Assembly: GCA_019747815.1 (NCBI GenBank) | Contig: JAIEQJ010000016.1 | Coordinates: 1 to 64,000, forward strand | From: Hyphomonadaceae bacterium | GTDB taxonomy: Bacteria > Pseudomonadota > Alphaproteobacteria > Rhizobiales > Hyphomicrobiaceae | Direction of reading: 5' to 3' | DNA: 64,000 nucleotides | Shown here: one piece after another, positions 1 through 64,000 of the stretch | Position numbering within the stretch: the stretch's first letter is position 1 | How the letters are laid out: every line of letters starts with the position of its first letter | Program-made: the position numbers and the translations under genes | The notes under the pieces: generated by a model | What the model saw: the letters and a program-made list of their open reading frames with translations, nothing else | Told to the model about the DNA's origin: nothing | The model's database searches: none

Positions 1-428
1 CCCAGGGGCCGCAAGCAGCGCCCACGCGCCGTCCGCCCCGCGGGATGCCCCCCGAGGGTGCGACGGGTACGCGGGTGCCGCTTCGGCACCCTGGGCCGGC
101 ACCACCCGGCCCGGGAAGCGCCGGTTGCGCGCCTCCCCGAGAGCCCCGTCGGGCTCCCTGAGACCCTGCTCGGGTCCCTCGGCTGCCTTGCGGCACCCGC
201 GTGGCGGCGTTTTCCGTCCCGGCGGCTCCTTTTATCCGACGGCGCGCCTGTTGACGTTCGCCGCCGGCGGCAGGCCAGGGCTCCTGGAACTCGGCCCCTC
301 CAGACACGGGGGCCTACCGTCCAGTTCGCCGCCCCTTGCCACGCTGGCCGCTGGTACCGCGCGTCCCGTCGCGAGCAAGGAAGTGCCACTGTCGCACGGC
401 CCCGCCGGGGCGGGGATAAGTGCCCCCC
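1..428. other. Gene-free GC-rich leader region
   Basis: No reading frame here resembles a protein I know. The open frames are low in aliphatic residues and rich in Arg, Pro and Gly, as expected by chance at this GC content. The stretch is full of short inverted repeats (listed separately). It could be the 3' end of something beginning outside the window, or a structured RNA. I looked for RNase P, tmRNA, SRP RNA and riboswitch signatures and did not find a convincing one. Confidence 0.5.
74..195. other. Run of five short perfect hairpins, possible structured RNA
   Basis: Five perfect inverted repeats follow one another within 122 bases: 74-80 with 84-90 (7 bp), 93-99 with 106-112 (7 bp), 141-146 with 151-156 (6 bp), 162-166 with 172-176 (5 bp) and 184-187 with 192-195 (4 bp). 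Loops are 3 to 6 bases. Such density suggests RNA structure, but GC-rich sequence also makes hairpins by chance. No family is recognised and the strand is unknown. Confidence 0.35.
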
Positions 429-512
429 TGTCATCCCGCAAGTCTGCGCAGCAGACGATCCGGGATCCAGGGGCCACGCACGAAACCCCTTGCCAACCGG
501 GGGCCGGCCAGA
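429..512. repeat. Intergenic repeat family A, copy 1
   Basis: It begins with TGTCATCCCG and contains GATCCGGGATCCAGGGGCC. Read on the minus strand it matches the pattern of the other copies: cctggatcccggat, a short stem, then cgggatgaca. It lies just upstream of bioB. The outer limit is approximate. Confidence 0.6.
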
Positions 513-552
513 CATGAGGGGTTGAGACAGGGCAGGCGGAGCAGTCAGGCGC

Positions 553-1557
553 ATGAACGAGACCGACAGGCAGCAGGGCCCGCGCGCGCAAGCACCGCTC
601 GGGGCTGTGCGTCACGATTGGACCGTCGAGGAGATCCTCGATGTGCTTCGTCTGCCCTTTCCCGAGCTCGTCCACACCGCGCAGTCCATCCACCGGCGCC
701 ATTTCGACCCCGGCACCGTCCAGCTGGCGCAGCTGCTGTCGATCAAAACCGGCGGCTGCCCGGAGGATTGCGGCTACTGCGCCCAGAGCGCCCACTTTGA
801 GACCGGCGTGAAGGCCACCAAGCTGATGGCCAGCGCAGCGATCGTGGCGGAAGCATCTCGCGCCAAGGACGGCGGCGCCACGCGCTTCTGCATGGGCGCG
901 GCCTGGCGCTCGCCCAAGGACCGCGATGTCGATCACCTGTGCGCGACCATCGCGGCGGTGAAGGGGCTCGGGCTCGAGACCTGCATGACGCTCGGCATGC
1001 TCACGGCCGACCAGGCGCGCAAGCTGAAGGCGGCCGGCCTCGACTACTACAACCACAACCTCGACACCTCGCCCGAGCACTACGGCAACATCATCACCAC
1101 CCGCACCTATGCCGACCGGCTGGAGACGCTGGCGCATGTGCGCGAAGCCGGCATGGCCGTGTGCTGCGGCGGCATCCTCGGGCTAGGCGAGACCGAGCGC
1201 GACCGCGCGTCCATGCTGCGCGAGCTGGCCAACCTCGCCGAGCACCCCGAAAGCGTGCCCATCAACATGCTGATGCAGGTCGCAGGCACGCCGCTGGCCG
1301 ATGCCAAGCGCGTCGATGCGCTCGACCTCGTGCGCACCATCGCGGCGGCGCGGATCACCATGCCGCGCTCGGTGGTGCGGCTGTCGGCGGGCCGCGAGCA
1401 CATGAGCGAGGAGGCGCAGGCGCTGTGCTTCCTGGCCGGCGCCAACTCGATCTTCGTCGGCGCCAAGCTGCTCACCACCGCCAACCCCGAGAGAAGCCGC
1501 GACGAGGCTCTGCTCAGCCGGCTCGGCATGCGGGCCGAGATGCTGGAAACGCCTTGA
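553..1557 (+). CDS. bioB: Biotin synthase
   Basis: Radical-SAM enzyme that inserts sulfur into dethiobiotin, the last step of biotin synthesis, in the cytoplasm. The 334-residue product has the radical-SAM cluster motif CPEDCGYC with Cys69, Cys73 and Cys76, then the BioB-typical segments [43 protein letters not shown] and RLSAGR, which supply the [2Fe-2S] ligands and substrate contacts. Length is normal for the family. The ATG start is preceded by a GGAG about 10 bases upstream. No bioFDA genes are adjacent, so biotin genes are dispersed. An acyl-CoA carboxylase subunit, a biotin-dependent enzyme component, lies 3.7 kb downstream. Confidence 0.97.
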
Positions 1558-1638
1558 GCCGACGGCGGGCGCTGGGACGGGCCGGCATTGGTGTAAGCTG
1601 CAGGGCGCGATCGAGCGAGCAGCAGGGAGAACAGCCTC

Positions 1639-2835
1639 ATGGCCACCGCTTCGCAGGACCCCATCGTCATCGTCGGCATGGCGCGCACGGCGATCGGCGG
1701 CTTTCAGGGCGCCTTCGCGCCGCTCACCGCCCCCGAGCTCGGCAGCGCGGCCATCGCGGCGGCCGTGGCGCGGGCCGGCACCAGCCCTGAGGACGTGAGC
1801 GAGGTGCTGATGGGGTGCGTGCTGCCGGCCGGCCAGGGGCAGGCGCCCGCCCGCCAGGCCGCGCTCGGCGCCGGCCTGCCGAACTCGGTGCCCTGCACCA
1901 CCGTCAACAAGATGTGCGGCTCGGGCATGAAGACCGTCATGCTGGCCTACGAAGCGCTGCACGCGCGCCCGCGGGAGGTCGTGGTGGCGGGCGGCATGGA
2001 GAGCATGACCAACGCCCCCTACCTGCTGCCCAAGATGCGCGGCGGCGCGCGGCTGGGGCATGCCGAGGTCAAGGACCACATGTTCCTCGACGGCCTGGAG
2101 GACGCCTACGACAAGGGCCGGCTGATGGGCACCTTTGCGGAGGACTGCGCGCAGTCCTATCAGTTCACGCGCGAGGCGCAGGACGCCTTCGCCATTGAAA
2201 GCCTCAAGCGCGCGAAGGCGGCCAACGAGGACGGCTCGTTCGCCAGGGAGATCGTGCCGGTCGCCGTCAAGGGGCGGTCGGGCCTGGCGGAGATCAAGCG
2301 GGACGAGCAGCCGTTCATCGCTGATCCCGCCAAGATCCCCAAGCTCAAGCCGGCCTTCCGCGACGGCGGCACGGTGACACCCGCCAACTCCAGCTCCATC
2401 TCCGACGGCGCGGCCGCCCTCGTCCTGATGCGCGAGAGCGAGGCAAAGCGGCGCAAGCTCGATGCGTTGGTCAGGATCCGCGGCGTGGCGAGCCTCGCCC
2501 AGGCGCCGGCGCTGTTCACCACGGCGCCGGTCGGCGCCGTCAGGAAGCTGCTCGAGGAGGTCGGCTGGAACGCCAAGGAGGTCGGGCTCTACGAGGTGAA
2601 CGAGGCGTTCGCGGTCGTCACCATGGCGGCCATGCGCGATCTCGGCGTGCCGCACGAGAAGATGAACGTGCACGGCGGCGCCTGCGCGCTGGGCCATCCG
2701 ATCGGCGCCTCCGGTGCGCGCATCATCGTGACGCTCATCTCCGCCATGCAGAAGTACGGCGAGAGGAAGGGCGTGGCGGCGCTCTGCATCGGCGGCGGCG
2801 AGGCCACGGCCGTGGCGATCGAGCGCGCGGCATGA
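1639..2835 (+). CDS. Acetyl-CoA C-acetyltransferase (thiolase)
   Basis: Thiolase of the acetoacetyl-CoA-forming or -cleaving type. The 398-residue product has the nucleophile Cys93 in NKMCGSG, the motif GGACALGHPIGASGAR with His353, and the second catalytic Cys383 in LCIGGGEA. These are the complete catalytic set. The ATG start has a GGGAG about 11 bases upstream. The stop overlaps the next start (ATGA), so the SRPBCC gene is translationally coupled. No phaB or phaC is nearby, so use in polyhydroxybutyrate synthesis cannot be claimed; fatty-acid or ketone metabolism is equally possible. Confidence 0.95.
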   Translation: MATASQDPIVIVGMARTAIGGFQGAFAPLTAPELGSAAIAAAVARAGTSPEDVSEVLMGCVLPAGQGQAPARQAALGAGLPNSVPCTTVNKMCGSGMKTVMLAYEALHARPREVVVAGGMESMTNAPYLLPKMRGGARLGHAEVKDHMFLDGLEDAYDKGRLMGTFAEDCAQSYQFTREAQDAFAIESLKRAKAANEDGSFAREIVPVAVKGRSGLAEIKRDEQPFIADPAKIPKLKPAFRDGGTVTPANSSSISDGAAALVLMRESEAKRRKLDALVRIRGVASLAQAPALFTTAPVGAVRKLLEEVGWNAKEVGLYEVNEAFAVVTMAAMRDLGVPHEKMNVHGGACALGHPIGASGARIIVTLISAMQKYGERKGVAALCIGGGEATAVAIERAA

Positions 2836-3263
2836 GAACCATCCACACCGAGACCGGCATCGGGGCGCCGGCATCACGGGTGTGGGACATTCTCATCGCC
2901 ACGGACAGTTGGGCGGAATGGAACCCGTTCGCAACGGCGAGCGGGCATTTTGCGGTGGGCGAGCGCGTCTACGTCACGCTGACGCCGCCCGGCAAAGGCG
3001 CCACCACTTTCCGTCCCACGATCGTCAAGATCGAGCCGGGCCGCGAGCTGAGGTGGCGGGGCTCGCTCGGCGTGGCGGGCCTGTTCGACGGCGAGCATGG
3101 CTTTCGCGTGGTCCCGGAGGATGTCGGCCGCTGCCGCTTCGAGCAGTTCGAGACATTCACCGGCCTCTTGGTGGCGCCCATCATGTGGATGATCGGTGAC
3201 GCCACGCGCCGGGGCTTCGAGGCCATGAACCGCGCGCTCAAGGCGCGGGCGGAACGCATCTGA
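2832..3263 (+). CDS. SRPBCC-fold protein
   Basis: A 143-residue START-like (SRPBCC) protein. It opens with the typical strand and helix THTETGIGAPASRVWDIL followed by ATDSWAEWNPFA. The centre has LRWRGSLGVAGLFDGEHGF, and a long C-terminal helix closes the cavity (RRGFEAMNRALKARAERI). Such folds bind hydrophobic ligands or act as small hydrolases or cyclases; no ligand can be named. The start overlaps the thiolase stop by four bases, so it is probably co-translated with it. Confidence 0.8.
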   Translation: MRTIHTETGIGAPASRVWDILIATDSWAEWNPFATASGHFAVGERVYVTLTPPGKGATTFRPTIVKIEPGRELRWRGSLGVAGLFDGEHGFRVVPEDVGRCRFEQFETFTGLLVAPIMWMIGDATRRGFEAMNRALKARAERI

Positions 3264-3283
3264 GGCTATAGGGGGCTTGGCCC

Positions 3284-4084
3284 GTGCTGTTCGTCCTCTC
3301 CAAGGTTCTGTGGTTCCTGCTGCAGCCCTCCTCGCTGATCCTGGGCGCCATCATCGCCGGCACGATCCTGGTCTTCACCGCCTGGCGGCGCCTGGCGCGG
3401 GCCCTGCTGGGGGGCGCGATTGCAGCCCTGGTGATCTGCGGCCTGTCGCCCTTGGGCGACGTGCTGATCCGGCCGCTCGAGCAGCGCTTTCCCCGTCCCG
3501 ATCTCGACCGCCCCGGCCCGGCCGTCGCCGGTATCATCGTGCTGGGCGGCGCGGAGGACAATCGTGCCATGGACACGCCGCAGCTCGCAGCCCTCAATGA
3601 AGCCGCCGAGCGCTACACGGAGGCCGTGGCCCTGGCGCGGCGCCTGCCTGCCGCCAGGCTCGTCTTCTCCGGCGGCTCCGGCGCCCTCTTGAGGCGCGAG
3701 CCGCCGGAGGCGGAGGCCGCGGCACGCCTGTTTGCGGCGCTGGACATCGCCAAGGACCGGATCACGCTGGAATCGAAATCGCGCGACACCTGCGAGAATG
3801 CCGCCTTCACCGCCCGTCTGATCGCGCCGCAGCCCGATGAGCGCTGGCTGCTCGTCACGTCAGGCTGGCACATGCCGCGAGCCGTCGGCTGCTTCCGTCG
3901 CGCCGGCTTTGCGGTTGAGCCGTGGCCGGTGGACTATCGCGCCCCGCGCCAGCTCGACCTCACGCGCTGGCACCGCTCGATCCCCGAGGGCCTGCGGCGC
4001 GTCGATCTCGTGATGCGCGAGTACGCCGGGCTTGCTGGCTACTATCTGGCCGGCCGCATCGACACCGTGTTTCCGGCGCCGTGA
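3284..4084 (+). CDS. YdcF/ElyC/SanA family (DUF218) membrane protein
   Basis: A 266-residue protein with a GTG start. Two N-terminal membrane segments (about residues 4-28 and 40-58) precede a DUF218 domain. That domain shows GIIVLGGAED, LVFSGGSGALL, TLESKSRDTCENA and LLVTSGWHMPRAVGCFRRAG. In Enterobacteria this family (ElyC, SanA, YdcF) affects envelope integrity and peptidoglycan precursor supply. The exact reaction is unknown. It sits 20 bases after the SRPBCC gene on the same strand and converges on the lipoprotein gene. Confidence 0.85.
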   Translation: MLFVLSKVLWFLLQPSSLILGAIIAGTILVFTAWRRLARALLGGAIAALVICGLSPLGDVLIRPLEQRFPRPDLDRPGPAVAGIIVLGGAEDNRAMDTPQLAALNEAAERYTEAVALARRLPAARLVFSGGSGALLRREPPEAEAAARLFAALDIAKDRITLESKSRDTCENAAFTARLIAPQPDERWLLVTSGWHMPRAVGCFRRAGFAVEPWPVDYRAPRQLDLTRWHRSIPEGLRRVDLVMREYAGLAGYYLAGRIDTVFPAP

Positions 4085-4106
4085 GCCCGCCACCCTTCTT
4101 TGCCTC

Positions 4107-4559
4107 TCAATACTTCTTGCCCGGAGGATCAGGCGGACGGGCAAGCTCGGCCTCGATGTCGACGGTCTGGCAACCCTTGGAGGCGAGATGCCGGTTGTAG
4201 GCCTCGAGCCTGGCGCGGTCGCGCGTGTACTCGACATCGCGGTCGAGCCCCTTGGTGGAATGGCGCATATACGGCGACCCGGCCTTGTTGGCCGCGATCG
4301 CCAGATCGGATGAGCCCACCTCGCTGCTTCTGTGCCTCAGCCGGCTGATGATGATCGACATCGAGCCGGCGGTGCGCTTGCAGTCCATCAGCTTTTCCTG
4401 CTCCGCCATCTCGTACCGGCCGTCGGTCACCTCTCCGCTCTGCATCGCCTGGGCGTGCTTGCCCTTCTCCTTGAAGGGCGGCGGCGTATAGCCCGGCACG
4501 GCCGCGGCGCAGCCGGCGAGCAGCAGAAGAGCAACGCAACAGGAAAGGCGGGCGAGCAT
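4107..4559 (-). CDS. Small hypothetical lipoprotein
   Basis: The 150-residue product starts with a lipoprotein signal: a short N-terminus, a Leu-rich core and the lipobox LLLLAGC ending at about Cys16. The mature part is hydrophilic and mixed-charge, with two further Cys residues (about 60 and 129) that could pair in the periplasm. No family is recognised. It runs convergent to the YdcF gene and divergent from the rhodanese gene. Confidence 0.7.
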   Translation of the reverse strand: MLARLSCCVALLLLAGCAAAVPGYTPPPFKEKGKHAQAMQSGEVTDGRYEMAEQEKLMDCKRTAGSMSIIISRLRHRSSEVGSSDLAIAANKAGSPYMRHSTKGLDRDVEYTRDRARLEAYNRHLASKGCQTVDIEAELARPPDPPGKKY

Positions 4560-4694
4560 GGGCTTTTGGGCTATTCCGATTCGCAGGGGAGCCTAGCCAA
4601 GGAAACGTGGCGCTGCGAGGGCGGGCGTCGTAAACAGGCATGCGAGGTTGACGGCGTTCCCCCGGGGCGCCGTCCAGTTCATGGAGAATGCAAG

Positions 4695-5117
4695 GTGCCG
4701 CAGAAGATTACCGCAAGCGTGAAATCGATGGTGGAGACCGCCAAGAGGGAGATCGAGGAGATCCCGGCGGCGGAGGCCGTCAAGCTCCACGGGCGCGACG
4801 ATGTGGTCCTCGTCGACCTGCGCGATCCGCGCGAGCGTGAGCGTGACGGCAAGGTGCCCGGCACCTTCAACGTGACGCGCGGCATGCTGGAGTTCTGGAT
4901 CGACCCGGAGAGCCCCTACTACAAGCCGCAATTCGGCGAGGACAAGAAGTTCGTGTTCTTCTGCGCCGGGGGCTTGCGCTCGGCGCTGGCCACCAAGACC
5001 GCACAGGACATGGGACTGAAGCCCGTGGCGCACATACCGGGCGGGTTCCGTGCCTGGAAGGAGGCGGGCGGTCCCGTCGAGCCGGGCGAGGCGAAGAAGA
5101 GCGAGGGCAAGACATAG
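4695..5117 (+). CDS. Rhodanese-domain protein
   Basis: Single-domain sulfurtransferase of 140 residues. The catalytic loop is FCAGGLRSA with Cys90 as persulfide carrier. The domain also has VVLVDLRDPRERERDG, an aromatic-rich segment FWIDPESPYYKPQF, and the closing HIPGGFRAWKEAGG. The GTG at 4695 is chosen because GGAG lies 8 bases upstream and the fold begins shortly after; the frame stays open upstream but that part is not rhodanese-like. The C-terminus is Lys/Glu-rich. The donor and acceptor are unknown. Confidence 0.85.
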   Translation: MPQKITASVKSMVETAKREIEEIPAAEAVKLHGRDDVVLVDLRDPRERERDGKVPGTFNVTRGMLEFWIDPESPYYKPQFGEDKKFVFFCAGGLRSALATKTAQDMGLKPVAHIPGGFRAWKEAGGPVEPGEAKKSEGKT

Positions 5118-5122
5118 GAAGC

Positions 5123-5213
5123 GTGATCCCGGCGCTTGTCGCCGGGATCCATCTCTCAGCTTGCTCAGATGCTCGCGGATGGCTGGATCCCGGGCACAAC
5201 GTCCGGGATGACA
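5123..5213. repeat. Intergenic repeat family A, copy 2
   Basis: Outer stem tgatcccggcg/cgccgggatc, an inner segment with cagcttgctcagatgctcg, and an end tccgggatgaca. The inner segment closely matches copies 3 and 6. It ends four bases before the start codon of the carboxylase gene at 5218, so the repeat supplies that gene's ribosome-binding region. Confidence 0.75.
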
Positions 5214-5217
5214 TCGC

Positions 5218-6825
5218 ATGCCGAAGATCAAGTCGTCCATCTCCACCACGTCCGACGAGTTCAAGGCCAACGCCGCCGCCATGCAGGCGCTGGTGGCCGA
5301 CCTTGCGGCCAAGCGCGGCGAGGCCGCGGCGGGCGGGCCGGACAAGCTCAAGGAGCGGCACACCGCGCGCGGCAAGCTGCTGCCGCGCGATCGGGTGCTG
5401 CGATTGATCGATCCCGGCTCTCCGTTTCTGGAGCTCTCCCCGATGGCAGCCTTCGATCTCTACACCAAGGACATCCACGGCGCCGGCATCATCACGGGCG
5501 TGGGGCGCGTGTCGGGGCGCGAATGTGTGATCGTGTGCAACGATGCCACCATCAAGGGCGGCACCTACTTCCCGATGACGGTGAAGAAGCATCTGCGCGC
5601 CCAGGAGGTCGCGCGCGAGAACCGGCTGCCCTGCATCTATCTGGTGGACTCAGGGGGCGCCAACCTGCCGCAGCACACGGAGGTGTTTCCCGACCGCGAG
5701 CACTTCGGTCGCATCTTCTACAACCAGGCGACGCTGTCCTCGCTCGGCATTCCGCAGATCGCCTGTGTGATGGGCTCGTGCACGGCGGGCGGTGCCTACG
5801 TGCCGGCCATGTCGGAGGAGTCGGTGATCGTGCGGCGCCAGGGCACCATCTTCCTTGGCGGCCCGCCGCTGGTGAAGGCGGCGACTGGAGAGACGGTAAG
5901 CGCGGAGGAGCTGGGCGGCGCCGAGGTGCACACCCGCCAGTCGGGCGTCGCCGACCACTACGCGCTCAATGACGACCATGCGCTCGAGATCGTGCGCAAC
6001 ATCGTCGCCAACCTCAACACGGTGAAGACGGTCGGCATCGCGCTCAGGGAGCCGCGGCCGCCGGCCTACGACCCGGCCGAGCTCGACGGTGTGGTGCCGG
6101 CGTCGCTCATGACGCAGCATGACACGCGCGAGATCATCGCCCGGCTCGTCGATGCCAGCGAGATGGACGAGTTCAAGGCCAACTACGCGCAAACATTGGT
6201 GACGGGCTTTGCGCACATCGAGGGCATTCCGGTCGCCATCCTCGCCAACAACGGCATCCTCTACTCGGAGACCGCGCTCAAGGCCACGCACTTCATCGAG
6301 CTCGCCTGCCAGCGCAAGATCCCGCTCCTGTTCCTGCAGAACATCACCGGCTTCATGGTGGGCAAGGCGGCGGAGGCCGGCGGGATTGCCAAGGACGGCG
6401 CCAAGATGGTGACGGCGGTCGCCTGCGCCCAGGTGCCGAAAGTGACGGTGATCATCGGCGGCAGCTACGGCGCGGGCAACTATGCCATGTGCGGCCGCGC
6501 CTACTCCCCGCGCTTTTTGTTCACCTGGCCCAACGCGCGCATCTCGGTGATGGGGGGTGCGCAGGCGGCGGGCGTGCTGGCGACGGTCAGGCGCGAGAAC
6601 ATCGAAGCCGAGGGCAAAATCTGGAGCGCGGCGGAGGAGGCGGCCTTCAAGCAGCCGGTGCTGGACAACTTCGAGCGCGAGGGCCACCCCTACTACGCCA
6701 CCGCACGCCTGTGGGACGACGGCATCATCGCTCCGCGCGAGACGCGGCGGGTGGTGGCGCTGTCGCTGTCGGCGGCGCTCAATGCGCCGATCCCGGAGAT
6801 GCGGTTTGGGGTGTTGCGGATGTGA
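5218..6825 (+). CDS. Acyl-CoA carboxylase, carboxyltransferase (beta) subunit, methylcrotonyl-CoA type
   Basis: The 535-residue product is a full-length biotin-dependent carboxyltransferase. It has the crotonase-fold halves with [70 protein letters not shown] and [16 protein letters not shown]. The DSGGANLPQ and [11 protein letters not shown] segments are typical of methylcrotonyl-CoA carboxylase of leucine breakdown. Geranyl-CoA carboxylase beta is a close alternative. The usual partners (biotinylated alpha subunit, methylglutaconyl-CoA hydratase, isovaleryl-CoA dehydrogenase) are not in the window, so this subunit is separated from its operon. The ATG start abuts a dispersed repeat. Confidence 0.9.
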
Positions 6826-6833
6826 GGCGTGCT

Positions 6834-6925
6834 TGTCATGGTCGGGCTTGTCCCGACCATCCATCCATCAGCTTGCTCCGGCGAGCCGTGATCGCTGGAT
6901 CCTCGGGACAAGTCCGAGGATGACA
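6834..6925. repeat. Intergenic repeat family A, copy 3
   Basis: Stem tggtcgggcttgtcccgacca, then ccatcagcttgctccggcgag, and an end gtccgaggatgacag. It has the same layout as copies 2 and 6 and directly follows the carboxylase stop codon. Confidence 0.7.
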
Positions 6926-7076
6926 GAGCGAGGCGCGCCGCCGCATCGGAGAGAGATAGATTCGCTACACGCAATTTTCCACATATCTAATTCACATTGA
7001 GTTTTGAGTAGCGTGGTCTTGCCACGTCACGAGCGCACCCCAATCTGCCGGCGAGCGAACGTCGGAGTATGCCACC

Positions 7077-7385
7077 ATGATGGAAATCGCCGGTATGGTG
7101 ATATCGGGCGTGAGCCTGCTCAATGATCTTTGGGGCCGGTTCAAGGACCTGTCGACGTGGATAGAAGCCGATCTGCTTGTGGACAGAGAGTATCTATCTC
7201 TCGCTCTCGCCGAGGGGCAGCTTGAGGGTCTCGAACAAGAGTACGCATGGTCGCGTGAAGAGAGTGTTCCCACGCGGGAGTTAAGGGGCACACATCGCGT
7301 TGTCATCGCATTCAACTCGGAGAGAAAGATCAAGTACCGGCTTTGCCGGGGGCGAGAGCGCGAGAGCCGGTACCCAGGGCCGTAG
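7077..7385 (+). CDS. Small hypothetical protein in an AT-richer pocket
   Basis: A 102-residue frame with an unremarkable protein-like composition for its first 85 residues (MMEIAGMVISGVSLLNDLW at the start, VIAFNSERKIKYRL near the end). It resembles no family I know. The last 15 or so residues are encoded by the start of a dispersed repeat, so the stop was probably captured from the repeat. The surrounding DNA (6955-7330) is visibly less GC-rich than its neighbours, which suggests transfer or relaxed selection. No strong ribosome-binding site is visible, and it may not be expressed. Confidence 0.4.
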   Translation: MMEIAGMVISGVSLLNDLWGRFKDLSTWIEADLLVDREYLSLALAEGQLEGLEQEYAWSREESVPTRELRGTHRVVIAFNSERKIKYRLCRGRERESRYPGP

Positions 7386-7452
7386 ATCGCGAGCGATCCG
7401 TTCGGTGCCCCTGGGTCCCGGATATTGCGCTGCGCGCAATTCCGGGATGACA
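7335..7452. repeat. Intergenic repeat family A, copy 4
   Basis: Contains gagagccggtacccagggc, a degenerate stem with gatcgcgagcgatc, ccctgggtcccggatattgc and the end aattccgggatgaca. It closely resembles copies 5 and 7 (the long subtype). It lies between the small hypothetical gene and higA and contributes the end of the former. Confidence 0.75.
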
Positions 7453-7456
7453 ACCA

Positions 7457-7777
7457 TCAAGCCGCCCTTGGCTTGATCGCCTTGAGCTGGTCGGCGATTT
7501 GGCGGCGGCGGGACATGAGGTCGTAATCGGTCTGCAGTTGCAGGAAGAACCCCTCCGACAGACGCAAGTAGCGTGCGAGGCGCAGGTCGGTGTCGGCGGT
7601 GATGGCCCGCTTGCCGAGCACGATTTCGTTGATGCGCCGCGGCGGGACTTTGATGGCCTTCGCGAGCGCCGTCTGCGACAGCGCCATCGGCTTCAGGAAC
7701 TCCTCCATCAGGATGTCGCCCGGATGGGGGTTTGGGAGCAGCTCAGTGGTAATCGACGATTTCGACTTCGTGGGCAT
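7457..7777 (-). CDS. higA: HigA-type antitoxin (XRE family)
   Basis: A 106-residue helix-turn-helix antitoxin. The core NPHPGDILMEEFLKPM, LSQTALAKAIKVPPRRINE and ITADTDLRLARYLRLSEGFF is the XRE/HigA pattern, with LDLQTDYDL-like wording at the end (LQLQTDYDLMSRRRQIAD). HigA binds HigB and represses its own promoter. The ATG at 7777 overlaps the restored higB reading frame by about 35 bases. The cognate toxin gene upstream is frameshifted, so this antitoxin may now be solitary. Confidence 0.85.
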   Translation of the reverse strand: MPTKSKSSITTELLPNPHPGDILMEEFLKPMALSQTALAKAIKVPPRRINEIVLGKRAITADTDLRLARYLRLSEGFFLQLQTDYDLMSRRRQIADQLKAIKPRAA

Positions 7778-8025
7778 GGCCCTCTCTCCAGATGAAACAG
7801 ATGCGCCACTGATCGTTGATGCGGATCGCGTGCTGCCCGCTGCGGTCGCCTTTTCAGAGCTTCGAGGCGATTGGCAGGCGGCACCCGCAGATCGGCGAGG
7901 CTCTGCGCCGCGTTCAACAGGCGCAGCTTGCGCAAGGCGGCAACCTGAATGTCGCCGGGCAGGCGCCGGCTGCGGCGCCCTTCCCAGATCGTTGCTGCCT
8001 CCTTGTCGCGAAAGCTCGCGATCAT
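7743..8025 (-). pseudogene. higB: HigB-type toxin, frameshifted
   Basis: From the ATG at 8025 the frame reads MIASFRDKEAATIWEG to PPANRLEALK, a normal HigB/RelE-like mRNA interferase start. At the run of four T on the plus strand (7851-7854; AAAA on the coding strand) the frame is lost. Removing one base restores GDRSGQHAIRINDQWRICF and EVEIVDYH followed by a stop at 7743-7745. The rejoined protein lines up with the intact HigB at 22656-22937, including NRLEALKG, IRINDQWR and VEIVDYH. It is either a true null toxin, a slippage-controlled gene, or a one-base sequencing error in a homopolymer. Confidence 0.85.
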
Positions 8026-8033
8026 GACGCAAT

Positions 8034-8050
8034 ATAACGCATAACGTTAT
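8034..8050. promoter_or_regulatory. Candidate HigA operator upstream of frameshifted higB
   Basis: ATAACG (8034-8039) and CGTTAT (8045-8050) form an inverted repeat. The same segment contains the perfect palindrome ATAACGTTAT (8041-8050). It lies 9 to 25 bases upstream of the toxin start, where an autoregulatory antitoxin would bind. This is position-based inference. Confidence 0.5.
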
Positions 8051-8224
8051 GGGGATCAGATGGCCGATGCCGTTGCTCCCGCGCACCGCGCCTTCCGCGC
8101 GGCCGCACCCGTCGCCATGGCCGCGGTTGGCGCCATCAACCTTGGCCTCCGCCCCCGCCCGAAGCCTCTGACGGCGCCGCCAAATCCTGCTAGATAGGCG
8201 CCGTAACCCCGAAACGCAGGCCCT

Positions 8225-9379
8225 ATGTCGCCCACGCAACCAATAAAGCCGTCGCCCCGCACGGAGTGGGCCAACGCCCGCCGCATCGTCGTCAAGATCG
8301 GCTCGAGCCTGCTCGTTGACCATGCGCGGGGCGCCATCAATGCGGCATGGCTGGACTCGCTGGCGGCGGACATCGCGGCCCTGGCCAAGGCCGGCAAGCA
8401 GGTCGCCATCGTCTCCTCGGGGGCGATCGCGCTCGGCCGCCACGTGCTGGCCTTGCCGCGCGGCGAGTTGCCCCTCGAGCAGTCGCAGGCAGCCGCCGCC
8501 GTCGGGCAAATCTCGCTTGCCAGCGCCTATCAGGCGATCCTCAAGGCGCATGGGCTGACGGCCGCGCAGATCCTCCTCACCCTCGGCGATACGGAAGAGC
8601 GCCGCCGCTACCTCAACGCCCGCCAGACCATCGCCACCCTCTTGGCCCAGCGCGCCGTTCCGGTGGTCAACGAGAACGATACGGTGGCAACGACAGAGAT
8701 CCGCTACGGCGACAACGACCGCCTGTCCGCGCGCGTCGCCAGCATGATGAGCGCCGACTGCCTGGTGCTGCTGTCCGACATCGACGGCCTCTACACGGCC
8801 CCGCCGGGCAGCGGCGTTGCCGCGCGGCGCCTCGATGAGGTCTGGCACATCACGCCCGAGATCGAGGCCATGGCGGGTAGTGCCGGCACCGAGCTCTCGC
8901 GCGGCGGCATGGTGACCAAGATCGAGGCGGGCCGCATTGCGCTCGCCTCCGGCACCAACATGGTGATCACCTCGGGCAAGGTGATGCATCCCTTGCGCGC
9001 GCTGTCTGAGGGTGCGCCGTGCACCTGGTTCCTGGCGCCGTCCGATCCGGTGACCGCGCGCAAGCGCTGGATCGCCGGGCAGCTCGAGCCCAAGGGCGTC
9101 GTGCAGATCGACGCGGGGGCGGAGAAGGCGCTGCTCACCGGCAAGAGCCTGCTGCCCGCCGGCGTGACGCGCGTGGAGGGCGCGTTCGAGCGCGGCGATG
9201 CGATCGTCATCCGCGCCGCCGACGGCCGCGAGCTGGGGCGCGGCCTCATCGCCTATGCATACGGCGATGCAGCGCGTATCATCGGCAAGAAGAGCGGCGA
9301 GATCGCCGCCATCCTCGGCCATGCGGGCCGCACGGAGCTGGTGCACCGCGACGACATGGTGCTGAGCAGGGCGTTTTAG
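8225..9379 (+). CDS. proB: Glutamate 5-kinase
   Basis: First enzyme of proline synthesis, phosphorylating glutamate with ATP in the cytoplasm. The 384-residue product has an amino-acid-kinase domain: [51 protein letters not shown] and [17 protein letters not shown]-terminal PUA domain spans about residues 290-370. The length is that of the full two-domain form. It is followed by proA 40 bases later. In many Hyphomicrobiales proB follows obgE; here the gene upstream is the broken higBA locus, with about 175 bases of non-coding DNA between. Confidence 0.97.
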
Positions 9380-9419
9380 GGCTGAGCAGGGCGTTGACGA
9401 CTTTGGCGACGATACCGAT

Positions 9420-10718
9420 ATGAACATGCCGATTGAGATGAAGCCCGAGACCCTAAAGACCGTCGCCGCAACCATGCGGGCGCTCGGCGCCGAGGCGCGC
9501 AGCGCCGCACGCCTGCTCGCGCTGGCCCCCACCGAGGCCAAGAACGCGGCACTCGTGGCCGCCGCGCGCGAGCTGCGCGCCAACACCGCCGCCATCGTCG
9601 CGGCCAACGCGCTCGATCTGGCCGCTGCCGCCGAGGCCCGGCGCCCGGCGGCCTATCTCGATCGCCTCATGCTCGATCCTAAGCGCATCGAGGGCATGGC
9701 GAAGGGCCTGGAAGAGGTGGCGCGACTGCCCGATCCGGTCGGCGCGGTCATCGCGCAGTGGACGCGGCCCAACGGCCTGAAGATCGAGCGCGTGCGCGTC
9801 CCGCTCGGCGTCGTCGGCATCATCTACGAGAGCCGACCCAACGTGACGGCCGACGCCGGCGCGCTTTGTCTCAAGGCCGGCAATGCGGCGATCCTGCGCG
9901 GCGGCTCGGACAGCCACCATTCGAGCCGCGCTATCCAGCTCTGCCTCGCCCGCGGCCTCAGCGAGGCCAAGCTGCCCGAAACGGCCATTCAGCTGGTGCC
10001 CACCACCGACCGTGAGGCTGTCGGGCTCATGCTCAAGGGGCTCGATGGTGCGATCGACGTGATCGTGCCGCGCGGCGGCAAGAGCCTCGTCGGCCGCGTG
10101 CAGGAGGAGGCGCGCGTGCCGATGTTCGCGCACCTGGAGGGCATCTGCCACACCTATGTGGACCGCAGCGCCGACCTCGCCATGGCGCAGGCGCTCGTCG
10201 TCAATGCCAAGATGCGCCGCACCGGCGTGTGCGGCGCCACCGAGACGCTGCTGGTCGACACTCAGGCGCCGGCCGGCATGCTGAAGACCTTGATCGCCCA
10301 GCTGATCGAGGCCGGCTGCGAGGTGCGCGGCGACGCCGCCGCGCAGGCCGCCGACACCAGGGTCAAGCCGGCCACCGAGCAGGACTGGTCGACGGAGTAT
10401 CTCGACGCCATCATCTCGGTGAAGACGGTCGACGGCGTCGACGGCGCCATGGCCCACATCCGGACGTACGGCTCGCAGCACACCGACAGCATTCTCGCGC
10501 AGGATCAGGCGGCGGCCGACCGCTTCCTTGCGCGCCTCGACAGTGCGATCGTGCTGCACAACGCCTCGACGCAGTTTGCCGACGGCGGCGAGTTCGGCAT
10601 GGGCGCGGAGATCGGCATCGCCACCGGCCGCCTGCACGCGCGCGGCCCGGTCGGCGTCGAGCAGCTCACCACGTTCAAGTATATCGTGCGAGGCACCGGT
10701 CAGGCGCGACCCGGATAA
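9420..10718 (+). CDS. proA: Gamma-glutamyl phosphate reductase
   Basis: Second enzyme of proline synthesis, reducing glutamyl-5-phosphate with NADPH to the semialdehyde. The 432-residue product is of the aldehyde-dehydrogenase fold, with [34 protein letters not shown], the catalytic Cys271 in [11 protein letters not shown], and [20 protein letters not shown] near the end. It follows proB by 40 bases on the same strand, so the two form an operon. Obg and nadD, the frequent neighbours in this order, are absent. Confidence 0.97.
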
Positions 10719-10796
10719 GCCGCGCGGCAATCACAGCAACGAAACAAACGACCAGGTTGGAGCAGCGCCGAGGCGGCACTGCTCCCGCAAATGTGC

Positions 10797-11051
10797 TCAG
10801 GCGCGCTTGATGAGCCCGACCACGAACAGCACGATCACAGCGCCGATCACGGCATTGACGATGTCGCCGATGTAGCCGCCGCCGATATAGAGGCCGATAC
10901 GGGGCAGCAGCCAGCCTGCAACGAACGCGCCGACGATGCCCAGAATGATGTTGCCGATCAGGCCGAAGCCGCCGCCCGACATGATCTGACCAGCCAGCCA
11001 GCCGGCAATTGCACCGATGATGAGGAAGATGATCAGCGCTTCCAGTGCCAT
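10797..11051 (-). CDS. GlsB/YeaQ/YmgE family membrane protein
   Basis: An 84-residue protein of three membrane segments with Gly-rich turns: IIFLIIGAIAGWLAGQIM, GLIGNIILGIVGAFVAGWLL and IVNAVIGAVIVLFVVGLI. This is the transglycosylase-associated, stress-linked small membrane family of unknown mechanism. A paralogue lies at 12584-12841 on the same strand. It stands alone, convergent to proA. Confidence 0.9.
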   Translation of the reverse strand: MALEALIIFLIIGAIAGWLAGQIMSGGGFGLIGNIILGIVGAFVAGWLLPRIGLYIGGGYIGDIVNAVIGAVIVLFVVGLIKRA

Positions 11052-11340
11052 GACTTCGCTCCATTTGCAGGCCGTTTGTCTATCGACCCAGGCGCGCGGG
11101 CGGCCTTGATCCGGGCCGGGCAGCCCCCAAACGTTAGCGTGCTTCGTGCAACGCAGCCAGCAGAACTGGTGTCGGCGGAAGATCAGCCCTTGCCTGCGCG
11201 AGCGGCAGGACAGATGCTTGGCCGGCCCGCAAGGCGTGCTAGCTTGCTAAGAAGGATGATGTTCACCAAGGGGTTGCCGGCAGGATGCGCCGCCGGTGGC
11301 GCGCAGTGAAAGACAGCATCGCGCAAAGGATGGGGAAGCC
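11052..11340. other. Intergenic region between GlsB-like gene and CoA transferase
   Basis: Divergent spacer of 289 bases that must hold promoters for both flanking genes. I see no clear coding sequence, repeat or recognisable operator in it. GGGGAAG just before 11341 serves as ribosome-binding site for the CoA transferase. Confidence 0.5.
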
Positions 11341-12525
11341 ATGGCAGGAGTTCTTCAAGGCATTCGCGTGCTCGACTTCGGGCGCTACATCGCCGGGCCC
11401 TATTGCGCCACCCTGCTCGCCGAGCAGGGCGCGGAGGTGATTCGCATCGAGAAGCGCGAGGGCAGCGAGGACCGGTTCCAGGCGCCGGTGGCAGACACCG
11501 GCGAAGGCGCGCTGTTCCTGCAGATCAACCGCAACAAGCTGGGCCTCACGCTCGATCCGATGGCGGCCGAGGGCCAGGAGGTGGTGCGCCGACTGGTCGC
11601 CACCGCCGACGTCGTCATCGCCAACCTGCCGCCGCAGACGCTCAGCGCCATGAAGCTCGACTACGACTCGCTGAAGGCCGTGAAGCCCGACATCATCCTG
11701 ACCACGGTCACCGCCTATGGCCGCGGCGGGCCCTACAGCGACCGCGTCGGCTTCGACGGCATCGGCCAGGTCATGTCGGGCGCCGTCTACATGACCGGTA
11801 CCGAGGATCAGCCCTACCGCGCGCAGGTGCCCTGGGTGGACTTCGGCACGGCGCTGCATTGCGCCTTCGGCACCATGGCGGCGCTGATGGCGCGCAAGGC
11901 AACGGGCAAGGGCCAATGGGTGCAGGGTGCGCTGCTCGCCACCGCCGTCACCTTCGGCAACGCGCTCTTGATCGAGCAGGCCGTGATCCAGACCAACCGC
12001 GTGCCGACGGGCAATCGCGGCCAGACGGCGGCGCCCGTCGACATCTTTCGCACCCGGGACGGCTGGATCCTGGCCCAGGTGATCGGCCAGCCGCTGTTCA
12101 AGCGCTGGGCCAAGCTGATGGGCGAGGACCACTGGCTCACCGATCCGCGCTTCAAGGATGATATTTCGCGGGGCGACAACGGCGCCGTCATCAGCGAGCG
12201 CATGGGCCGCTGGTGTGCCGAGCGCACGACGGCCGACGCGCTGGAGGTCCTGGGTGCGGCCAAGATCCCGGCCGGGCCCGTGCTCAAGCCGCAGCAGACG
12301 CTGGACGACCCGCATATCAAGGCGATGGGCTTCTTCCAGGAGACGGAGTTTCCTGGCGCGCCGCGCGCCGCGCCGCTGGCCAAAGTGCCGGTGTGGCTGT
12401 CCGAGACGCCGGGCTCAATCCGCCACCGAGCGCCCCGGCTCGGCGAGCACACCGACCGCATCCTGGCGGAGCTGGGCTACGACCGCCAAGCCATCGCCGC
12501 GCTGCGCGAGAAGGGCATCGTCTAG
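11341..12525 (+). CDS. CaiB/BaiF family (class III) CoA transferase
   Basis: The 394-residue product is a full-length family III CoA transferase. It starts with MAGVLQGIRVLDFGRYIAGP and has AEVIRIEKREGSED, LFLQINRNKLGLTLD, and the catalytic Asp167 in VPWVDFGTA, at the position of the nucleophile in formyl-CoA transferase. The ATG at 11341 follows GGGGAAG by five bases; the frame stays open 45 bases further upstream but those residues are not family-like. The acyl donor and acceptor cannot be told from sequence. No acyl-CoA dehydrogenase or hydratase is adjacent. Confidence 0.9.
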   Translation: MAGVLQGIRVLDFGRYIAGPYCATLLAEQGAEVIRIEKREGSEDRFQAPVADTGEGALFLQINRNKLGLTLDPMAAEGQEVVRRLVATADVVIANLPPQTLSAMKLDYDSLKAVKPDIILTTVTAYGRGGPYSDRVGFDGIGQVMSGAVYMTGTEDQPYRAQVPWVDFGTALHCAFGTMAALMARKATGKGQWVQGALLATAVTFGNALLIEQAVIQTNRVPTGNRGQTAAPVDIFRTRDGWILAQVIGQPLFKRWAKLMGEDHWLTDPRFKDDISRGDNGAVISERMGRWCAERTTADALEVLGAAKIPAGPVLKPQQTLDDPHIKAMGFFQETEFPGAPRAAPLAKVPVWLSETPGSIRHRAPRLGEHTDRILAELGYDRQAIAALREKGIV

Positions 12526-12583
12526 CAGGGCCCTTGCTGGTGAAGAGCTGGCGGGCGAGGGGCAGGCCGGCGCCATGCGTGGT

Positions 12584-12841
12584 CTATTTCTTGATGTACC
12601 GGCTGACGAAGACCGCAATCACCGCCCCGATCACCGGGTTCACCAGATGGCCGAGATATCCGCCGCCCAGCAGAAACCCGAGGCTTGGAAACAAAAGTCC
12701 GCCGACCAGCCCGCCGCCGGTCCCGATGAGGATGTCCGTCTGCATGCCGTAGCTGTTTTTGGTCATGATCTGGTTGGCAAGCCAGCCGACGATGCTGCCG
12801 GCAAGCAACCACAGAAGAACGGCTTCGACAGTCAAAGGCAT
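12584..12841 (-). CDS. GlsB/YeaQ/YmgE family membrane protein, second copy
   Basis: An 85-residue three-segment membrane protein with LLWLLAGSIVGWLANQIM, TDILIGTGGGLVGGLLFP and LGHLVNPVIGAVIAVFV. It is clearly related to the protein at 10797-11051, sharing the AGWLA/VGWLA, GGYIG/GGYLG and NPVIGAVI positions. The two flank the CoA transferase and both read on the minus strand. Function is unknown beyond stress-associated membrane protein. Confidence 0.88.
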   Translation of the reverse strand: MPLTVEAVLLWLLAGSIVGWLANQIMTKNSYGMQTDILIGTGGGLVGGLLFPSLGFLLGGGYLGHLVNPVIGAVIAVFVSRYIKK

Positions 12842-12995
12842 GGATGTCCCCCTATTCCGCCCCCGGGGGAGCGCTCGCTCCCGCGACCTGGCCGGCGCGA
12901 TTGCAAGGCAATATCGCCGTTATCGCCTTTGGCGGCAAGCCGCGACAGCACCTGGTGTTGCCTAAACAACAGGCGCCTGACCGCAGCGGCCGCCG

Positions 12996-13991
12996 TCACT
13001 CCACGATGTGCCCGCCGTCATACATGCAGGCAATGCGGCCGAGGGCGGCGCGCAGGGCATCGGTGTCGAGCAGTTGCGCTAGATCGCCGCTCGCGGCAGG
13101 CGGACGCGGCTGCTCCCCCGTTCCGATCAGCGACGGCACAACCGCGGGGCCGAAGGCGCCGGCCTTGGTCGCCTCCAGCCCTCGGTCCACAAGCTCAGCG
13201 AGCAAGGCGGGGCCAAGAGACGGCAGGGCTGCAAAGAACCCCGCCTGCAGCGTCTTGGCGAGCACGTGGTCGGGATGCTCGGTCCGCTCCACCGCGCGGC
13301 CGGCATCCCACAGGTGCTGCACCCGGTCCCACGGCGTCGGCTCGCGCGGAAAGCGCGCGGCGAGTTCCGCTGCCTCGTGCGCGACGTAGAAGCGATTAAG
13401 CCGGTCGAAGAACGCAAAGGCATAGCCGGCGGCGAGCAGGGCCGGCTCCCAGGCCTGCCAGCTCGCCTCCATGCTGCCGGGCGCGACGGCCTCCACCACC
13501 ACCACGCGCGGTCGCCAGCGCCTGAAATCCATGCCGGCGATGGCCTCGGCCTCGGCCCCCTCCACATCGATCTTCAGGAAATCGATGTCGGTCAGCCCGG
13601 CCTCGGCACACAGCGCCGCCAGCGGCCGCACCGGTTTCTTGACGGTGGCAAAATCCGCCCCGAACTGGCTGGCGCCCGCCGCATGCTGGCGCACGGTGGT
13701 GGAGAAGCCGTGCAGCTTGGCGACGACATGAAACTCCGCCTCCCCTTCGCTGCGTCCGGCGAGACAGCTCACCGTGCGGTCGCGCGGGCGCACGTGGGCA
13801 TAGATGCCAGCCAGCGTCTCCTGCGGCTCCACGATCAGGCCGCGCCAGCCCTTCAGGTAGAACCAGAACGACACGTTGTCGGCAACCGGATGCCCCCCGC
13901 CCACATCCACGTAGGTCCCGACCCGGCCGTCGGCGAACACCAGATCGAGGTGATAGTCCTCGAGGTTTTGTGCATATGAGAGCTGCATCAT
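12996..13991 (-). CDS. FkbM-family methyltransferase
   Basis: A 331-residue SAM-dependent O-methyltransferase of the FkbM type. The start MMQLSYAQNLEDYHLDLVF is the classic opening of this family, so the ATG at 13991 is preferred over the longer frame from 14063. Motif I is TYVDVGGGHPVADN, followed by GLIVEPQE, LAGRSEGEAEFHVV and FLKIDVEGAEAEAIAGMDF. These enzymes often methylate sugars or polyketides. The C-terminal 110 residues are not family-typical and contain no recognised domain. It ends next to the hairpin-pair region. Confidence 0.88.
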   Translation of the reverse strand: MMQLSYAQNLEDYHLDLVFADGRVGTYVDVGGGHPVADNVSFWFYLKGWRGLIVEPQETLAGIYAHVRPRDRTVSCLAGRSEGEAEFHVVAKLHGFSTTVRQHAAGASQFGADFATVKKPVRPLAALCAEAGLTDIDFLKIDVEGAEAEAIAGMDFRRWRPRVVVVEAVAPGSMEASWQAWEPALLAAGYAFAFFDRLNRFYVAHEAAELAARFPREPTPWDRVQHLWDAGRAVERTEHPDHVLAKTLQAGFFAALPSLGPALLAELVDRGLEATKAGAFGPAVVPSLIGTGEQPRPPAASGDLAQLLDTDALRAALGRIACMYDGGHIVE

Positions 13992-14023
13992 TTCGCCTGT
14001 TGTCTTGAGGATTCCGCCCGGCT

Positions 14024-14100
14024 CTAGTGTGATGATCGAGAAATTCGCCCTTCCTCGCAGCACGCCTACTGAGCGAATTTCTCGATCTGAATCACACTAG
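14024..14100. repeat. Hairpin element C1 (25/28-base arms, 24-base loop)
   Basis: The left arm is 14024-14048 and the right arm 14073-14100. The arms pair perfectly over an outer 10 bases (CTAGTGTGAT) and an inner 15 bases (GATCGAGAAATTCGC), except for three extra bases (14088-14090) in the right arm. The loop (14049-14072) is 24 bases. In reverse complement it is homologous to element C2. Confidence 0.85.
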
Positions 14101-14131
14101 AACCATGAGCTTGCTAGAACCATGAGCTTGC
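14098..14131. repeat. Two tandem 17-base direct repeats between the hairpins
   Basis: TAGAACCATGAGCTTGC occurs twice without a gap, at 14098-14114 and 14115-14131, exactly filling the space between hairpin elements C1 and C2. It could be a target-site-like duplication or a slippage product. Confidence 0.85.
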
Positions 14132-14133
14132 TT

Positions 14134-14202
14134 GTGTCCTTTCGATCGCGAAGTTCGTTCAGCGCCTGCTGCAAGATCCGGCGAACTTCGCGATCGGGAC
14201 AC
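14134..14202. repeat. Hairpin element C2 (24/21-base arms, 24-base loop)
   Basis: GTGTCC (14134-14139) plus CGATCGCGAAGTTCG (14143-14157) pairs with CGAACTTCGCGATCG (14182-14196) plus GGACAC (14197-14202). Three extra bases (TTT, 14140-14142) sit in the left arm. The loop (14158-14181) is 24 bases. The right arm is followed by TAG, as in C1. Confidence 0.85.
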
Positions 14203-14270
14203 TAGTCGCGTGTCCAGTCTTGCGGAACCGAAGCCCTGTGGAAACCAGATCCTACGAAGTGGCCCACTCC

Positions 14271-15137
14271 ATGACGCCGCCCATCCTCGTCCACGCCGGG
14301 CCGCTTCTCGTGCGCTACCAGGCCGTTTTCTGCGACGTCTGGGGCGTCATGCACAACGGGCATACGGCCTACGCCGAGGCCGGCGATGCGCTGGTGCGCT
14401 TTCGCGGCCAGGGCGGCACGGTCGTGCTCGTTTCCAATGCCCCCGTCCCGGCCGCCGGCGTCGAGCGCGTGCTGGACAAGACCGGTGTCCGCCGGGATGC
14501 CTGGGATGCGATCGTCAGCTCAGGCGACATCGCGCTCGCGCACATTGCCGAGAAGGGCTACCGGCACCTGCACCGCATCGGTCCCACCCGGCGCGACAGC
14601 ATGCTGTTCGCGCGGCTGCCGGGCGCCAACCTCCCGCTCAACGAGGCCGAGGCCATCGTCTGCACCGGTCTTGCCGATGAGATCAACGAAACGGTCGCCA
14701 GCTATCAGCCTCTGATCGAGGCGGGCATCGCCCGCGGATTACCCTTCGTCTGCGCCAATCCCGATCTCGTGGTCGATGTCGGCGACCGGCGCTATCTGTG
14801 CGCCGGCAGCATTGCGGCAGAGTATGAGCGCCGGGGCGGCCAAGTATTCTGGGCGGGCAAGCCGCACCCCTCCGCCTACGCCTCGGCGCTCGCGCGGGCC
14901 GGCGAGCTGCGGGGTGCCAAACCCGAGCCTGCCCACATTCTCGCCATCGGCGATGCGGTGCGGACGGATCTCGCCGCCGCACAGGGCATGGGCATCGACG
15001 CGCTCTTCATCGCGTCGGGCATCCACAACGACGAGGTCCTGACCGACGGGGAGATCGATGCGGCCAAGCTCGCAGCCCTGTTCGCTCCATCCGCAACGCC
15101 ACCCGCCGTCGGGGTCATGACGCGGCTCGCGTGGTGA
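14271..15137 (+). CDS. HAD class IIA hydrolase, TIGR01459 type
   Basis: The 288-residue product is a haloacid-dehalogenase-fold phosphatase with a IIA cap. Motif 1 is FCDVWGVMHNG with Asp22 as nucleophile and Trp24 where most HAD phosphatases have a second Asp; the DxWG form is usual for this subfamily. Motif 2 is VLVSNAP, motif 3 GKPHPSAY, and motif 4 ILAIGDAVRTDLAAA. The ATG at 14271 is preferred over a TTG at 14220 because the fold begins right after it. The substrate is unknown; sugar phosphates are usual for the class. Confidence 0.88.
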   Translation: MTPPILVHAGPLLVRYQAVFCDVWGVMHNGHTAYAEAGDALVRFRGQGGTVVLVSNAPVPAAGVERVLDKTGVRRDAWDAIVSSGDIALAHIAEKGYRHLHRIGPTRRDSMLFARLPGANLPLNEAEAIVCTGLADEINETVASYQPLIEAGIARGLPFVCANPDLVVDVGDRRYLCAGSIAAEYERRGGQVFWAGKPHPSAYASALARAGELRGAKPEPAHILAIGDAVRTDLAAAQGMGIDALFIASGIHNDEVLTDGEIDAAKLAALFAPSATPPAVGVMTRLAW

Positions 15138-15299
15138 GGCGGCCGTGCATTCCGCCGCTAACGGAGCAAACATCCCGCCAACCGACCGCACGGCACCGCG
15201 GACACCCGCCAATTAGCCACACCCAGCGAAAACCACCGTTGCTCTCGACTAGCCGGCCGTTTAACGGCATCCTCCTCGCCTCTACAGGGGAGGTGGCTT

Positions 15300-16895
15300 A
15301 TGCGTCGCATTTCAATGAGTGTGGTCGCCGCAGCGTTGCTGGGCGCCGTTGCCATCGCAGGACCGCCCGCCTCGGCGCAGAAGGCCGGCGGCACGCTGGT
15401 GCAGATCACACAGCCCGAGCCGCCCAACCTGGCGCCCTACATCTCGACCTCCGCGCCGATCAGCCAGGTCACCGCCAAGGTGTACGACGGCCTGCTCGAA
15501 TACGGCTTCGACCTCAAGCCCAAACCCGCCCTGGCCGAGGCCTGGGAGGTGACCCCCGACGGCAAGACCGTCACCTTCAAGCTGCGCAAGGGCGTGAAGT
15601 TCCACGACGGCAAGCCCTTCACCTCCGCCGACGTGCAGTTCACCGTCATGGACGTGCTCAAGAAGGTGCATCCGCGCGGCATCAACACCTTCCGCGACGT
15701 GACCGCGGTCGAGACCCCGGACGAGCACACCGCAATCTTCAGGCTCAACAACGCCGCGCCCTACATGCTCTCGGCGCTTTCGGGCTATGAGAGCCCGATG
15801 GTGCCCAAGCACGTGTTTGGCCAGGGCGACATCCGCACGCATGCCAATGCCAACCAGCCGATCGGCACGGGCGCGTTCAAGTTTATCGAATGGCGGCGCG
15901 GCGAGCTGGTACGCCTCGACAAGAACCCGGACTACTGGCGCAAGGGCCTGCCCAACCTCGACCGCATCGTGGTGCGCTTCATCAACGACGAGGCGACCCG
16001 CACCGCCGCTCTGGAGAAGGGCGAGGCGCATGTGGCAGGCTTCGGCGGGGTGCCGTACAACGACGCCAAGAAGCTGGCGACGCTGCCTTCCGTGGAGGTG
16101 ACGACCAAGGGCTACGAGATGATCAGCCCCATCGTCGAGCTGCTCATCAACACCAAGAAGGCGCCGTTCGACAATCAGAAGGTGCGCCAGGCGGTGGCTT
16201 ATGCCATCGATCGCCAGTTCGTCATCGACAACATCTGGTTCGGTTTCGGCAAACTGGCCACGGGGCCCATCAGCTCCAACTTCGCGCCGTCCGGCATCTA
16301 CACCGACAACGTCACCAAGTACCAGGTGCCCGACGGCATCGAGCGGGCCAACAAGCTGCTCGACGAGGCCGGCTTGCCAAAGAAGGACGGCGGCATCCGC
16401 TTCGAGATGGTGCACGACATCACGCCCTACGGGCCGGAATGGCAGCGCTTCGGCGAGTTCGTGCAGCAGCGGCTGGCCCTCATCGGCATCAAGGCCTCGC
16501 TGCGCTACGAGGACGTGGCCACCTGGCTCAAGCGCACCTATACCGACTACGACTACACCCTGACCTCGAACTTCCTCTACAATCTGCCCGATCCAGTGCT
16601 CGGCGTGCATCGCGCCATCCACGGCAAGCTGATCAAGCAGGGCACCGTGTTCGTCAACGGATCGCAATGGAGCGACCCGCGCGCGGACGAGCTGATGGAC
16701 AAGGCCACGATCGAGCCCGATCCCAAGAAGCGCGCCGCGTACTATCACGAGGTGCAGAAGATCGTGGTGGAGGCCTCGCCGATCATCTGGGTGTTCGAGC
16801 TGAACTTTCCCACGGTCGTCAACAAGCGCTACAAGGACGTGATCACCAGCCCGCTCGGCCTCTACACCAACTTCGCCGGTGTGTCGCGGGAGTAG
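15300..16895 (+). CDS. ABC transporter substrate-binding protein (peptide/nickel family, SBP_bac_5)
   Basis: The 531-residue product has a cleavable signal (basic start, hydrophobic core, ASAQ near residue 27). The mature part is a cluster-C binding protein: GGTLVQITQPEPPNLAPYIS, PALAEAWEVTPDGKTVTFKLRKG cut over two strands, GVKFHDGKPFTSADV, PIGTGAFKFIEW and KVRQAVAYAIDR. Such proteins bind oligopeptides, nickel chelates or sugars in the periplasm; the ligand cannot be told. GGGGAGG lies 7 bases before the ATG. It heads the importer operon that continues at 17057, separated by a repeat. Confidence 0.95.
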   Translation: MRRISMSVVAAALLGAVAIAGPPASAQKAGGTLVQITQPEPPNLAPYISTSAPISQVTAKVYDGLLEYGFDLKPKPALAEAWEVTPDGKTVTFKLRKGVKFHDGKPFTSADVQFTVMDVLKKVHPRGINTFRDVTAVETPDEHTAIFRLNNAAPYMLSALSGYESPMVPKHVFGQGDIRTHANANQPIGTGAFKFIEWRRGELVRLDKNPDYWRKGLPNLDRIVVRFINDEATRTAALEKGEAHVAGFGGVPYNDAKKLATLPSVEVTTKGYEMISPIVELLINTKKAPFDNQKVRQAVAYAIDRQFVIDNIWFGFGKLATGPISSNFAPSGIYTDNVTKYQVPDGIERANKLLDEAGLPKKDGGIRFEMVHDITPYGPEWQRFGEFVQQRLALIGIKASLRYEDVATWLKRTYTDYDYTLTSNFLYNLPDPVLGVHRAIHGKLIKQGTVFVNGSQWSDPRADELMDKATIEPDPKKRAAYYHEVQKIVVEASPIIWVFELNFPTVVNKRYKDVITSPLGLYTNFAGVSRE

Positions 16896-16917
16896 GGGCG
16901 ATGAGGTTGCCCCATTC

Positions 16918-17032
16918 CCTCTCCCCATGCCTCTTCCGGCATGGGGAGAGGATTAGGGTGAGGGGCGGCCTCAAGCCGCAGCGCAAGTTTCAGCCCCTCA
17001 CCCCAGCCCTCTCCCCGCAAGCGGGGAGAGGG
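16918..17032. repeat. Composite of three perfect hairpins (repeat family B, copy 1)
   Basis: Three stems follow one another: 16918-16931 with 16938-16951 (14 bp, 6-base loop), 16956-16966 with 16993-17003 (11 bp), and 17007-17018 with 17021-17032 (12 bp, 2-base loop). The words CCTCTCCCC and GGGGAGAGG recur. It lies inside the importer operon, between binding protein and permease. It may lower or stabilise the distal transcript, which would give the usual excess of binding protein. Confidence 0.85.
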
Positions 17033-17056
17033 AGATGCATGCCTCAGGGATAGGCC

Positions 17057-18040
17057 ATGGGCGGTGGGCGACTGTTGCGCTATGTGATCCGGCGCCTGCT
17101 GCAGGCGATCCCCGTCGTGCTGGGCGTGGTGGTGCTGAACTTCCTGCTGCTGCAGCTTGCGCCCGGAGATGCCGCCACGGTGCTGGCCGGCGAGGCCGGC
17201 GGCGCGCCGCTCGAGTACATCCAGCAGTTGCGGCAGAGGTTCGGCCTCGACCAGCCCGTCCTGGTGCAGCTCGCACTCTACATCAAGAACATCCTGGTGC
17301 TTGATCTCGGCTATTCCTTCCGCAACGCCAGCCCCGTGCTGCCGCTGATCCTGGCGCGGCTGTGGCCGACCCTGCTGCTGATGGGCACCACGCTCCTTCT
17401 CTCGGTGGCGGGCGGCGTGCTGCTCGGCCTGCTCGCCGCGGTCTGGGTGCGCACGTGGAAGGACCACGTCATCTCGTTCGCCGCCATCATCGCCTACGCC
17501 ATGCCTCTGTTCTGGATCGGCCTGATGCTGATCCTGGCGTTCTCCATCAAGCTCGGCTGGCTGCCGACCTCGGGGATGGAGGACGCGGCGGCCTTCTATG
17601 AAGGCTGGGAGCGGGTGGTGGACATCGCCAAGCATCTGGTGCTGCCCTCCATCACGCTGGCGCTGTTCTACATGGCGCTCTATGCGCGCCTGATGCGCGC
17701 CACCATGCTCGAGCAGCACGGCCTCGACTACGTCACCACGGCCCGGGCCAAGGGCTTGACCGAGCGCCAGATTACCGTGCGCCACATGGTGCGCAATGCG
17801 CTGCTGCCGGTGGTGACGGTGGCCGGCGTGCAGATCGGCGGTCTCTTGGGCGGCTCGGTGGTGGTGGAATCGGTGTTCGCCTGGCCGGGGCTCGGCCAGC
17901 TCGCCTTCCAGGCCCTGTTCGCGCGCGACCTCAATCTGCTGCTCGGCATCTTCTTCATCTCCTCCTGCCTGGTCGTGGCGGTGAACATCGTCATCGACAT
18001 CGTCTATCTCGTCCTCGATCCGCGTATCAGGGTCGGCTGA
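17057..18040 (+). CDS. ABC transporter permease, DppB/OppB type
   Basis: The 327-residue inner-membrane permease starts with the typical RYVIRRLLQAIPVVLGVVVL helix, then a periplasmic region with RFGLDQPVLVQ and LGYSFRN. Five further helices follow. The cytoplasmic EAA-like loop DYVTTARAKGLTERQITVRH contacts the ATPase. It partners the DppC-type permease that follows with a one-base overlap (TGATG). Confidence 0.95.
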   Translation: MGGGRLLRYVIRRLLQAIPVVLGVVVLNFLLLQLAPGDAATVLAGEAGGAPLEYIQQLRQRFGLDQPVLVQLALYIKNILVLDLGYSFRNASPVLPLILARLWPTLLLMGTTLLLSVAGGVLLGLLAAVWVRTWKDHVISFAAIIAYAMPLFWIGLMLILAFSIKLGWLPTSGMEDAAAFYEGWERVVDIAKHLVLPSITLALFYMALYARLMRATMLEQHGLDYVTTARAKGLTERQITVRHMVRNALLPVVTVAGVQIGGLLGGSVVVESVFAWPGLGQLAFQALFARDLNLLLGIFFISSCLVVAVNIVIDIVYLVLDPRIRVG

Positions 18041-18867
18041 TGCACAGCTTCTCGCAGCGCTTCTTTGCCAATCCGCGCGTGGCGCTCAGCCTGCTGTGGC
18101 TGAGCTTCGTCGTGCTGCTCGCCATCGCCGCGCCTATCATTGCGCCCGGCAGTCCGTTTGCCATCGTCGCCAAGCCGTTCGCACCCCCGCTCGGCGACTT
18201 CCTGTTCGGCACCGATTCTCTCGGCCGCGACCTGATGGCCGGTCTGGTGCACGGCGCCCGCACCTCGCTGCTGATCGCCATCCTGGCCACGCTGGCGGCG
18301 GTGGCATTCGGCACCCTGGTGGGCGCCATCGCCGGCTTCTACGGCGGCTTCGTCGACGACATCCTGATGCGCATCACCGAGTTCTTCCAGACCATTCCCG
18401 CCTTCATCTTCGCCATCGTGCTGGTCGCCATTCTGGCGCCCTCCGGCACCAGTCTCGTCATCGCCATCGCCACGGTGAGCTGGCCGCCGATCGCGCGCGT
18501 GGTGCGCGGCGAGGTGCTCACCATCAAGGCGCGCGAGTTCGTGCAGGCCGCCATCGTCGCCGGACAGCGGGACATGGCCATCCTGTTCGGGCAAGTGCTG
18601 CCCAACGCTCTGTCTCCGCTGATCGTCACGGGCTCCCTGCTGGTTGCCAACGCCATCCTGATCGAATCGGCCCTCTCCTTCCTCGGCCTCGGCGCGCCCA
18701 ACCTGATGAGCTGGGGCTTCCAGATCGGCGCCGGCCGCGCCTTCCTGCGCGATGCCTGGTGGCTCGTGACGGTGCCTGGCATCGCCATCCTGCTCACCGT
18801 GCTGTCGATCAATCTCGCCGGCGAGGGGCTCAACGACGCGCTCAATCCGAGGCTCAGAGACCTGTGA
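18040..18867 (+). CDS. ABC transporter permease, DppC/OppC type
   Basis: A 275-residue permease with the family's FGTDSLGRDLMAGLVHGART segment after the first helix, and a conserved EAA loop (REFVQAAIVAGQRDMAILFG). Five or six membrane helices are seen. Overlaps at both ends (TGATG with DppB-like, GTGA with the ATPase) show tight translational coupling. It forms the heterodimeric channel of the importer. Confidence 0.95.
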   Translation: MHSFSQRFFANPRVALSLLWLSFVVLLAIAAPIIAPGSPFAIVAKPFAPPLGDFLFGTDSLGRDLMAGLVHGARTSLLIAILATLAAVAFGTLVGAIAGFYGGFVDDILMRITEFFQTIPAFIFAIVLVAILAPSGTSLVIAIATVSWPPIARVVRGEVLTIKAREFVQAAIVAGQRDMAILFGQVLPNALSPLIVTGSLLVANAILIESALSFLGLGAPNLMSWGFQIGAGRAFLRDAWWLVTVPGIAILLTVLSINLAGEGLNDALNPRLRDL

Positions 18868-20489
18868 GCGACGCCGTTCTTACCATCGACAATCTCACCG
18901 TCAGCCTGCCGGCTTGGGCCGACCGGCCGCATGCCGTCAACGGCGTCTCGCTGCAGGTCATGCGCAAGGAGATCCTGTGCGTGGTCGGCGAGTCGGGCTC
19001 CGGCAAGTCCGTGATGGCCAAGGCGATCCTGCGCCTGCTGCCCGAGCCGCACGTGCGCGTCGCAGGCGGCCGGGTGATCTACGAGGGCCAGGATCTGCTG
19101 GCGCTGTCTGCCGACGGGATTCGGGTCATCCGCGGCGGCCGCATCGCCATGATCTTCCAGGAGCCGATGGTGGCCCTCAACCCGCTGATGACCGTCGGCC
19201 GCCAGACCGACGAGATCATCGAGGTGCACACCAAGCTGCGCCCGGCCGAGCGCCGCAAGCGCATCGTCGAGGTGTTCGGCGACGTGCGCCTCCCCGAGCC
19301 CGAGCGCATGCTGGCGAGCTACCCCCACGAGCTGTCCGGCGGGCAGCGCCAGCGCGTGATGATCGCCATGGCGCTGGCGCTGGAGCCTGCGCTCATCATC
19401 GCCGACGAGCCCACCACCGCGCTCGACGTCACCACCCAGGCGCAGATCCTGAAGCTCCTCAAGGAGCTGCAGGCCAAGCACGGCACGGCCATCATGTTCA
19501 TCACGCACGACTTCGGCGTCGTGGCCGAGATCGCCGATCGCGTGGCGGTGATGCGCCAGGGCGTGCTGGTGGAGCACGGCCGCGGCAAGGATATCCTCCG
19601 ACATCCACAACACGATTACACGCGCGCGCTGATCGCCGCCGTGCCAAGCCTGGTTCCGCGCCACACCCTGCGCGACGCTCGGTCCGGTGCGCCCAGTCTG
19701 CTCTCCGTCTCCGGCCTGGAGAAAACCTTCGCGGGGCGCGGCGGCGCGTTCTCCCTCGGCGCACAGCGCGTGCGGGCCGTTGCCGGCGTCAGCCTGGAGG
19801 TGCAGAAGGGCCGATCGCTGGCGCTGGTTGGTGAATCGGGGTCGGGCAAATCCACGCTCGCCCGCTGCATCGTCGGGCTGGAGCGTGCCGACAAGGGCGC
19901 GATCAGGCTCGAGGGCACCGACATCGCCGGGCTGTCGCGGGCCAAGCTGCGCCCCTATCGCAAGGCGCTGCAGATGGTGTTCCAGGACCCCTTCGCCTCG
20001 CTCAATCCGCGCTGGCGGGTCGGCGACATCATTGCGCAGGGGCCCGTCGTCGCCGGCACGCCGCGCAAGACCGCATTGGGGGAAGCGCGCGAGCTGCTGC
20101 GGCTCGTCGGTCTCGATCCCAAGGCGGCCGACCGCTATCCGCACGAGTTCTCCGGCGGCCAGCGCCAGCGCATCGGCATCGCCCGGGCGCTGGCCGTGAA
20201 GCCGAAACTCATCATCGCCGACGAGCCGGTCTCGGCCCTCGACGTGTCGGTGCAGAAGCAGGTGCTCGACCTGCTGGACGAGTTGCGCACCACCTTCGAC
20301 CTGTCGATGCTGTTCATCACGCACGATCTGCGCGTCGCCGCCCATGTGTGCGAGGAGATCGCCGTGATGAAAGACGGCGCCATCGTCGAGCAGGGCAGCA
20401 CCGCCGCCATCTTCGCCCGGCCGCAGCATGCCTACACCCAAGCCCTGCTCGCCTCCGTTCCGGGCCGCGACTGGCAGACGTGCACCTGA
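18864..20489 (+). CDS. Fused dual ATP-binding protein of the dipeptide-type importer (DppD-DppF)
   Basis: A 541-residue ATPase carrying both nucleotide-binding domains in one chain, like GsiA or YejF. The first has [30 protein letters not shown] and [15 protein letters not shown]. The second has [30 protein letters not shown] and [15 protein letters not shown]. Both end in the oligopeptide-family ITHD switch histidine. The GTG start at 18864 overlaps the permease stop (GTGA) and gives the expected first residues; the longer open frame upstream is in the permease region. All catalytic motifs are intact. Confidence 0.94.
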
Positions 20490-20509
20490 CCGATCAGGCG
20501 GCGCCACCC

Positions 20510-20661
20510 ATCATGCCGGCCTCGGGCGTGAGCCCGAGATGGTGTCATGCCGGCCGAGGCCGGCAGGCCGAGAGCCGGCACCCAGGGCTGAAGATTGCTC
20601 GCGATCGCTTGTGGCTCCTGGATCGCGGAGATTGCGCTTGCCGCGCAATTGCGGGATGACA
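20510..20661. repeat. Intergenic repeat family A, copy 5 (long, composite)
   Basis: It holds cctcgggcgtgagcccgag, then gtgtcatgccggccgaggccggca, gagagccggcacccagggc, gatcgcttgtggctcctggatcg and an end ttgcgggatgacag. It appears to be two units joined. It fills the convergent gap between the importer operon and the enoyl-CoA hydratase gene. Confidence 0.75.
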
Positions 20662-20692
20662 GGGTGAGCCAATTCCGGAATGGCAGGGTGGC

Positions 20693-21487
20693 TCACCGCC
20701 CCTTGAACTTCGGCTTGCGCTTGGCCATGAACGCGCGCCGGCCCTCGATGTAGTCCGCGCTGGCAAAGCAGGCCTTGATGGCGGCGTCGATCTCGGCCAG
20801 CCGGCGCCGCTCGGGATCCTCCACCGCCGCATCGATCGCCATCTTGGCCGCCTTGATGGTCAGCGGCGCATTGGCGCTGATGGCGGCGGCGAACGTGCGC
20901 ACAGTGCTCTCGAGCTCAGGCTCCGGCACGACGCGGTTGACGAGGCCCATGATGCGCGCGTCCTCGGACGTGAACTTGCCGGCCGAGAAGAAGATCTCCT
21001 TGGCAAAGGCCGGCCCGACGATATCCACCAGCCGCTTGATGCCGGCATACTTGTAGCCGAGGCCGAGCTTGGCCGCCGGCACGGCAAACACCGCGTTCGC
21101 CGAGCAGATGCGCACATCCGTGTTGAGCGCAATCGCCACGCCGCCGCCGATGCAGATGCCGCGAATCATGGCAATGGTGGGCTTGGCCGCCTCGATCAGC
21201 GCACGCTGGGCCGCTTCTGCGGCGGCGTCGTAGACCTTGATGCTCGCCTCGGCGCTGCGCCTGGCCTCGAACTCGGAGATGTCGGCGCCCGACACGAAAG
21301 CCTTCTCGCCCGCCCCCGCCAGCACGATCACGCGCACCTCCGGGTCGGCCTCGAAGCCGGCCATGATCTTCGGCACGGCGAGCCACATCGCATAGGACAT
21401 GGCGTTGTGCTTCTCCGGCTGGTTGAAGATCATCCAGCCGACACCATCCTCCTTGCGGGCCATCATCTTGGTCGTGCCGAGATCCAC
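20693..21487 (-). CDS. Enoyl-CoA hydratase/isomerase family protein
   Basis: A 264-residue crotonase. The oxyanion-hole segments are EKAFVSGADISEFEARR and IRGICIGGGVAIALNTDVR, and the C-terminal part has FFSAGKFTSEDARIMGLVNR. A catalytic Glu pair as in classical hydratases is not evident (GGGVAIAL, KLGLGYKYAG), so isomerase, hydratase or another crotonase activity is possible. The GTG at 21487 (VDLGTTKMMARKEDG) is chosen because GGAG lies about 8 bases upstream; the track of codons further upstream is not family-like. It stands alone. Confidence 0.88.
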   Translation of the reverse strand: MDLGTTKMMARKEDGVGWMIFNQPEKHNAMSYAMWLAVPKIMAGFEADPEVRVIVLAGAGEKAFVSGADISEFEARRSAEASIKVYDAAAEAAQRALIEAAKPTIAMIRGICIGGGVAIALNTDVRICSANAVFAVPAAKLGLGYKYAGIKRLVDIVGPAFAKEIFFSAGKFTSEDARIMGLVNRVVPEPELESTVRTFAAAISANAPLTIKAAKMAIDAAVEDPERRRLAEIDAAIKACFASADYIEGRRAFMAKRKPKFKGR

Positions 21488-21785
21488 GCGCCTCACTCCT
21501 GTCACATCCCCGCCCACATGCGGCCCCCGCTCACGCCATCCTTCAGCACCGATCCTTGGCCGGGAAGAAAAAGCCCGTTGCCTTCCCGCCCCATCGGCTC
21601 TCAATTCTGCGTACAATTACGGGTTCCGCTGCGCGATGTCACATCGGTTGTGGACAACTGCGCTCTGGAAATCCGCCGGCTGCATACCTAGATTGCGCCA
21701 TCACGCGCCCGTCCCGCGGTCCGCGCAGTGTGACTTGTACGTCTTCGCCCATCCCATCCCTCACATCCGACAACGCCACGGCCCC
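21488..21785. other. Divergent intergenic region
   Basis: Spacer of 298 bases between two divergent genes, so it should hold both promoters. It is somewhat less GC-rich in the middle. One DnaA-box-like nonamer on the minus strand (21649-21657, TGTGGACAA on plus) is present but single. No coding sequence is supported. Confidence 0.5.
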
Positions 21786-22343
21786 ATGTCCAAATCGACC
21801 GCTTCCAACTCCCTGCGCCCGCTGCCGTCCCTGATCTTCGGCTCGCGCTGGCTGCAACTCCCCCTCTATCTGGGTCTTATCATCGCCCAGGGCGTCTACG
21901 TCGTTCTGTTCCTGAAGGAGCTGTGGCATCTCATGACGCATGCCACGACCTTCACCGAGCAGCAGATCATGCTGGTCGTGCTGGGCCTCATCGACGTGGT
22001 GATGATCTCCAACCTGCTGGTGATGGTGATCGTCGGCGGCTATGAGACCTTCGTCTCGCGCCTGCGGCTGCAGGGCCATCCCGATCAGCCGGAATGGCTC
22101 GACCACGTCAACGCCAGCGTGCTGAAGATCAAGCTGGCGATGGCGATCATCGGCATCTCCTCGATCCACCTGCTGCGCACCTTCATCGAGGCCGGCAACA
22201 TCGGCCAGCCCGGCGCCCGCTACACCGAAACCGCCGTGCTGTGGCAGACGATCATCCACGTCACCTTCATTCTCTCCGCCATCGGCATCGCCCTCGTCGA
22301 CCGCATGGGCAACTACATGCCGGCGATGAAAGCCCACAAGTGA
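21786..22343 (+). CDS. UPF0114 (YqhA, TIGR00645) family membrane protein
   Basis: The 185-residue product has four membrane segments: WLQLPLYLGLIIAQGVYVVL, IMLVVLGLIDVVMISNLLVM, LAMAIIGISSIHLLRTFIE and IIHVTFILSAIGIALVDRM. Between them lie the family signature GGYETFVSRL and PEWLDHVNASVLKIKL. UPF0114 is widespread in proteobacteria and its biochemical role is unknown. The ATG at 21786 is the first start giving the family N-terminus. Confidence 0.9.
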   Translation: MSKSTASNSLRPLPSLIFGSRWLQLPLYLGLIIAQGVYVVLFLKELWHLMTHATTFTEQQIMLVVLGLIDVVMISNLLVMVIVGGYETFVSRLRLQGHPDQPEWLDHVNASVLKIKLAMAIIGISSIHLLRTFIEAGNIGQPGARYTETAVLWQTIIHVTFILSAIGIALVDRMGNYMPAMKAHK

Positions 22344-22365
22344 CTGCGGCGGCGATTTTTCCCAC

Positions 22366-22644
22366 TCAGGCTGCTCTTGTCGGGACCCTCGAATAGTCGG
22401 TCGCAGCCTGGGCCTTCGAAAGATCGTGCGCCACCTGCAGGTTGATCCAAAACCGCGCATCGGTGCCGAAGTATTTTCCAAGGCGGATGGCGGTATCAGC
22501 CGTAATGCTGCGGCGCTCGCGAACGATCTCGGTCAAGCGATTGGCGGGTACGCCGATCGCCTCTGCAAGGGCGCGAGCGCTCATGTCAAGCGGCTTCAGG
22601 TACTCCTCGCGGAGCACTTCACCGGGATGGGTTCGAATACGCAT
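22366..22644 (-). CDS. higA: HigA-type antitoxin (XRE family), second locus
   Basis: A 92-residue antitoxin with HPGEVLREEYLKPLDMSARA, LAEAIGVPANRLTEIVRERR and ITADTAIRLGKYFGTDARFW, the complete HigA helix-turn-helix pattern. It follows its toxin gene by 11 bases in the order toxin then antitoxin, which is characteristic of HigBA. It would neutralise HigB and repress the shared promoter. Confidence 0.93.
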   Translation of the reverse strand: MRIRTHPGEVLREEYLKPLDMSARALAEAIGVPANRLTEIVRERRSITADTAIRLGKYFGTDARFWINLQVAHDLSKAQAATDYSRVPTRAA

Positions 22645-22655
22645 TTGCGCTTTCC

Positions 22656-22937
22656 TCAGTGGTAGTCGACGATCTCGACATCAGCGGGCCCTTCAACGGT
22701 CCATCGGAAGCACACTCGCCACTGGTCGTTGATACGGATACTCCATTGACCGCGCCGAGCTCCCTTCAATGCCTCCAAGCGGTTGCCCGGCGGTGAGCGC
22801 AGGTTCTGAAGCCTGACTGCGGCGTCGAGTATGTCGAGCTTGCGCCTTGCCACCTTGGCGAAAGTCCGCCACTGCGCCGGACAGGTGCCGCGGGTGAAGA
22901 ACGCCTCGGTCGCTGCATCCGCGAAAGTCCGGATCAT
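22656..22937 (-). CDS. higB: HigB-type toxin (RelE-like mRNA interferase)
   Basis: A 93-residue intact toxin. It has the family features: MIRTFADAATEAFFTRG at the start, RRKLDILDAAVRLQNLRSPP, the basic NRLEALKG, SIRINDQWRVCFRW and the C-terminal VEIVDYH. HigB cleaves mRNA at the ribosome. It is colinear with the rejoined sequence of the frameshifted gene at 7743-8025. The order is higB then higA on the minus strand. Confidence 0.93.
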   Translation of the reverse strand: MIRTFADAATEAFFTRGTCPAQWRTFAKVARRKLDILDAAVRLQNLRSPPGNRLEALKGARRGQWSIRINDQWRVCFRWTVEGPADVEIVDYH

Positions 22938-22948
22938 GAGACATAATG

Positions 22949-22963
22949 ATACGCAACGCGTAT
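22949..22963. promoter_or_regulatory. Candidate HigA operator upstream of intact higB
   Basis: ATACGC (22949-22954), a 3-base spacer and GCGTAT (22958-22963) form a perfect inverted repeat 12 to 26 bases before the toxin start. It differs in sequence from the palindrome at the first locus, which suggests the two antitoxins do not cross-regulate. Confidence 0.55.
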
Positions 22964-23008
22964 TACGTCAACGATTGCGGGCTGGGGCAACAACATTCTT
23001 CGCCCGCG

Positions 23009-23968
23009 TCATTTTCCGGCAGAAGACGGCGTCTCCTTGACATCCGAGAAGCCGCTGAACACCATGTCGGGCGAGGACGTGTTGTGGCGCGAGGGCGAGA
23101 CGCGGCCCGTCCACACGTCGGTGGCGGTTGCACGCTTGAAGGCCATGATGCCGTCCTCGCGCCAGCCCTTGGCGCCCTTCTCGCGCACGGCGATGCGGGC
23201 GACATCGTTGTTGAAGTCGGTCACGTACATGGAGCGCAGCGCCGCAAACGGGCGCCCGTCGATGGCCTTGTCGAAGGCGACGTCCAAGACGTGCCGGTTC
23301 TGATCGGTCGCCGTCATTTTGACCGTGGCCGAGCCGCCGCGCTCGAAAACGAGCGTGAAGGTGCGGCTCTTCGGCTCGAAGGCCACCTCCTTGATCTTGA
23401 CGATGGGGCGCTGCTCGACGTCCACGGGGCCAATCAGCACCGACGAGCCGTAGGCGGTGGGCGCGAGACCCTGCGGCGCCAGCGGCCGCAGGCGCCAGTA
23501 GCCGTCCTGCGGATAGAGCACCAGCACTTCCTCGCCGCCCATCGGACGGATCATCCACACCTGCAGGAGGTGGATGTTCTTCTCGACCCGCTCGCCGATG
23601 CGCACCGTGGCCGTCGCCGGGCGCCAGAAGTCGGCGAACGTCAGCCCGACCACCCAAAAGTCGATCTGCTCATAGAGCGTGGTGCGCTTGGGCGGCTGGG
23701 GTGTGCCCGGCGTGGGATCGCCCGGCGCGGTGCAGCCCGTCCAGTCGGCTTCGAAGCTGTCGCGCTGGAGGGTGCCGACGTAGGCGGGGTGCGCCGCCTC
23801 GATGCGGAAACGGCGCACGTCCCTCGCCGCCAGGTTGAGCGTCACGTTGTCCTTCTCCGCGCACAGCACAGGCTCGCTGGCGTTCGTCACCTCGACGGCA
23901 AGCGGGGCGGTGGCTTGGGCGTGCGCTGGCGAAAATGCACTCCAGCAAGCGAACAGAACGCCGACCAT
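23009..23968 (-). CDS. Hypothetical exported protein
   Basis: A 319-residue protein with an N-terminal signal (MVGVLFACWSAFSPAHAQA). The mature protein is beta-rich with about a dozen strands such as VTLNLAARDVRRFRIEA, EVLVLYPQDGYWRLRPL and TFTLVFERGGSATVKM. No family is recognised. The ATG at 23968 is chosen because the longer frame from 24058 reads through the family-B hairpin repeat. Two TTG codons just upstream (23977, 23974) could also start it. It follows the FkbM gene on the same strand. Confidence 0.7.
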   Translation of the reverse strand: MVGVLFACWSAFSPAHAQATAPLAVEVTNASEPVLCAEKDNVTLNLAARDVRRFRIEAAHPAYVGTLQRDSFEADWTGCTAPGDPTPGTPQPPKRTTLYEQIDFWVVGLTFADFWRPATATVRIGERVEKNIHLLQVWMIRPMGGEEVLVLYPQDGYWRLRPLAPQGLAPTAYGSSVLIGPVDVEQRPIVKIKEVAFEPKSRTFTLVFERGGSATVKMTATDQNRHVLDVAFDKAIDGRPFAALRSMYVTDFNNDVARIAVREKGAKGWREDGIMAFKRATATDVWTGRVSPSRHNTSSPDMVFSGFSDVKETPSSAGK

Positions 23969-23995
23969 GGCCAACAACGTCGTGCCGCTTCTTCC

Positions 23996-24021
23996 CCCTC
24001 TCCCCGTAGGCGGGGAGAGGG
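23996..24021. repeat. Family B hairpin, copy 2
   Basis: CCCTCTCCCCG and CGGGGAGAGGG (11 bp each, 4-base loop), the same word as the third stem at 17007-17032. It sits in the 73-base gap between the FkbM gene and the exported hypothetical gene. Confidence 0.85.
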
Positions 24022-24041
24022 AACTTTGGCGGCGCAAGCGG

Positions 24042-24812
24042 CTAGCTCTGCAGAACACAATAAACGTCCCCGGAATTGGCCGCGTGCGGCAGCGCGGCGA
24101 TGTGGGCCGCCATGTCGGCCTTGGCCATCCATGTGTTGAAGCTCAGCACCTGGCTCTCGCCCAGCGCAATGTCGAAACCGTAGGGCCCCAGAGACGCTAG
24201 CCGATCGAGGCAGCGCAGCGCCACGTCGCGCTGGATCGTGGTGAACTCGAAGGAAAGCCTGGGCAGCGGCCGGCTCAAGCCCGCCAGCACCGTGTCCTCG
24301 AAGCCCTCAACGTCGATCTTGGCAAAGGCCGGCGCCCCGTGCTGCGCGACCAGCGCGTCGAGAGTTGTACACGGCACCTCAATCGCCTGGTCCCATACCT
24401 GACCCTCCCAGCCGCCGGCCCCGTCGGCGGCGCGAATGAAATCGGCGGAGGCCGTCGAGACGGTCGGATTGGCCGAGTTGATCTGCAGCGCCAGCCGGCC
24501 CGGCTCGGCCCCACACGCCGCCTCCATGAGCGTCACGGCGCTGTCGCCGGCATAGATCGACCGGACCGCGGCAGCACACAGCGGCTGCGGCTCCAGCGCA
24601 ACCACGCGCGCGCCGAGGCGGCGGAAGCTGCCGATACGGTCGCCGACATGGGAGCCGATGTCGAAGGCCAGCTCGCCGGCACGCACGAAGCGCGCATAGA
24701 GCGCATCCATGGCCGCGTCGCGGGCCGGATCACCGTAATAGACGTCGAGTGACCGTCGCAGCGACGCGAACGCTGGGTCGGCACGCACGATTGAGACAGC
24801 CGCAGAGTTCAT
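24042..24812 (-). CDS. FkbM-family methyltransferase
   Basis: A 256-residue SAM-dependent methyltransferase. Motif I is LAFDIGSHVGDRIGSFRRLG, then RVVALEPQPLCAA, VTLMEAACGAEPGRL and FAKIDVEGFEDTVLAGL, all FkbM features. The C-terminal half has SFEFTTIQRDVALRCL. It is a different subtype from the protein at 12996-13991. It sits downstream of opgH on the same strand, separated by a repeat, so it may modify an envelope glycan, but this is only inference from position. Confidence 0.88.
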   Translation of the reverse strand: MNSAAVSIVRADPAFASLRRSLDVYYGDPARDAAMDALYARFVRAGELAFDIGSHVGDRIGSFRRLGARVVALEPQPLCAAAVRSIYAGDSAVTLMEAACGAEPGRLALQINSANPTVSTASADFIRAADGAGGWEGQVWDQAIEVPCTTLDALVAQHGAPAFAKIDVEGFEDTVLAGLSRPLPRLSFEFTTIQRDVALRCLDRLASLGPYGFDIALGESQVLSFNTWMAKADMAAHIAALPHAANSGDVYCVLQS

Positions 24813-24835
24813 GGCACGACCGCAGCAGCACGCGA

Positions 24836-24927
24836 TGTCATCCCGGCACGGGTTGCCGGGACCCAGCCATCACGAAGCGTCGGAGCAAGCGGACAGATGG
24901 ATCCCGGGCACAAGGCCCGGGACGACA
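24836..24927. repeat. Intergenic repeat family A, copy 6
   Basis: Starts with TGTCATCCCGGCACGGGTTG and ends gcccgggacgacat. Its reverse complement, with gggatccatctgtccgcttgctc, aligns with copies 2 and 3. It lies between opgH and the FkbM gene. Confidence 0.75.
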
Positions 24928-24939
24928 TGGAGTCATAGC

Positions 24940-26745
24940 TCACCGCCCATTTCCCATCACTGCGCTGACCTCGGCCGGCGTGTTGAAGTCCTCAGGGATA
25001 CCGCAGATGCCGAGCCGCTGCAGCACCTTGCCGAACCACGGCTCGGCCGTCAGCACCGCAAACGGGATCGCCAGCAGGTAACCCGCCGTCAGCGGCAGGC
25101 TCCACCAGAACACCGCCGGCGCGATCAGCAGCAGCGCGCCGCACACGATGACGCCAAACAGCGTCTGCGGCCACAGATGGCGCGCCGCATCTGCCCATGA
25201 CAGCCGCTGCGCATCGCGCGACTGCCCGCCCCACACCACCGATTTGCCAAACAGCAGACCGATCATGAAGATCGACGTGCGGATGGTCGACACCGCACCC
25301 TGCAGGAACGAGAACACCTGCTCGATGGCCGCGCCGGCCGCGAACCTAAGCCAGCCGCCGTAGCGCGCCACGCCGCCGCGCGTCAGCATCGCATCGATGA
25401 GACCGGCGATCTTGGGGCTGAGGTACATGGTGAAAAACGTGATGTAGAGCCCGATGGCAAGCGTGACGGGATAGTCCGCCATCCCCCGCGCCTGCCAGGC
25501 CGCCACGGGCAGCAGCGCAATCATCAGCGTCCAGGCCGGGATGCCGATGAACATCAGGATCGCCCACACGAGCTGGAACCGGCTCATGGGATAGAGCCCG
25601 GGCAGGCCCAGCAGCTTGATGTACTGCATGTTGCCCTGGCACCACCTGACGTCGCGCTGGGCGAACTCGAGCATGGTCGGCGGATTCTCCTCCCAGCTTC
25701 CGCGTTCCTCGGGCAGTACGCGCACCTCATAGCCCGCGCGCCGCATCAAGGTCGCCTCCACCTGATCGTGCGACAGCACGTGACCGCCGAGCGGCGGCTT
25801 GCCGGGCAGAACCGGCAGCCCGCAGTGCTCGTGGAACGGCCTGATGCGCACCAGCGCATTGTGGCCCCAGAACGGGCCGCAGTCGCCCACCCACCAGGCC
25901 TGGCCCATGGTGTAGGAGCGCATGCCGTGGCGCATGCCGAACTGGAAGATGCGGGCAAACGCGCTCGACGACGGCATGCCGACGACCAGGCTCTGCAGGA
26001 TGCCGATCCTGGGATGGACCTGCATCATGCGCACCAGCCGCACGATCTCGGGCCCCGCCATTAGGCTGTCGGCATCGAGCGGCAGCATCAGGGTGAAGTC
26101 CTTGCCCCAGCGCTCGCAGAAGTCGTGCACGTTGCCCGCCTTGAAGGCCGTGTTCTGCGCGCGCCGCCGGTAGACGATGCGCTCACCGTCCGGATCGGCG
26201 GCCTTCCAGGCCTCCACGGCCCGCTCCTCGGCGGCCGCGACGTCCGCACTGTTCGTATCGCTCAGCACGAAATAGCTGAACGCGCCGCCCTCCCCGGTGG
26301 CGTCCACACTGGCTTTCACGGTCTTCAGGCGCAGGATCGCCCGGCCAGGGTCCTCGTTGCGCACCGTCATGAAGATGGCCGTCTTGATGCGCAACGGCGT
26401 GGGCTCATCGCCCGCCGGGGCGTAGGGCGCCACCTCGGCCAGCGCATCCCTGCGGACGTGCAGCAGCCACAGCCCGATCAGCGCATTCCAGAAGCCGAGC
26501 ACCGTCCAGGGCGTGCCCAGCGCGAAGCCCGCGAACAGGATCACATCGACCCAGGTCCACCCCCCCGCACCCAGCACCAGGGATGCCACCCACAGCATGG
26601 CCAAATAGGTAACCACGTTGAGCGCAAAGACGATCCGGCGCCGACGCGTCAGCTCGTCGATGGACTGGAGCCCTGTGGGTGTCGTAAGGCTCAGGGCGGC
26701 CGGAGGCAGGTGCCCCGGGGCAGAGGTATCGAGACTGTCGCTCAT
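24940..26745 (-). CDS. opgH: Glucan glucosyltransferase OpgH (MdoH), short form
   Basis: Inner-membrane family-2 glycosyltransferase that polymerises glucose from UDP-glucose for osmoregulated periplasmic glucans. The 601-residue product has two N-terminal membrane helices (about 37-60 and 66-96), then the GT2 domain with FMTVRNEDPGRA, LDADS (Asp224, Asp226), SHDQVEA (Asp327) and QRDVRW (Gln363 to Trp368). At least five further helices follow. It is much shorter than enterobacterial OpgH (about 850), as in other Hyphomicrobiales. The start at 26745 gives a compact N-terminus. OpgG, the usual partner, is not in the window. Confidence 0.92.
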   Translation of the reverse strand: MSDSLDTSAPGHLPPAALSLTTPTGLQSIDELTRRRRIVFALNVVTYLAMLWVASLVLGAGGWTWVDVILFAGFALGTPWTVLGFWNALIGLWLLHVRRDALAEVAPYAPAGDEPTPLRIKTAIFMTVRNEDPGRAILRLKTVKASVDATGEGGAFSYFVLSDTNSADVAAAEERAVEAWKAADPDGERIVYRRRAQNTAFKAGNVHDFCERWGKDFTLMLPLDADSLMAGPEIVRLVRMMQVHPRIGILQSLVVGMPSSSAFARIFQFGMRHGMRSYTMGQAWWVGDCGPFWGHNALVRIRPFHEHCGLPVLPGKPPLGGHVLSHDQVEATLMRRAGYEVRVLPEERGSWEENPPTMLEFAQRDVRWCQGNMQYIKLLGLPGLYPMSRFQLVWAILMFIGIPAWTLMIALLPVAAWQARGMADYPVTLAIGLYITFFTMYLSPKIAGLIDAMLTRGGVARYGGWLRFAAGAAIEQVFSFLQGAVSTIRTSIFMIGLLFGKSVVWGGQSRDAQRLSWADAARHLWPQTLFGVIVCGALLLIAPAVFWWSLPLTAGYLLAIPFAVLTAEPWFGKVLQRLGICGIPEDFNTPAEVSAVMGNGR

Positions 26746-26802
26746 GCAACCAATGTCCAAATCGTGGCGTGTGCGAATCCCATGACAGGCCGCGGGGTCA
26801 AG

Positions 26803-27807
26803 ATGATGGCGCGCCGGTCCACCGGCAAGGTCCGTGTGGCGCGCGCGCTTTGGTACGTCGGCAAGGGCACAGCCGAGCTGCGCACGGCACGGCTGCTGCC
26901 AGCCGCGCCGGGTGAAGCCTTGGTACGCGCGCTGTTCAGCGGCATCAGTCGGGGCACGGAGCGGCTGGTGCTGGAGGGCGGCATCGGACGCAGCGAGTGG
27001 GAGCGGATGCGGTGCCCGATGCAGGAAGGGTCCTTTCCGTTCCCCGTAAAATACGGCTATTGCGCGACCGGCGTGGTCGAGGACGGCCCCGCCGACATTG
27101 TCGGCCGCAAGGTGTTCTGCCTCCATCCGCACCAGAATTTCTTCACCGTGCCGGTCACCGCGCTGGCACCCATCCCCGACGATGTGCCCGCGCGCAGAGC
27201 CACTTTGGCCGCCAACATGGAGACGGCCCTCAATGCGCTGTGGGACAGCGGCGCCGGCCCCGGCGACCGCATCGTGGTGGTGGGGGCGGGCATCGTGGGG
27301 CTCTTGGTCGCAGCCCTTGCGGCGCGGCTTCCGGCCGCAACGGTCACGGCGGTCGATCTCGATCAAAGCCGCCGCCCGCTGGCGGAGAGCCTCGGCGCCG
27401 CCTTCGCCAAGCCCGCGACGGCACCCGCCGATGCCGATATCGTCTTCCACTGCAGCGCCACCAGCGCCGGCCTCAATACGGCCATCGCCTGCGCCGGCCT
27501 GGAAGCAGCCATCGTGGAATTGAGCTGGTACGGCAGCAAGCCGGTTGAGGTGGAGCTTGGCGGCGCCTTCCACAGCCGCCGCCTGAAGCTCGTCTCCTCC
27601 CAGGTCGGCATGGTCTCGCCCAGCCGACGGCCCCGCTGGGACTATCGCCGCCGCCTCAGTGCGGCATTGCGTCTGCTGGCCGAGCCGGCACTGGATGCGC
27701 TGGTGAAGGAGGAGATCGCCTTCGACGAGGCCCCCAAGCGCCTGCCGCAGATTCTCGCGCCCGGCACGCATGGTCTCGCCCCAGTCATCCGCTATCCCGA
27801 TCCCTGA
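26803..27807 (+). CDS. MDR-family dehydrogenase without zinc ligands (BchC-like)
   Basis: A 334-residue medium-chain dehydrogenase/reductase. The N-terminal half has LFSGISRGTERLVLEGG where zinc alcohol dehydrogenases have GICGTD, and FPVKYGYCATGVV where they have the GHE motif, so the catalytic zinc ligands are missing. The SGISxGTERL wording recalls BchC-type members. A Rossmann domain with IVVVGAGIVGLLVAALA and VTAVDLDQSRR binds NAD(P). The ATG at 26803 follows GGGG by 5 bases; a second ATG is at 26782. It is divergent from opgH and leads the PTPS-like, GT4 and methyltransferase genes. Confidence 0.85.
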   Translation: MMARRSTGKVRVARALWYVGKGTAELRTARLLPAAPGEALVRALFSGISRGTERLVLEGGIGRSEWERMRCPMQEGSFPFPVKYGYCATGVVEDGPADIVGRKVFCLHPHQNFFTVPVTALAPIPDDVPARRATLAANMETALNALWDSGAGPGDRIVVVGAGIVGLLVAALAARLPAATVTAVDLDQSRRPLAESLGAAFAKPATAPADADIVFHCSATSAGLNTAIACAGLEAAIVELSWYGSKPVEVELGGAFHSRRLKLVSSQVGMVSPSRRPRWDYRRRLSAALRLLAEPALDALVKEEIAFDEAPKRLPQILAPGTHGLAPVIRYPDP

Positions 27808-27825
27808 CACACCCGGAGATTTGCC

Positions 27826-28224
27826 ATGTATGCCGTCGAGGTCCGTGACCGGATCATGATCGCCCACAGTCTGCCCGACCCCTTCTTCGGCCCGGCCGCC
27901 AAGATGCATGGCGCCACCTTCGTGGTGGACGTGGCCTTCTTCCGCGAGGCCCTGACCAAGCAGAACGTTGTGGTCGACATCGGCGCCGCGCTCGACGTGC
28001 TCAACAAGACGTTGAAGCCGCTGGCCTACCAGAACCTCGACGAGCTGGCGCAGTTCAAGGGCAGGCTGACAACGACGGAGTTCCTGTGCCGCCACGTGTT
28101 CGACGCCATGGTGAAGGCGGCGAAGGAGGGCGCGCTGGGCGAGGACGGCACGGGTCTCGCCAAGATCCGCGTGACCCTGCACGAGACCGACCTGGCGCGC
28201 GCCTGGTTCGAGGGGCCGGTGTGA
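27826..28224 (+). CDS. PTPS/QueD-like protein lacking the catalytic Cys
   Basis: A 132-residue protein of the 6-pyruvoyl-tetrahydropterin synthase fold. The first zinc His is His14 (IMIAHSLPD) and the second His28 in KMHGATF. The third, in the usual HGH, is Ala30. The position of the catalytic Cys four residues before His28 is Ala24. Other fold marks remain: VVDIGAALDVL, LTTTEFLCRHVFDAM and the substrate-binding Glu in LHETDLARAWF. Classical synthase chemistry is therefore doubtful. It follows the dehydrogenase by 18 bases with GGAG before the ATG, and belongs to the same operon. Confidence 0.85.
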   Translation: MYAVEVRDRIMIAHSLPDPFFGPAAKMHGATFVVDVAFFREALTKQNVVVDIGAALDVLNKTLKPLAYQNLDELAQFKGRLTTTEFLCRHVFDAMVKAAKEGALGEDGTGLAKIRVTLHETDLARAWFEGPV

Positions 28225-28257
28225 CAATGGCCAAAGTTGCAACGCGTCAGCGCAAAG

Positions 28258-28344
28258 CGCCGGGACCCAGGGCTTGTGACTGCGCGCTCGATGCGGGGCT
28301 CCTGGATCCCGGATATTCCGCTGTCGCGGAATTCCGGGATGACA
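28258..28344. repeat. Intergenic repeat family A, copy 7
   Basis: Contains ccgggacccagggcttgtga, gctcctggatcccggatatt and the end gaattccgggatgaca. It matches the long subtype of copies 4 and 5. It interrupts the four-gene set between the PTPS-like gene and the glycosyltransferase and ends 22 bases before the latter's start. Confidence 0.8.
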
Positions 28345-28366
28345 GCCAACGACTTGACAACGTGCC

Positions 28367-29413
28367 ATGACCGCAGCCGCGTTCGCCATCCCGGGTGACA
28401 TCACGCTCGCAACCGGCGGCTACGCCTACGACCGCCGCGTCATGGCGCTGCTGCCGCAACTCGGTGTCAACGTGCGGCATGTGGCGCTGCCGGCGAGCTT
28501 TCCCGCGCCCACGGCCGCCGATCTCGCCGAGACCCAACGCCTGCTCGCAGGTTTGCCGGCTGAGACCATCATTGTGGCCGACGGGCTCGCCTACGGCGCG
28601 ATGCCCGCCGAGCTGATCCAATCGCTGCGCAGCCCGATCGTCGCCCTCGTGCACCATCCGCTGTGCCTGGAGGCTGGTCTCACTGAGGCGCGGCAGGACG
28701 CGCTCTACGTGCTGGAGAAGGCCGCCCTCGCGCAGGCCCGGCGCATCATTGTCAGCAGCCCGACCACCGCGGAGACGCTCGCCGCCGACTTCGCGGTTCC
28801 AACTCCCAAGATCACGATCGCCGAGCCCGGAACGGATCCCGCCGCACGCGCCCGCGGCACCGGCAAGCCGCTGCAGCTCATCTCGGTCGGCTCGGTCGTC
28901 CCGCGCAAGGCCTACGACACTCTGGTGCGTGCGCTGGCGCAGGTCGCAGACCGCGACTGGCGCCTCGCCATTGTCGGCCCGACCGACCGCAGCGCCGCGG
29001 CCCTGGCAATGCTCGAGACTGCCGTGCGCGAAACCGGATTGGGGCCGCGCATCGTCGTGGCGGGGACGGCCGGGCCGGAGCAACTCGAAGCCTACTATGC
29101 CGCAGCGGACGTCTTTCTCCTGTCCTCTCTCTACGAGGGCTACGGCATGGTGCTGGCGGAAGCCATGGCGCGCGGATTGCCCATCGTGTGCACGACCGGA
29201 GGTGCCGCCGCAGCCACCGTGCCCGATGCCGCCGCCATCAAGGTGCCTGCGGGCAATGTCGCGGCGCTGGCGCAGGCCATTGCGCGCGTGCTTGACGATA
29301 GGGTGCTGCGCCGCCAGATGAGCGCGGCCGCCTGGACCGCCGGCCAAAATTTGCCGCGCTGGGAGGATACGGCGCGCACCATTGCCGGCGTTATCAGGAA
29401 CCTCACGCCATGA
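28367..29413 (+). CDS. Family-4 glycosyltransferase
   Basis: A 348-residue GT-B retaining glycosyltransferase. The C-terminal nucleotide-sugar domain has LISVGSVVPRKAYDTLVRAL, IVVAGTAGPEQLEAYYAAA and the E-x7-E motif YEGYGMVLAE with Glu257 and Glu265. The N-terminal domain starts with ITLATGGYAYDRRVMALLPQL. Sugar and acceptor are unknown. The stop overlaps the methyltransferase start (ATGA), and the gene follows the PTPS-like gene, separated only by a repeat, so it probably acts in the same pathway. Confidence 0.9.
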   Translation: MTAAAFAIPGDITLATGGYAYDRRVMALLPQLGVNVRHVALPASFPAPTAADLAETQRLLAGLPAETIIVADGLAYGAMPAELIQSLRSPIVALVHHPLCLEAGLTEARQDALYVLEKAALAQARRIIVSSPTTAETLAADFAVPTPKITIAEPGTDPAARARGTGKPLQLISVGSVVPRKAYDTLVRALAQVADRDWRLAIVGPTDRSAAALAMLETAVRETGLGPRIVVAGTAGPEQLEAYYAAADVFLLSSLYEGYGMVLAEAMARGLPIVCTTGGAAAATVPDAAAIKVPAGNVAALAQAIARVLDDRVLRRQMSAAAWTAGQNLPRWEDTARTIAGVIRNLTP

Positions 29414-30243
29414 GCGGATTCGATGCCAGTTGGCTGGATTTGCGCGAGCCGGCCGATCACCGCTCGCGCTGCGAGGACCTGGCCAAGATGCTGGCGCGCC
29501 ACTTCGACTGGCGCGGCCAGATCTCGGTCCTCGACATGGGCTGCGGCACGGGATCGAACCTGCGTGCCACGGCGCCGTGCCTCGGCCCGGACCAGCACTG
29601 GACGCTCATCGACTACGACGCGGCGCTGCTCGAGGCCGCCCAGTCGCGCCTTGCGGCCTGGGCCGGAAGGGCGGAAAAATGCAACGGCCGGCTCGTGCTG
29701 CACAAGGACGGCAAGCGGATCACGGTGGAGTTGCGCCGCGCCGACCTCGCCCATGATCTCGACCGCGTATTCACCTCCAGGCCCGATCTCGTCACCGCCT
29801 CGGCGCTGTTCGATCTCGCCTCGGCTGATTTCATCTCCGAGGTCGCCGCCGAGGTCGTGCGCTGCCGCGCCGCATTCTACACCGTGCTGACCTACAACGG
29901 ACAGCAGCGCTGGACGCCCAAGCACGATGCGGACGCGGCCATGGCCTCCGCCTTCCGCGCGCATCAGACCCGCGACAAGGGCTTCGGCGAATCCGCAGGA
30001 CCGATGGCACCCGCCCTGCTGTTGGCTGCCTTCGACGCGGCTGGCTACTCGGTGAGCGAAGGTGACAGCGCCTGGCGTCTGGAAGCCGGAGACGAGGCGC
30101 TGGTTGGCGAGCTGGTGCCGGGCTTTGCCGCGGCCGTGCGCGAAACGGCGCTGGTGCCGGAGGAGAAAGTTGCCACCTGGCTGACGCTATCACGCAACGG
30201 TGCTCTGGTCGGCCACACCGATACGCTCGCGCTGCCGCCATAG
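29410..30243 (+). CDS. Class I SAM-dependent methyltransferase
   Basis: A 277-residue methyltransferase. Motif I is VLDMGCGTGSN at residues 40-50, followed by WTLIDYDAALLEAAQSRL, the acidic-loop and adenine region, and FDLASADFISEVAA. The C-terminal half carries YTVLTYNGQQRWTPKHDAD and a long hydrophilic region that may be a substrate lid. The ATGA overlap with the glycosyltransferase gene shows translational coupling. It closes the four-gene set. The substrate is unknown. Confidence 0.88.
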   Translation: MSGFDASWLDLREPADHRSRCEDLAKMLARHFDWRGQISVLDMGCGTGSNLRATAPCLGPDQHWTLIDYDAALLEAAQSRLAAWAGRAEKCNGRLVLHKDGKRITVELRRADLAHDLDRVFTSRPDLVTASALFDLASADFISEVAAEVVRCRAAFYTVLTYNGQQRWTPKHDADAAMASAFRAHQTRDKGFGESAGPMAPALLLAAFDAAGYSVSEGDSAWRLEAGDEALVGELVPGFAAAVRETALVPEEKVATWLTLSRNGALVGHTDTLALPP

Positions 30244-30376
30244 AGCACAGGGAAGCACGTAGGCCGCCACTCCCGCGACGGAGAGGTGCCGTGGCCTCGG
30301 CTAGATTTCACTTCACTAGCTGATTGCTCTCTTCCGCATTGTGCCACGACGCACGCGTGCGCCATTGGTTAGTCTT

Positions 30377-30404
30377 GACTTACGGTTAGAATGGACTTAC
30401 CGTT
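30377..30404. promoter_or_regulatory. Candidate ArsR-family operator/promoter
   Basis: The word GACTTACSGTT occurs at 30377-30387 and 30394-30404, a direct repeat with 17-base periodicity, and ACGGT/ACCGT within it are inverted. TTGACT at 30375-30380 fits a -35 box. It lies 54 to 81 bases upstream of the arsR-like start, as expected for autorepression. Inferred from position only. Confidence 0.45.
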
Positions 30405-30457
30405 TACGCAATGACGCGCTCCAAGCTTGCTGCTGCCCAAGCTGCAATGGAACCCGA

Positions 30458-30787
30458 ATGATGATCAACGCCGAGCGGGCCATGGACGCGCTAGGGGATC
30501 CCACCCGCCGCCTAGTGTTCAAGCGCCTGCGCAACCGCACGCGCTCGGTGGGCGAGATAGCCGAAGGGATGGATGTGAGCCGTCCCGCGGTTTCCCAGCA
30601 CTTGAAGGTGCTCAAGGCGGCCGGGCTTGTGGTGGTTCGCGCCGAAGGTGCGCGTCGCCTCTATGGTGTCGACACGCGCGGCATCGAGGCATTGCGCGGC
30701 TGGCTCGATGGCTTCTGGGAAGAAGCGCTTGTCGCCTTCAAACAAGCAGCCGAACGAGAAGCAACCAAGGGAAGGAAACCTCGATGA
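30458..30787 (+). CDS. ArsR/SmtB-family transcriptional regulator
   Basis: A 109-residue winged-helix repressor with AMDALGDPTRRLVFKRLRNR, the recognition region VGEIAEGMDVSRPAVSQHLKVLKAAGLV and the wing RAEGARRLYGVDT. No Cys pair for metal sensing is present, so it is of the SdpR-like, non-metal subtype. It is coupled (ATGA) to an SRPBCC gene, an arrangement seen widely for self-regulating detoxification or stress operons. GGA six bases upstream supports the start at 30458. Confidence 0.9.
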   Translation: MMINAERAMDALGDPTRRLVFKRLRNRTRSVGEIAEGMDVSRPAVSQHLKVLKAAGLVVVRAEGARRLYGVDTRGIEALRGWLDGFWEEALVAFKQAAEREATKGRKPR

Positions 30788-31287
30788 CGGAGCAGGCGAG
30801 ATTTGGCGCCGCTGATCTCAACAGCGTGCGCAAGACGGTGATTGTCGAGGCACCGCCGGCGGTTGCCTGGCGCGTATTCACCGAGCAGATGGGCGCGTGG
30901 TGGCCGCTGGCCGTCTACAAGATCGGCAAGACCAGCGCGGTGGACGCCATGATCGAGCCGCGCGTCGGCGGCCGCTGGTACGAGCGTGGTGACGATGGCA
31001 GCACGTGTGACTGGGGCACCGTACTCTCGTGGGAACCGCCGTTCCGCCTGGTGCTGTCCTGGGACATCAGCGCCGATTGGCAGCCTGATCCAAGCTTGAG
31101 GACGGAAATCGAGGTGCGCTTCATCGCCGAAGGCAGAAACTCCACGCGTGTGGAGCTTGAGCATCGGCACCTCGACCGCTATGGGGCGCGACGCGATGCA
31201 ATGCGCGCCGTCTTCAACGAGGACGGCGGTTGGGGCCGCCTCCTCCAGATGTTCGCCGACCGCGCTGCGGCAGGAGCGAGCCCATGA
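30784..31287 (+). CDS. SRPBCC (AHA1-type) protein
   Basis: A 167-residue START-like protein with TVIVEAPPAVAWRVFTEQM, MIEPRVGGRWYERGDDGS, GTVLSWEPPFRLVLSWDI and TRVELEHRHLDRYG, followed by the terminal helix WGRLLQMFADRA. This is the AHA1/activator-of-Hsp90-type SRPBCC that is usually paired with ArsR-like regulators. Ligand unknown. Start overlaps arsR (ATGA); stop overlaps the ATG of the decayed gene that follows (ATGA). Confidence 0.9.
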   Translation: MTEQARFGAADLNSVRKTVIVEAPPAVAWRVFTEQMGAWWPLAVYKIGKTSAVDAMIEPRVGGRWYERGDDGSTCDWGTVLSWEPPFRLVLSWDISADWQPDPSLRTEIEVRFIAEGRNSTRVELEHRHLDRYGARRDAMRAVFNEDGGWGRLLQMFADRAAAGASP

Positions 31288-31387
31288 CGAACACCGCGGC
31301 GCTCCCATCAAGCTGTTGCAGTTTCCGCGCATGTTCGGCATCCCGAACTTGAGCTTGTTCCGCTGCAAGCGCCGGCGCAAGGCCTAA
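31284..31387 (+). pseudogene. Remnant of glutathione S-transferase N-terminus
   Basis: An ATG at 31284 overlaps the SRPBCC stop (ATGA) and reads MTNTAALPSS before losing frame. One frame over, the sequence reads APIKLLQFPRMFGIPNLSLF, which resembles the beta1-loop-helix1 start of bacterial glutathione S-transferases (xxLYQFPRxxGxPNxSPFC). It then degenerates to RCKRRRKA and a stop at 31387. So only about 25 residues of a once-coupled third gene remain. The downstream boundary meets the cytochrome b561 stop. Confidence 0.6.
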
Positions 31388-31965
31388 GCCAAATCCCGCC
31401 GTCCCGCTTGCGGCAGCATGCGTGCCAGCACGCCATCTCTCCTGATGAAATAGTGGAAGAGGGCCGCGCCGATGTGCATGCCGATCAAGGCGACGGTCAG
31501 GTAGGCCAGATATCTGTGCAGCAGCAGCACGCCCTCGGCTGCCGCCTGGTTCGGGCCGGCAAGCGGCGGAATGCTCACGATCCCGAACACCTCGCGCGCG
31601 CCATAGAGCGAGATGCCGAGCCAGCCAACGACCGGCACCAGGATCAGCAGCAGATAAAGCGACCAATGCGTGGCATGTGAGGCGGCCTTGTGCCACCGAC
31701 TGAGCGTCGGCTCATCGGCAGGAGCGCCATGGGCAAATCGGTAGATCAGCCGCGCCACCACCAGGGCCAGAATGACGAGACCCAGCGTCTTGTGCGCGCT
31801 GTAGAGGGTGTTGGTGAGGGCGTCGAAATTCGTGACATTGCCGCGGTAGACCATGTAGAGGCCAACCGGCACCTGGATCAGCAGCAGGGCTACCGTCCAC
31901 CAATGAAAGTGCCTTGCCCCCGTGGAATAGGTGGTTTGCCTGTCCAAAGTCGCAGAACCGGCCAT
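31384..31965 (-). CDS. Cytochrome b561-family protein
   Basis: A 193-residue four-helix diheme membrane protein. Candidate heme ligands are His19 or His21 in GARHFHWWT, His in TLYSAHKTLGLVIL, the ASHATHWSLYLLLI segment and HRYLAYLTVALIGMHIGAALFHY. It would pass electrons between the quinone pool and an oxidase or periplasmic partner. No partner gene (such as YceI) is adjacent. Its stop codon overlaps the remnant on the other strand. Confidence 0.88.
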   Translation of the reverse strand: MAGSATLDRQTTYSTGARHFHWWTVALLLIQVPVGLYMVYRGNVTNFDALTNTLYSAHKTLGLVILALVVARLIYRFAHGAPADEPTLSRWHKAASHATHWSLYLLLILVPVVGWLGISLYGAREVFGIVSIPPLAGPNQAAAEGVLLLHRYLAYLTVALIGMHIGAALFHYFIRRDGVLARMLPQAGRRDLA

Positions 31966-32099
31966 TGTCCCCCCTTGCTGCCAGGTTCCCGGTTGACGGG
32001 CCTGCCCTTTGCCTCAGTCGAGCGTTATACACGGTCAGCGACAGTTACGGCACTTCACCATGTGCCGGATCAGCTCTGGCAAGGTGAAACGGCCTGCTC

Positions 32100-34589
32100 A
32101 TGGCGTTCAAGAGTTCCGACAGCGATGCTGTGCGTGGAGCCGGGGCCGGCAACTATCCTCTTGGCTCGGGACAGAATTTGCTCACCACGGCGGCATGGCC
32201 GGTGCTCTGGCCCCTGGCCGCCTTCGCCTTGGCCGCGCTGGTCATCGACTGGCCCTGGCTGTCGGGGCGGATGACCATCCCTTGGGACGCCAAGGCGACG
32301 TTCCAGCCCCAGATCCAGTTCCTGGCGCAGAGCCTGGCCGGCGGCCAGTCGCCCTCCTGGGCGCCCTTCGCATTCAGCGGCTACCCACAGATCGCCGACC
32401 CGCAGGCGATGATCTTCTCCCCACCCTTCCTCCTGCTGTCCCTCCTCACGCCGGCTCCCAGCCTGTGGGCCGTCGATGCCACGGTGCTCGCCATGGTGTT
32501 TGTGGGCGGTGCGGCGCTGCTCGTCTGGTTTCGCGACCAGGGCTGGCACTGGGCCGGCGGGCTGGTGGCTGCCCTCACGTTCGCTTTCGGCGCATCCATG
32601 GCCTGGCGCATCCAGCACATCGGCCAGGTGCTGAGCCTTGCCTATCTGCCGCTCGCCATGGTGTGCCTCGACCGCGCACTGGCACGCGGGTCGATCCTCT
32701 ATGGCGTTGCCGCGGGTGTGGTTGCGGCCGCCATCGTGCTTGGCCGCGATCAGGTGGCGCTGCTCGTCGTCTATCTGCTCGTCGGCTTCGGGCTCTGGCG
32801 CCTGCTCTCCTCGGAGAGACCGATCGAGGCGATGCGCACCGGCCTGAGGCCGCTGGCGGCCGGTGCGATCGCGGCCCTCGTGCTGACCGCCATCCCCGTG
32901 GTCTTGACCGCGCTGCTGGCGGCACAGTCCAACCGGCCTTCCATCGACTTCATCGGTGCAGGCCGCGGCTCCTTGCACCCGGCCCTGCTCATCACCTCCA
33001 TCATACCGGAGGTGTTCGGCGCATCGGGGCGCATGGAGGACTACTGGGGCCCGCCGAGCTTTGCCTGGCAGGACACGGGAATCTTCCTCGCCCAGAACAT
33101 GGGCCAGCTCTACGTCGGCGCCATTCCCGTCATCCTGCTGATCCTGGCCGCCCTGCGTGGCCGCCTGTGGGCCGCCGAGATCCGTTTCTTCACCCTCGCC
33201 GCAGGCCTCGCCCTCATCTATGCGCTCGGCTGGTACACGCCGGTCTTTCGCCTGCTCTACGAGTTCCTGCCGGGCGTCGGCCTCTATCGCCGGCCGGCGG
33301 ATGCGACGTTTCTGATCGGCGCGCTCGCTGCCGTTCTCGCCGGCTACAGCGCACACCGCCTGTTCAAGGACCCGCTCGCGGAGCTGACGCGGGGACAGGT
33401 GCTGGCGGTGCTCGGCGTCATGGCGCTGGCATGCGCGATCGCCATCGGCCTTAGCCTGTGGCTCGGCCGCCTGGCGAGCCTGATGCTGCCTCTGGCCACG
33501 GCCGCCATCTCATTCGCCGGGGGTGCGGCCGCGCTCGCCGTAGCACGGCGGCGGATTCCGCTGCAGCCCGTCCTCGCGGCCGCCATCATCAGCGCGTTCA
33601 TGGTCGCGGATCTCGCCTACAACAACGGCCCGAACGGCTCGTCGGCGCTGCCGCCCGAAACCTACGATGTCCTTGAGCCGCACACCGCCAACGCGACCAT
33701 ACGCGTCTTGAAGAGCAAGGTTGAGCACACCGGCACGCGGCGCGACCGCATCGAGATGGCGGGGCTCGGCTTCCATTGGCCCAACGCCGGCTACACGCAC
33801 GGGCTGGAGAACACGCTGGGCTACAACCCCGTTCGCCTGGCGCTCTACAGCGCCGCCACCGGCGCCGAGGACACCGTGGGCCTGCCCGACCAGCGCAAGT
33901 TCTCGCCGCTGTTCCCGTCCTACCGCTCGACGCTCGCCAATCTGCTGGGCCTGCGCTTCATCGCCACCGGCGCCCCGATCGAGACCATCGACCAAACGTT
34001 GAAGCCCGGCGCTCTGCCCCTCGTTGCCCGCACCGCCGACGGCTACATCTATGAGAACCCCGCGGCGATGGATCGCGTGCTGTTTGCGACCCAAGCCCGA
34101 GAGGCCGACTTCGAGCGGATGCTGCAGGACGGCGTTTGGCCCGGAGTAGACCTGCGCTCCACCGTGCTGCTGGAGCATGCGCCCCCCGCATCCGCCCCGC
34201 GCCCGCCCGGACGCGTGCGCATACTTCACTACCGCACGACCGAGATCGTGGTGGAGGCGGACAGCAACGGCGGCGGCTGGGTGGTGCTCAACGATCTGTG
34301 GCATCCCTGGTGGTTCGTCGAGGTCGACGGCCAGCCGACGGACATGCTGAGGGCCAACGTTCTGTTCCGGGCCGTCGCCGTGCCCCCGGGCGGCCATGTC
34401 GTGCGCTTCGCCTTCCGGCCCGTGGCCGGCGCGTGGGCCGAGCTGACCGGCCGCACCCGCCGCGCCCGGCATGCCATGCGCGCCGTTCATGCAGGCTTCA
34501 GCCCTGCCGTGCCACAGGGCATGCCGGTCCACCCTGCTGCTTCCCCGGTCTCCAACCCGCCATCTTCCGTGACCTCCCATGAGCGCTGA
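32100..34589 (+). CDS. YfhO-like large membrane protein (putative GT-C glycosyltransferase), copy 1
   Basis: An 829-residue protein with about 12 membrane helices in the first two thirds and a soluble C-terminal beta-rich domain. The first loop after helix 1 has IPWDAKATFQPQ with Asp63, a place where GT-C enzymes keep a catalytic Asp. Further marks are YPQIADPQAMIFSP, FGASMAWRIQHIGQ, YWGPPSFAW and, near the end, LNDLWHPWWFVEVDG. YfhO proteins add sugars to envelope polymers in Firmicutes; the role here is unknown. It overlaps the next gene by 11 bases and heads a four-gene operon. Confidence 0.8.
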   Translation: MAFKSSDSDAVRGAGAGNYPLGSGQNLLTTAAWPVLWPLAAFALAALVIDWPWLSGRMTIPWDAKATFQPQIQFLAQSLAGGQSPSWAPFAFSGYPQIADPQAMIFSPPFLLLSLLTPAPSLWAVDATVLAMVFVGGAALLVWFRDQGWHWAGGLVAALTFAFGASMAWRIQHIGQVLSLAYLPLAMVCLDRALARGSILYGVAAGVVAAAIVLGRDQVALLVVYLLVGFGLWRLLSSERPIEAMRTGLRPLAAGAIAALVLTAIPVVLTALLAAQSNRPSIDFIGAGRGSLHPALLITSIIPEVFGASGRMEDYWGPPSFAWQDTGIFLAQNMGQLYVGAIPVILLILAALRGRLWAAEIRFFTLAAGLALIYALGWYTPVFRLLYEFLPGVGLYRRPADATFLIGALAAVLAGYSAHRLFKDPLAELTRGQVLAVLGVMALACAIAIGLSLWLGRLASLMLPLATAAISFAGGAAALAVARRRIPLQPVLAAAIISAFMVADLAYNNGPNGSSALPPETYDVLEPHTANATIRVLKSKVEHTGTRRDRIEMAGLGFHWPNAGYTHGLENTLGYNPVRLALYSAATGAEDTVGLPDQRKFSPLFPSYRSTLANLLGLRFIATGAPIETIDQTLKPGALPLVARTADGYIYENPAAMDRVLFATQAREADFERMLQDGVWPGVDLRSTVLLEHAPPASAPRPPGRVRILHYRTTEIVVEADSNGGGWVVLNDLWHPWWFVEVDGQPTDMLRANVLFRAVAVPPGGHVVRFAFRPVAGAWAELTGRTRRARHAMRAVHAGFSPAVPQGMPVHPAASPVSNPPSSVTSHER

Positions 34590-36369
34590 TCACTTTCAGG
34601 CCCCGGATGCCCCGGGATTCAAGCTCGATCCTCGCGTCGTCGGCGCCTTCGGCCGTTTTGCCGGCGGGTTCTGGCGCGGCGACACGAAGCTCAATGCCTG
34701 GGGGCTGACCCTGGGGCTGGCCGCCGTCCTGATCCTGTCCACCGGCGCAACGGTTGCAATGAACCACTGGAACCGCTGGTTCTTCGACAGCCTGGAGGCG
34801 CGCGATGTGGAAGCCGTCACCAGCTCCGTCCTGGTGTTTGTGCTGATCATCGTCGCCATGGCCGCGATCGGTGTCGGCATCGTCATCGCGCGCGAAACGC
34901 TGCAGGTGCGCTGGCGCGCCTGGCTGGTGCAGCAGCTTGTCGCCCGCTGGCTCGGCAACCAGCGCTTCTACCACCTCAACGTGACGGGCAAGGAACCGCC
35001 CAACCCCGAATACCGCATCTCCGACGATACGCGCTGGGCGACCGAGCCTCTGGTCGACCTCGGCATTGGGCTGCTGCTGGCCGTGGTCGGCGCGGCCGCC
35101 TTCATCAGCATCCTGTGGACCGTGGGCGGCTCCATCACCTTCGACCCCGGCGTGGGCCCCATCACCGTTCCGGCCTACATGGTCTGGGTGGCGCTCGCCT
35201 ACGGCATCATCGCCTCGGGGCTGATGCTGTGGATCGGCGCGCCGCTGGTCGGCTACGTCGGCCGCAAGAACGAGGCGGAAGGCTATTTCCGCTTCGGCAT
35301 GATGCGCATCCGCGACAACGCGGATAGCGTCGCCCTGATGAACGGCGCGCGCTACGAGCAGGCCATCCTCGGGCGCTTCTACAACACCGTCGTGGCGCGC
35401 TGGATGGCGATCGTGTGGCAGCACGGGCATCTGACCTGGATCACCAACTCGTCCGGGCCCATGATCCCCGTCGTGCCGCTGCTGTTCGCCGCCCCCAAGT
35501 ATCTCTCAGGCGAGCTGAGCCTTGGCCAGGTGACGCAGCTCGCGGCGGCCTTCATCCAGGTGCAGATCGCCATCTCCTGGGTGGTCGACAACTACAACCG
35601 CGTGGCGGAATGGTACGCCTCCGCCCGCCGCGTCATGGACATCGTGACCGCCTGCGATGCCATCGACGGCGAGATTGCGGCCCAGTCCCCATCCATGCTG
35701 CGCGAGGGCAGCGGCGCCGGCGTCTCCTTGAACGATGTCGTCATCGCTGACGGCAGCGGGCGGCCGCTCATCTCGGATGCCACGCTGGCCGTCAAGGCCG
35801 GCGAGACCGTGCACATCAGCGGCGAGTCGAGCACCGGCAAATCGGTGCTGGTGCGCGCGCTCGCCGGCCTGTGGCCTTGCGCGCGCGGCACCCTGCAGAT
35901 GCCCGACAGCGCCCGGGTGATGATCACGCCGCAGAAGAGCTACCTGCCGCTCGGCTCGCTGAAGGGCGCGCTGCTCTATCCGGAGCCCAACCTTGCTGCC
36001 GGCAACGACAAGCTGTCCGCCGCGCTGGAGCGGGTGGGCCTCGGATCGCTCGTGCCGCGTCTCGATGAGGTCGCACGCTGGGACCAGGTGCTGGCCAACG
36101 GCGAGCGCCAGCGCTTGGCCATCGCGCGCCTCTTGATCCACCAGCCGGATGTCGTCATTTTGGATGATGCGCTCTCCGCGCTGGAGGGGCCTGTGCAGGC
36201 GACGCTGCTGGCGCGCCTCAGAGGCGACCTCCCCGGCGCCACCATCATCAGCCTCGGCCAGCGCGCAGCGCCTGATGGGCGTCACGACCGCCAGTTCGTG
36301 CTGGAGCGCAACAGTCACGGCGCGGCGCTGGTGCCGGCCGATACGCCGGCACTGGCCAACGCCACCTGA
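34579..36369 (+). CDS. ABC_membrane_2 (SbmA/YddA-like) ABC protein with altered ATPase site
   Basis: A 596-residue half-transporter. The membrane domain (about 40-330) has WNRWFFDSLEARDVEAV, a typical SbmA/BacA and YddA segment, and NPEYRISDDTRWATEPLVD. The ATPase domain has Walker A GESSTGKS (415-422), a degenerate signature LANGERQR (505-512) and Walker B VVILDD (525-530), with Asp530 in place of the catalytic Glu. The switch position in ISLGQR is Gln561 where His is expected. Slow or regulatory ATPase activity is possible. Substrate unknown; peptides are typical for the family. Confidence 0.85.
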   Translation: MSADHFQAPDAPGFKLDPRVVGAFGRFAGGFWRGDTKLNAWGLTLGLAAVLILSTGATVAMNHWNRWFFDSLEARDVEAVTSSVLVFVLIIVAMAAIGVGIVIARETLQVRWRAWLVQQLVARWLGNQRFYHLNVTGKEPPNPEYRISDDTRWATEPLVDLGIGLLLAVVGAAAFISILWTVGGSITFDPGVGPITVPAYMVWVALAYGIIASGLMLWIGAPLVGYVGRKNEAEGYFRFGMMRIRDNADSVALMNGARYEQAILGRFYNTVVARWMAIVWQHGHLTWITNSSGPMIPVVPLLFAAPKYLSGELSLGQVTQLAAAFIQVQIAISWVVDNYNRVAEWYASARRVMDIVTACDAIDGEIAAQSPSMLREGSGAGVSLNDVVIADGSGRPLISDATLAVKAGETVHISGESSTGKSVLVRALAGLWPCARGTLQMPDSARVMITPQKSYLPLGSLKGALLYPEPNLAAGNDKLSAALERVGLGSLVPRLDEVARWDQVLANGERQRLAIARLLIHQPDVVILDDALSALEGPVQATLLARLRGDLPGATIISLGQRAAPDGRHDRQFVLERNSHGAALVPADTPALANAT

Positions 36370-36402
36370 CGAGGAACAACGGGAGACTGCAAGGGCAACG
36401 CC

Positions 36403-36975
36403 ATGACCAAGCTGAACTACTGGAACCAGACCTGGAGCCTCGACGAGGCGCAGTGCCCGTGCGATCTGCATTTCGTGCAGTATCTGGAGGAGAAGAAGGT
36501 CACGAACGCGGCCATCTTCCACTTCGGCACGGGCAACCACCACATCGTCGGCCTGAAGGGCGCCGAGGACGGTGTCAACAACGCGGTGCTCGGCATCACC
36601 GCCTCGCCGCAGGAGTACGACGACTACGTCGAGCTCTTGATCAAGAACCCGCGGCTCGGCCACACCTACAAGGCCTATTTCGGCGACATCTACCAGCTCG
36701 ACGCCCGGCTGCTGCCGCAGTTCGACTATGCGGCGCTGTTCCACGTCGGAGAATTCCGCACGCCGGAGAACGACGTTTACGGCGCGCTAACCGATCTGGA
36801 GATGACCTTGCTGATCGCCGACAAAGTCAAACCCGGCGGCGAGATTCTGTTCTACACAGGCTCGTTTGCCTACGACAAGGCGGAGGCCGTGGCAAACGAG
36901 CTGATCAAGGTGCGGCCGTTCAACCCCGCTCCGGACTACAAGACGCTCAAGGTCTACAGGAAGCGGGCTGGCTGA
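36403..36975 (+). CDS. Conserved-looking hypothetical protein, methyltransferase-like fold
   Basis: A 190-residue soluble protein lying between two ABC exporters in one operon. It starts MTKLNYWNQTWSLDEAQC and has AAIFHFGTGNHHIVGLK, which recalls methyltransferase motif I (GxGxH). Later come YAALFHVGEF and KVKPGGEILFYTGSFAYDK, also like late Rossmann strands. No substrate-binding acidic motif II is clear, so it could be a non-catalytic relative. Family not recognised. The start has GGGAGA upstream within 20 bases. Confidence 0.65.
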   Translation: MTKLNYWNQTWSLDEAQCPCDLHFVQYLEEKKVTNAAIFHFGTGNHHIVGLKGAEDGVNNAVLGITASPQEYDDYVELLIKNPRLGHTYKAYFGDIYQLDARLLPQFDYAALFHVGEFRTPENDVYGALTDLEMTLLIADKVKPGGEILFYTGSFAYDKAEAVANELIKVRPFNPAPDYKTLKVYRKRAG

Positions 36976-36982
36976 CAGCAAC

Positions 36983-38755
36983 ATGTCGATCTGGGCCGTC
37001 TACAAACGCGCACTGTCGATGCTCGTGGCCGAGCGCGGCCAGGCCGTCGGAGTGGTGCTGGCTGGCATCGCGCTCGGCATTGTGCCCATTGCCGAGGGTG
37101 TGCTGCTGGGGCGCGTGGTGAACGCATTGGCGCTCGGGCAGGGCGCCTTTCCCATCATCGGCCTGTGGGCCGTGGTCGGTCTGGTCGGCATCCTGGCCGG
37201 CGTCGTTGTCGCAGTCATGGCCGATCGGCTGGCGCATCGGCGCCGTCTCGCCGCGCTGGGCCAGGCATTCGAGCGCGCCATCATCCTGCCCATCAGCTAT
37301 CACGCCGAGAAGGGCTCGGGCGCCGTGGTGCGCACCATCCTCGCCGGCACCGACGCGCTATTCTGGAACTGGCTGTCGTTCCTGCGCGAGCAGTTCGTGG
37401 CACTCGTCGGCATTCTGGTGCTGGTGCCGACCGCCATCTACATGAACCCGAAGCTTGCCACGATCCTGGCCGTGCTCGCCGTCATTTACGTGCTCGCCAA
37501 CGTGCTGGTAGCCCAGAGGACAAGCACGGGCCAGGCGGCCGTCGAGCAGTATCACAACAACGTCTATGGCCGGGTCGGCGACGTGCTCGGCAATGTGACG
37601 GTGGTGCAGAGCTACGCGCGCTTCAACTCCGAAGTGCAGGCCATGCGCTCGATCATGGCGGAGCTGCTGACGGCGCAATACCCCGTTCTGACCTGGTGGG
37701 GGCTGCTGACCGTGCTCACCCGCACGGCAGCAACCATCGCCTTCGTTGCCATCTACGCGGTGGGCGCCCTGCTGGTCGAGCGCGGACAGACCTCGGTCGG
37801 CGAGATCGTGACCTTCGTGACCTTCGCGACCCTGATGATCGGCAAGCTCGATCTGCTGTCGGGCTTTGCCGTGCGCATCTTCCAGTACGCACCGACCCTG
37901 CGCAACTTCTTCGACCTGCTGGATGCCACCGAGGGCGTGCGCGAGAAGCCGGATGCCAAGCCGCTCGAGGCGGTGGCCGGCAACGTGCGCTACGACGACG
38001 TCACGTTCCGCTTCAGGAACAGCGACCAGGGCGTGTTCAACATCAGCTTCGAGGCTGGCGCCGGCAAGACCGTGGCGCTGGTGGGACCCACCGGCGCCGG
38101 CAAGACGACCACCTTGGCCCTGCTCCAGCGCCTGCGCTCGCCCGACTCGGGGCGCATCACCGTGGACGGGCACGACATCTCCGACGTGACGCTCAACTCG
38201 CTGCGCCACAACATCGCCGTGGTGTTCCAGGATGCGGGGCTGTTCAACCGGTCGATCGCGGAGAACATCCGCGTCGGCCGGCCCGATGCCACCGATGCCG
38301 AGGTGGAGGAGGCCGCCAGGCTCGCCGAGGCGCACGACTTCATTGCCAAGAAGCCGGACACCTACCAGTTCGTCATCGGCGAGCGGGGCGCATCGCTCTC
38401 AGGCGGCGAGCGCCAGCGCATCGCCATCGCCCGCGCCATCCTGAAGAATGCGCCGATCCTCATCCTGGACGAGGCCACCAGCGCCCTCGACGTGGAGACG
38501 GAGGCGCGCATCAAGCGAGCCCTCGACCGGCTGCGCAGCGGCCGCACGACGCTGATCATCGCGCATCGTCTCTCCACCGTCGCCAACGCCGACACCATCC
38601 TGGTGCTCGACGGCGGCCGCATCATCGAGCGCGGCACCTACCGGGAACTGGTGCGGCAGAGCGGCCTGTTCGCAAGGCTGGTCGCCGAAGGGGGCTTCAC
38701 GGTCCCCGGCGAGGAAGCGCAAGAGGTCGAGGTGGCCGCTCCCGTGCCGGGATGA
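36983..38755 (+). CDS. ndvA: NdvA-type beta-glucan ABC exporter
   Basis: A 590-residue fused membrane/ATPase half-transporter that exports cyclic or linear beta-1,2-glucans in rhizobia. It has six membrane helices, the NdvA-like stretch LFWNWLSFLREQFVAL and YHNNVYGRVGDVLGNVTVVQ. The ATPase domain is complete: Walker A GPTGAGKT, signature LSGGERQR, Walker B ILILDEATSALD and switch IIAHRLST. The glucan synthase NdvB is not in the window; OpgH, 10 kb upstream, is the only glucan polymerase here. Related lipid exporters (MsbA type) are the alternative assignment. Confidence 0.85.
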   Translation: MSIWAVYKRALSMLVAERGQAVGVVLAGIALGIVPIAEGVLLGRVVNALALGQGAFPIIGLWAVVGLVGILAGVVVAVMADRLAHRRRLAALGQAFERAIILPISYHAEKGSGAVVRTILAGTDALFWNWLSFLREQFVALVGILVLVPTAIYMNPKLATILAVLAVIYVLANVLVAQRTSTGQAAVEQYHNNVYGRVGDVLGNVTVVQSYARFNSEVQAMRSIMAELLTAQYPVLTWWGLLTVLTRTAATIAFVAIYAVGALLVERGQTSVGEIVTFVTFATLMIGKLDLLSGFAVRIFQYAPTLRNFFDLLDATEGVREKPDAKPLEAVAGNVRYDDVTFRFRNSDQGVFNISFEAGAGKTVALVGPTGAGKTTTLALLQRLRSPDSGRITVDGHDISDVTLNSLRHNIAVVFQDAGLFNRSIAENIRVGRPDATDAEVEEAARLAEAHDFIAKKPDTYQFVIGERGASLSGGERQRIAIARAILKNAPILILDEATSALDVETEARIKRALDRLRSGRTTLIIAHRLSTVANADTILVLDGGRIIERGTYRELVRQSGLFARLVAEGGFTVPGEEAQEVEVAAPVPG

Positions 38756-38776
38756 CGGCCAGCCAGTGGGACGCCT

Positions 38777-39157
38777 CTAATCCGCCGGCGTAAAGCGGGC
38801 CGTCACGGGCTTGTGCTCGGGCCGCGCGAGCGACACCACCACGCGCATGCCCTTGGCCACCACAAAACTGCCCTTGCCCGTCAGGATGCTGTCGCCCTGC
38901 AGCTCGAGCTTGATGACCTCCTGCTTGCCTTGGGAAAGAACCGTGGCGGAGGCGACGGCGCCCTTCGCCGATTCCGGCTTGTTGTCCTCGCCCCGAATGT
39001 AGAGCGTCAGCTCGCCATCCTTGGCGACGAGCTCCAGGTGATCGTGCCCGGCCATGACGACCTGGCCTCCATGCTGCCCCTTCTCCGCTCCGGTGCCGTG
39101 GGCCAGCGCCACCGGCGCCAGTGCCAGTGTGACAGCAACGATGAAAGCTCTGACCAT
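38777..39157 (-). CDS. Small exported protein of the metal-efflux operon
   Basis: A 126-residue periplasmic protein. The ATG at 39157 opens a clear signal, MVRAFIVAVTLALAPVALAH, followed by HGTGAEKGQHGGQVVMAGHD, which is His-rich and likely metal-binding. The remainder is beta-rich (LTLYIRGEDNKPESAKGAVA, SFVVAKGMRVVVSLARPEHK). It follows the RND pump by 22 bases. Its role is inferred to be metal handling for the efflux system. Confidence 0.75.
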   Translation of the reverse strand: MVRAFIVAVTLALAPVALAHGTGAEKGQHGGQVVMAGHDHLELVAKDGELTLYIRGEDNKPESAKGAVASATVLSQGKQEVIKLELQGDSILTGKGSFVVAKGMRVVVSLARPEHKPVTARFTPAD

Positions 39158-39179
39158 GAGTGATCTCCCTTGTTGATGG

Positions 39180-42100
39180 CTAAAACGCTTCGGCCGTTCG
39201 CAGGCCGCCCCGGTCCGCGGCGAGGCGCTCGAGCGGCTTCTCGCCGAAGAGCAGGAACAGGACCGGGATGAGGAACGCATCGAGCAGCGTCGCGCTCACC
39301 AGCCCGCCGAAGATGGTGATGGCAACGGGCGACAGGATCTCCTTGCCCGGCTCGTCCATGCCGATCATCAGCGGCACCAGAGCAATGCCGGCCGACAGCG
39401 CCGTCATGAGCACGGGCGTGAGCCGCTCGAGCGTGCCGCGGATGATCATCGCCGGGCCGAAGCGCTCGCCTTCGTGCAGCACCAGATTGATGTAGTGGCT
39501 GATCTTGAGGATGCCGTTGCGCGTGGAGATGCCGGCCAGCGTGATGAACCCGACCGCGCTTGCCACCGACAGCGGCTGACCGGCGATCGACAGCGCGATG
39601 ACGCCCCCGATCAGCGCCAGCGGCACGTTGCTCATGATGATGAGCGCCAGCAGCGCTGACTTGTAGCGCGAATAGAGCACCACAAAGATCATGCTGAGCG
39701 ACATCAGCGACAGCAACCCGATGAGCCGGGTTGCGCTTTCCTGGGCCTGGAACTGGCCCTCGATCCTGGTGAAGTAGCCCTGCGGCAGCGGGCGCTCCGC
39801 CAGCACCGCGCGAATGCCGTCGACGATGCGGGCCATGTCGGAGCCGTCCGTATTGGCGAGCAGCGCAATGCGGCGGCGGCTGTCCTCACGCAGCACCTGG
39901 TTGGGGCCGTCCGTCTCGAGCACGGTCGCAAACGCGCCGAGCGGAACGCGCCCCGCCGGCGTCTCCACCAGCATGTCGACCAGCGCGCCCGTCGTACGGT
40001 CGGCGTCGGCCATGCGCAGCACCACATCGAAGCGGCGGCTCTCATCGACGATCTGCGACATGACGCGGCCGTTGGAGAGCACCTCGAGGGCCTCCACGGC
40101 GGTCGCCGGCGTCAAGCCGAACCTGGCGGCGCGATCATAGTCGATGCGCACCTGCAATTGCGGGATGCGCACCTGCTTCTCCATCTGCAGGTCGACGAGG
40201 CCCTTGATCGGCGCTAGGTGCCGCTCCAGGTCCGCCGCAAGCCCACGCAGCGTGTCGAAGTCGTCGCCATAGATCTTGATCACGAGCTGCGCGCGCACGC
40301 CCGACAGCATGTGGTCGAGCCGATGGGCGATGGGCTGTCCGACGATCACGCTCACGGGCAGCACGGAGAGGCGCGAGCGGATGTCGGCCAGCACCTCCTC
40401 GCGACTGCGGCCCGAGGGCTTCAGGTCGACGTCGAGCTCGCTCGTGTGCACGCCTTCAGCATGTTCATCGAGCTCGGCCCGGCCCGTGCGGCGCCCGACC
40501 GAGTGTACCTCGGGCACGGCCATGACCAGGCGCTCGGCAATGGCCCCGATGCGGCTCGATTCCTTGAGGCTGATGCCCGGCTGCAGCACCACGCTCACCA
40601 GCGCAGTCCCCTCGTTGAACGGGGGCAGAAAGGCCCGCGGCAGCTGCCAGGCGGCAAACGCCGCCCACAGCGCGGCAACAAGCGGCAGCCCGATGGTGAA
40701 CACGGGCCGCGCGAAGCACCAGCGCAAGCCGCGCTCCTGCCAGCGCTTCAGGAAGCGCACCAACGGGCTTTCGGTATGGGCCAGCCGGCGCATGCGCGGC
40801 AACAGCCAGTAGGCCAGCACCGGCGTGAGCGTGATCGCCGTCACCAGGCTCGCCAGCACCGAGACGATGAAGGCGATGCCGAGCGGCGCGAACAGGCGGC
40901 CTTCGATGCCCGACAGCGCAAACAGCGGCAGGAACACGAGAACGATGATGACGGTGGCATAGAGAATGCCGGACCGCACCTCGGCGGTTGCCGCGGCGAC
41001 GACCTCCAGCGCCGGCTTCGGGTTCTCCGCGGTGCGGTTCAGCCGCAACCGGCGCAGGATGTTCTCCACGTCGACCAGCGCGTCGTCGACCAGCGCGCCG
41101 ACGGCGATCGCCAGCCCGCCCAGCGTCATGGTGTTGATCCCGAGCCCGAGGATTTGAAAGATGATGAGCGTGACGGCGACCGAGATCGGGATGGCGGTGA
41201 TCGAGATGAAGGTCGTCTGCCAGTTGAGCAGGAACAGGAAGAGCACCACGGCCACGACGGCCAGGGCCTCCAGCAGCACCCGCTGCACGTTGGAGATCGA
41301 GCGCTCGATGAAGGTGGCCTGCCGGAACTGGACGTTCTCGATCTGCACGCCTTTCGGCATGCTCTTCTGCAGCTCGGGCAGGATGCGCTCGATCTCGCGC
41401 GTGAGAGCAATGGTATCGGCGGTGGGCTGCTTCTGTATGCCCAGGATCACCGCCGGCCGGCCGCGATAGCCGGCGTCGCCACGCTTGGTGCGCGGCGCGA
41501 ACTCCACGGCCGCCACCTGCTTGAGATAGATCGGCTGGCCGTTACGGTAGGACACCACCAGATCGGACAGATCCTCGAGCCTGGTCGTGCGCGCCACGTT
41601 GCGGATCAGATACTCGCGCGCATGCAGATCGACGAACCCGCCGGCCGAATTGGCACCGAACTGGCGCACGGCCTTCTCGATCACCTCGAGCCCAACGCCG
41701 AGCGTCGTCATCTTGCGGGTGTCCGGCACGACGCGGTACTGGCGCACCTCGCCGCCGATCGGGATCACCTGAGACACGCCGGCAAGGGTCAGCAGGCGCG
41801 GCCGCAGTACGAAATCGGCGAGCTCGCGCACCTTCATCGGGCTCTCCGTCTCGCTCGCCATGGCGATCAGCATGATTTCGCCCATGATCGAGGAGATCGG
41901 CCCCATCTGCGGCGTGACGTTGCGGGGGAGCTGCTCGCGCACCAAGGCCAGGCGCTCGGCCACCTGCTGGCGGGCGCGGTAGATGTCGGTCGCCCAGTCG
42001 AACTCCACGTAGACGATGGACAGGCCGATGCCCGAGACCGAGCGTACGCGCGTGACGCCCGGCATGCCGTTCATGGCGGTCTCGATCGGGAAGCTGACGA

Positions 42101-42290
42101 GCAGCTCGACCTCCTCCGGCGCCAGTCCTTCAGCCTCGGTCATCAAGGTGACGGTCGGGCGGTTGAGATCGGGGAACACATCCACTGTGAGCCGCGAAGC
42201 CGCAAACGCGCCGTAAAATGCAACCGCGAGGGCGCCGATCAGCACGAACAGCCGGTTGTTCAGGCTGAGGCGGACGATGGCATTGAACAT
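39180..42290 (-). CDS. Heavy-metal efflux RND transporter (CzcA/CusA type)
   Basis: The 1036-residue inner-membrane pump has the RND start [19 protein letters not shown] and [19 protein letters not shown]. The HME-subfamily transmembrane helix 4 proton-relay [20 protein letters not shown] carries the expected Asp residues and the Glu. It also has the duplicated domain structure and the ending [14 protein letters not shown]. The exact ion (zinc, cobalt, cadmium, copper, silver) cannot be read safely. It lies 7 bases after the adaptor gene. No outer-membrane channel gene (CzcC) is in the operon. Confidence 0.93.
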
Positions 42291-42297
42291 TTGAGCC

Positions 42298-43983
42298 TCA
42301 CCGCACCTGGTTGATGAACTCGGCGCCCTCCACCACGAGGCGGGTGCCCTCCTTGACGCCGGCGGTGATCAGCACGTGGCGGCCGTCGAGCGGAGCCGTG
42401 CGCACCGCAATCGCCTCGAAGCGCTCGGCCGACACATGCTCCCACACCTGCGGCACGCCATTGCTGGCACGCACGACGGCTGAGGCCGGCACGACGATGC
42501 CGCTCAGCTCCTGCTTGGATTGCACGAGCACGGTGACCGGCCGCCCGACGGCCAAAGCCGCATTCGGCTGCTCGACCCGGAACAGCAGCGGCTGTGCCTG
42601 CTGCTTGAGCGCGGGCGCGCGGCCGATGAACGACAGCGGCACCGTCTGTCCCGAGGCCACCGCCATCGCCGACACAATGCTGTGGGCATTCTGCAGCTCG
42701 GTGCCGATCGCCTCGATCCACAGCCGATCCGGATTGACGATCTCAAACAATGTCTCGCGCGCATCCACCACTTGGCCGGGTTGCGCGCTGGCGGCGGAAA
42801 TGACGCCCGAGACGGGAGCATGCAACGTCTCGCGGCCGCCCACCGGCCGGATGGCGGCACGGCGCGCGCGCAATGCCTCCAGCTCGGACCTGGCCTGATC
42901 GACATCCTTCTGCGCGATGACGCCGGGAAGACCGGTGTAGCGGCGCACCTTCTGCTCGGCGATCTCGATGGCGCCGGTGAGCTCGGCGATCTGGGCATCG
43001 GCCGTGCCGCGGTCGAATACCGGCACCGTCGGCGACAGGGCGACCATGACATCGCCCTGCTTCACGCTCTGGCCGATGTAGGGAAGCTGTCCGCCGGCCA
43101 GCTCAATGCGGCCGGCGACGCTCGCCTGGACGCGACCCGATGCCGAAGGATCGGGGATGACGGTGCCCAGCATCTCAATCGTGGGCGCCGCCTTCGACGT
43201 GGCCGTGATGGCGGTGCGCACGCCGACCAGCCATTGCGACGGTTTCGGCATGAATACGGAGCCGTCGGGCATGCGGCGCGCCACGTCGATGCCGATCAGC
43301 GCCTCGCCTTCCGAGCCGTGCTCGTGCGAGGAGGCGAGCGCCTGCGGGGTGCCCTGCCAAAGACCGGCCATGGCCATGCCGGCAACCACAAGGAAGGCTG
43401 CGGCCCGCGACCGCGGAGGAGCCTGATGCTCATCCGTCGGACGCTCGCCGGGGGCGGCCGCGGGCGCACGCCGCGTAAGGCCGAGCGCAACCACGAAGCC
43501 CGTCGCTGCCGTCAGCACGGTCCAGATCCAGAAGAGCCGGCTGCGCACAAGATCGCCAAAGGCAATGTTGGAGGCGCTGGCAGCGGCCGGAGGCTTCGGA
43601 ATGTCCAGAACGCCATCAAGCAGGTCCGACAGCGTCGGTGTGATCACCGTGAACGCCAGGGGCTTGGCGCCGGGCACCTCGATCCAGTCCGACGTGATCT
43701 GGTAGACGCCCTCCGCCCTTCGTGTCGCGGGCGTGCTCTTGCCCTCGAACACAACTGCAACGGTCGCTTCAGGGACGGGCGCGTTGGTCTTGTAGTCGGA
43801 CAGATAGATCGTGAGCTTGTGGCCTGTGGCAATCGCGACGAGCTCAAAGGCATCCGAGCGCGCTTGGACGCGCGGGAGCGCTTGAACCGCCGCCGGAGCT
43901 TCGTCATCGTGACCTTCGTGCGCCAGCGCGGGCCAACCGATCAGCATGGCCAACAGCGGAAAAATGCGAGCAAAGTGCGTCAT
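42298..43983 (-). CDS. RND efflux periplasmic adaptor (CzcB-like)
   Basis: A 561-residue membrane-fusion protein. It begins with a signal peptide ([21 protein letters not shown]) and a His/Asp-rich HEGHDDE. A beta domain and one membrane helix ([20 protein letters not shown]) come next; then [11 protein letters not shown] and the adaptor proper: lipoyl halves [20 protein letters not shown] and [20 protein letters not shown] around an alpha hairpin (residues near 370-410). The unusual N-terminal 230 residues distinguish it from short CzcB proteins and look like a fused metal-binding/immunoglobulin-like module. ATG at 43983 is the signal start. Confidence 0.88.
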
Positions 43984-44138
43984 CTTCAAAGCCTGCGGAT
44001 AGGCGCGCTGCTGCCAAAACAGGCAGGCAAGCGCCGGTTTTCTCACCGAATGCGAGGGGAGCCCCGGATGCGCGAGGCATCCCGCGACCGATCTCAGCCG
44101 CCCCACGCGTGCGAGACGGGGCGTGCGAGACGGGGTTC

Positions 44139-44555
44139 TTAGCCGATGCGAGGGGGACGGAAGGGCAGGGATGCTGCCGCGTTAACGATCACGTCCGCCG
44201 GCGCGAAGAAAAAAACGCGCGCTTCGGGGCGCTCGAACACAATCTCTGAATCCTGGACCACGACATGGGGCACGGCAAGGGCGCAGCACAGCGGGCAGCA
44301 GCCGTTCCAAGAATCCTGATCATGCTGGTGGGGCTCGTCGTGGCTATGTCCAGCGGGCTCTGGATACTGCGCACGAACGACGACGATCCTTGCTGCTTCA
44401 GCTTTTTTGGCAGCTTCAGTTTCTTTGGCAGCCCTGGTATGGGGAGCAGACGCTTCGACCGCCGCAGAAAGGCCACGGTCCGCCGACGGCGCCGCAACCG
44501 CGGTACCGACCAGCATCAGCGTCAAGACAGCCAAAAATAAACCAAATGGTCGCAC
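44139..44555 (-). CDS. Small exported His/Cys-rich protein, probable metal binder
   Basis: A 138-residue protein with an N-terminal signal (MRPFGLFLAVLTLMLVGTAVA). The centre has AGHSHDEPHQHDQDSWNG followed by CCPLCCAL, a dense His/Cys patch fit for binding metal. It starts the minus-strand efflux operon, 156 bases before the adaptor. It resembles DUF2946-like proteins only in size and position, so I name no family. Confidence 0.65.
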   Translation of the reverse strand: MRPFGLFLAVLTLMLVGTAVAAPSADRGLSAAVEASAPHTRAAKETEAAKKAEAARIVVVRAQYPEPAGHSHDEPHQHDQDSWNGCCPLCCALAVPHVVVQDSEIVFERPEARVFFFAPADVIVNAAASLPFRPPRIG

Positions 44556-44600
44556 AGACGGCTCCCAGGGACGTCCCCAGTAGGATGGTGCGGCTGCGTG

Positions 44601-44660
44601 ACAAGATCAAGGCCGGACGTTTGCGGGCCACAAGCACGATCTTGTGTGGCGCGATCTTGT
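44601..44660. promoter_or_regulatory. Candidate operator with three ACAAGATC/GATCTTGT words
   Basis: ACAAGATC is at 44601-44608 and its reverse complement GATCTTGT at 44638-44645 and 44653-44660. The last two lie in a 14-base near-direct repeat (CGATCTTGTRTGGC). The region is the divergent gap between the metal-efflux operon (start 44555) and the gene before murA (start 44707). A regulator of either is plausible; none is encoded nearby. Confidence 0.4.
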
Positions 44661-44706
44661 ATGGCTGGGGCAACGCCCGTAGTGTGCGGACATGCTGGAT
44701 GGCCCG

Positions 44707-44949
44707 ATGACGGATGGGACCAAATCAGGCAAGGCCTTACGGGCGGAGCAGCGCCAGGCACGGTTGGCGGCACAACTGCGCGCGAACCTGAAACGGCGCA
44801 AGCTGCAGGCTCGTGAACGGACAGAAGCCGAAGAACCGGCCGACGCCGGCAAGGGAGCGGACGAGCAGGAGCAACCGGCATTCCAGACCGAAGAGGGCCG
44901 AACCGAAGAGAGCCGGACAAATGAGGGTCGGGCGGAAGAGGTTCGCTAA
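44707..44949 (+). CDS. Small basic/acidic protein preceding murA
   Basis: An 80-residue protein. The first part MTDGTKSGKALRAEQRQARL, LAAQLRANLKRRKLQARER resembles the short conserved peptide found before murA in many Hyphomicrobiales. The second half is an unusual Glu/Arg/Gly-rich tail with an imperfect repeat of the word EEGRTEESRTNEGRAEE. Function unknown. The alternative ATG at 44692 would add five residues. Confidence 0.7.
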   Translation: MTDGTKSGKALRAEQRQARLAAQLRANLKRRKLQARERTEAEEPADAGKGADEQEQPAFQTEEGRTEESRTNEGRAEEVR

Positions 44950-45003
44950 CGCATTGGCGTGTGTCATGTGCCCGCGAAGCACGAATTCCAGACGGGGTCT
45001 CAT

Positions 45004-46296
45004 ATGGATCGCATCAGCATCTCCGGCGGCCGTCGCCTCAACGGCACGATCCCGATCTCAGGCGCCAAGAACGCCGCCCTGCCGCTGATCATTGCCAGCC
45101 TGCTGACATCAGACCGGCTCACCCTCAAGAACGTCCCCAATCTGGCCGACGTCAATCTGCTCACGCGCATCCTGCGCAATCACGGCCTCGATCTGACCAT
45201 CGACGGCAAGCGCGCAGACCCCTCGCCGTACATCGGCGAGACCATGCATCTCTCCGCGCGCGACATCGTCGACACCACGGCGCCCTACGAGCTGGTGAGC
45301 CGCATGCGCGCGAGCTTCTGGGTGCTGGGGCCGCTGCTGGCACGGTGCGGGGAGGCGCGCGTGTCCATGCCCGGCGGCTGCGCCATCGGCACCCGGCCGG
45401 TCGATCTGCATCTCATGGGCATGAAGGCGCTGGGCGCCGAGATCGACATCGACGGCGGCTATGTGGTGGCGCGGGCGCCCAGGGGCCTTTCCGGCGCGCG
45501 CATCGCTTTTCCCAAGGTGTCGGTGGGCGCAACCCACAACGTCATGATGGCGGCGGCGCTGGCCAAGGGCGAGACCGTGATCGAGAATGCGGCGCGCGAG
45601 CCCGAGATCGGCGATGTTGCTGAATGCCTGACCAAGATGGGCGCCAGGATCGAAGGCATCGGCACGTCGACGCTGCGCATTCAGGGCGCATCCCGGCTGG
45701 AGGGGGCGGTCCACACGGTGCTGCCGGATCGCATCGAGACCGGCACCTATGCGTTCGCGGTGGCTGCGGCCGGCGGCGAGGTGGAGCTGACGGGCGCGCG
45801 CAAGCACCTGCTCGAGACGGCCTTCGCAGCCCTCGAGCGCACCGGCGTGTCGATCACGGAAACCGAGACCGGCGTGCGCATCGTGCGCACCAGCGGCGCG
45901 CTCGAGCCGATCGCCATCGAGACGCAACCGTTTCCCGGCTTCCCGACGGACCTGCAGGCGCAGCTGATGGCGCTGATGACCAAGGCCAACGGCACCAGCA
46001 CGATCCGCGAGACGATCTTTGAGAACCGCTTCATGCACGTGCAGGAGCTGGTGCGTCTGGGCGCCGACATCCAGCTCCAGGGCGACACGGCCACGGTGAA
46101 GGGCGTCAAGACGCTGCGCGGCGCGCAGGTGATGGCGACCGACCTGCGCGCCTCCGTCTCGCTGGTCATCGCTGGCCTGATGGCCGAGGGCCAGACCACC
46201 ATCAACCGCGTGTATCATCTCGATCGCGGCTTCGAGCGGCTGGAGCAGAAGCTGTCGGGTTGCGGCGCCAACATCGAGCGCATCGTCAGCGGCTAG
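45004..46296 (+). CDS. murA: UDP-N-acetylglucosamine 1-carboxyvinyltransferase
   Basis: First committed step of peptidoglycan synthesis, transferring enolpyruvate to UDP-GlcNAc. The 430-residue product has [15 protein letters not shown], the catalytic loop [16 protein letters not shown] with Cys126 (fosfomycin-target Cys), [33 protein letters not shown] and [15 protein letters not shown]. Cys, not Asp, at the catalytic place predicts the usual fosfomycin-binding form. It heads the conserved murA-to-yacG cluster, which here is interrupted directly after it by a helicase gene. Confidence 0.97.
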
Positions 46297-46732
46297 GCAA
46301 GCCCGCCGCTCACTTCGGGCAATTTCCCTCGCCCCATGCCGACGGGCAGGTCCCTCTCCCCATCCCTTTTGGCGAGAAGGTCGTGTCGGTGCCACGCCTG
46401 CGGCATGAGATGAGGGGCAGCCGCAGAAGAGTTGTAGCGCCGCCAGCCCTCTTCTCCCTGCAATCGAGCATCCCTTGACTTGTGCACTGCAACATGAGAT
46501 AAGCCGCCATCGCTTCGCAGCGATTTCCGGCGCTCCAGCCGCGTGAAAGGACTTGTGCGGGCCAGTTCTGGTCCAACGTTCGTCCTCCTGTTGAGCGCCT
46601 TTGAAGACGTCCACAGACAGCCCAGGCCACGCGGGGCGTCACACCCGACCCGCCGTACGCGTCACGCGTGCTCGACCGGACTTTGTCCGGCGCACCGACA
46701 GCGTTGCGGCCTGCAATGAAAGATTACGCAGA
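46297..46732. other. Long intergenic region before the DEAD-box helicase
   Basis: This 436-base gap contains a degenerate family-B stretch (46325-46382, with ccctctccccat and gaggggc) and an AT-poor remainder with no supported gene. Its length suits a long 5' leader of the helicase mRNA, as is common for RhlE/CsdA-type genes, but I cannot identify a structured element or terminator. Confidence 0.5.
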
Positions 46733-48400
46733 GTGACACCTTTTTCCGACTTCCAGCTGAACCCCGCCATTCTCAAGTCCTTGGGCGAGGAAGGCTACAC
46801 CCAGCCCACGCCGATCCAGGCCCAGGCCATCCCCAGCGTGCTGGCCGGCAAGGATCTGCTCGGCATCGCCCAAACCGGCACCGGCAAGACCGCCGCCTTC
46901 GCCCTTCCCATCCTGCACCGCCTGGCGGCCACGAAGCGTGAGCCGCTGCGGCGTGGCTGCCGCGTCCTCGTGCTGAGCCCGACGCGCGAGCTCGCAAGCC
47001 AGATCGCGCAAAGCTTCCGCACCTACGGGCGCCATCTCGGCGTCAGGGTGGCGGTCATCTTCGGCGGCGTTGGCCATGGGCAACAGAGGGAGGCGCTGTC
47101 ACGCGGCGTCGACGTGCTGGTGGCAACGCCCGGGCGCCTGCTCGACCACATCGACGAGCGCAACGTCGTGCTCGACGGCGTGGAGATGTTCGTGCTCGAC
47201 GAGGCCGACCAGATGCTGGACATGGGCTTCATCCGGCCCATCCGGCAAATCGTCGCCAAGCTCGCGGCCCGACGCCAGAGCCTCTTCTTCTCGGCAACGA
47301 TGCCCAAGGAGATCGGCCATCTTGCGGGCGAGCTTCTACGCGATCCCGTCAAGGTCTCCGTCACGCCGGCCGCAACGACGGTGGAGCGCGTGCGCCAGCA
47401 TGTGTACCTGGTGGACGCCAGGGCCAAGCGGGCGCTGCTCGTGGAGCTGTTCGCCAACCCCGAGCTGACGCGCACCATCGTGTTCACCCGCACCAAGCGC
47501 GGCGCCGACCGGGTCGCTCAGCATCTGGCGGCATCCGGCATCAGCGTCGCCGCAATCCACGGCAACAAGAGCCAGAACCAGCGCGAGGCGGCGCTGGCGC
47601 AATTCAAGGTGTCGAAGATCAGGGCGCTGGTGGCCACCGATCTCGCCGCGCGCGGGATCGACATCGATCTCGTCACGCATGTCGTCAACTACGAGTTGCC
47701 GAACGTTCCGGAAAGCTACGTGCATCGCATCGGCCGCACGGCGCGGGCGGGCGCGGAAGGCATCGCCATCTCGTTCTGCGATGCGGAGGAAAGGGATTAT
47801 CTGCGCGACATCGAGCGCCTGACCCGGCAATCGATTGAGGCGACGGATCGGCGTCGCGATCCGTCTCTCGAACTGGCAGCCGAAACCGCCCGCGAGAACA
47901 GCGGACGCCGGCATTCACGCGGCCAGCCGCACGGGCACCCCGGCAAGCCCAAAGCGCACAACGGCGACCGGCATGGGCGTTCGGACACACGCGGCGACCG
48001 CAGCCGGCCGCACCGTGATGGTAGCCATGACGGCCGTAACGGAGCGGGCAACCAGGACCGGCGTAACGGTGAACCCAGCCCTCACAATGGACGTCCGAAT
48101 ACCCGCGGCGGCCACGACCGGCCGCGCCGTGGCGAGAGCCATGAACGCCGGAACGGAGCCGACATCAGAGGCCGGCACAATGGTGAGCCGAGACCACTTG
48201 AGAACGTAGCTTTCCTGACTGCAGGCGGGCGCCCTGAGCGCCATGACCGCCCCAGCGCCCAAAACCATGACGGCGGGCAACAGAGGCGCCAGTCGCAGCC
48301 ACATCGGCCAAGCCAGCACAGCGGCCGGCACAGTGACCGGCGCAATGACAGGACCGGTGGCGGGCGGCATCGCCCAGGCCGGACGCAGCGCGGACACTGA
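46733..48400 (+). CDS. DEAD-box RNA helicase, RhlE type, with long repetitive tail
   Basis: ATP-dependent RNA helicase of 555 residues. All motifs are present: Q motif [18 protein letters not shown], Ia PTRELA, Ib [29 protein letters not shown] and [12 protein letters not shown]. The core ends near residue 375. The last 170 residues are a disordered Arg/Gly/His/Asn-rich RNA-binding tail with imperfect repeats ([28 protein letters not shown]). The GTG at 46733 gives the family start [14 protein letters not shown]. It sits between murA and DUF2948, a place normally uninterrupted. Confidence 0.93.
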
Positions 48401-48531
48401 TATTTCGCGCCGTCACGGCCGGCGCAGCGTTCATATTGTATGCTGGCGGCGCGTTCGCTATCACTCGGGCTCGATTATCATCGGCCGGCGGGCGCGCTGC
48501 CCTGCCGCTCCCCAGTGAGGTTTCCTGTGCC

Positions 48532-48990
48532 ATGGTCGACCTGAAGCTGATCGCCCTGGACGCCGACGACCTGTCCGTCATTTCCGCCCACCTGCAGGAC
48601 GCCGTGTTGCATGTCGGCGATCTGGCTTACCTGCCCAGGGAAAGCCGGTTTGCGGCCATTACCAACCGTTTCGATTGGGTCGATGCCCTCAAGGGTGGCA
48701 CCAGCGGCGACGCGACGTTTGCGCGCCGGCGCACGGCGCTCCGCTTCGAGCGCGTCCTGGGCGCGCAGGTGCAGGGCATCGATCTCAAGAACAAGGGCAC
48801 CGTGCTCTCGCTGCTGGCGATCGGCTTCGAGCCGGCGGACGCGCCCGAAGGCGATGTCATCCTGCACTTCTCCGAAGGCCGTGCCATCCGGCTGCGCGTG
48901 GAATGCATCGAGGCCGAATTGAAGGATCTGGGACCGGTCTGGCAGGCCGCATCCAAGCCCCAGCATCCCGACGATTCCACCAAGACCTAG
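48532..48990 (+). CDS. DUF2948 family protein
   Basis: The 152-residue product is a small alphaproteobacterial protein of unknown function that usually follows murA and precedes hisD. It starts MVDLKLIALDADDLSVISAH and has LQDAVLHVGDLAYLPRESRF, RFEWVDAL-like wording (NRFDWVDALKG) and ILHFSEGRAIRLRVECIEAE. The length and position are normal. The ATG at 48532 gives the family N-terminus. Confidence 0.9.
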   Translation: MVDLKLIALDADDLSVISAHLQDAVLHVGDLAYLPRESRFAAITNRFDWVDALKGGTSGDATFARRRTALRFERVLGAQVQGIDLKNKGTVLSLLAIGFEPADAPEGDVILHFSEGRAIRLRVECIEAELKDLGPVWQAASKPQHPDDSTKT

Positions 48991-49024
48991 CTTTGGCAAC
49001 AGCAAAGGCCAGCCCAGGCGCACC

Positions 49025-50329
49025 ATGCCCGTCCAGCTCGACACCGGCGATCGCGATTTCGACAGCGCCTTCGCGGCGTTCCTCGCAACCAAGCGGGAGA
49101 CGTCTGAGGACGTGGACGCAGCAGTGCGCGAGATCATCGCCCAGGTGCGGCGGGACAAGGATGCCGCCCTGATCGCACTGACGCAGAAGTTCGACCGGCT
49201 CGATCTCGCCCGTGTTGGCATTCGCGTTAGCGAGGCTGAAATCTCCGGCGCCGTCCGGGCCAGCGACGCCGCCACGCTGGCGGCCCTGAAACTTGCGCGC
49301 GACCGCATCGAAAGCCATCACCGGCGCCAGCTGCCGCGCGATGACAGCTACACCGATGCACTCGGAGCCGAGCTTGGATCGCGCTGGACGGCCGTGGAAT
49401 CGGTCGGGCTCTACGTGCCGGGCGGGCTTGCGAGCTATCCAAGCTCCGTGCTGATGAATGCGGTGCCGGCCACGACGGCGGGCGTGCCGCGCGTGGCCAT
49501 GGTCGTTCCTTCCCCCGGCGGCGCCATGAACCCGCTGGTGCTGGCGGCGGCACACCTGGCCGGCGTGTCGGAGATCTATCGCATCGGCGGCGCGCAGGCG
49601 GTGGCCGCGCTCGCCTACGGCACCGAAACGGTCCGGCCGGTCGCCAAGATCGTAGGTCCCGGCAACGCCTACGTCGCCGCCGCCAAGCGGCAGGTGTTCG
49701 GCACGGTCGGCATCGACTCCATCGCCGGCCCCTCCGAGGTGCTCGTGATCGCCGACCGGCACAACGATCCGGAGTGGCTCGCCGCCGATCTGCTGGCACA
49801 AGCCGAGCACGACACCGCGGCCCAGGCCATCCTGATGACCGATAACGCAGCCTTCGGACGCGCCGTCGCCGCGGCCGTGGAGCGCCAGCTGCGGCAGCTG
49901 CCGCGCGGCAACATCGCCGCCGCGAGCTGGCAGACGTTCGGTGCCGTCATCGTGCTCCGCTCGCTGGCGGAGGCACCGGCGCTCGCCGACCGCATCGCCG
50001 CCGAGCATGTGGAGATCGCCACGGCCGACCCGGCCGCGCTCGCCGCGCAAATCCGCAATGCCGGCGCAATCTTTCTCGGCGCGCATACCCCCGAGGTGAT
50101 CGGCGACTATGTCGCCGGCTCCAACCACGTGCTTCCGACCGCGCGCAGCGCCCGGTTCTCCTCCGGCCTCGGCATCCTCGATTTCATGAAGCGCACGTCG
50201 ATCCTCAAGCTCGACCCGCAGGCGCTGGCGGCGCTCGGTCCCGCCGCCATGACGCTGGCCCAGGCCGAGGGGCTGGACGCCCACCGGCGATCGGTCGCGA
50301 TCCGCCTGCCTGCGGGCGGCAAGACCTGA
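49025..50329 (+). CDS. hisD: Histidinol dehydrogenase
   Basis: Zinc enzyme making the last two oxidations of histidine synthesis, histidinol to histidine, with NAD+. The 434-residue product has [72 protein letters not shown] and the catalytic segment [21 protein letters not shown] cut over two strands. Length is normal. Other his genes are elsewhere, and this split position after DUF2948 is usual for Hyphomicrobiales. Confidence 0.97.
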
Positions 50330-50337
50330 GGGGACCC

Positions 50338-50832
50338 ATGTTCGAGCCCCCGGTCGACCCCAACTCCAAGGCCCGGCTCGTTGCCATCAACCTGGACGAA
50401 GCCTCGATCGGCCGCGCCAATGCCAACATCGAGCACGAGCGCGAGGTGGCCATCTTCGACATCCTGGAGAGCAACAAGTTCGAGCTGGAAGGCCGCGACG
50501 ACGGCCCCTACGTGCTCAACCTCTCCATCGTCGAGGACCGGCTCGTGTTCGCCGTGGCCCAGGACGGCGGCGGGGATGCCTTCACCGTCGTGCTCTCGCT
50601 GACGCCGCTGCGGCGGGTCATGAAGGACTATTTCATCGTTTGTGAAAGCTACTACCAGGCCATCCGCGCGGCGCCGCCCTCGCGCATCCAGTCGATCGAC
50701 ATGGGACGGCGGGCGCTGCACAACGAAGGCAGCCGGGTGCTGCTGGAGCGCCTGAAAGGCAAGATCACCGTGGATAGCGACACGGCGCGGCGACTGTTCA
50801 CGCTCATTTGCGCGCTGCATTGGAAGGGGTGA
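50338..50832 (+). CDS. UPF0262 family protein
   Basis: A 164-residue soluble protein conserved in Hyphomicrobiales directly after hisD. It has [56 protein letters not shown] and [19 protein letters not shown]. Function unknown. Its stop overlaps the next start (GTGA). Confidence 0.92.
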
Positions 50833-51332
50833 GGGGGGTGGCGCGGGAGGGGGCCCCAAACTTGCCGGCCCAGGACTTGCCGGCGCGCGAACTGCCAGGC
50901 GCCGTGCTGTTCGCCTGCACCATGAACTCGGTGCGCTCGCCCATGGCGGCGGCGATCCTGCGCCATCTGGCGGGTCGGCGGTTGTATGTGGAGTCGGCCG
51001 GCGTGCGGGCCGGCGGCTCGGACCACTTCGCCGAGACGGTGATGGACGAGATCGGCATCAGCATCGCCGATCACAAGCCGCACACGCTGCGCGACCTCCA
51101 CGACACCTCCTTCGACGTCATCGTCACGCTGTCGCCGGAGGCCCACCACCAGGCCCTGGAGCTCACGCGGACCATGGCCGTGGAGGTCGAGTATTGGCCC
51201 ACCTTCGATGCCACGATGATGGTCGGCCATGCCAGCCGCGAGCAGATTCTGCAGGCCTACCGCAACGTGCGCGACCAGCTGTTTCAGCGCATCAAGCGGC
51301 GCTTCGGCTTGGAGGGCGGGCCAACGGTGTGA
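50829..51332 (+). CDS. Low-molecular-weight phosphatase / arsenate-reductase-fold protein
   Basis: A 167-residue protein with the phosphatase P-loop CTMNSVRS (Cys30 to Ser37; C-x5-R-S). The rest fits [44 protein letters not shown] and [21 protein letters not shown]. The usual Asp-Pro catalytic acid loop is replaced around YWPTFDAT, where Asp is followed by Ala. The GTG at 50829 overlaps the UPF0262 stop; a second GTG lies at 50838. Substrate unknown. Normally followed by infA, which is missing here. Confidence 0.87.
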
Positions 51333-51411
51333 ATGTCGTTTCTGCCGCTTGATTTTCGCAGGCTGCCGTGCCCAATGTCGCGCCAAGTACCGATCCTGGA
51401 GCCCAACCCGC

Positions 51412-52155
51412 ATGACGACGACACGGGGCGGATTGCTCGGCGTCCTCAGCCGTACCGACAGCCCGCGGCGGGAGACCCTGCGCGCGGAGCTGGCGCGCGC
51501 CAAGCCCGCCGGCCGCCGGGGCTTGAAGCCCAAGCTCGTGCTGGCGAGTGCTTCCCCGCGCCGCCTGACCCTGCTGGCGCAGGTGGGCATCGAGCCGGAC
51601 GCATTGCGACCCTCCAGCATCGATGAAGCCCCCAGGAAGGGGGAGATGCCGCGGTCGCTCGTGACTAGGCTCGCGCGCGCCAAGGCCGAGGACGCGCGCG
51701 ACGTCATCGCCAACGACAAGGACATCGCCGACGCCTACGTGCTGGCGGCCGACACCATCGTTGCCGTCGGGCGGCGCATCCTGGTGAAGCCCCGCTTCAT
51801 CGAGGAGGCGGTGGCGGCGCTGCAGCTGCTGTCGGGGCGCTCGCATCGCGTGCTCACGGCGCTCTGCCTGATCGCGCCGGACGACCGCGTGCGCTTGAAG
51901 ATCGTCGATACGCGCGTGCGCTTCAAACGCCTCTCCAAGGAGGAGATCGAGGCCTATATTGCCTCGCGCGAATGGCGCGGCAAGGCCGGCGGCTATGCCA
52001 TTCAGGGGCTCGCCGGATGCTTCGTGCAGAAGCTGTCGGGCTCCTACACCAATGTGGTCGGGTTGCCACTGACCGAGGTGATGAACATGCTGCTCGGCGA
52101 AGGGTTCCCGATCCATTTCAACTGGGTCAAGATCGGCGAGTCCGATCCGCAATAG
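51412..52155 (+). CDS. maf: Maf-family nucleotide pyrophosphatase
   Basis: House-cleaning NTP pyrophosphatase. The core runs from [20 protein letters not shown] through [16 protein letters not shown] and [14 protein letters not shown] to [16 protein letters not shown], all typical. The ATG at 51412 gives a 247-residue protein with a 38-residue N-terminal extension that most Maf proteins lack; a TTG at 51523 would give the standard length. It follows the phosphatase gene by 79 bases with no infA between, and precedes yacG. Confidence 0.92.
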
Positions 52156-52189
52156 CGCTGCGCGGCGGGTCGCGCACGGAACGAGCAAG

Positions 52190-52402
52190 ATGGCGTCGAC
52201 GAAACCGCCACTTATGGCAAGCGGCACCTGTCCGATCTGCAGCCGGCCGACAGATGCGGACTATCGCCCCTTCTGTTCACGCCGCTGTGCGGACGTTGAT
52301 CTTTCGCGCTGGCTGCGCGGGGCCTATGCCATCCCGGACGCGGAGAGCGAGGACGGCGATACGGCCGAGCCGGACGGCGGCGAGACCGGGCGCGAAGACT
52401 GA
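52190..52402 (+). CDS. yacG: DNA gyrase inhibitor YacG
   Basis: A 70-residue zinc-ribbon protein. The four zinc Cys are in GTCPICSRPT and FCSRRCADVDLSRWL. The C-terminus is acidic (PDAESEDGDTAEPDGG), like many YacG proteins, which bind GyrB. It ends the conserved murA-to-yacG cluster. Confidence 0.95.
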   Translation: MASTKPPLMASGTCPICSRPTDADYRPFCSRRCADVDLSRWLRGAYAIPDAESEDGDTAEPDGGETGRED

Positions 52403-52420
52403 TGAGACCCACGCGCCACC

Positions 52421-52477
52421 TGTCATCCCAGATTGCCTCCCGGCGCTGCGCGCTCACGCTCTCCGGCCGGGATGACA
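52421..52477. repeat. Intergenic repeat family A, copy 8 (short)
   Basis: TGTCATCCC (52421-52429) and GGGATGACA (52469-52477) are perfect inverted ends of a 57-base unit. It overlaps the 3' end of the phosphoribosyltransferase gene on the minus strand and supplies its last codons and stop. Confidence 0.85.
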
Positions 52478-53134
52478 GTTGGACCTCGCTGCGTCCTGCA
52501 GCAGCCGTGCGACATCATCATCGCTCACCTGCCCGAAGGCCCGATAGAAAGTGCCGACCGAGCCGAAACGGCGCGGCGCACTGAGGCACACCACGTCGTC
52601 GGCCTCCCGCCGCAGCACGGCCACCGCGTCCCTGGAGGCGACGGGCACGGCCGCAATCAGTCGCACCGGACCCTGGCGCCGGATGCTGCGCAGCGCGGCC
52701 CGCATGGTCATGCCGGTGGCCACCCCATCGTCCACCACAACGACGGTGCGGCCTGAAACCTCCACTCCCGGCCGCAGCATCGCGTAATCGCGGCGGCGCC
52801 GCTCGATGCTGATGAGCTCGCGGGCAGCCGTCTCTCTGATGAAGTCCTCGCTCACACCCAGCTTGGCGACCAGGCGGACATTGAGGACGATGACGGGTGC
52901 ATCCCCGTCGGCCACGGCTCCGATGGCGAGCTCCGGCTCGTCGGGGGAGCCCAGCTTGCGCACGAACGCTACGTCCAGCGGCGCGGCCAGGCGCGCGGCG
53001 ATCTGCGCAGCCACCGGCACGCCGCCGCGCGGCAGGGCAAGCACCAGCGGATCGGCGAGCTGCATCTGCGCCAAGCGCTCTGCCAGCAGCAAACCCGCCT
53101 CGTCACGGTCGGCAAAGATCACTCTCCGGCGCAT
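52454..53134 (-). CDS. Phosphoribosyltransferase-fold protein
   Basis: A 226-residue protein of the type I phosphoribosyltransferase fold. It has LALPRGGVPVAAQIAARL, the flexible-loop region AFVRKLGSPDEPELAIGAVA and the PRPP motif VVVVDDGVATGMTMRAAL. Proteins like this are often annotated as erythromycin esterase-linked or general PRTases; the base acceptor is unknown. The last residues (NCHPGRRA) and the stop come from a dispersed repeat, so its native C-terminus was probably different. Confidence 0.87.
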   Translation of the reverse strand: MRRRVIFADRDEAGLLLAERLAQMQLADPLVLALPRGGVPVAAQIAARLAAPLDVAFVRKLGSPDEPELAIGAVADGDAPVIVLNVRLVAKLGVSEDFIRETAARELISIERRRRDYAMLRPGVEVSGRTVVVVDDGVATGMTMRAALRSIRRQGPVRLIAAVPVASRDAVAVLRREADDVVCLSAPRRFGSVGTFYRAFGQVSDDDVARLLQDAARSNCHPGRRA

Positions 53135-53208
53135 GCTCGAGTCCAGGACGGTTTGCAGCCGACGGGCGCTGCAACCGAGCCTCCTCTTCCCCGCGAACCG
53201 AAACGCTC

Positions 53209-53916
53209 TCAGCCGGCCGGCACCGCCTCGCCCGCGAATGCCAGAAAGGTCATGCGCTGGGCATTGTGCCCGATGTTGGGATGGCGGCGATGCGCAACGA
53301 AACCCGATTGCGTCAGAAGGTTAAGGATCTCCGCCTCGTTGAACTTGAGCAGACCCAATCGCTGCCGGACCCGCCGATAGCTGGAGAAGAAGGATTTCAC
53401 CAAGCCGCTACCTGCCGAGAGCAGAAAGCCGTTGGCCGCGGCGAACTTCAAGAGCTCGGCCGCATCCTGCAAGGGGCCGATCTGACGCGGGATGACATCG
53501 GCGATCACGAGGCGGCCCGCGGGACGGAGCTTGTCGCGGGCGATCGTGAGAAAATGCTGGAACTCACTCGCCGACAAATACTGAATGACGGAGTTGGCAA
53601 CGATCATGTCAATCGTCCCGGACGGCAATTGCGCGAACTGCGCTGGCGCTATGGCGTCGATGTTGGCGCGGCCCGCGTAGCGGGCGGCAAGCCGCTCTCT
53701 CACGGCCTGCGTGCTGTCGCACAGGAACAGCTGCGCGCATGCCTCGGCCACCAGATGGGCCGAGAGCGCTTCGCCGCATCCGTAGTCGACCACCCGCGCA
53801 TCGCGCCCCGGCAGGCAGGCAACGATGTCACGCGCCACCGTCTCGTAGTGCACGCCCTTGTGGCGCGCACTGACGTAGAGCGTCGTTTCCCCGCTCCAAT
53901 ACTCAGCCCAGGTCAC
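53209..53916 (-). CDS. Class I SAM-dependent methyltransferase
   Basis: A 235-residue methyltransferase. Motif I is RVVDYGCGEALSAHLVAEA, followed by LFLCDSTQAVRERL, DMIVANSVIQYLSASEFQHF and RPAGRLVIADVIP. The C-terminal half carries SFFSSYRRVRQRLGLLKFN. It resembles small-molecule O- or N-methyltransferases. It is divergent from the second YfhO-like gene, so a shared role in envelope glycan modification is possible, not shown. Confidence 0.87.
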   Translation of the reverse strand: MTWAEYWSGETTLYVSARHKGVHYETVARDIVACLPGRDARVVDYGCGEALSAHLVAEACAQLFLCDSTQAVRERLAARYAGRANIDAIAPAQFAQLPSGTIDMIVANSVIQYLSASEFQHFLTIARDKLRPAGRLVIADVIPRQIGPLQDAAELLKFAAANGFLLSAGSGLVKSFFSSYRRVRQRLGLLKFNEAEILNLLTQSGFVAHRRHPNIGHNAQRMTFLAFAGEAVPAG

Positions 53917-54205
53917 GGCGCCTCCGCCAATGCTTTGCGCACCTCAGCCGCCCGGCACTGTCACGGCGCATGCAATTGCGTCCTTGCGCACCCGCACCGG
54001 CCGGCGCCGCGACAGTCGCGGCGAAGCATCGGATTGGACCGGATGCATCGGCGAATGTCCAGTCCCGGCGCGGCGAGCATGGGCTTGCTGATGCCGATGC
54101 GCATCTGATAGGCACTCGGCGCCCGCGCACGGCGGGCGGGGGGAGCCGCCGGCCGCGCCGGATGCCAGGGCGGGGCTGGACCGGGATGAAGGCAGCGTTC
54201 GGTCG
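53917..54205. other. Divergent intergenic region before second YfhO-like gene
   Basis: A 289-base spacer between divergent genes. It is GC-rich with several short inverted words (ggcgcccgcgc, gccggccgcgccgg). No gene, no family-A repeat and no clear promoter are recognised. Confidence 0.45.
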
Positions 54206-56593
54206 ATGCAAGCCTATCGGACACGGGACTACCGCTTGGCGGCAGGCGTATTCGTTGGCGTTTGGCTGCTGCTGTCCGCGCCGTGGCTGAGCGGCATGGT
54301 CACCATTCCCTATGACGCCAAGGCCCTGTTCCAGGCCCAGCTGCAATTTCTTGCCAACGCCCTGCACACCGGTCAGTCGCCGCTGTGGAATCCCAGCAGC
54401 TTCGGCGGCATGCCACAGATCGCCGACCCGCAGTCGCTGATCTTCTCGCCCGCGTTTCTCCTGGCCTATCTCACGAAGAGCCCGAGCTTCTGGCTGCTCG
54501 ACACGTTTGTGCTGGTGCTGCTTGCCGCCGGCGGACTGGCGACCCTGAAATTCTGCCAGGACCGAGGATGGCATCCGGCCGGTTGCGCCGTTGCGGCCAT
54601 CGTGTTCGCCTTCGGCGCGTCCACCGCCTGGCGCATCCAGCACATCGCCCAGATCCAGAGTCTCGCCTTCTTTGCCGTGGCGCTGTGGCTGCTGGGGCGT
54701 GCGCTGGCCGCCTCGTCGGCGCTCTACGGCGCTCTGGCAGGACTTGCCGCAGGGCTGATGGTGATCGAGCCCAACCAGGTGGCGCTGCTCGGCTGCTACG
54801 TGTTGGCCGGCTATTGCGTGGCGCACTGGCTGCTGAGCTGCGATGTGCTCGCAGCCGTGCGCCGCAGCCTGGCTCCGCTGGCGGCGGGCGCGCTCGTGAC
54901 GACGTCCATGGCGCTGCTCCCTCTCCTGTCGATCTATCTCTTCCTGGACGCCTCCAATCGCCCCTCGATCGCCTTCAGCGAGGCCGTGCGCGGGTCGCTG
55001 CATCCGGCCTCCCTGCTGACGGCGGTCGTTGCCGATCTCTTCGGCGCCATCGATCCGGCAACCGACTATTGGGGCCCTTACAGCGAATGGTGGGACAAGA
55101 ACGAGCTCACGTTGTCGTACAATATGAGCCAGATGTACCTCGGCACCCTGCCGATCCTGCTCATTCTGACGGTCGGACTGACGCGGGGCACGCTTTGGGC
55201 GCGCGAGATCCGGGCGCTGACCGTGGCCACCATGGTCCTCCTGCTATATGCCCTCGGCACCCATACGCCGATGTTTCGCATCTTCTTCGACTATCTGCCC
55301 GGCGTCGCCTTCTTCCGGCGCCCGGTCGACGCGACGTTCCTGATCGGTGCCCTTATTGCCATTGCCGCCGGCTACATCGTCCATCTGTGGGCGAGCGGAA
55401 CGCTGCCCCTTGCCACGACGCGCAGGCGATGCCTGGAGGCGGGGCTCATCGCGGCCATCCTGGCGGCCGCGCTCGCGACCGCGGCAACCGCCGGCAAGGC
55501 GGCCGCTGCCGGCAAACCGCTGTTGGTCGCACTGGCCTGGATGGCTGTGACACTGCTCGTGCTGGCGGTTCCGAAGGCCTGGCGGCAGCGCAGCCGCCCG
55601 TTTGCCGTGATCGCGCCGGCACTGCTCCTGGCCGTCGATCTGGCCGTCAACAACGGGCCCAATGTCGCCACAGCGCTGCCGCCTGCGAACTACGAGATTC
55701 TCACGCCGGCCACCAATAACGACACGGTCCGGTTTCTGAAGGAGAGGCTGCGGCGGGAGCCCGGTTCTCCGTGGCGCGACAGGGTCGAGCTGGTCGGCCT
55801 CGGTTTCGAATGGCAGAACGCGGCGCTCGTGCACGGCTTTGAGGGTACGCTCGGCTACAATCCGTTCCGCCTCGGCGAGGTCTCGGAGGCAACCGGCGCC
55901 GGCGACTACAGTGCAGGAGCGGATCAGAAAGCTTTCTCGCCGCTCTTTCCTTCCTACACCTCGACAATGGCAGACCTGCTCGGCTTGCGCTTCATTGTGG
56001 TCGGTGTCCCCATCGAGCACATCGACCACAAGCTGATGGCGGGTTTGCTGCACCTGGTCGCGCGCACGGCCGATGCCTTCATCTATGAGAACCCGCACGC
56101 CCTGCCGCGGGTGCTGTTCGCCAGCAACTGGCGGCGTGTCGATTTCGAGATGCTGACGGCCTCGGGCAGGTGGCCCCCGTTCGACCCCAAGGAGACGGTT
56201 CTGCTGGAGGAAGCGCCCGAGTTCGACAAGAAGCTCGTCAGGCTGGCGCGCCATTCCAGCATCCGCTCGAGCGTCAGCATCCGTCACTATGAGAACACCA
56301 AGGTGGTCATCGATGTCGACGCCGTGCGCTCGGGATTTATCGTGCTGCACGACGTCTGGCACCCCTGGTGGACCGCCGAGCTCAACGGCCGGGACGTGCC
56401 GGTGCTGCGGGCGAATGTCATGTTCAGGGCGGTGCGCGTGCCGGCCGGACGCCACGTCCTGACGTTCGAGTTCAAGCCCATTGCCGGCGCCATCACCGAG
56501 CTGAGCGGCCGGCTGTTCGCGCCGCCGGCGCAGCAACCCCCGCCGCCTAGCTTCAACGTCCACGCCAAGGGCATACCCCTGCCGCGCAGGTGA
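54206..56593 (+). CDS. YfhO-like large membrane protein (putative GT-C glycosyltransferase), copy 2
   Basis: A 795-residue paralogue of the protein at 32100. It shares IPYDAKALFQAQLQFLANAL with Asp37 in the first loop, MPQIADPQSLIFSP, FGASTAWRIQHIAQ, RRPVDATFLIGAL, LGYNPFRL and LHDVWHPWWTAELNG. About 12 membrane helices precede a soluble C-terminal domain. It has no ABC genes attached; a methyltransferase is divergent upstream and an acyltransferase is convergent downstream, which suggests a glycan-decorating role. Confidence 0.8.
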   Translation: MQAYRTRDYRLAAGVFVGVWLLLSAPWLSGMVTIPYDAKALFQAQLQFLANALHTGQSPLWNPSSFGGMPQIADPQSLIFSPAFLLAYLTKSPSFWLLDTFVLVLLAAGGLATLKFCQDRGWHPAGCAVAAIVFAFGASTAWRIQHIAQIQSLAFFAVALWLLGRALAASSALYGALAGLAAGLMVIEPNQVALLGCYVLAGYCVAHWLLSCDVLAAVRRSLAPLAAGALVTTSMALLPLLSIYLFLDASNRPSIAFSEAVRGSLHPASLLTAVVADLFGAIDPATDYWGPYSEWWDKNELTLSYNMSQMYLGTLPILLILTVGLTRGTLWAREIRALTVATMVLLLYALGTHTPMFRIFFDYLPGVAFFRRPVDATFLIGALIAIAAGYIVHLWASGTLPLATTRRRCLEAGLIAAILAAALATAATAGKAAAAGKPLLVALAWMAVTLLVLAVPKAWRQRSRPFAVIAPALLLAVDLAVNNGPNVATALPPANYEILTPATNNDTVRFLKERLRREPGSPWRDRVELVGLGFEWQNAALVHGFEGTLGYNPFRLGEVSEATGAGDYSAGADQKAFSPLFPSYTSTMADLLGLRFIVVGVPIEHIDHKLMAGLLHLVARTADAFIYENPHALPRVLFASNWRRVDFEMLTASGRWPPFDPKETVLLEEAPEFDKKLVRLARHSSIRSSVSIRHYENTKVVIDVDAVRSGFIVLHDVWHPWWTAELNGRDVPVLRANVMFRAVRVPAGRHVLTFEFKPIAGAITELSGRLFAPPAQQPPPPSFNVHAKGIPLPRR

Positions 56594-56640
56594 GCACAAC
56601 GGAGCCGGGCAGCGCATCTCCGGTTTGCGCCGCTGCCAGT

Positions 56641-57816
56641 CTACCGGGACTTCCAGAGCGCGTTTTCGAGCGGCTGGCGCGGGGCGCGCGGAGCGACCGC
56701 GCGTCTCGACCAGCTCATGATGGGCGCCTCGAACCAGCGATACGACACATACGCGACGGCCACGGTCAGCGACCACCCGCAGACGAACAAGACCACCCGC
56801 TGCGGGATGGACAGGCCTCCCACACTGATCGGCAGGAGGGCAAAGATCAGCCACAGGACGAGGGCGTGATAGAGGTAGCCGCCATAGGAGATCCGTCCCA
56901 CCAGCGCAACGGCGGGCCACCCCAGCGGTCGCATGATGGGTTTTCGCAGGATGGCGAGGATCAGCAGATCGGCCGCCACCAGATTGACGACGCTGTAGAC
57001 GAACACCTCCCGTCCGCCGCCGAACAGTATGCCGGAAAAGATGTTGCGGAAGGCTTCGATGCCGGCCGCGCCGGCGCTACGATTCATGTTCCAGGTGATG
57101 AAGGCGTACAGGGCGACGGCCACCAGGGCGAGACCAGCCACGACCACGGCCACGCGCTCGTTTTGCCGAATGTAGCCTTCGAACCACGCGATCAGCGCCC
57201 CCAAGAGAAAGGCGTCGAAATGCGCAAAGGAAGCGGCATAGACGGCAAACGCCAGCCAGCCTGCGTCGCTGCTGAGGCCGGTCAGGGCGGCGGAATAGGC
57301 AAAGCGCACGAACGGCCCTGCCGCAATCAGCACCACCAGGGCTGCCACGTACCATCGCGGCCGCAGGAGCAGAAACAGCAGCGGGTAGACGACGTAGAAC
57401 TGCTCCTCGATGCTCAGCGTCCACAGATGCCCGAAGGCCGACCAGGACTGCGGGTTGGGCCACAGATTGAAGATCATCTGCCAGTTGTAGGTGAACGTCA
57501 GAAGAAACGGCAGATCGCGCAGCGCACCGGCCTGACCCACGAGCAGCAGGATGATCGTGCCGATGGCGATGTAGAGCGCATAGACCGGCACGATGCGGAA
57601 GAACCGCCGCAGCATGAAGTTGCGATACTCGTGGCCCCAATCCCGGTCGACATACTCGCGCGCCAGGAAGTTGCGCGAGATCACATAGCCGGAGATGACG
57701 AAAAACAGCCACACGCCCGTCCAGCCGAACGGTGCAAGGCCGCAATGCTGCGCCACCACACCGGTCATTGCCGCGGCGCGCAGACCGTCGATCTCGTCAA
57801 TCCTGCCGTCTTGCAT
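56641..57816 (-). CDS. OafA/YrhL-type acyltransferase (acyltransferase 3)
   Basis: A 391-residue inner-membrane O-acyltransferase. It opens with EIDGLRAAAMTGVVAQHCGL, the family signature, in which His is the catalytic base, then WTGVWLFFVISGYVISRNFL, RRFFRIVPVYALYI and HLWTLSIEEQFYVVYPLLF. Ten or so membrane helices follow. It transfers acetyl or other acyl groups to glycans. The start at 57816 is chosen as the nearest ATG to the family signature; a longer frame from 57912 exists. Confidence 0.9.
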   Translation of the reverse strand: MQDGRIDEIDGLRAAAMTGVVAQHCGLAPFGWTGVWLFFVISGYVISRNFLAREYVDRDWGHEYRNFMLRRFFRIVPVYALYIAIGTIILLLVGQAGALRDLPFLLTFTYNWQMIFNLWPNPQSWSAFGHLWTLSIEEQFYVVYPLLFLLLRPRWYVAALVVLIAAGPFVRFAYSAALTGLSSDAGWLAFAVYAASFAHFDAFLLGALIAWFEGYIRQNERVAVVVAGLALVAVALYAFITWNMNRSAGAAGIEAFRNIFSGILFGGGREVFVYSVVNLVAADLLILAILRKPIMRPLGWPAVALVGRISYGGYLYHALVLWLIFALLPISVGGLSIPQRVVLFVCGWSLTVAVAYVSYRWFEAPIMSWSRRAVAPRAPRQPLENALWKSR

Positions 57817-57989
57817 GCCTCGCAGCCGCGCCCCAACCAATGTGCTCTTGGGCAATGTGCAACCAATCGATAGCCCATTCCATGAACAAAGGGCCGCAAC
57901 TGCCAGCGGCACCTCCCAGAAAGCTTAACAGCGCCGCGCATTGCCAGCACGCCGGCGCTGCGGCGAAACAATTCGCCGCAGCGCTCAGC

Positions 57990-58973
57990 CTAGTCCGCCA
58001 TGACGGGTTTGAGCGCGTGCCGCGGCGGCTGCACCGGTAAGCCCGCAAACACGGAGCCTTCTTCGAACCAGGAGCGCGGCGCTGGCGTGCCCCACAGCGT
58101 CTGGCGCCGCGGATCGCGCAAGGACCAGCGGATCGGCTCGAGATCGGGATCGACGGTCAGATAGTCGGACGTATAGAGCTCGGTGCGGTGGCCATCGGGG
58201 TCGCGCACATAGAGAAAGAAAGCGTTGGAGATGCCGTGGCGGCCGGGCCCGCGCTCCATGTTGGCGAGATAACCCGTCGAGGCCATCACATCGCACAGAT
58301 GGATGATGTTGAGCGCGGTGGGCACGCAGTAGGCGAGGTGGTGGAGGCGGGGGCCGTACCCGTTGGTGAAGGCGACGTCATGCACGCCGCCCTTGCGGTG
58401 CATCCAGGCGGCGGCGATCTTGGGATCGGCATCATCGCTCTCGGCATACTCGGTCAGGCGGAAGCCGAGCAACGCATAGAAGTCGATGGCGGCCTGCACA
58501 TCGTGAGCGAAGAGGTTGACATGATCGATGCGCTGCGGGTGACAGCCGCGATAGCGGCCATACTGCTGCAGGATGCGCTCCGCCTGGTCCATCTTGCAGT
58601 AGAGTTCGAGCGGACTGCCCAGGGCATCGGCGGCGTGCAGCGTGCGGCCCTGGAACGGTACCTCGACAAACTTCGCGGGGAGCTGCCGCTCCTTGAAGAA
58701 TGCGAAGGCTCGGTCCAGATCCTCCTCGCTTCCCACCTTGAAGCCGAGCCGCTCGGCCGCCGGCTCGCCGCCGCGCTTGAGGACCAGTGAATGGTGGTTG
58801 CGCTCCTCCATGCCGCGCAGGTAGAGCGTCTCCTTGCCGGCATGCTCGACCTTGAGGCCGATGGTGTCCTCGTAGAAAGCGCGCGCGGCTCCAAGATCGC
58901 GCACGGTGAGCACCGCGTGGCTGCAGCGCACGATGTTGAACAGCGGATTGAAGATGTGCTTCGGCACCGGCAT
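57990..58973 (-). CDS. hpaD: Homoprotocatechuate 2,3-dioxygenase (extradiol, VOC family)
   Basis: Ring-cleaving dioxygenase for 3,4-dihydroxyphenylacetate or a close catechol. The 327-residue two-VOC-domain protein has iron ligands His151 (RIDHVNLFAHD), His211 or His212 (PRLHHLAYCV) and Glu265 (GHRTELYTSDY). The family-type MPVPKHIFNPLFNIVRCSHA start and length agree with the Brevibacterium-type enzyme. It follows hpaE by seven bases on the minus strand, and hpaF precedes, so the assignment to the homoprotocatechuate pathway is well supported by context. Confidence 0.88.
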   Translation of the reverse strand: MPVPKHIFNPLFNIVRCSHAVLTVRDLGAARAFYEDTIGLKVEHAGKETLYLRGMEERNHHSLVLKRGGEPAAERLGFKVGSEEDLDRAFAFFKERQLPAKFVEVPFQGRTLHAADALGSPLELYCKMDQAERILQQYGRYRGCHPQRIDHVNLFAHDVQAAIDFYALLGFRLTEYAESDDADPKIAAAWMHRKGGVHDVAFTNGYGPRLHHLAYCVPTALNIIHLCDVMASTGYLANMERGPGRHGISNAFFLYVRDPDGHRTELYTSDYLTVDPDLEPIRWSLRDPRRQTLWGTPAPRSWFEEGSVFAGLPVQPPRHALKPVMAD

Positions 58974-58980
58974 ATCGCGG

Positions 58981-60528
58981 TCAGCTCCCGATCCTGGGCA
59001 CCTTGTGGCTGTCGTAGGCGACCGCCACGTTCTTGGTTTCCATGTAGAAGTCGAAGGAATAGTCGCCGCCGTCGCGGCCGATGCCCGAGGCCTTCATGCC
59101 GCCGAAGGGTGTCGGCAGATGCCGCACGTTCTCGGAGTTGACCCAGATCATGCCGGCGTCCAGGTCGCGGGCGACGCGATGGGCGCGGCCGACATCGCGG
59201 GTCCAGATGTAGCCGGTGAGACCGTAGCGCACGTCGTTGGCGATCTTGACCGCCTCGACCTCGTCCTGGAACGGCAGCACCGTGAGAACGGGCCCGAAAA
59301 TCTCCTCCTGGGCGATGCGCATGCGCGATTGCGCGTCGAGATAGAGGGTGGGCTCCACGTAGTTGCCCTGGCCGCCCATGGCGCGCCCCCCGCCGCAGGC
59401 GATCCGCGCACCGTCCTTCTGCGCCGCCGCCGGAAAGCTCAGCACCTTGTCGACATGGGCTGGATGTATGAGAGGGCCGATCTCGGTGGCGGGGTCGAGC
59501 GGATGTCCAACCTTGATCCGCCGCACGCGCTCGCCGAGCTTGGCGGCGAACGCATCGTAGATGGACCGCTGCACCAGCGCGCGGCTCGACGACGTGCAGC
59601 GCTCGCCATTGAGGCTGTAGATCATGAACAGCACGGCATCGAGCGCCCGGTCGAGATCGGCATCCGCAAACACGATCACCGGGTTCTTGCCGCCCAGCTC
59701 GAAGTGCACGCGCTTCAAGGTCGGCGCGCCCTGCGCCATGATGCGCGAGCCGGTTTGGCTGTCGCCGACGAAGCCAACCGCCTTGATCTGCGGATGCTCG
59801 GTGAGCGCCCTGCCGGCCTCCTCGCCTATGCCGTGCACCATGTTGACTACGCCCGCGGGCAGCCCATGGGCGCGGAGCACGCCGTCCATGATCCGGATCA
59901 GCAGCGTTGCCGACAGCGGGCTCCACTCCGCCGGCTTGTGCACCACCGTGCAGCCCGCCGCCAGCGCCGGGGCGATCTTCCACGTGGAGAGCATGAACGG
60001 CGTATTCCACGGCGTGATGATGCCGACCGGACCGATGGGCTGGCGGAGCGTGTAGTTGATGTGATCGCTGTCGGGCAGGGAGAGCCCGTCACCGGCACCC
60101 GGCGCGCGGTCAGCGAAAAAGCGGTAATTTTCCGCCCCCCGCAAGGCAGCCTTGGCCATGTAGCGGATAGGCTGGCCGGTATCCATGCTCTCGATGAGCG
60201 CGATCTCCTCTGCACGCGCCTCGATGGCATCGGCGATGGCGTGCAGGATCGCCCGCCGTCTGGCGCCGGAGACGGCGCGCCAGGCCGGAAAGGCGGCCGC
60301 CGCGGCACGGGCGGCAGCCTCGATGTCGGCGGCACCACCGGCGCAAACCTTGCCCAAGACTGAATTGTCCACGGGGCAAAGTGTGTCGAAGGTCCCGCCG
60401 GATTGCCCGCTGATGCTCCTGCCGGCGATGAAATGCTGGACGGGCGCGCCTTTGAACTGGGCGAGGTAGTGCTGGGCCTTGTCGAGATTGGCGGCCAAAC
60501 CCGCAGCGCCCGGCGCGTCATCCTTCAT
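58981..60528 (-). CDS. hpaE: 5-carboxymethyl-2-hydroxymuconate semialdehyde dehydrogenase
   Basis: NAD-dependent aldehyde dehydrogenase of 515 residues that oxidises the ring-cleavage product. It has IGPVGIITPWNTPFMLSTWK, FELGGKNPVIVFADADLDRA, the catalytic Cys in LNGERCTSSSRALV, and EIFGPVLTVLPFQDEVEAV. The position between the isomerase and dioxygenase genes defines the substrate; by sequence alone other hydroxymuconic semialdehyde dehydrogenases are possible. The start overlaps hpaF by 11 bases. Confidence 0.9.
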   Translation of the reverse strand: MKDDAPGAAGLAANLDKAQHYLAQFKGAPVQHFIAGRSISGQSGGTFDTLCPVDNSVLGKVCAGGAADIEAAARAAAAAFPAWRAVSGARRRAILHAIADAIEARAEEIALIESMDTGQPIRYMAKAALRGAENYRFFADRAPGAGDGLSLPDSDHINYTLRQPIGPVGIITPWNTPFMLSTWKIAPALAAGCTVVHKPAEWSPLSATLLIRIMDGVLRAHGLPAGVVNMVHGIGEEAGRALTEHPQIKAVGFVGDSQTGSRIMAQGAPTLKRVHFELGGKNPVIVFADADLDRALDAVLFMIYSLNGERCTSSSRALVQRSIYDAFAAKLGERVRRIKVGHPLDPATEIGPLIHPAHVDKVLSFPAAAQKDGARIACGGGRAMGGQGNYVEPTLYLDAQSRMRIAQEEIFGPVLTVLPFQDEVEAVKIANDVRYGLTGYIWTRDVGRAHRVARDLDAGMIWVNSENVRHLPTPFGGMKASGIGRDGGDYSFDFYMETKNVAVAYDSHKVPRIGS

Positions 60529-60928
60529 GCCGCACTCCCTTCCGACGGGCGTCCACCATCGCGTGCAGATTGCTGTGCTTGAGGCTGCCGACCGGATCGA
60601 TCTCCACGATCTCCAGCGAAAGCCCCAGCGGTCGGTGCGCGCACACCCCGGACGTCTCGGCCTTCACGGCGGCGAAGATGCGCTCGGCCGCCTGCTGGCG
60701 CACTTCCGGCGTCCGTCCCGCGCCGATGCGCGCCTCAACGTGGATGAACCCATTGTCGGGATGGCGGTCGGCGATGGCGTAGACCTCCCGCCGCGCCGCG
60801 CGGACACGGATGCCGCCGATGGGAAACACGCCCATCTCCAATGCCGCCGCGTGGACGGCCGCCACCAGGCGCACAATATCGACATCACGCTCCAGATTGG
60901 CCGAATATTCGACGATAAGATGGGGCAT
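60518..60928 (-). CDS. hpaF: 5-carboxymethyl-2-hydroxymuconate isomerase
   Basis: A 136-residue tautomerase-fold enzyme. It starts MPHLIVEYSANLE, so Pro2 becomes the N-terminal catalytic base after Met removal. Then FPIGGIRVRAARREVYAIAD and ADRHPDNGFIHVEARIGAGR follow. It isomerises the acid made by HpaE. It is the first gene of an hpaFED operon on the minus strand; the decarboxylase HpaG, hydratase HpaH and aldolase HpaI are not in the window. Confidence 0.9.
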   Translation of the reverse strand: MPHLIVEYSANLERDVDIVRLVAAVHAAALEMGVFPIGGIRVRAARREVYAIADRHPDNGFIHVEARIGAGRTPEVRQQAAERIFAAVKAETSGVCAHRPLGLSLEIVEIDPVGSLKHSNLHAMVDARRKGVRHEG

Positions 60929-61048
60929 GGCCCTACCTGCGCTGACGCCGGATGAAACACTAGCAGGCGGCGGCACTTGCGCCAAACGGCGCAAGGCTGG
61001 ACCATGGATGAAGCGCAGGCCCGCCATGACCTGCCGGAGACGCTGACC

Positions 61049-61813
61049 ATGCGTGTCGATCTCAACTCGGATCTGGGCGAAAGCTTCGGCGCCTGGAAAA
61101 TGGGCGACGATGAAGCCATGCTCGGCATCATCACCTCCGCCAGCATCGCCTGCGGGTGGCATGCGGGCGATCCTATCGTCATGCATCGGGCCGCAGAGCT
61201 GGCCAAGAAGAACGGCGTCGCCATCGGCGCACACCCGAGCTTCAACGACCTGTGGGGTTTCGGCCGCCGCGTCATTCGCGGCACATCGATGCCGGACCTC
61301 GAGAAGATGATCGCCTACCAGATCGGCGCCCTGCAGGCGATCGCCGCCACGGCTGGCCACACCGTGACGCATGTGAAGGCGCACGGCGCGCTGGGCAACC
61401 TCGCCAACGACGAGGACGACTTTGCTATGGCGCTGGGCCGGGCGATCAAGGCCGTGGACCCCAAGCTCGTCTATGTCGTGATGCCCGGACGGCCCAGCGC
61501 GGCCGCCGCCGAAAGGCTGGGCTTGCCGGTGCTGCAGGAGATCTTTGCCGATCGCGCCTACATGGACAACGGTCAGCTCGTGAACCGCCGTGAGCCGGGT
61601 GCCGTCATCCACGATGCGCAAGCCGCAACGGCGCGCATCCTGCGCGCCCTGCAGGACAACGTGATCATCTCTATCACCGGCCGCAAAGTGCCGGTCAAGA
61701 TCGACACCATCTGCGTGCACGGCGACACGCCCACCGCCGTTGAGATGGCGCACCAGCTTCGCCAGCGGCTTGTGGCCGCGGGCGTGGATCTGAAGCCCTA
61801 CACGGCGGCCTAA
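61049..61813 (+). CDS. pxpA: LamB/YcsF family protein (5-oxoprolinase subunit A)
   Basis: A 254-residue protein. The start MRVDLNSDLGESFGAWKMGD is the family signature. It has SIACGWHAGDPIVMHRAAEL, GAHPSFNDLWGFGRR, THVKAHGALGNLANDE and VKIDTICVHGDTPTAVEMA. Together with PxpB and PxpC it hydrolyses 5-oxoproline; those genes are not adjacent. Alternative biological roles for solitary copies are known to occur. GGAG about 10 bases upstream supports 61049; an ATG at 61004 is possible. Confidence 0.88.
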   Translation: MRVDLNSDLGESFGAWKMGDDEAMLGIITSASIACGWHAGDPIVMHRAAELAKKNGVAIGAHPSFNDLWGFGRRVIRGTSMPDLEKMIAYQIGALQAIAATAGHTVTHVKAHGALGNLANDEDDFAMALGRAIKAVDPKLVYVVMPGRPSAAAAERLGLPVLQEIFADRAYMDNGQLVNRREPGAVIHDAQAATARILRALQDNVIISITGRKVPVKIDTICVHGDTPTAVEMAHQLRQRLVAAGVDLKPYTAA

Positions 61814-61924
61814 CACGTATTCCGGGGGCGCGGCACCCATCGCCAGCGGCCGCAACGTGTGGCACAAAACTCCTGCCGCAATTGTTTCCCAGCATCCACC
61901 CCTGAACCTCTCGCAGGAGGGACG

Positions 61925-62350
61925 ATGCAATACGTATGCGACGCCCCGCCGAACACCTGGTTCCGCTTCGAGACGGAGGGGGAGGCCGCACTCGAGTCGC
62001 GGGCCATGAACCACGCGGTGGAGAAGTACTTCCGGCAGGCGCAGGAGCAGGCGGCAAAGACCTATGTGCCGCCCAAATCGGCACGCTATGTCGAGCAGAA
62101 CATCGGCTTGAAGGCGCATATCCGACGCATCATGCCGAGGTTCCTCACCCTGCGCGACAGCGAGGGCCGGGCGCTGGTGACCGCCATGCTGCCCCCGGCG
62201 GGACAGGACGAGCGCACATTCAAGCCGATCGTGGTCGGCTTCGACAACAGCGACCCCTATCCCGAGTACTGCGACGCCATTGCGACGCTCGCGCGGCATT
62301 TCGGCCTCACGCTCGATCCCGCCCGCTGCTACCCTTATCGGCGCACCTGA
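61925..62350 (+). CDS. Hypothetical protein with strong Shine-Dalgarno site
   Basis: A 141-residue soluble protein, unlike any family I know. AGGAGG lies 6 bases before the ATG at 61925, which fixes the start. It opens MQYVCDAPPNTWFRFETEGE and has HAVEKYFRQAQEQAAKTYVP, RIMPRFLTLRDSEGRALVT and the C-terminal FDNSDPYPEYCDAIATLARH. The composition and strong translation signal argue for a real gene. Confidence 0.75.
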   Translation: MQYVCDAPPNTWFRFETEGEAALESRAMNHAVEKYFRQAQEQAAKTYVPPKSARYVEQNIGLKAHIRRIMPRFLTLRDSEGRALVTAMLPPAGQDERTFKPIVVGFDNSDPYPEYCDAIATLARHFGLTLDPARCYPYRRT

Positions 62351-62398
62351 CATGGTCGCACTGACAGCACGTCTTCGGCCGTGCGCCGCAACATGCTC

Positions 62399-62418
62399 CA
62401 TGCCGCGCTTGCGGCATG
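62399..62418. repeat. Perfect 8-bp hairpin before the carboxylesterase gene
   Basis: CATGCCGC (62399-62406) and GCGGCATG (62411-62418) with a four-base loop. No T run follows, so a factor-independent terminator is not supported, but it may end the preceding transcript weakly or be a chance palindrome. Confidence 0.3.
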
Positions 62419-62437
62419 CCAAGCCTGGGGGACTATC

Positions 62438-64000
62438 GTGCATCTTGGATCCATCGCCCGCAAAAGACGGACGGTCGCCGTGCTGCTGCTCATGTCGGCT
62501 CTGCTCGGCCTCTCCCCGCACGGGCTCGCGCAGACGACGCCGATCGTGAAGACGGAGGGCGGCGACATTCAAGGCGTTGCCGAGCGGAATGTGCTGGCCT
62601 TCAAGGGCATCCCCTTCGCCGCACCTCCCGTGGGCGAGCTGCGCTGGCGCGCGCCGAAGCCGGCGGACCCCTGGCCGGGCGTGCGCCGGGGCGATGCTTT
62701 CGCTCGCGGCTGCATCGCCACGCCCAGCGTCACGGCGGATGCCGGCGGCGATAGCGGCCCGCACAGCGAGGACTGCCTCTACCTCAACGTCTGGACGCCG
62801 AAGGCCGACTCTGCCGCCAAGCTCCCCGTGATGGTTTGGATCCACGGCGGTGCCTATCTGTTCGGCTCCGGTGCGGTGACCATCTACAATGGTGCGCCAC
62901 TGGCGAGCAAAGGCGCCGTCGTCGTCACGCTCAACTATCGCCTGATGCAGCTCGGCTTCTTCGCCCATCCCGCCCTGGAAGCGGACAGCCCCGGCGGCCC
63001 GGCCAACTTCGGCCTGCTCGACCAGATCGCAGCCCTCACCTGGGTGCAGCAGAACATTGCCCGGTTCGGCGGCGACCCGGGCAATGTCACCATCTTCGGT
63101 CAATCGGCTGGGGCCAAGAGCGTGCTCGCGCTGTTTGCCTCGCCGCCGGCGCGCGGCCTCTTCCACAAGGGCATCGCCCTCAGCTCCTATGTCGTCCCGG
63201 ATGCTCCGCGCACCAAGGCGCTCGAGGTCGGAACGAAGGTGGCCGTCGCCCTGGGGCTGGACGGCGCCAATGCCACGGCCGCGCAACTGCGAGCCGTGCC
63301 GGCGGCAAGGTTCGGCGAGATCAAGGGGCAGGGCCTATCCAACGCGCCGGTTCCGATCAGCGGCGATGTCGTGCTGCCGCAATCGATCCAGGCCGCCTTC
63401 ACTGCAGGCAGGCAAGCGCGCTTGCCGCTCATCGTCGGCAGCACCAGCGACGATTCCAGCGTGGCGGCGGCATTCGGGATCGATGCGGTGGCGCTGCTCA
63501 AGCGCCTGGGCGCGGCAGGCTTCCTCGTGCGCGCGCTCTACCCGGGCGCGAAGGACGACACCGAGCTGGCACGCCAGGCCACGCGCGACCTCGTCTTCAC
63601 CATGCCGGCGCGATGGATAGCCGACCACCACGCCAAGCGCGCGCCGACCTGGCGCTACTACTTCGACTACAGTGCGGTCAAAACACGCCGCACATTCGCC
63701 AACGGCGTGCCGCACGGCGCCGAGGTGCCCTACGTCCTGAATACGGTCGATATCTTCGAGGGCACCAAGAAGATTGCGACGGCCGAGGACCTGGAGTTCG
63801 CGCGGAGCACCAGCGACTATCTGTTCGAGTTTGCGCGGACGGGCAAGCCGGCTGCCGGCGACAGCCCGGCATGGCCGAGCCACCGCGCCCGGCAGGATAG
63901 AACGCTGATCCTGGGCGAGACCATCGAGGCGCGATCCAACTTCATGCGGGCGCGGCTGAACATATTCCTCGGCGCCGGCCGCGTGCTGGACCGCGTGCTG
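62438..64000 (+). CDS. Type-B carboxylesterase, 3' end outside window
   Basis: Exported alpha/beta hydrolase of the carboxylesterase/cholinesterase family. The signal peptide has RKRR, a hydrophobic core and GLAQ. The mature enzyme has FKGIPFAAPPVGELRWRAP, SEDCLYLNVWTPK, the oxyanion motif WIHGGAYLFGSG and the nucleophile elbow FGQSAGAKS with Ser223. It stays open to the window end and lacks its final residues. The GTG at 62438 is preferred (GGGGG six bases upstream); an ATG at 62393 would add 15 residues. Substrate unknown. Confidence 0.88.
   Translation, partial: MHLGSIARKRRTVAVLLLMSALLGLSPHGLAQTTPIVKTEGGDIQGVAERNVLAFKGIPFAAPPVGELRWRAPKPADPWPGVRRGDAFARGCIATPSVTADAGGDSGPHSEDCLYLNVWTPKADSAAKLPVMVWIHGGAYLFGSGAVTIYNGAPLASKGAVVVTLNYRLMQLGFFAHPALEADSPGGPANFGLLDQIAALTWVQQNIARFGGDPGNVTIFGQSAGAKSVLALFASPPARGLFHKGIALSSYVVPDAPRTKALEVGTKVAVALGLDGANATAAQLRAVPAARFGEIKGQGLSNAPVPISGDVVLPQSIQAAFTAGRQARLPLIVGSTSDDSSVAAAFGIDAVALLKRLGAAGFLVRALYPGAKDDTELARQATRDLVFTMPARWIADHHAKRAPTWRYYFDYSAVKTRRTFANGVPHGAEVPYVLNTVDIFEGTKKIATAEDLEFARSTSDYLFEFARTGKPAAGDSPAWPSHRARQDRTLILGETIEARSNFMRARLNIFLGAGRVLDRVL

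Follow-up and report, generated by a model that had tools for sequence, protein, structure and literature searches.

A pair of facing hairpins lies in the gap between two divergent genes of the window (the whole 64,000-nucleotide stretch of a Hyphomonadaceae bacterium contig analyzed here), which raises the question of what kind of element this is and how it came to stand there. The initial annotation of the region, made from the letters alone, proposed a REPIN-like mobile element or, alternatively, divergent structured RNAs. Our comparisons point to a non-autonomous MITE with ends of the IS630/Tc1-mariner type, which would be moved in trans by an IS630-family transposase, and we put the probability of this reading at roughly 85%. 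The features of the locus, in window coordinates, are as follows:

12996–13991, minus strand: FkbM-domain methyltransferase gene (Pfam PF05050, 1.8e-23), start codon 32 bp from the element
14024–14205, unstranded: whole element, CTAG–hairpin A–CTAG–spacer–CTAG–spacer–CTTG–hairpin B–CTAG; 182 bp, the usual form being 165 bp
14024–14100, plus strand: hairpin A, with GTGTGAT foot, core GATCGAGAAATTCGC, 24-nt loop and an inner arm with three extra nucleotides, TGA
14024–14048, plus strand: outer arm of A, presumed to be a functional terminal inverted repeat of the IS630 type, with its TA at 14025–14026
14024–14027, unstranded: left target word CTAG; C from the host, TA duplicated, G from the element
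14097–14113, plus strand: first CTAG plus 13-bp spacer AACCATGAGCTTG, overlapping the last CTAG of hairpin A
14114–14130, plus strand: second CTAG plus 13-bp spacer, an extra copy
14131–14205, plus strand: hairpin B, with GTGTCC foot, core CGATCGCGAAGTTCG, 24-nt loop and an inner arm with three extra nucleotides, TTT
14182–14205, minus strand: outer arm of B, presumed to be a functional terminal inverted repeat of the IS630 type, with its TA at 14203–14204
14202–14205, unstranded: right target word CTAG; C from the element, TA duplicated, G from the host
14271–15137, plus strand: HAD-like hydrolase gene (Pfam PF13242/PF13344), start codon 65 bp from the element

Elsewhere in the window, two similar small membrane-protein ORFs on the minus strand (10797–11051 and 12584–12841), GlsB/YeaQ-like by eye, have a CoA-transferase-like gene between them.

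The facing-hairpin layout reported in the initial annotation was confirmed as real and far from chance. The perfect 15-nt inner arms and the 24-nt loops lie at 14034–14048/14073–14087 and 14143–14157/14182–14196, the outer arm ascribed to the first hairpin was found, and the 3-nt bulges, the common core GATCGnGAAnTTCG and the CAG and TGCTGC of the loops are all present in the sequence. The bounds proposed for the first hairpin (14024–14100) hold, and those of the second (14134–14202) had to be corrected to 14131–14205, its left CTAG being mutated to CTTG. Two perfect 17-nt repeats do occupy the gap (14097–14113 and 14114–14130), except that the first overlaps the terminal CTAG of hairpin A. 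Each 17-mer consists of CTAG and the 13-bp spacer, a module that is single in most copies of this genome and, among the copies read there, is doubled only in the window copy, at C103:40898 and at C6:48. Folding of both strands, a check suggested in the initial annotation, returned z-scores of −7 to −9, and the pattern CTAGTGTN{44,74}ACACTAG has a single match in the window and none in 100 window shuffles. CTAG itself is depleted in the window, with 25 occurrences seen versus 69 expected, and 4 of the 25 belong to the element.

A profile scan of the window, with inspection of a CTAG cluster at 30301–30515, found no other copies in it. Pattern and BLAST searches of the genome together gave a count of at least 50: a whole-doublet pattern search recovered 50 near-exact doublets, BLAST with the element region yielded ~40 scored copies, and perfect-footed hairpins numbered 102 versus 0 for a reversed control. 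Flank alignment defined a common unit of 165 bp, CTAG–hairpin A–CTAG–AACCATGAGCTTG–CTAG–hairpin B–CTAG; the flanks are mostly unrelated among copies, and the doublet is what they have in common. The element is short (165–182 bp) and multi-copy, and contains short frames only, with no coding capacity. Three copies (L003, L015 and L019, on contigs C6, C103 and C95 of this genome, G000) have a common left flank, agctgcgcttccatatgaaacgatcgcgct, and differing right flanks, so here the element borders another repeated segment.

Incomplete and aberrant copies also occur. Three half copies stop at the CTAG beside the spacer or at most 1–2 bases from it (C71:2567, C64:28257 and C64:48617), which fits a precise loss of one hairpin, other routes being possible. 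The two of these on C64 (L050 and L051, G000:C64:28257–28350 and 48617–48710) are a left and a right half, each with spacer and CTAG; they lie 20 kb apart on one contig in the same orientation and could represent a split element or an assembly effect. In rare hairpins of this genome (L046, L073 and C49:5674–5752) the two arms are of one type, either inner or outer, a pattern that copying of one arm onto its partner would give.

The same body plan recurs in other genomes. The element was matched in 16 of 60 relatives, all of the same family, and in a sample of the class B-type hairpins were detected in 7 of 288 other genomes; at six of the seven loci read in that sample, a second CTAG-footed hairpin or its remains stood ~13 bp away. 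A scan of GTDB contigs returned at least 118 stretches, and the matches listed include Hyphomicrobium, Afipia, Nitrobacter, Bradyrhizobium, Caulobacter, Phenylobacterium, Acidiphilium, Paramagnetospirillum and Parvularculaceae. The family is widespread in alphaproteobacterial orders but patchy, since the doublet core was absent from 397 other genomes across the phylum; a plasmid search with a consensus-like doublet gave no match. A Lysobacter match (L159) without hairpins was taken as chance. One Parvularculaceae contig (L184) carries two complete doublets in tandem with one CTAG in common, the arrangement expected if one doublet had inserted into the end of the other. In a congener (G006), several stem families with GATCG, GTCTC and GGTTC cores coexist on identical feet, as would be the case with more than one transposase specificity.

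We read 68 complete doublets from the GTDB contig scan, and the counts that follow hold among the matches listed. Their outer arms begin with CTAGTGTCC (B) or CTAGTGTG (A), directly followed by the stem core, while the inner arms carry 2–4 extra bases, in the same place, in 67 of 68 B and ~65 of 68 A hairpins; an outer arm with extra bases was seen in at most one of 68 for either type. Spacers in the 68 doublets measure 12–14 nt, mostly 13, with the consensus CAACTTTATGATT; read by eye, spacers lie in both orientations with respect to A and B. Because the extra bases lie in the inner arm and almost never in the outer one, the inner ends are probably weakened, and the hairpin pair would move as a unit.

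Both stems covary strongly, with 66 double-changed cells in B and 172 in A, values reached by 0 of 500 shuffles in each case. Standard pairs amount to 97–98%, falling to only 22–41% after the partner is slid by 1–3 columns, and G-U pairs, counted from the tables, make up ~1% of cells in the covarying stems. Such near-pure Watson–Crick covariation suits DNA inverted repeats better than RNA, with the arms kept identical for one protein or through conversion between arms. The initial annotation had named a single copy without compensatory stem changes as the outcome speaking against a mobile or structured element; decisively the opposite was found, the element being multi-copy and both stems covarying across species.

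Orthologous loci without the element reveal its target. The divergent fkbM/HAD pair of four congeners (G003, G004, G005 and G006) lacks the element, and in two of them (G004 and G005) a single CTAG, reading CTAGT, stands at the window insertion point. For other copies, G004 or G005 likewise has a single CTAG or TTAG in the corresponding place, and one such empty site is the stop TTCTAG of a gene ending DDEIPF, probably ssb. These alignments reach 67–85% identity, the intergenic DNA of the relatives having diverged, with the word at the junction every time. Off-consensus ends read TTAG/CTAA (L142) and GTAG/CTAA (L163), and a 4-bp CTAG duplication was set aside because their left and right words differ. 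These ends and a tandem IS630 pair with one common CTAG indicate that the element inserts into CTAG and duplicates TA, the bases outside it being those of the host. At 26 of 33 sites the terminal TAG closes an open frame of 100 codons or more, compared with 13 and 15 in shifted controls, a stop-codon bias that is expected from CTAG targeting.

The ends themselves resemble those of an IS630-family IS, which this genome carries as two tandem copies with one CTAG in common and with the ends CTAGTGTCCTGATTCCGAAGTTTTCCGGA and CTAGTGTCCTGATCGATAAATTTCCCGGA. The resident IS, whose ends read CTAGTGTCC..., sits in CTAG, and its transposase has DDE_3 and HTH domains. Elsewhere in the order, IS630 copies with resolved ends also lie between C and G, i.e., in CTAG; clear ends were obtained for only a part of the 30 IS630 loci put through an automatic terminal-repeat screen. 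A preference of IS630 for TA in CTAG has been reported (Tenzen and Ohtsubo 1991, as cited in PMC2170065). The resident left end, with the end sequence CTAGTGTCCTGATTCCGAAGTT, is identical to the consensus outer end of hairpin B at 21 of 24 positions, where the window background reaches at most 14 of 24, and the resident right end matches the A outer arm of this genome at 19 of 24; in G005, the right end of an IS630 matches an arm of a local hairpin A at 21 of 24. Random TAG-anchored 24-mers from the window, which form a clean background, reach at most 13–15 of 24, and a background that included the element and the IS ends was too strict. The similarity extends over ~24 bp and not beyond.

The tandem IS630 copies (L103 and L111, G000:C84) share a frameshift that falls after the N-terminal residues and before the HTH region. 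The resident transposase may therefore be inactive, or its synthesis may depend on frameshifting; the protein query, hand-joined across the frameshift, served only to find relatives. Present-day co-occurrence is imperfect, since two hairpin-rich genomes (G012 with 36 hairpins and G008 with 61) gave no DDE_3 match.

Several other readings have to be weighed against these observations. REPINs are inverted REP hairpins moved as single-stranded DNA by a Y1/HUH RAYT transposase, and they need both this transposase and GTAG-type tags. The likeness seen in the initial annotation stands insofar as the element is repeated and mobile and consists of homologous, oppositely oriented hairpins a short spacer apart, with bulged stems that show compensatory changes. 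The mechanism of a REPIN does not carry over: a search for the RAYT gene, which had been recommended, gave no Y1_Tnp match in this genome or in the element-rich G005, G012 and G019, and the presence of a Y1 match does not track the element. Moreover, both feet bear CTAG and not a GTAG/CGTC-type tag, insertion into CTAG duplicates TA, and the ends match an IS630 IS, all of which makes a REPIN very improbable. A MITE of another TA-duplicating IS family, e.g., the IS427 group of IS5, would agree with the target, since elements of this type such as IS711 also use YTAR and duplicate TA (PMC3163539); the target alone thus does not identify the transposase, and some carrier genomes are without IS630. 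Against this origin, which we consider unlikely, stands the end sequence CTAGTGTCC-TGATTCCGAAGTT, which agrees with that of IS630-family ISs from two genomes of the genus, in a comparison that covered IS630 ends.

A structured RNA or bidirectional terminator selected at gene borders, with mobility incidental or ancient, would account for the very stable hairpins, the strongly covarying stems and the excess of frames ending at the terminal TAG (26 of 33 sites versus 13 and 15). That excess is, however, what CTAG targeting predicts, and frequent double changes go with a G-U share of ~1% of cells, as DNA inverted repeats would give. No U-tract is present, and an Rfam search of the element matched no curated family. 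Given also that the insertion is missing at orthologous loci, neither a terminator nor the divergent structured RNAs of the initial annotation seem a likely explanation.

For the IS630-type MITE, we infer the following course of events. A DDE transposase of the IS630 family, provided in trans, would bind to hairpins A and B by their outer arms and cleave the flanking CTAG words at TA, and the whole 165-bp doublet would be pasted into another CTAG with duplication of TA. As CTAG is regenerated at both ends, the TAG stop codon of a gene could survive the insertion intact. The inner arm is an inverted copy of the outer arm in which 2–4 extra bases separate the CTAGTG foot from the binding core; these bases would put the cleavage site out of register and should weaken the inner ends, so that the hairpins move jointly. 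If an inner end were used now and then, the half copies (A–spacer–CTAG and CTAG–spacer–B) would result, and the doubled spacer of the window copy could stem from a longer array that lost a hairpin by excision. The element would then be a MITE of an ordinary kind in an unusual, conserved two-hairpin form, for which the evidence on target and family is good. CTAG targeting places copies at the borders of genes, in many cases at a TAG stop codon, and the family could reshape promoters and 3′ ends, for example between the fkbM and HAD genes here.

A broader and more tentative proposal, which we regard as possible but rather doubtful, is that a class-wide transposon lineage keeps the two-hairpin body (~75–79 bp, the 13-bp spacer CAACTTTATGATT and again ~75–79 bp) across alphaproteobacterial orders, the register shift of 2–4 bases disabling the inner ends and leading to paired movement. 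If true, this would be a new MITE design principle, in which two palindromes are coupled through cleavage sites set out of phase with the binding core, and it would explain the movement of two-armed alphaproteobacterial repeats such as CIR.

The open-access literature searched contained no description of this family. Judged by description, the element comes closest to the two-armed CIR repeats known from Caulobacter and Brucella. A review (PMC2229807) outlines these Caulobacter CcrM-associated intergenic repeats (Chen and Shapiro 2003) as ~110-bp units of two independent stem-loop arms and a linker, with TA termini and a GANTC methylation site at a terminal loop, and states that more information is needed on how they move. 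On this outline, CIR and the related Brucella repeats are, like our element, alphaproteobacterial and intergenic, with two stem-loops, a linker and TA at both termini. The element differs in its length (165 bp, against ~110 bp in the CIR description), in its CTAG target words and IS630-like ends, and in that GANTC occurs in the loops of only 1 of 68 B and 14 of 68 A hairpins among the matches listed.

Other systems resemble the element in part. RUP of Streptococcus pneumoniae, described as a ~107-bp MITE of IS630-Spn1 with proposed trans-mobilization (PMC2229807, PMC3049150), is by analogy a precedent for an IS630-type MITE: it too is short and non-coding, with terminal inverted repeats resembling those of an IS630-family IS and TA termini, although it is one simple, AT-rich unit from a Firmicute, and these descriptions mention no paired hairpins with inner CTAG. 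The IS630/Tc1-mariner ISs, including ISY100, agree in the end sequence (that of the IS630 in this genome), the CTAG target and the TA duplication, but they encode a transposase, which the hairpin element does not. REPIN/RAYT systems (PMC3116915) and GTAG/CGTC palindromes (PMC3733652) likewise form paired inverted hairpins in many dispersed copies, under a different tag, whereas our element duplicates TA and this genome gave no match to a tyrosine transposase. Phase-shifted inner arms suggest a simple way of locking two palindromes into one mobile unit, and by joining a CIR-like architecture with a target, a duplication and IS630-type ends, the element makes the mobility question testable and may show how poorly understood two-hairpin repeats spread.
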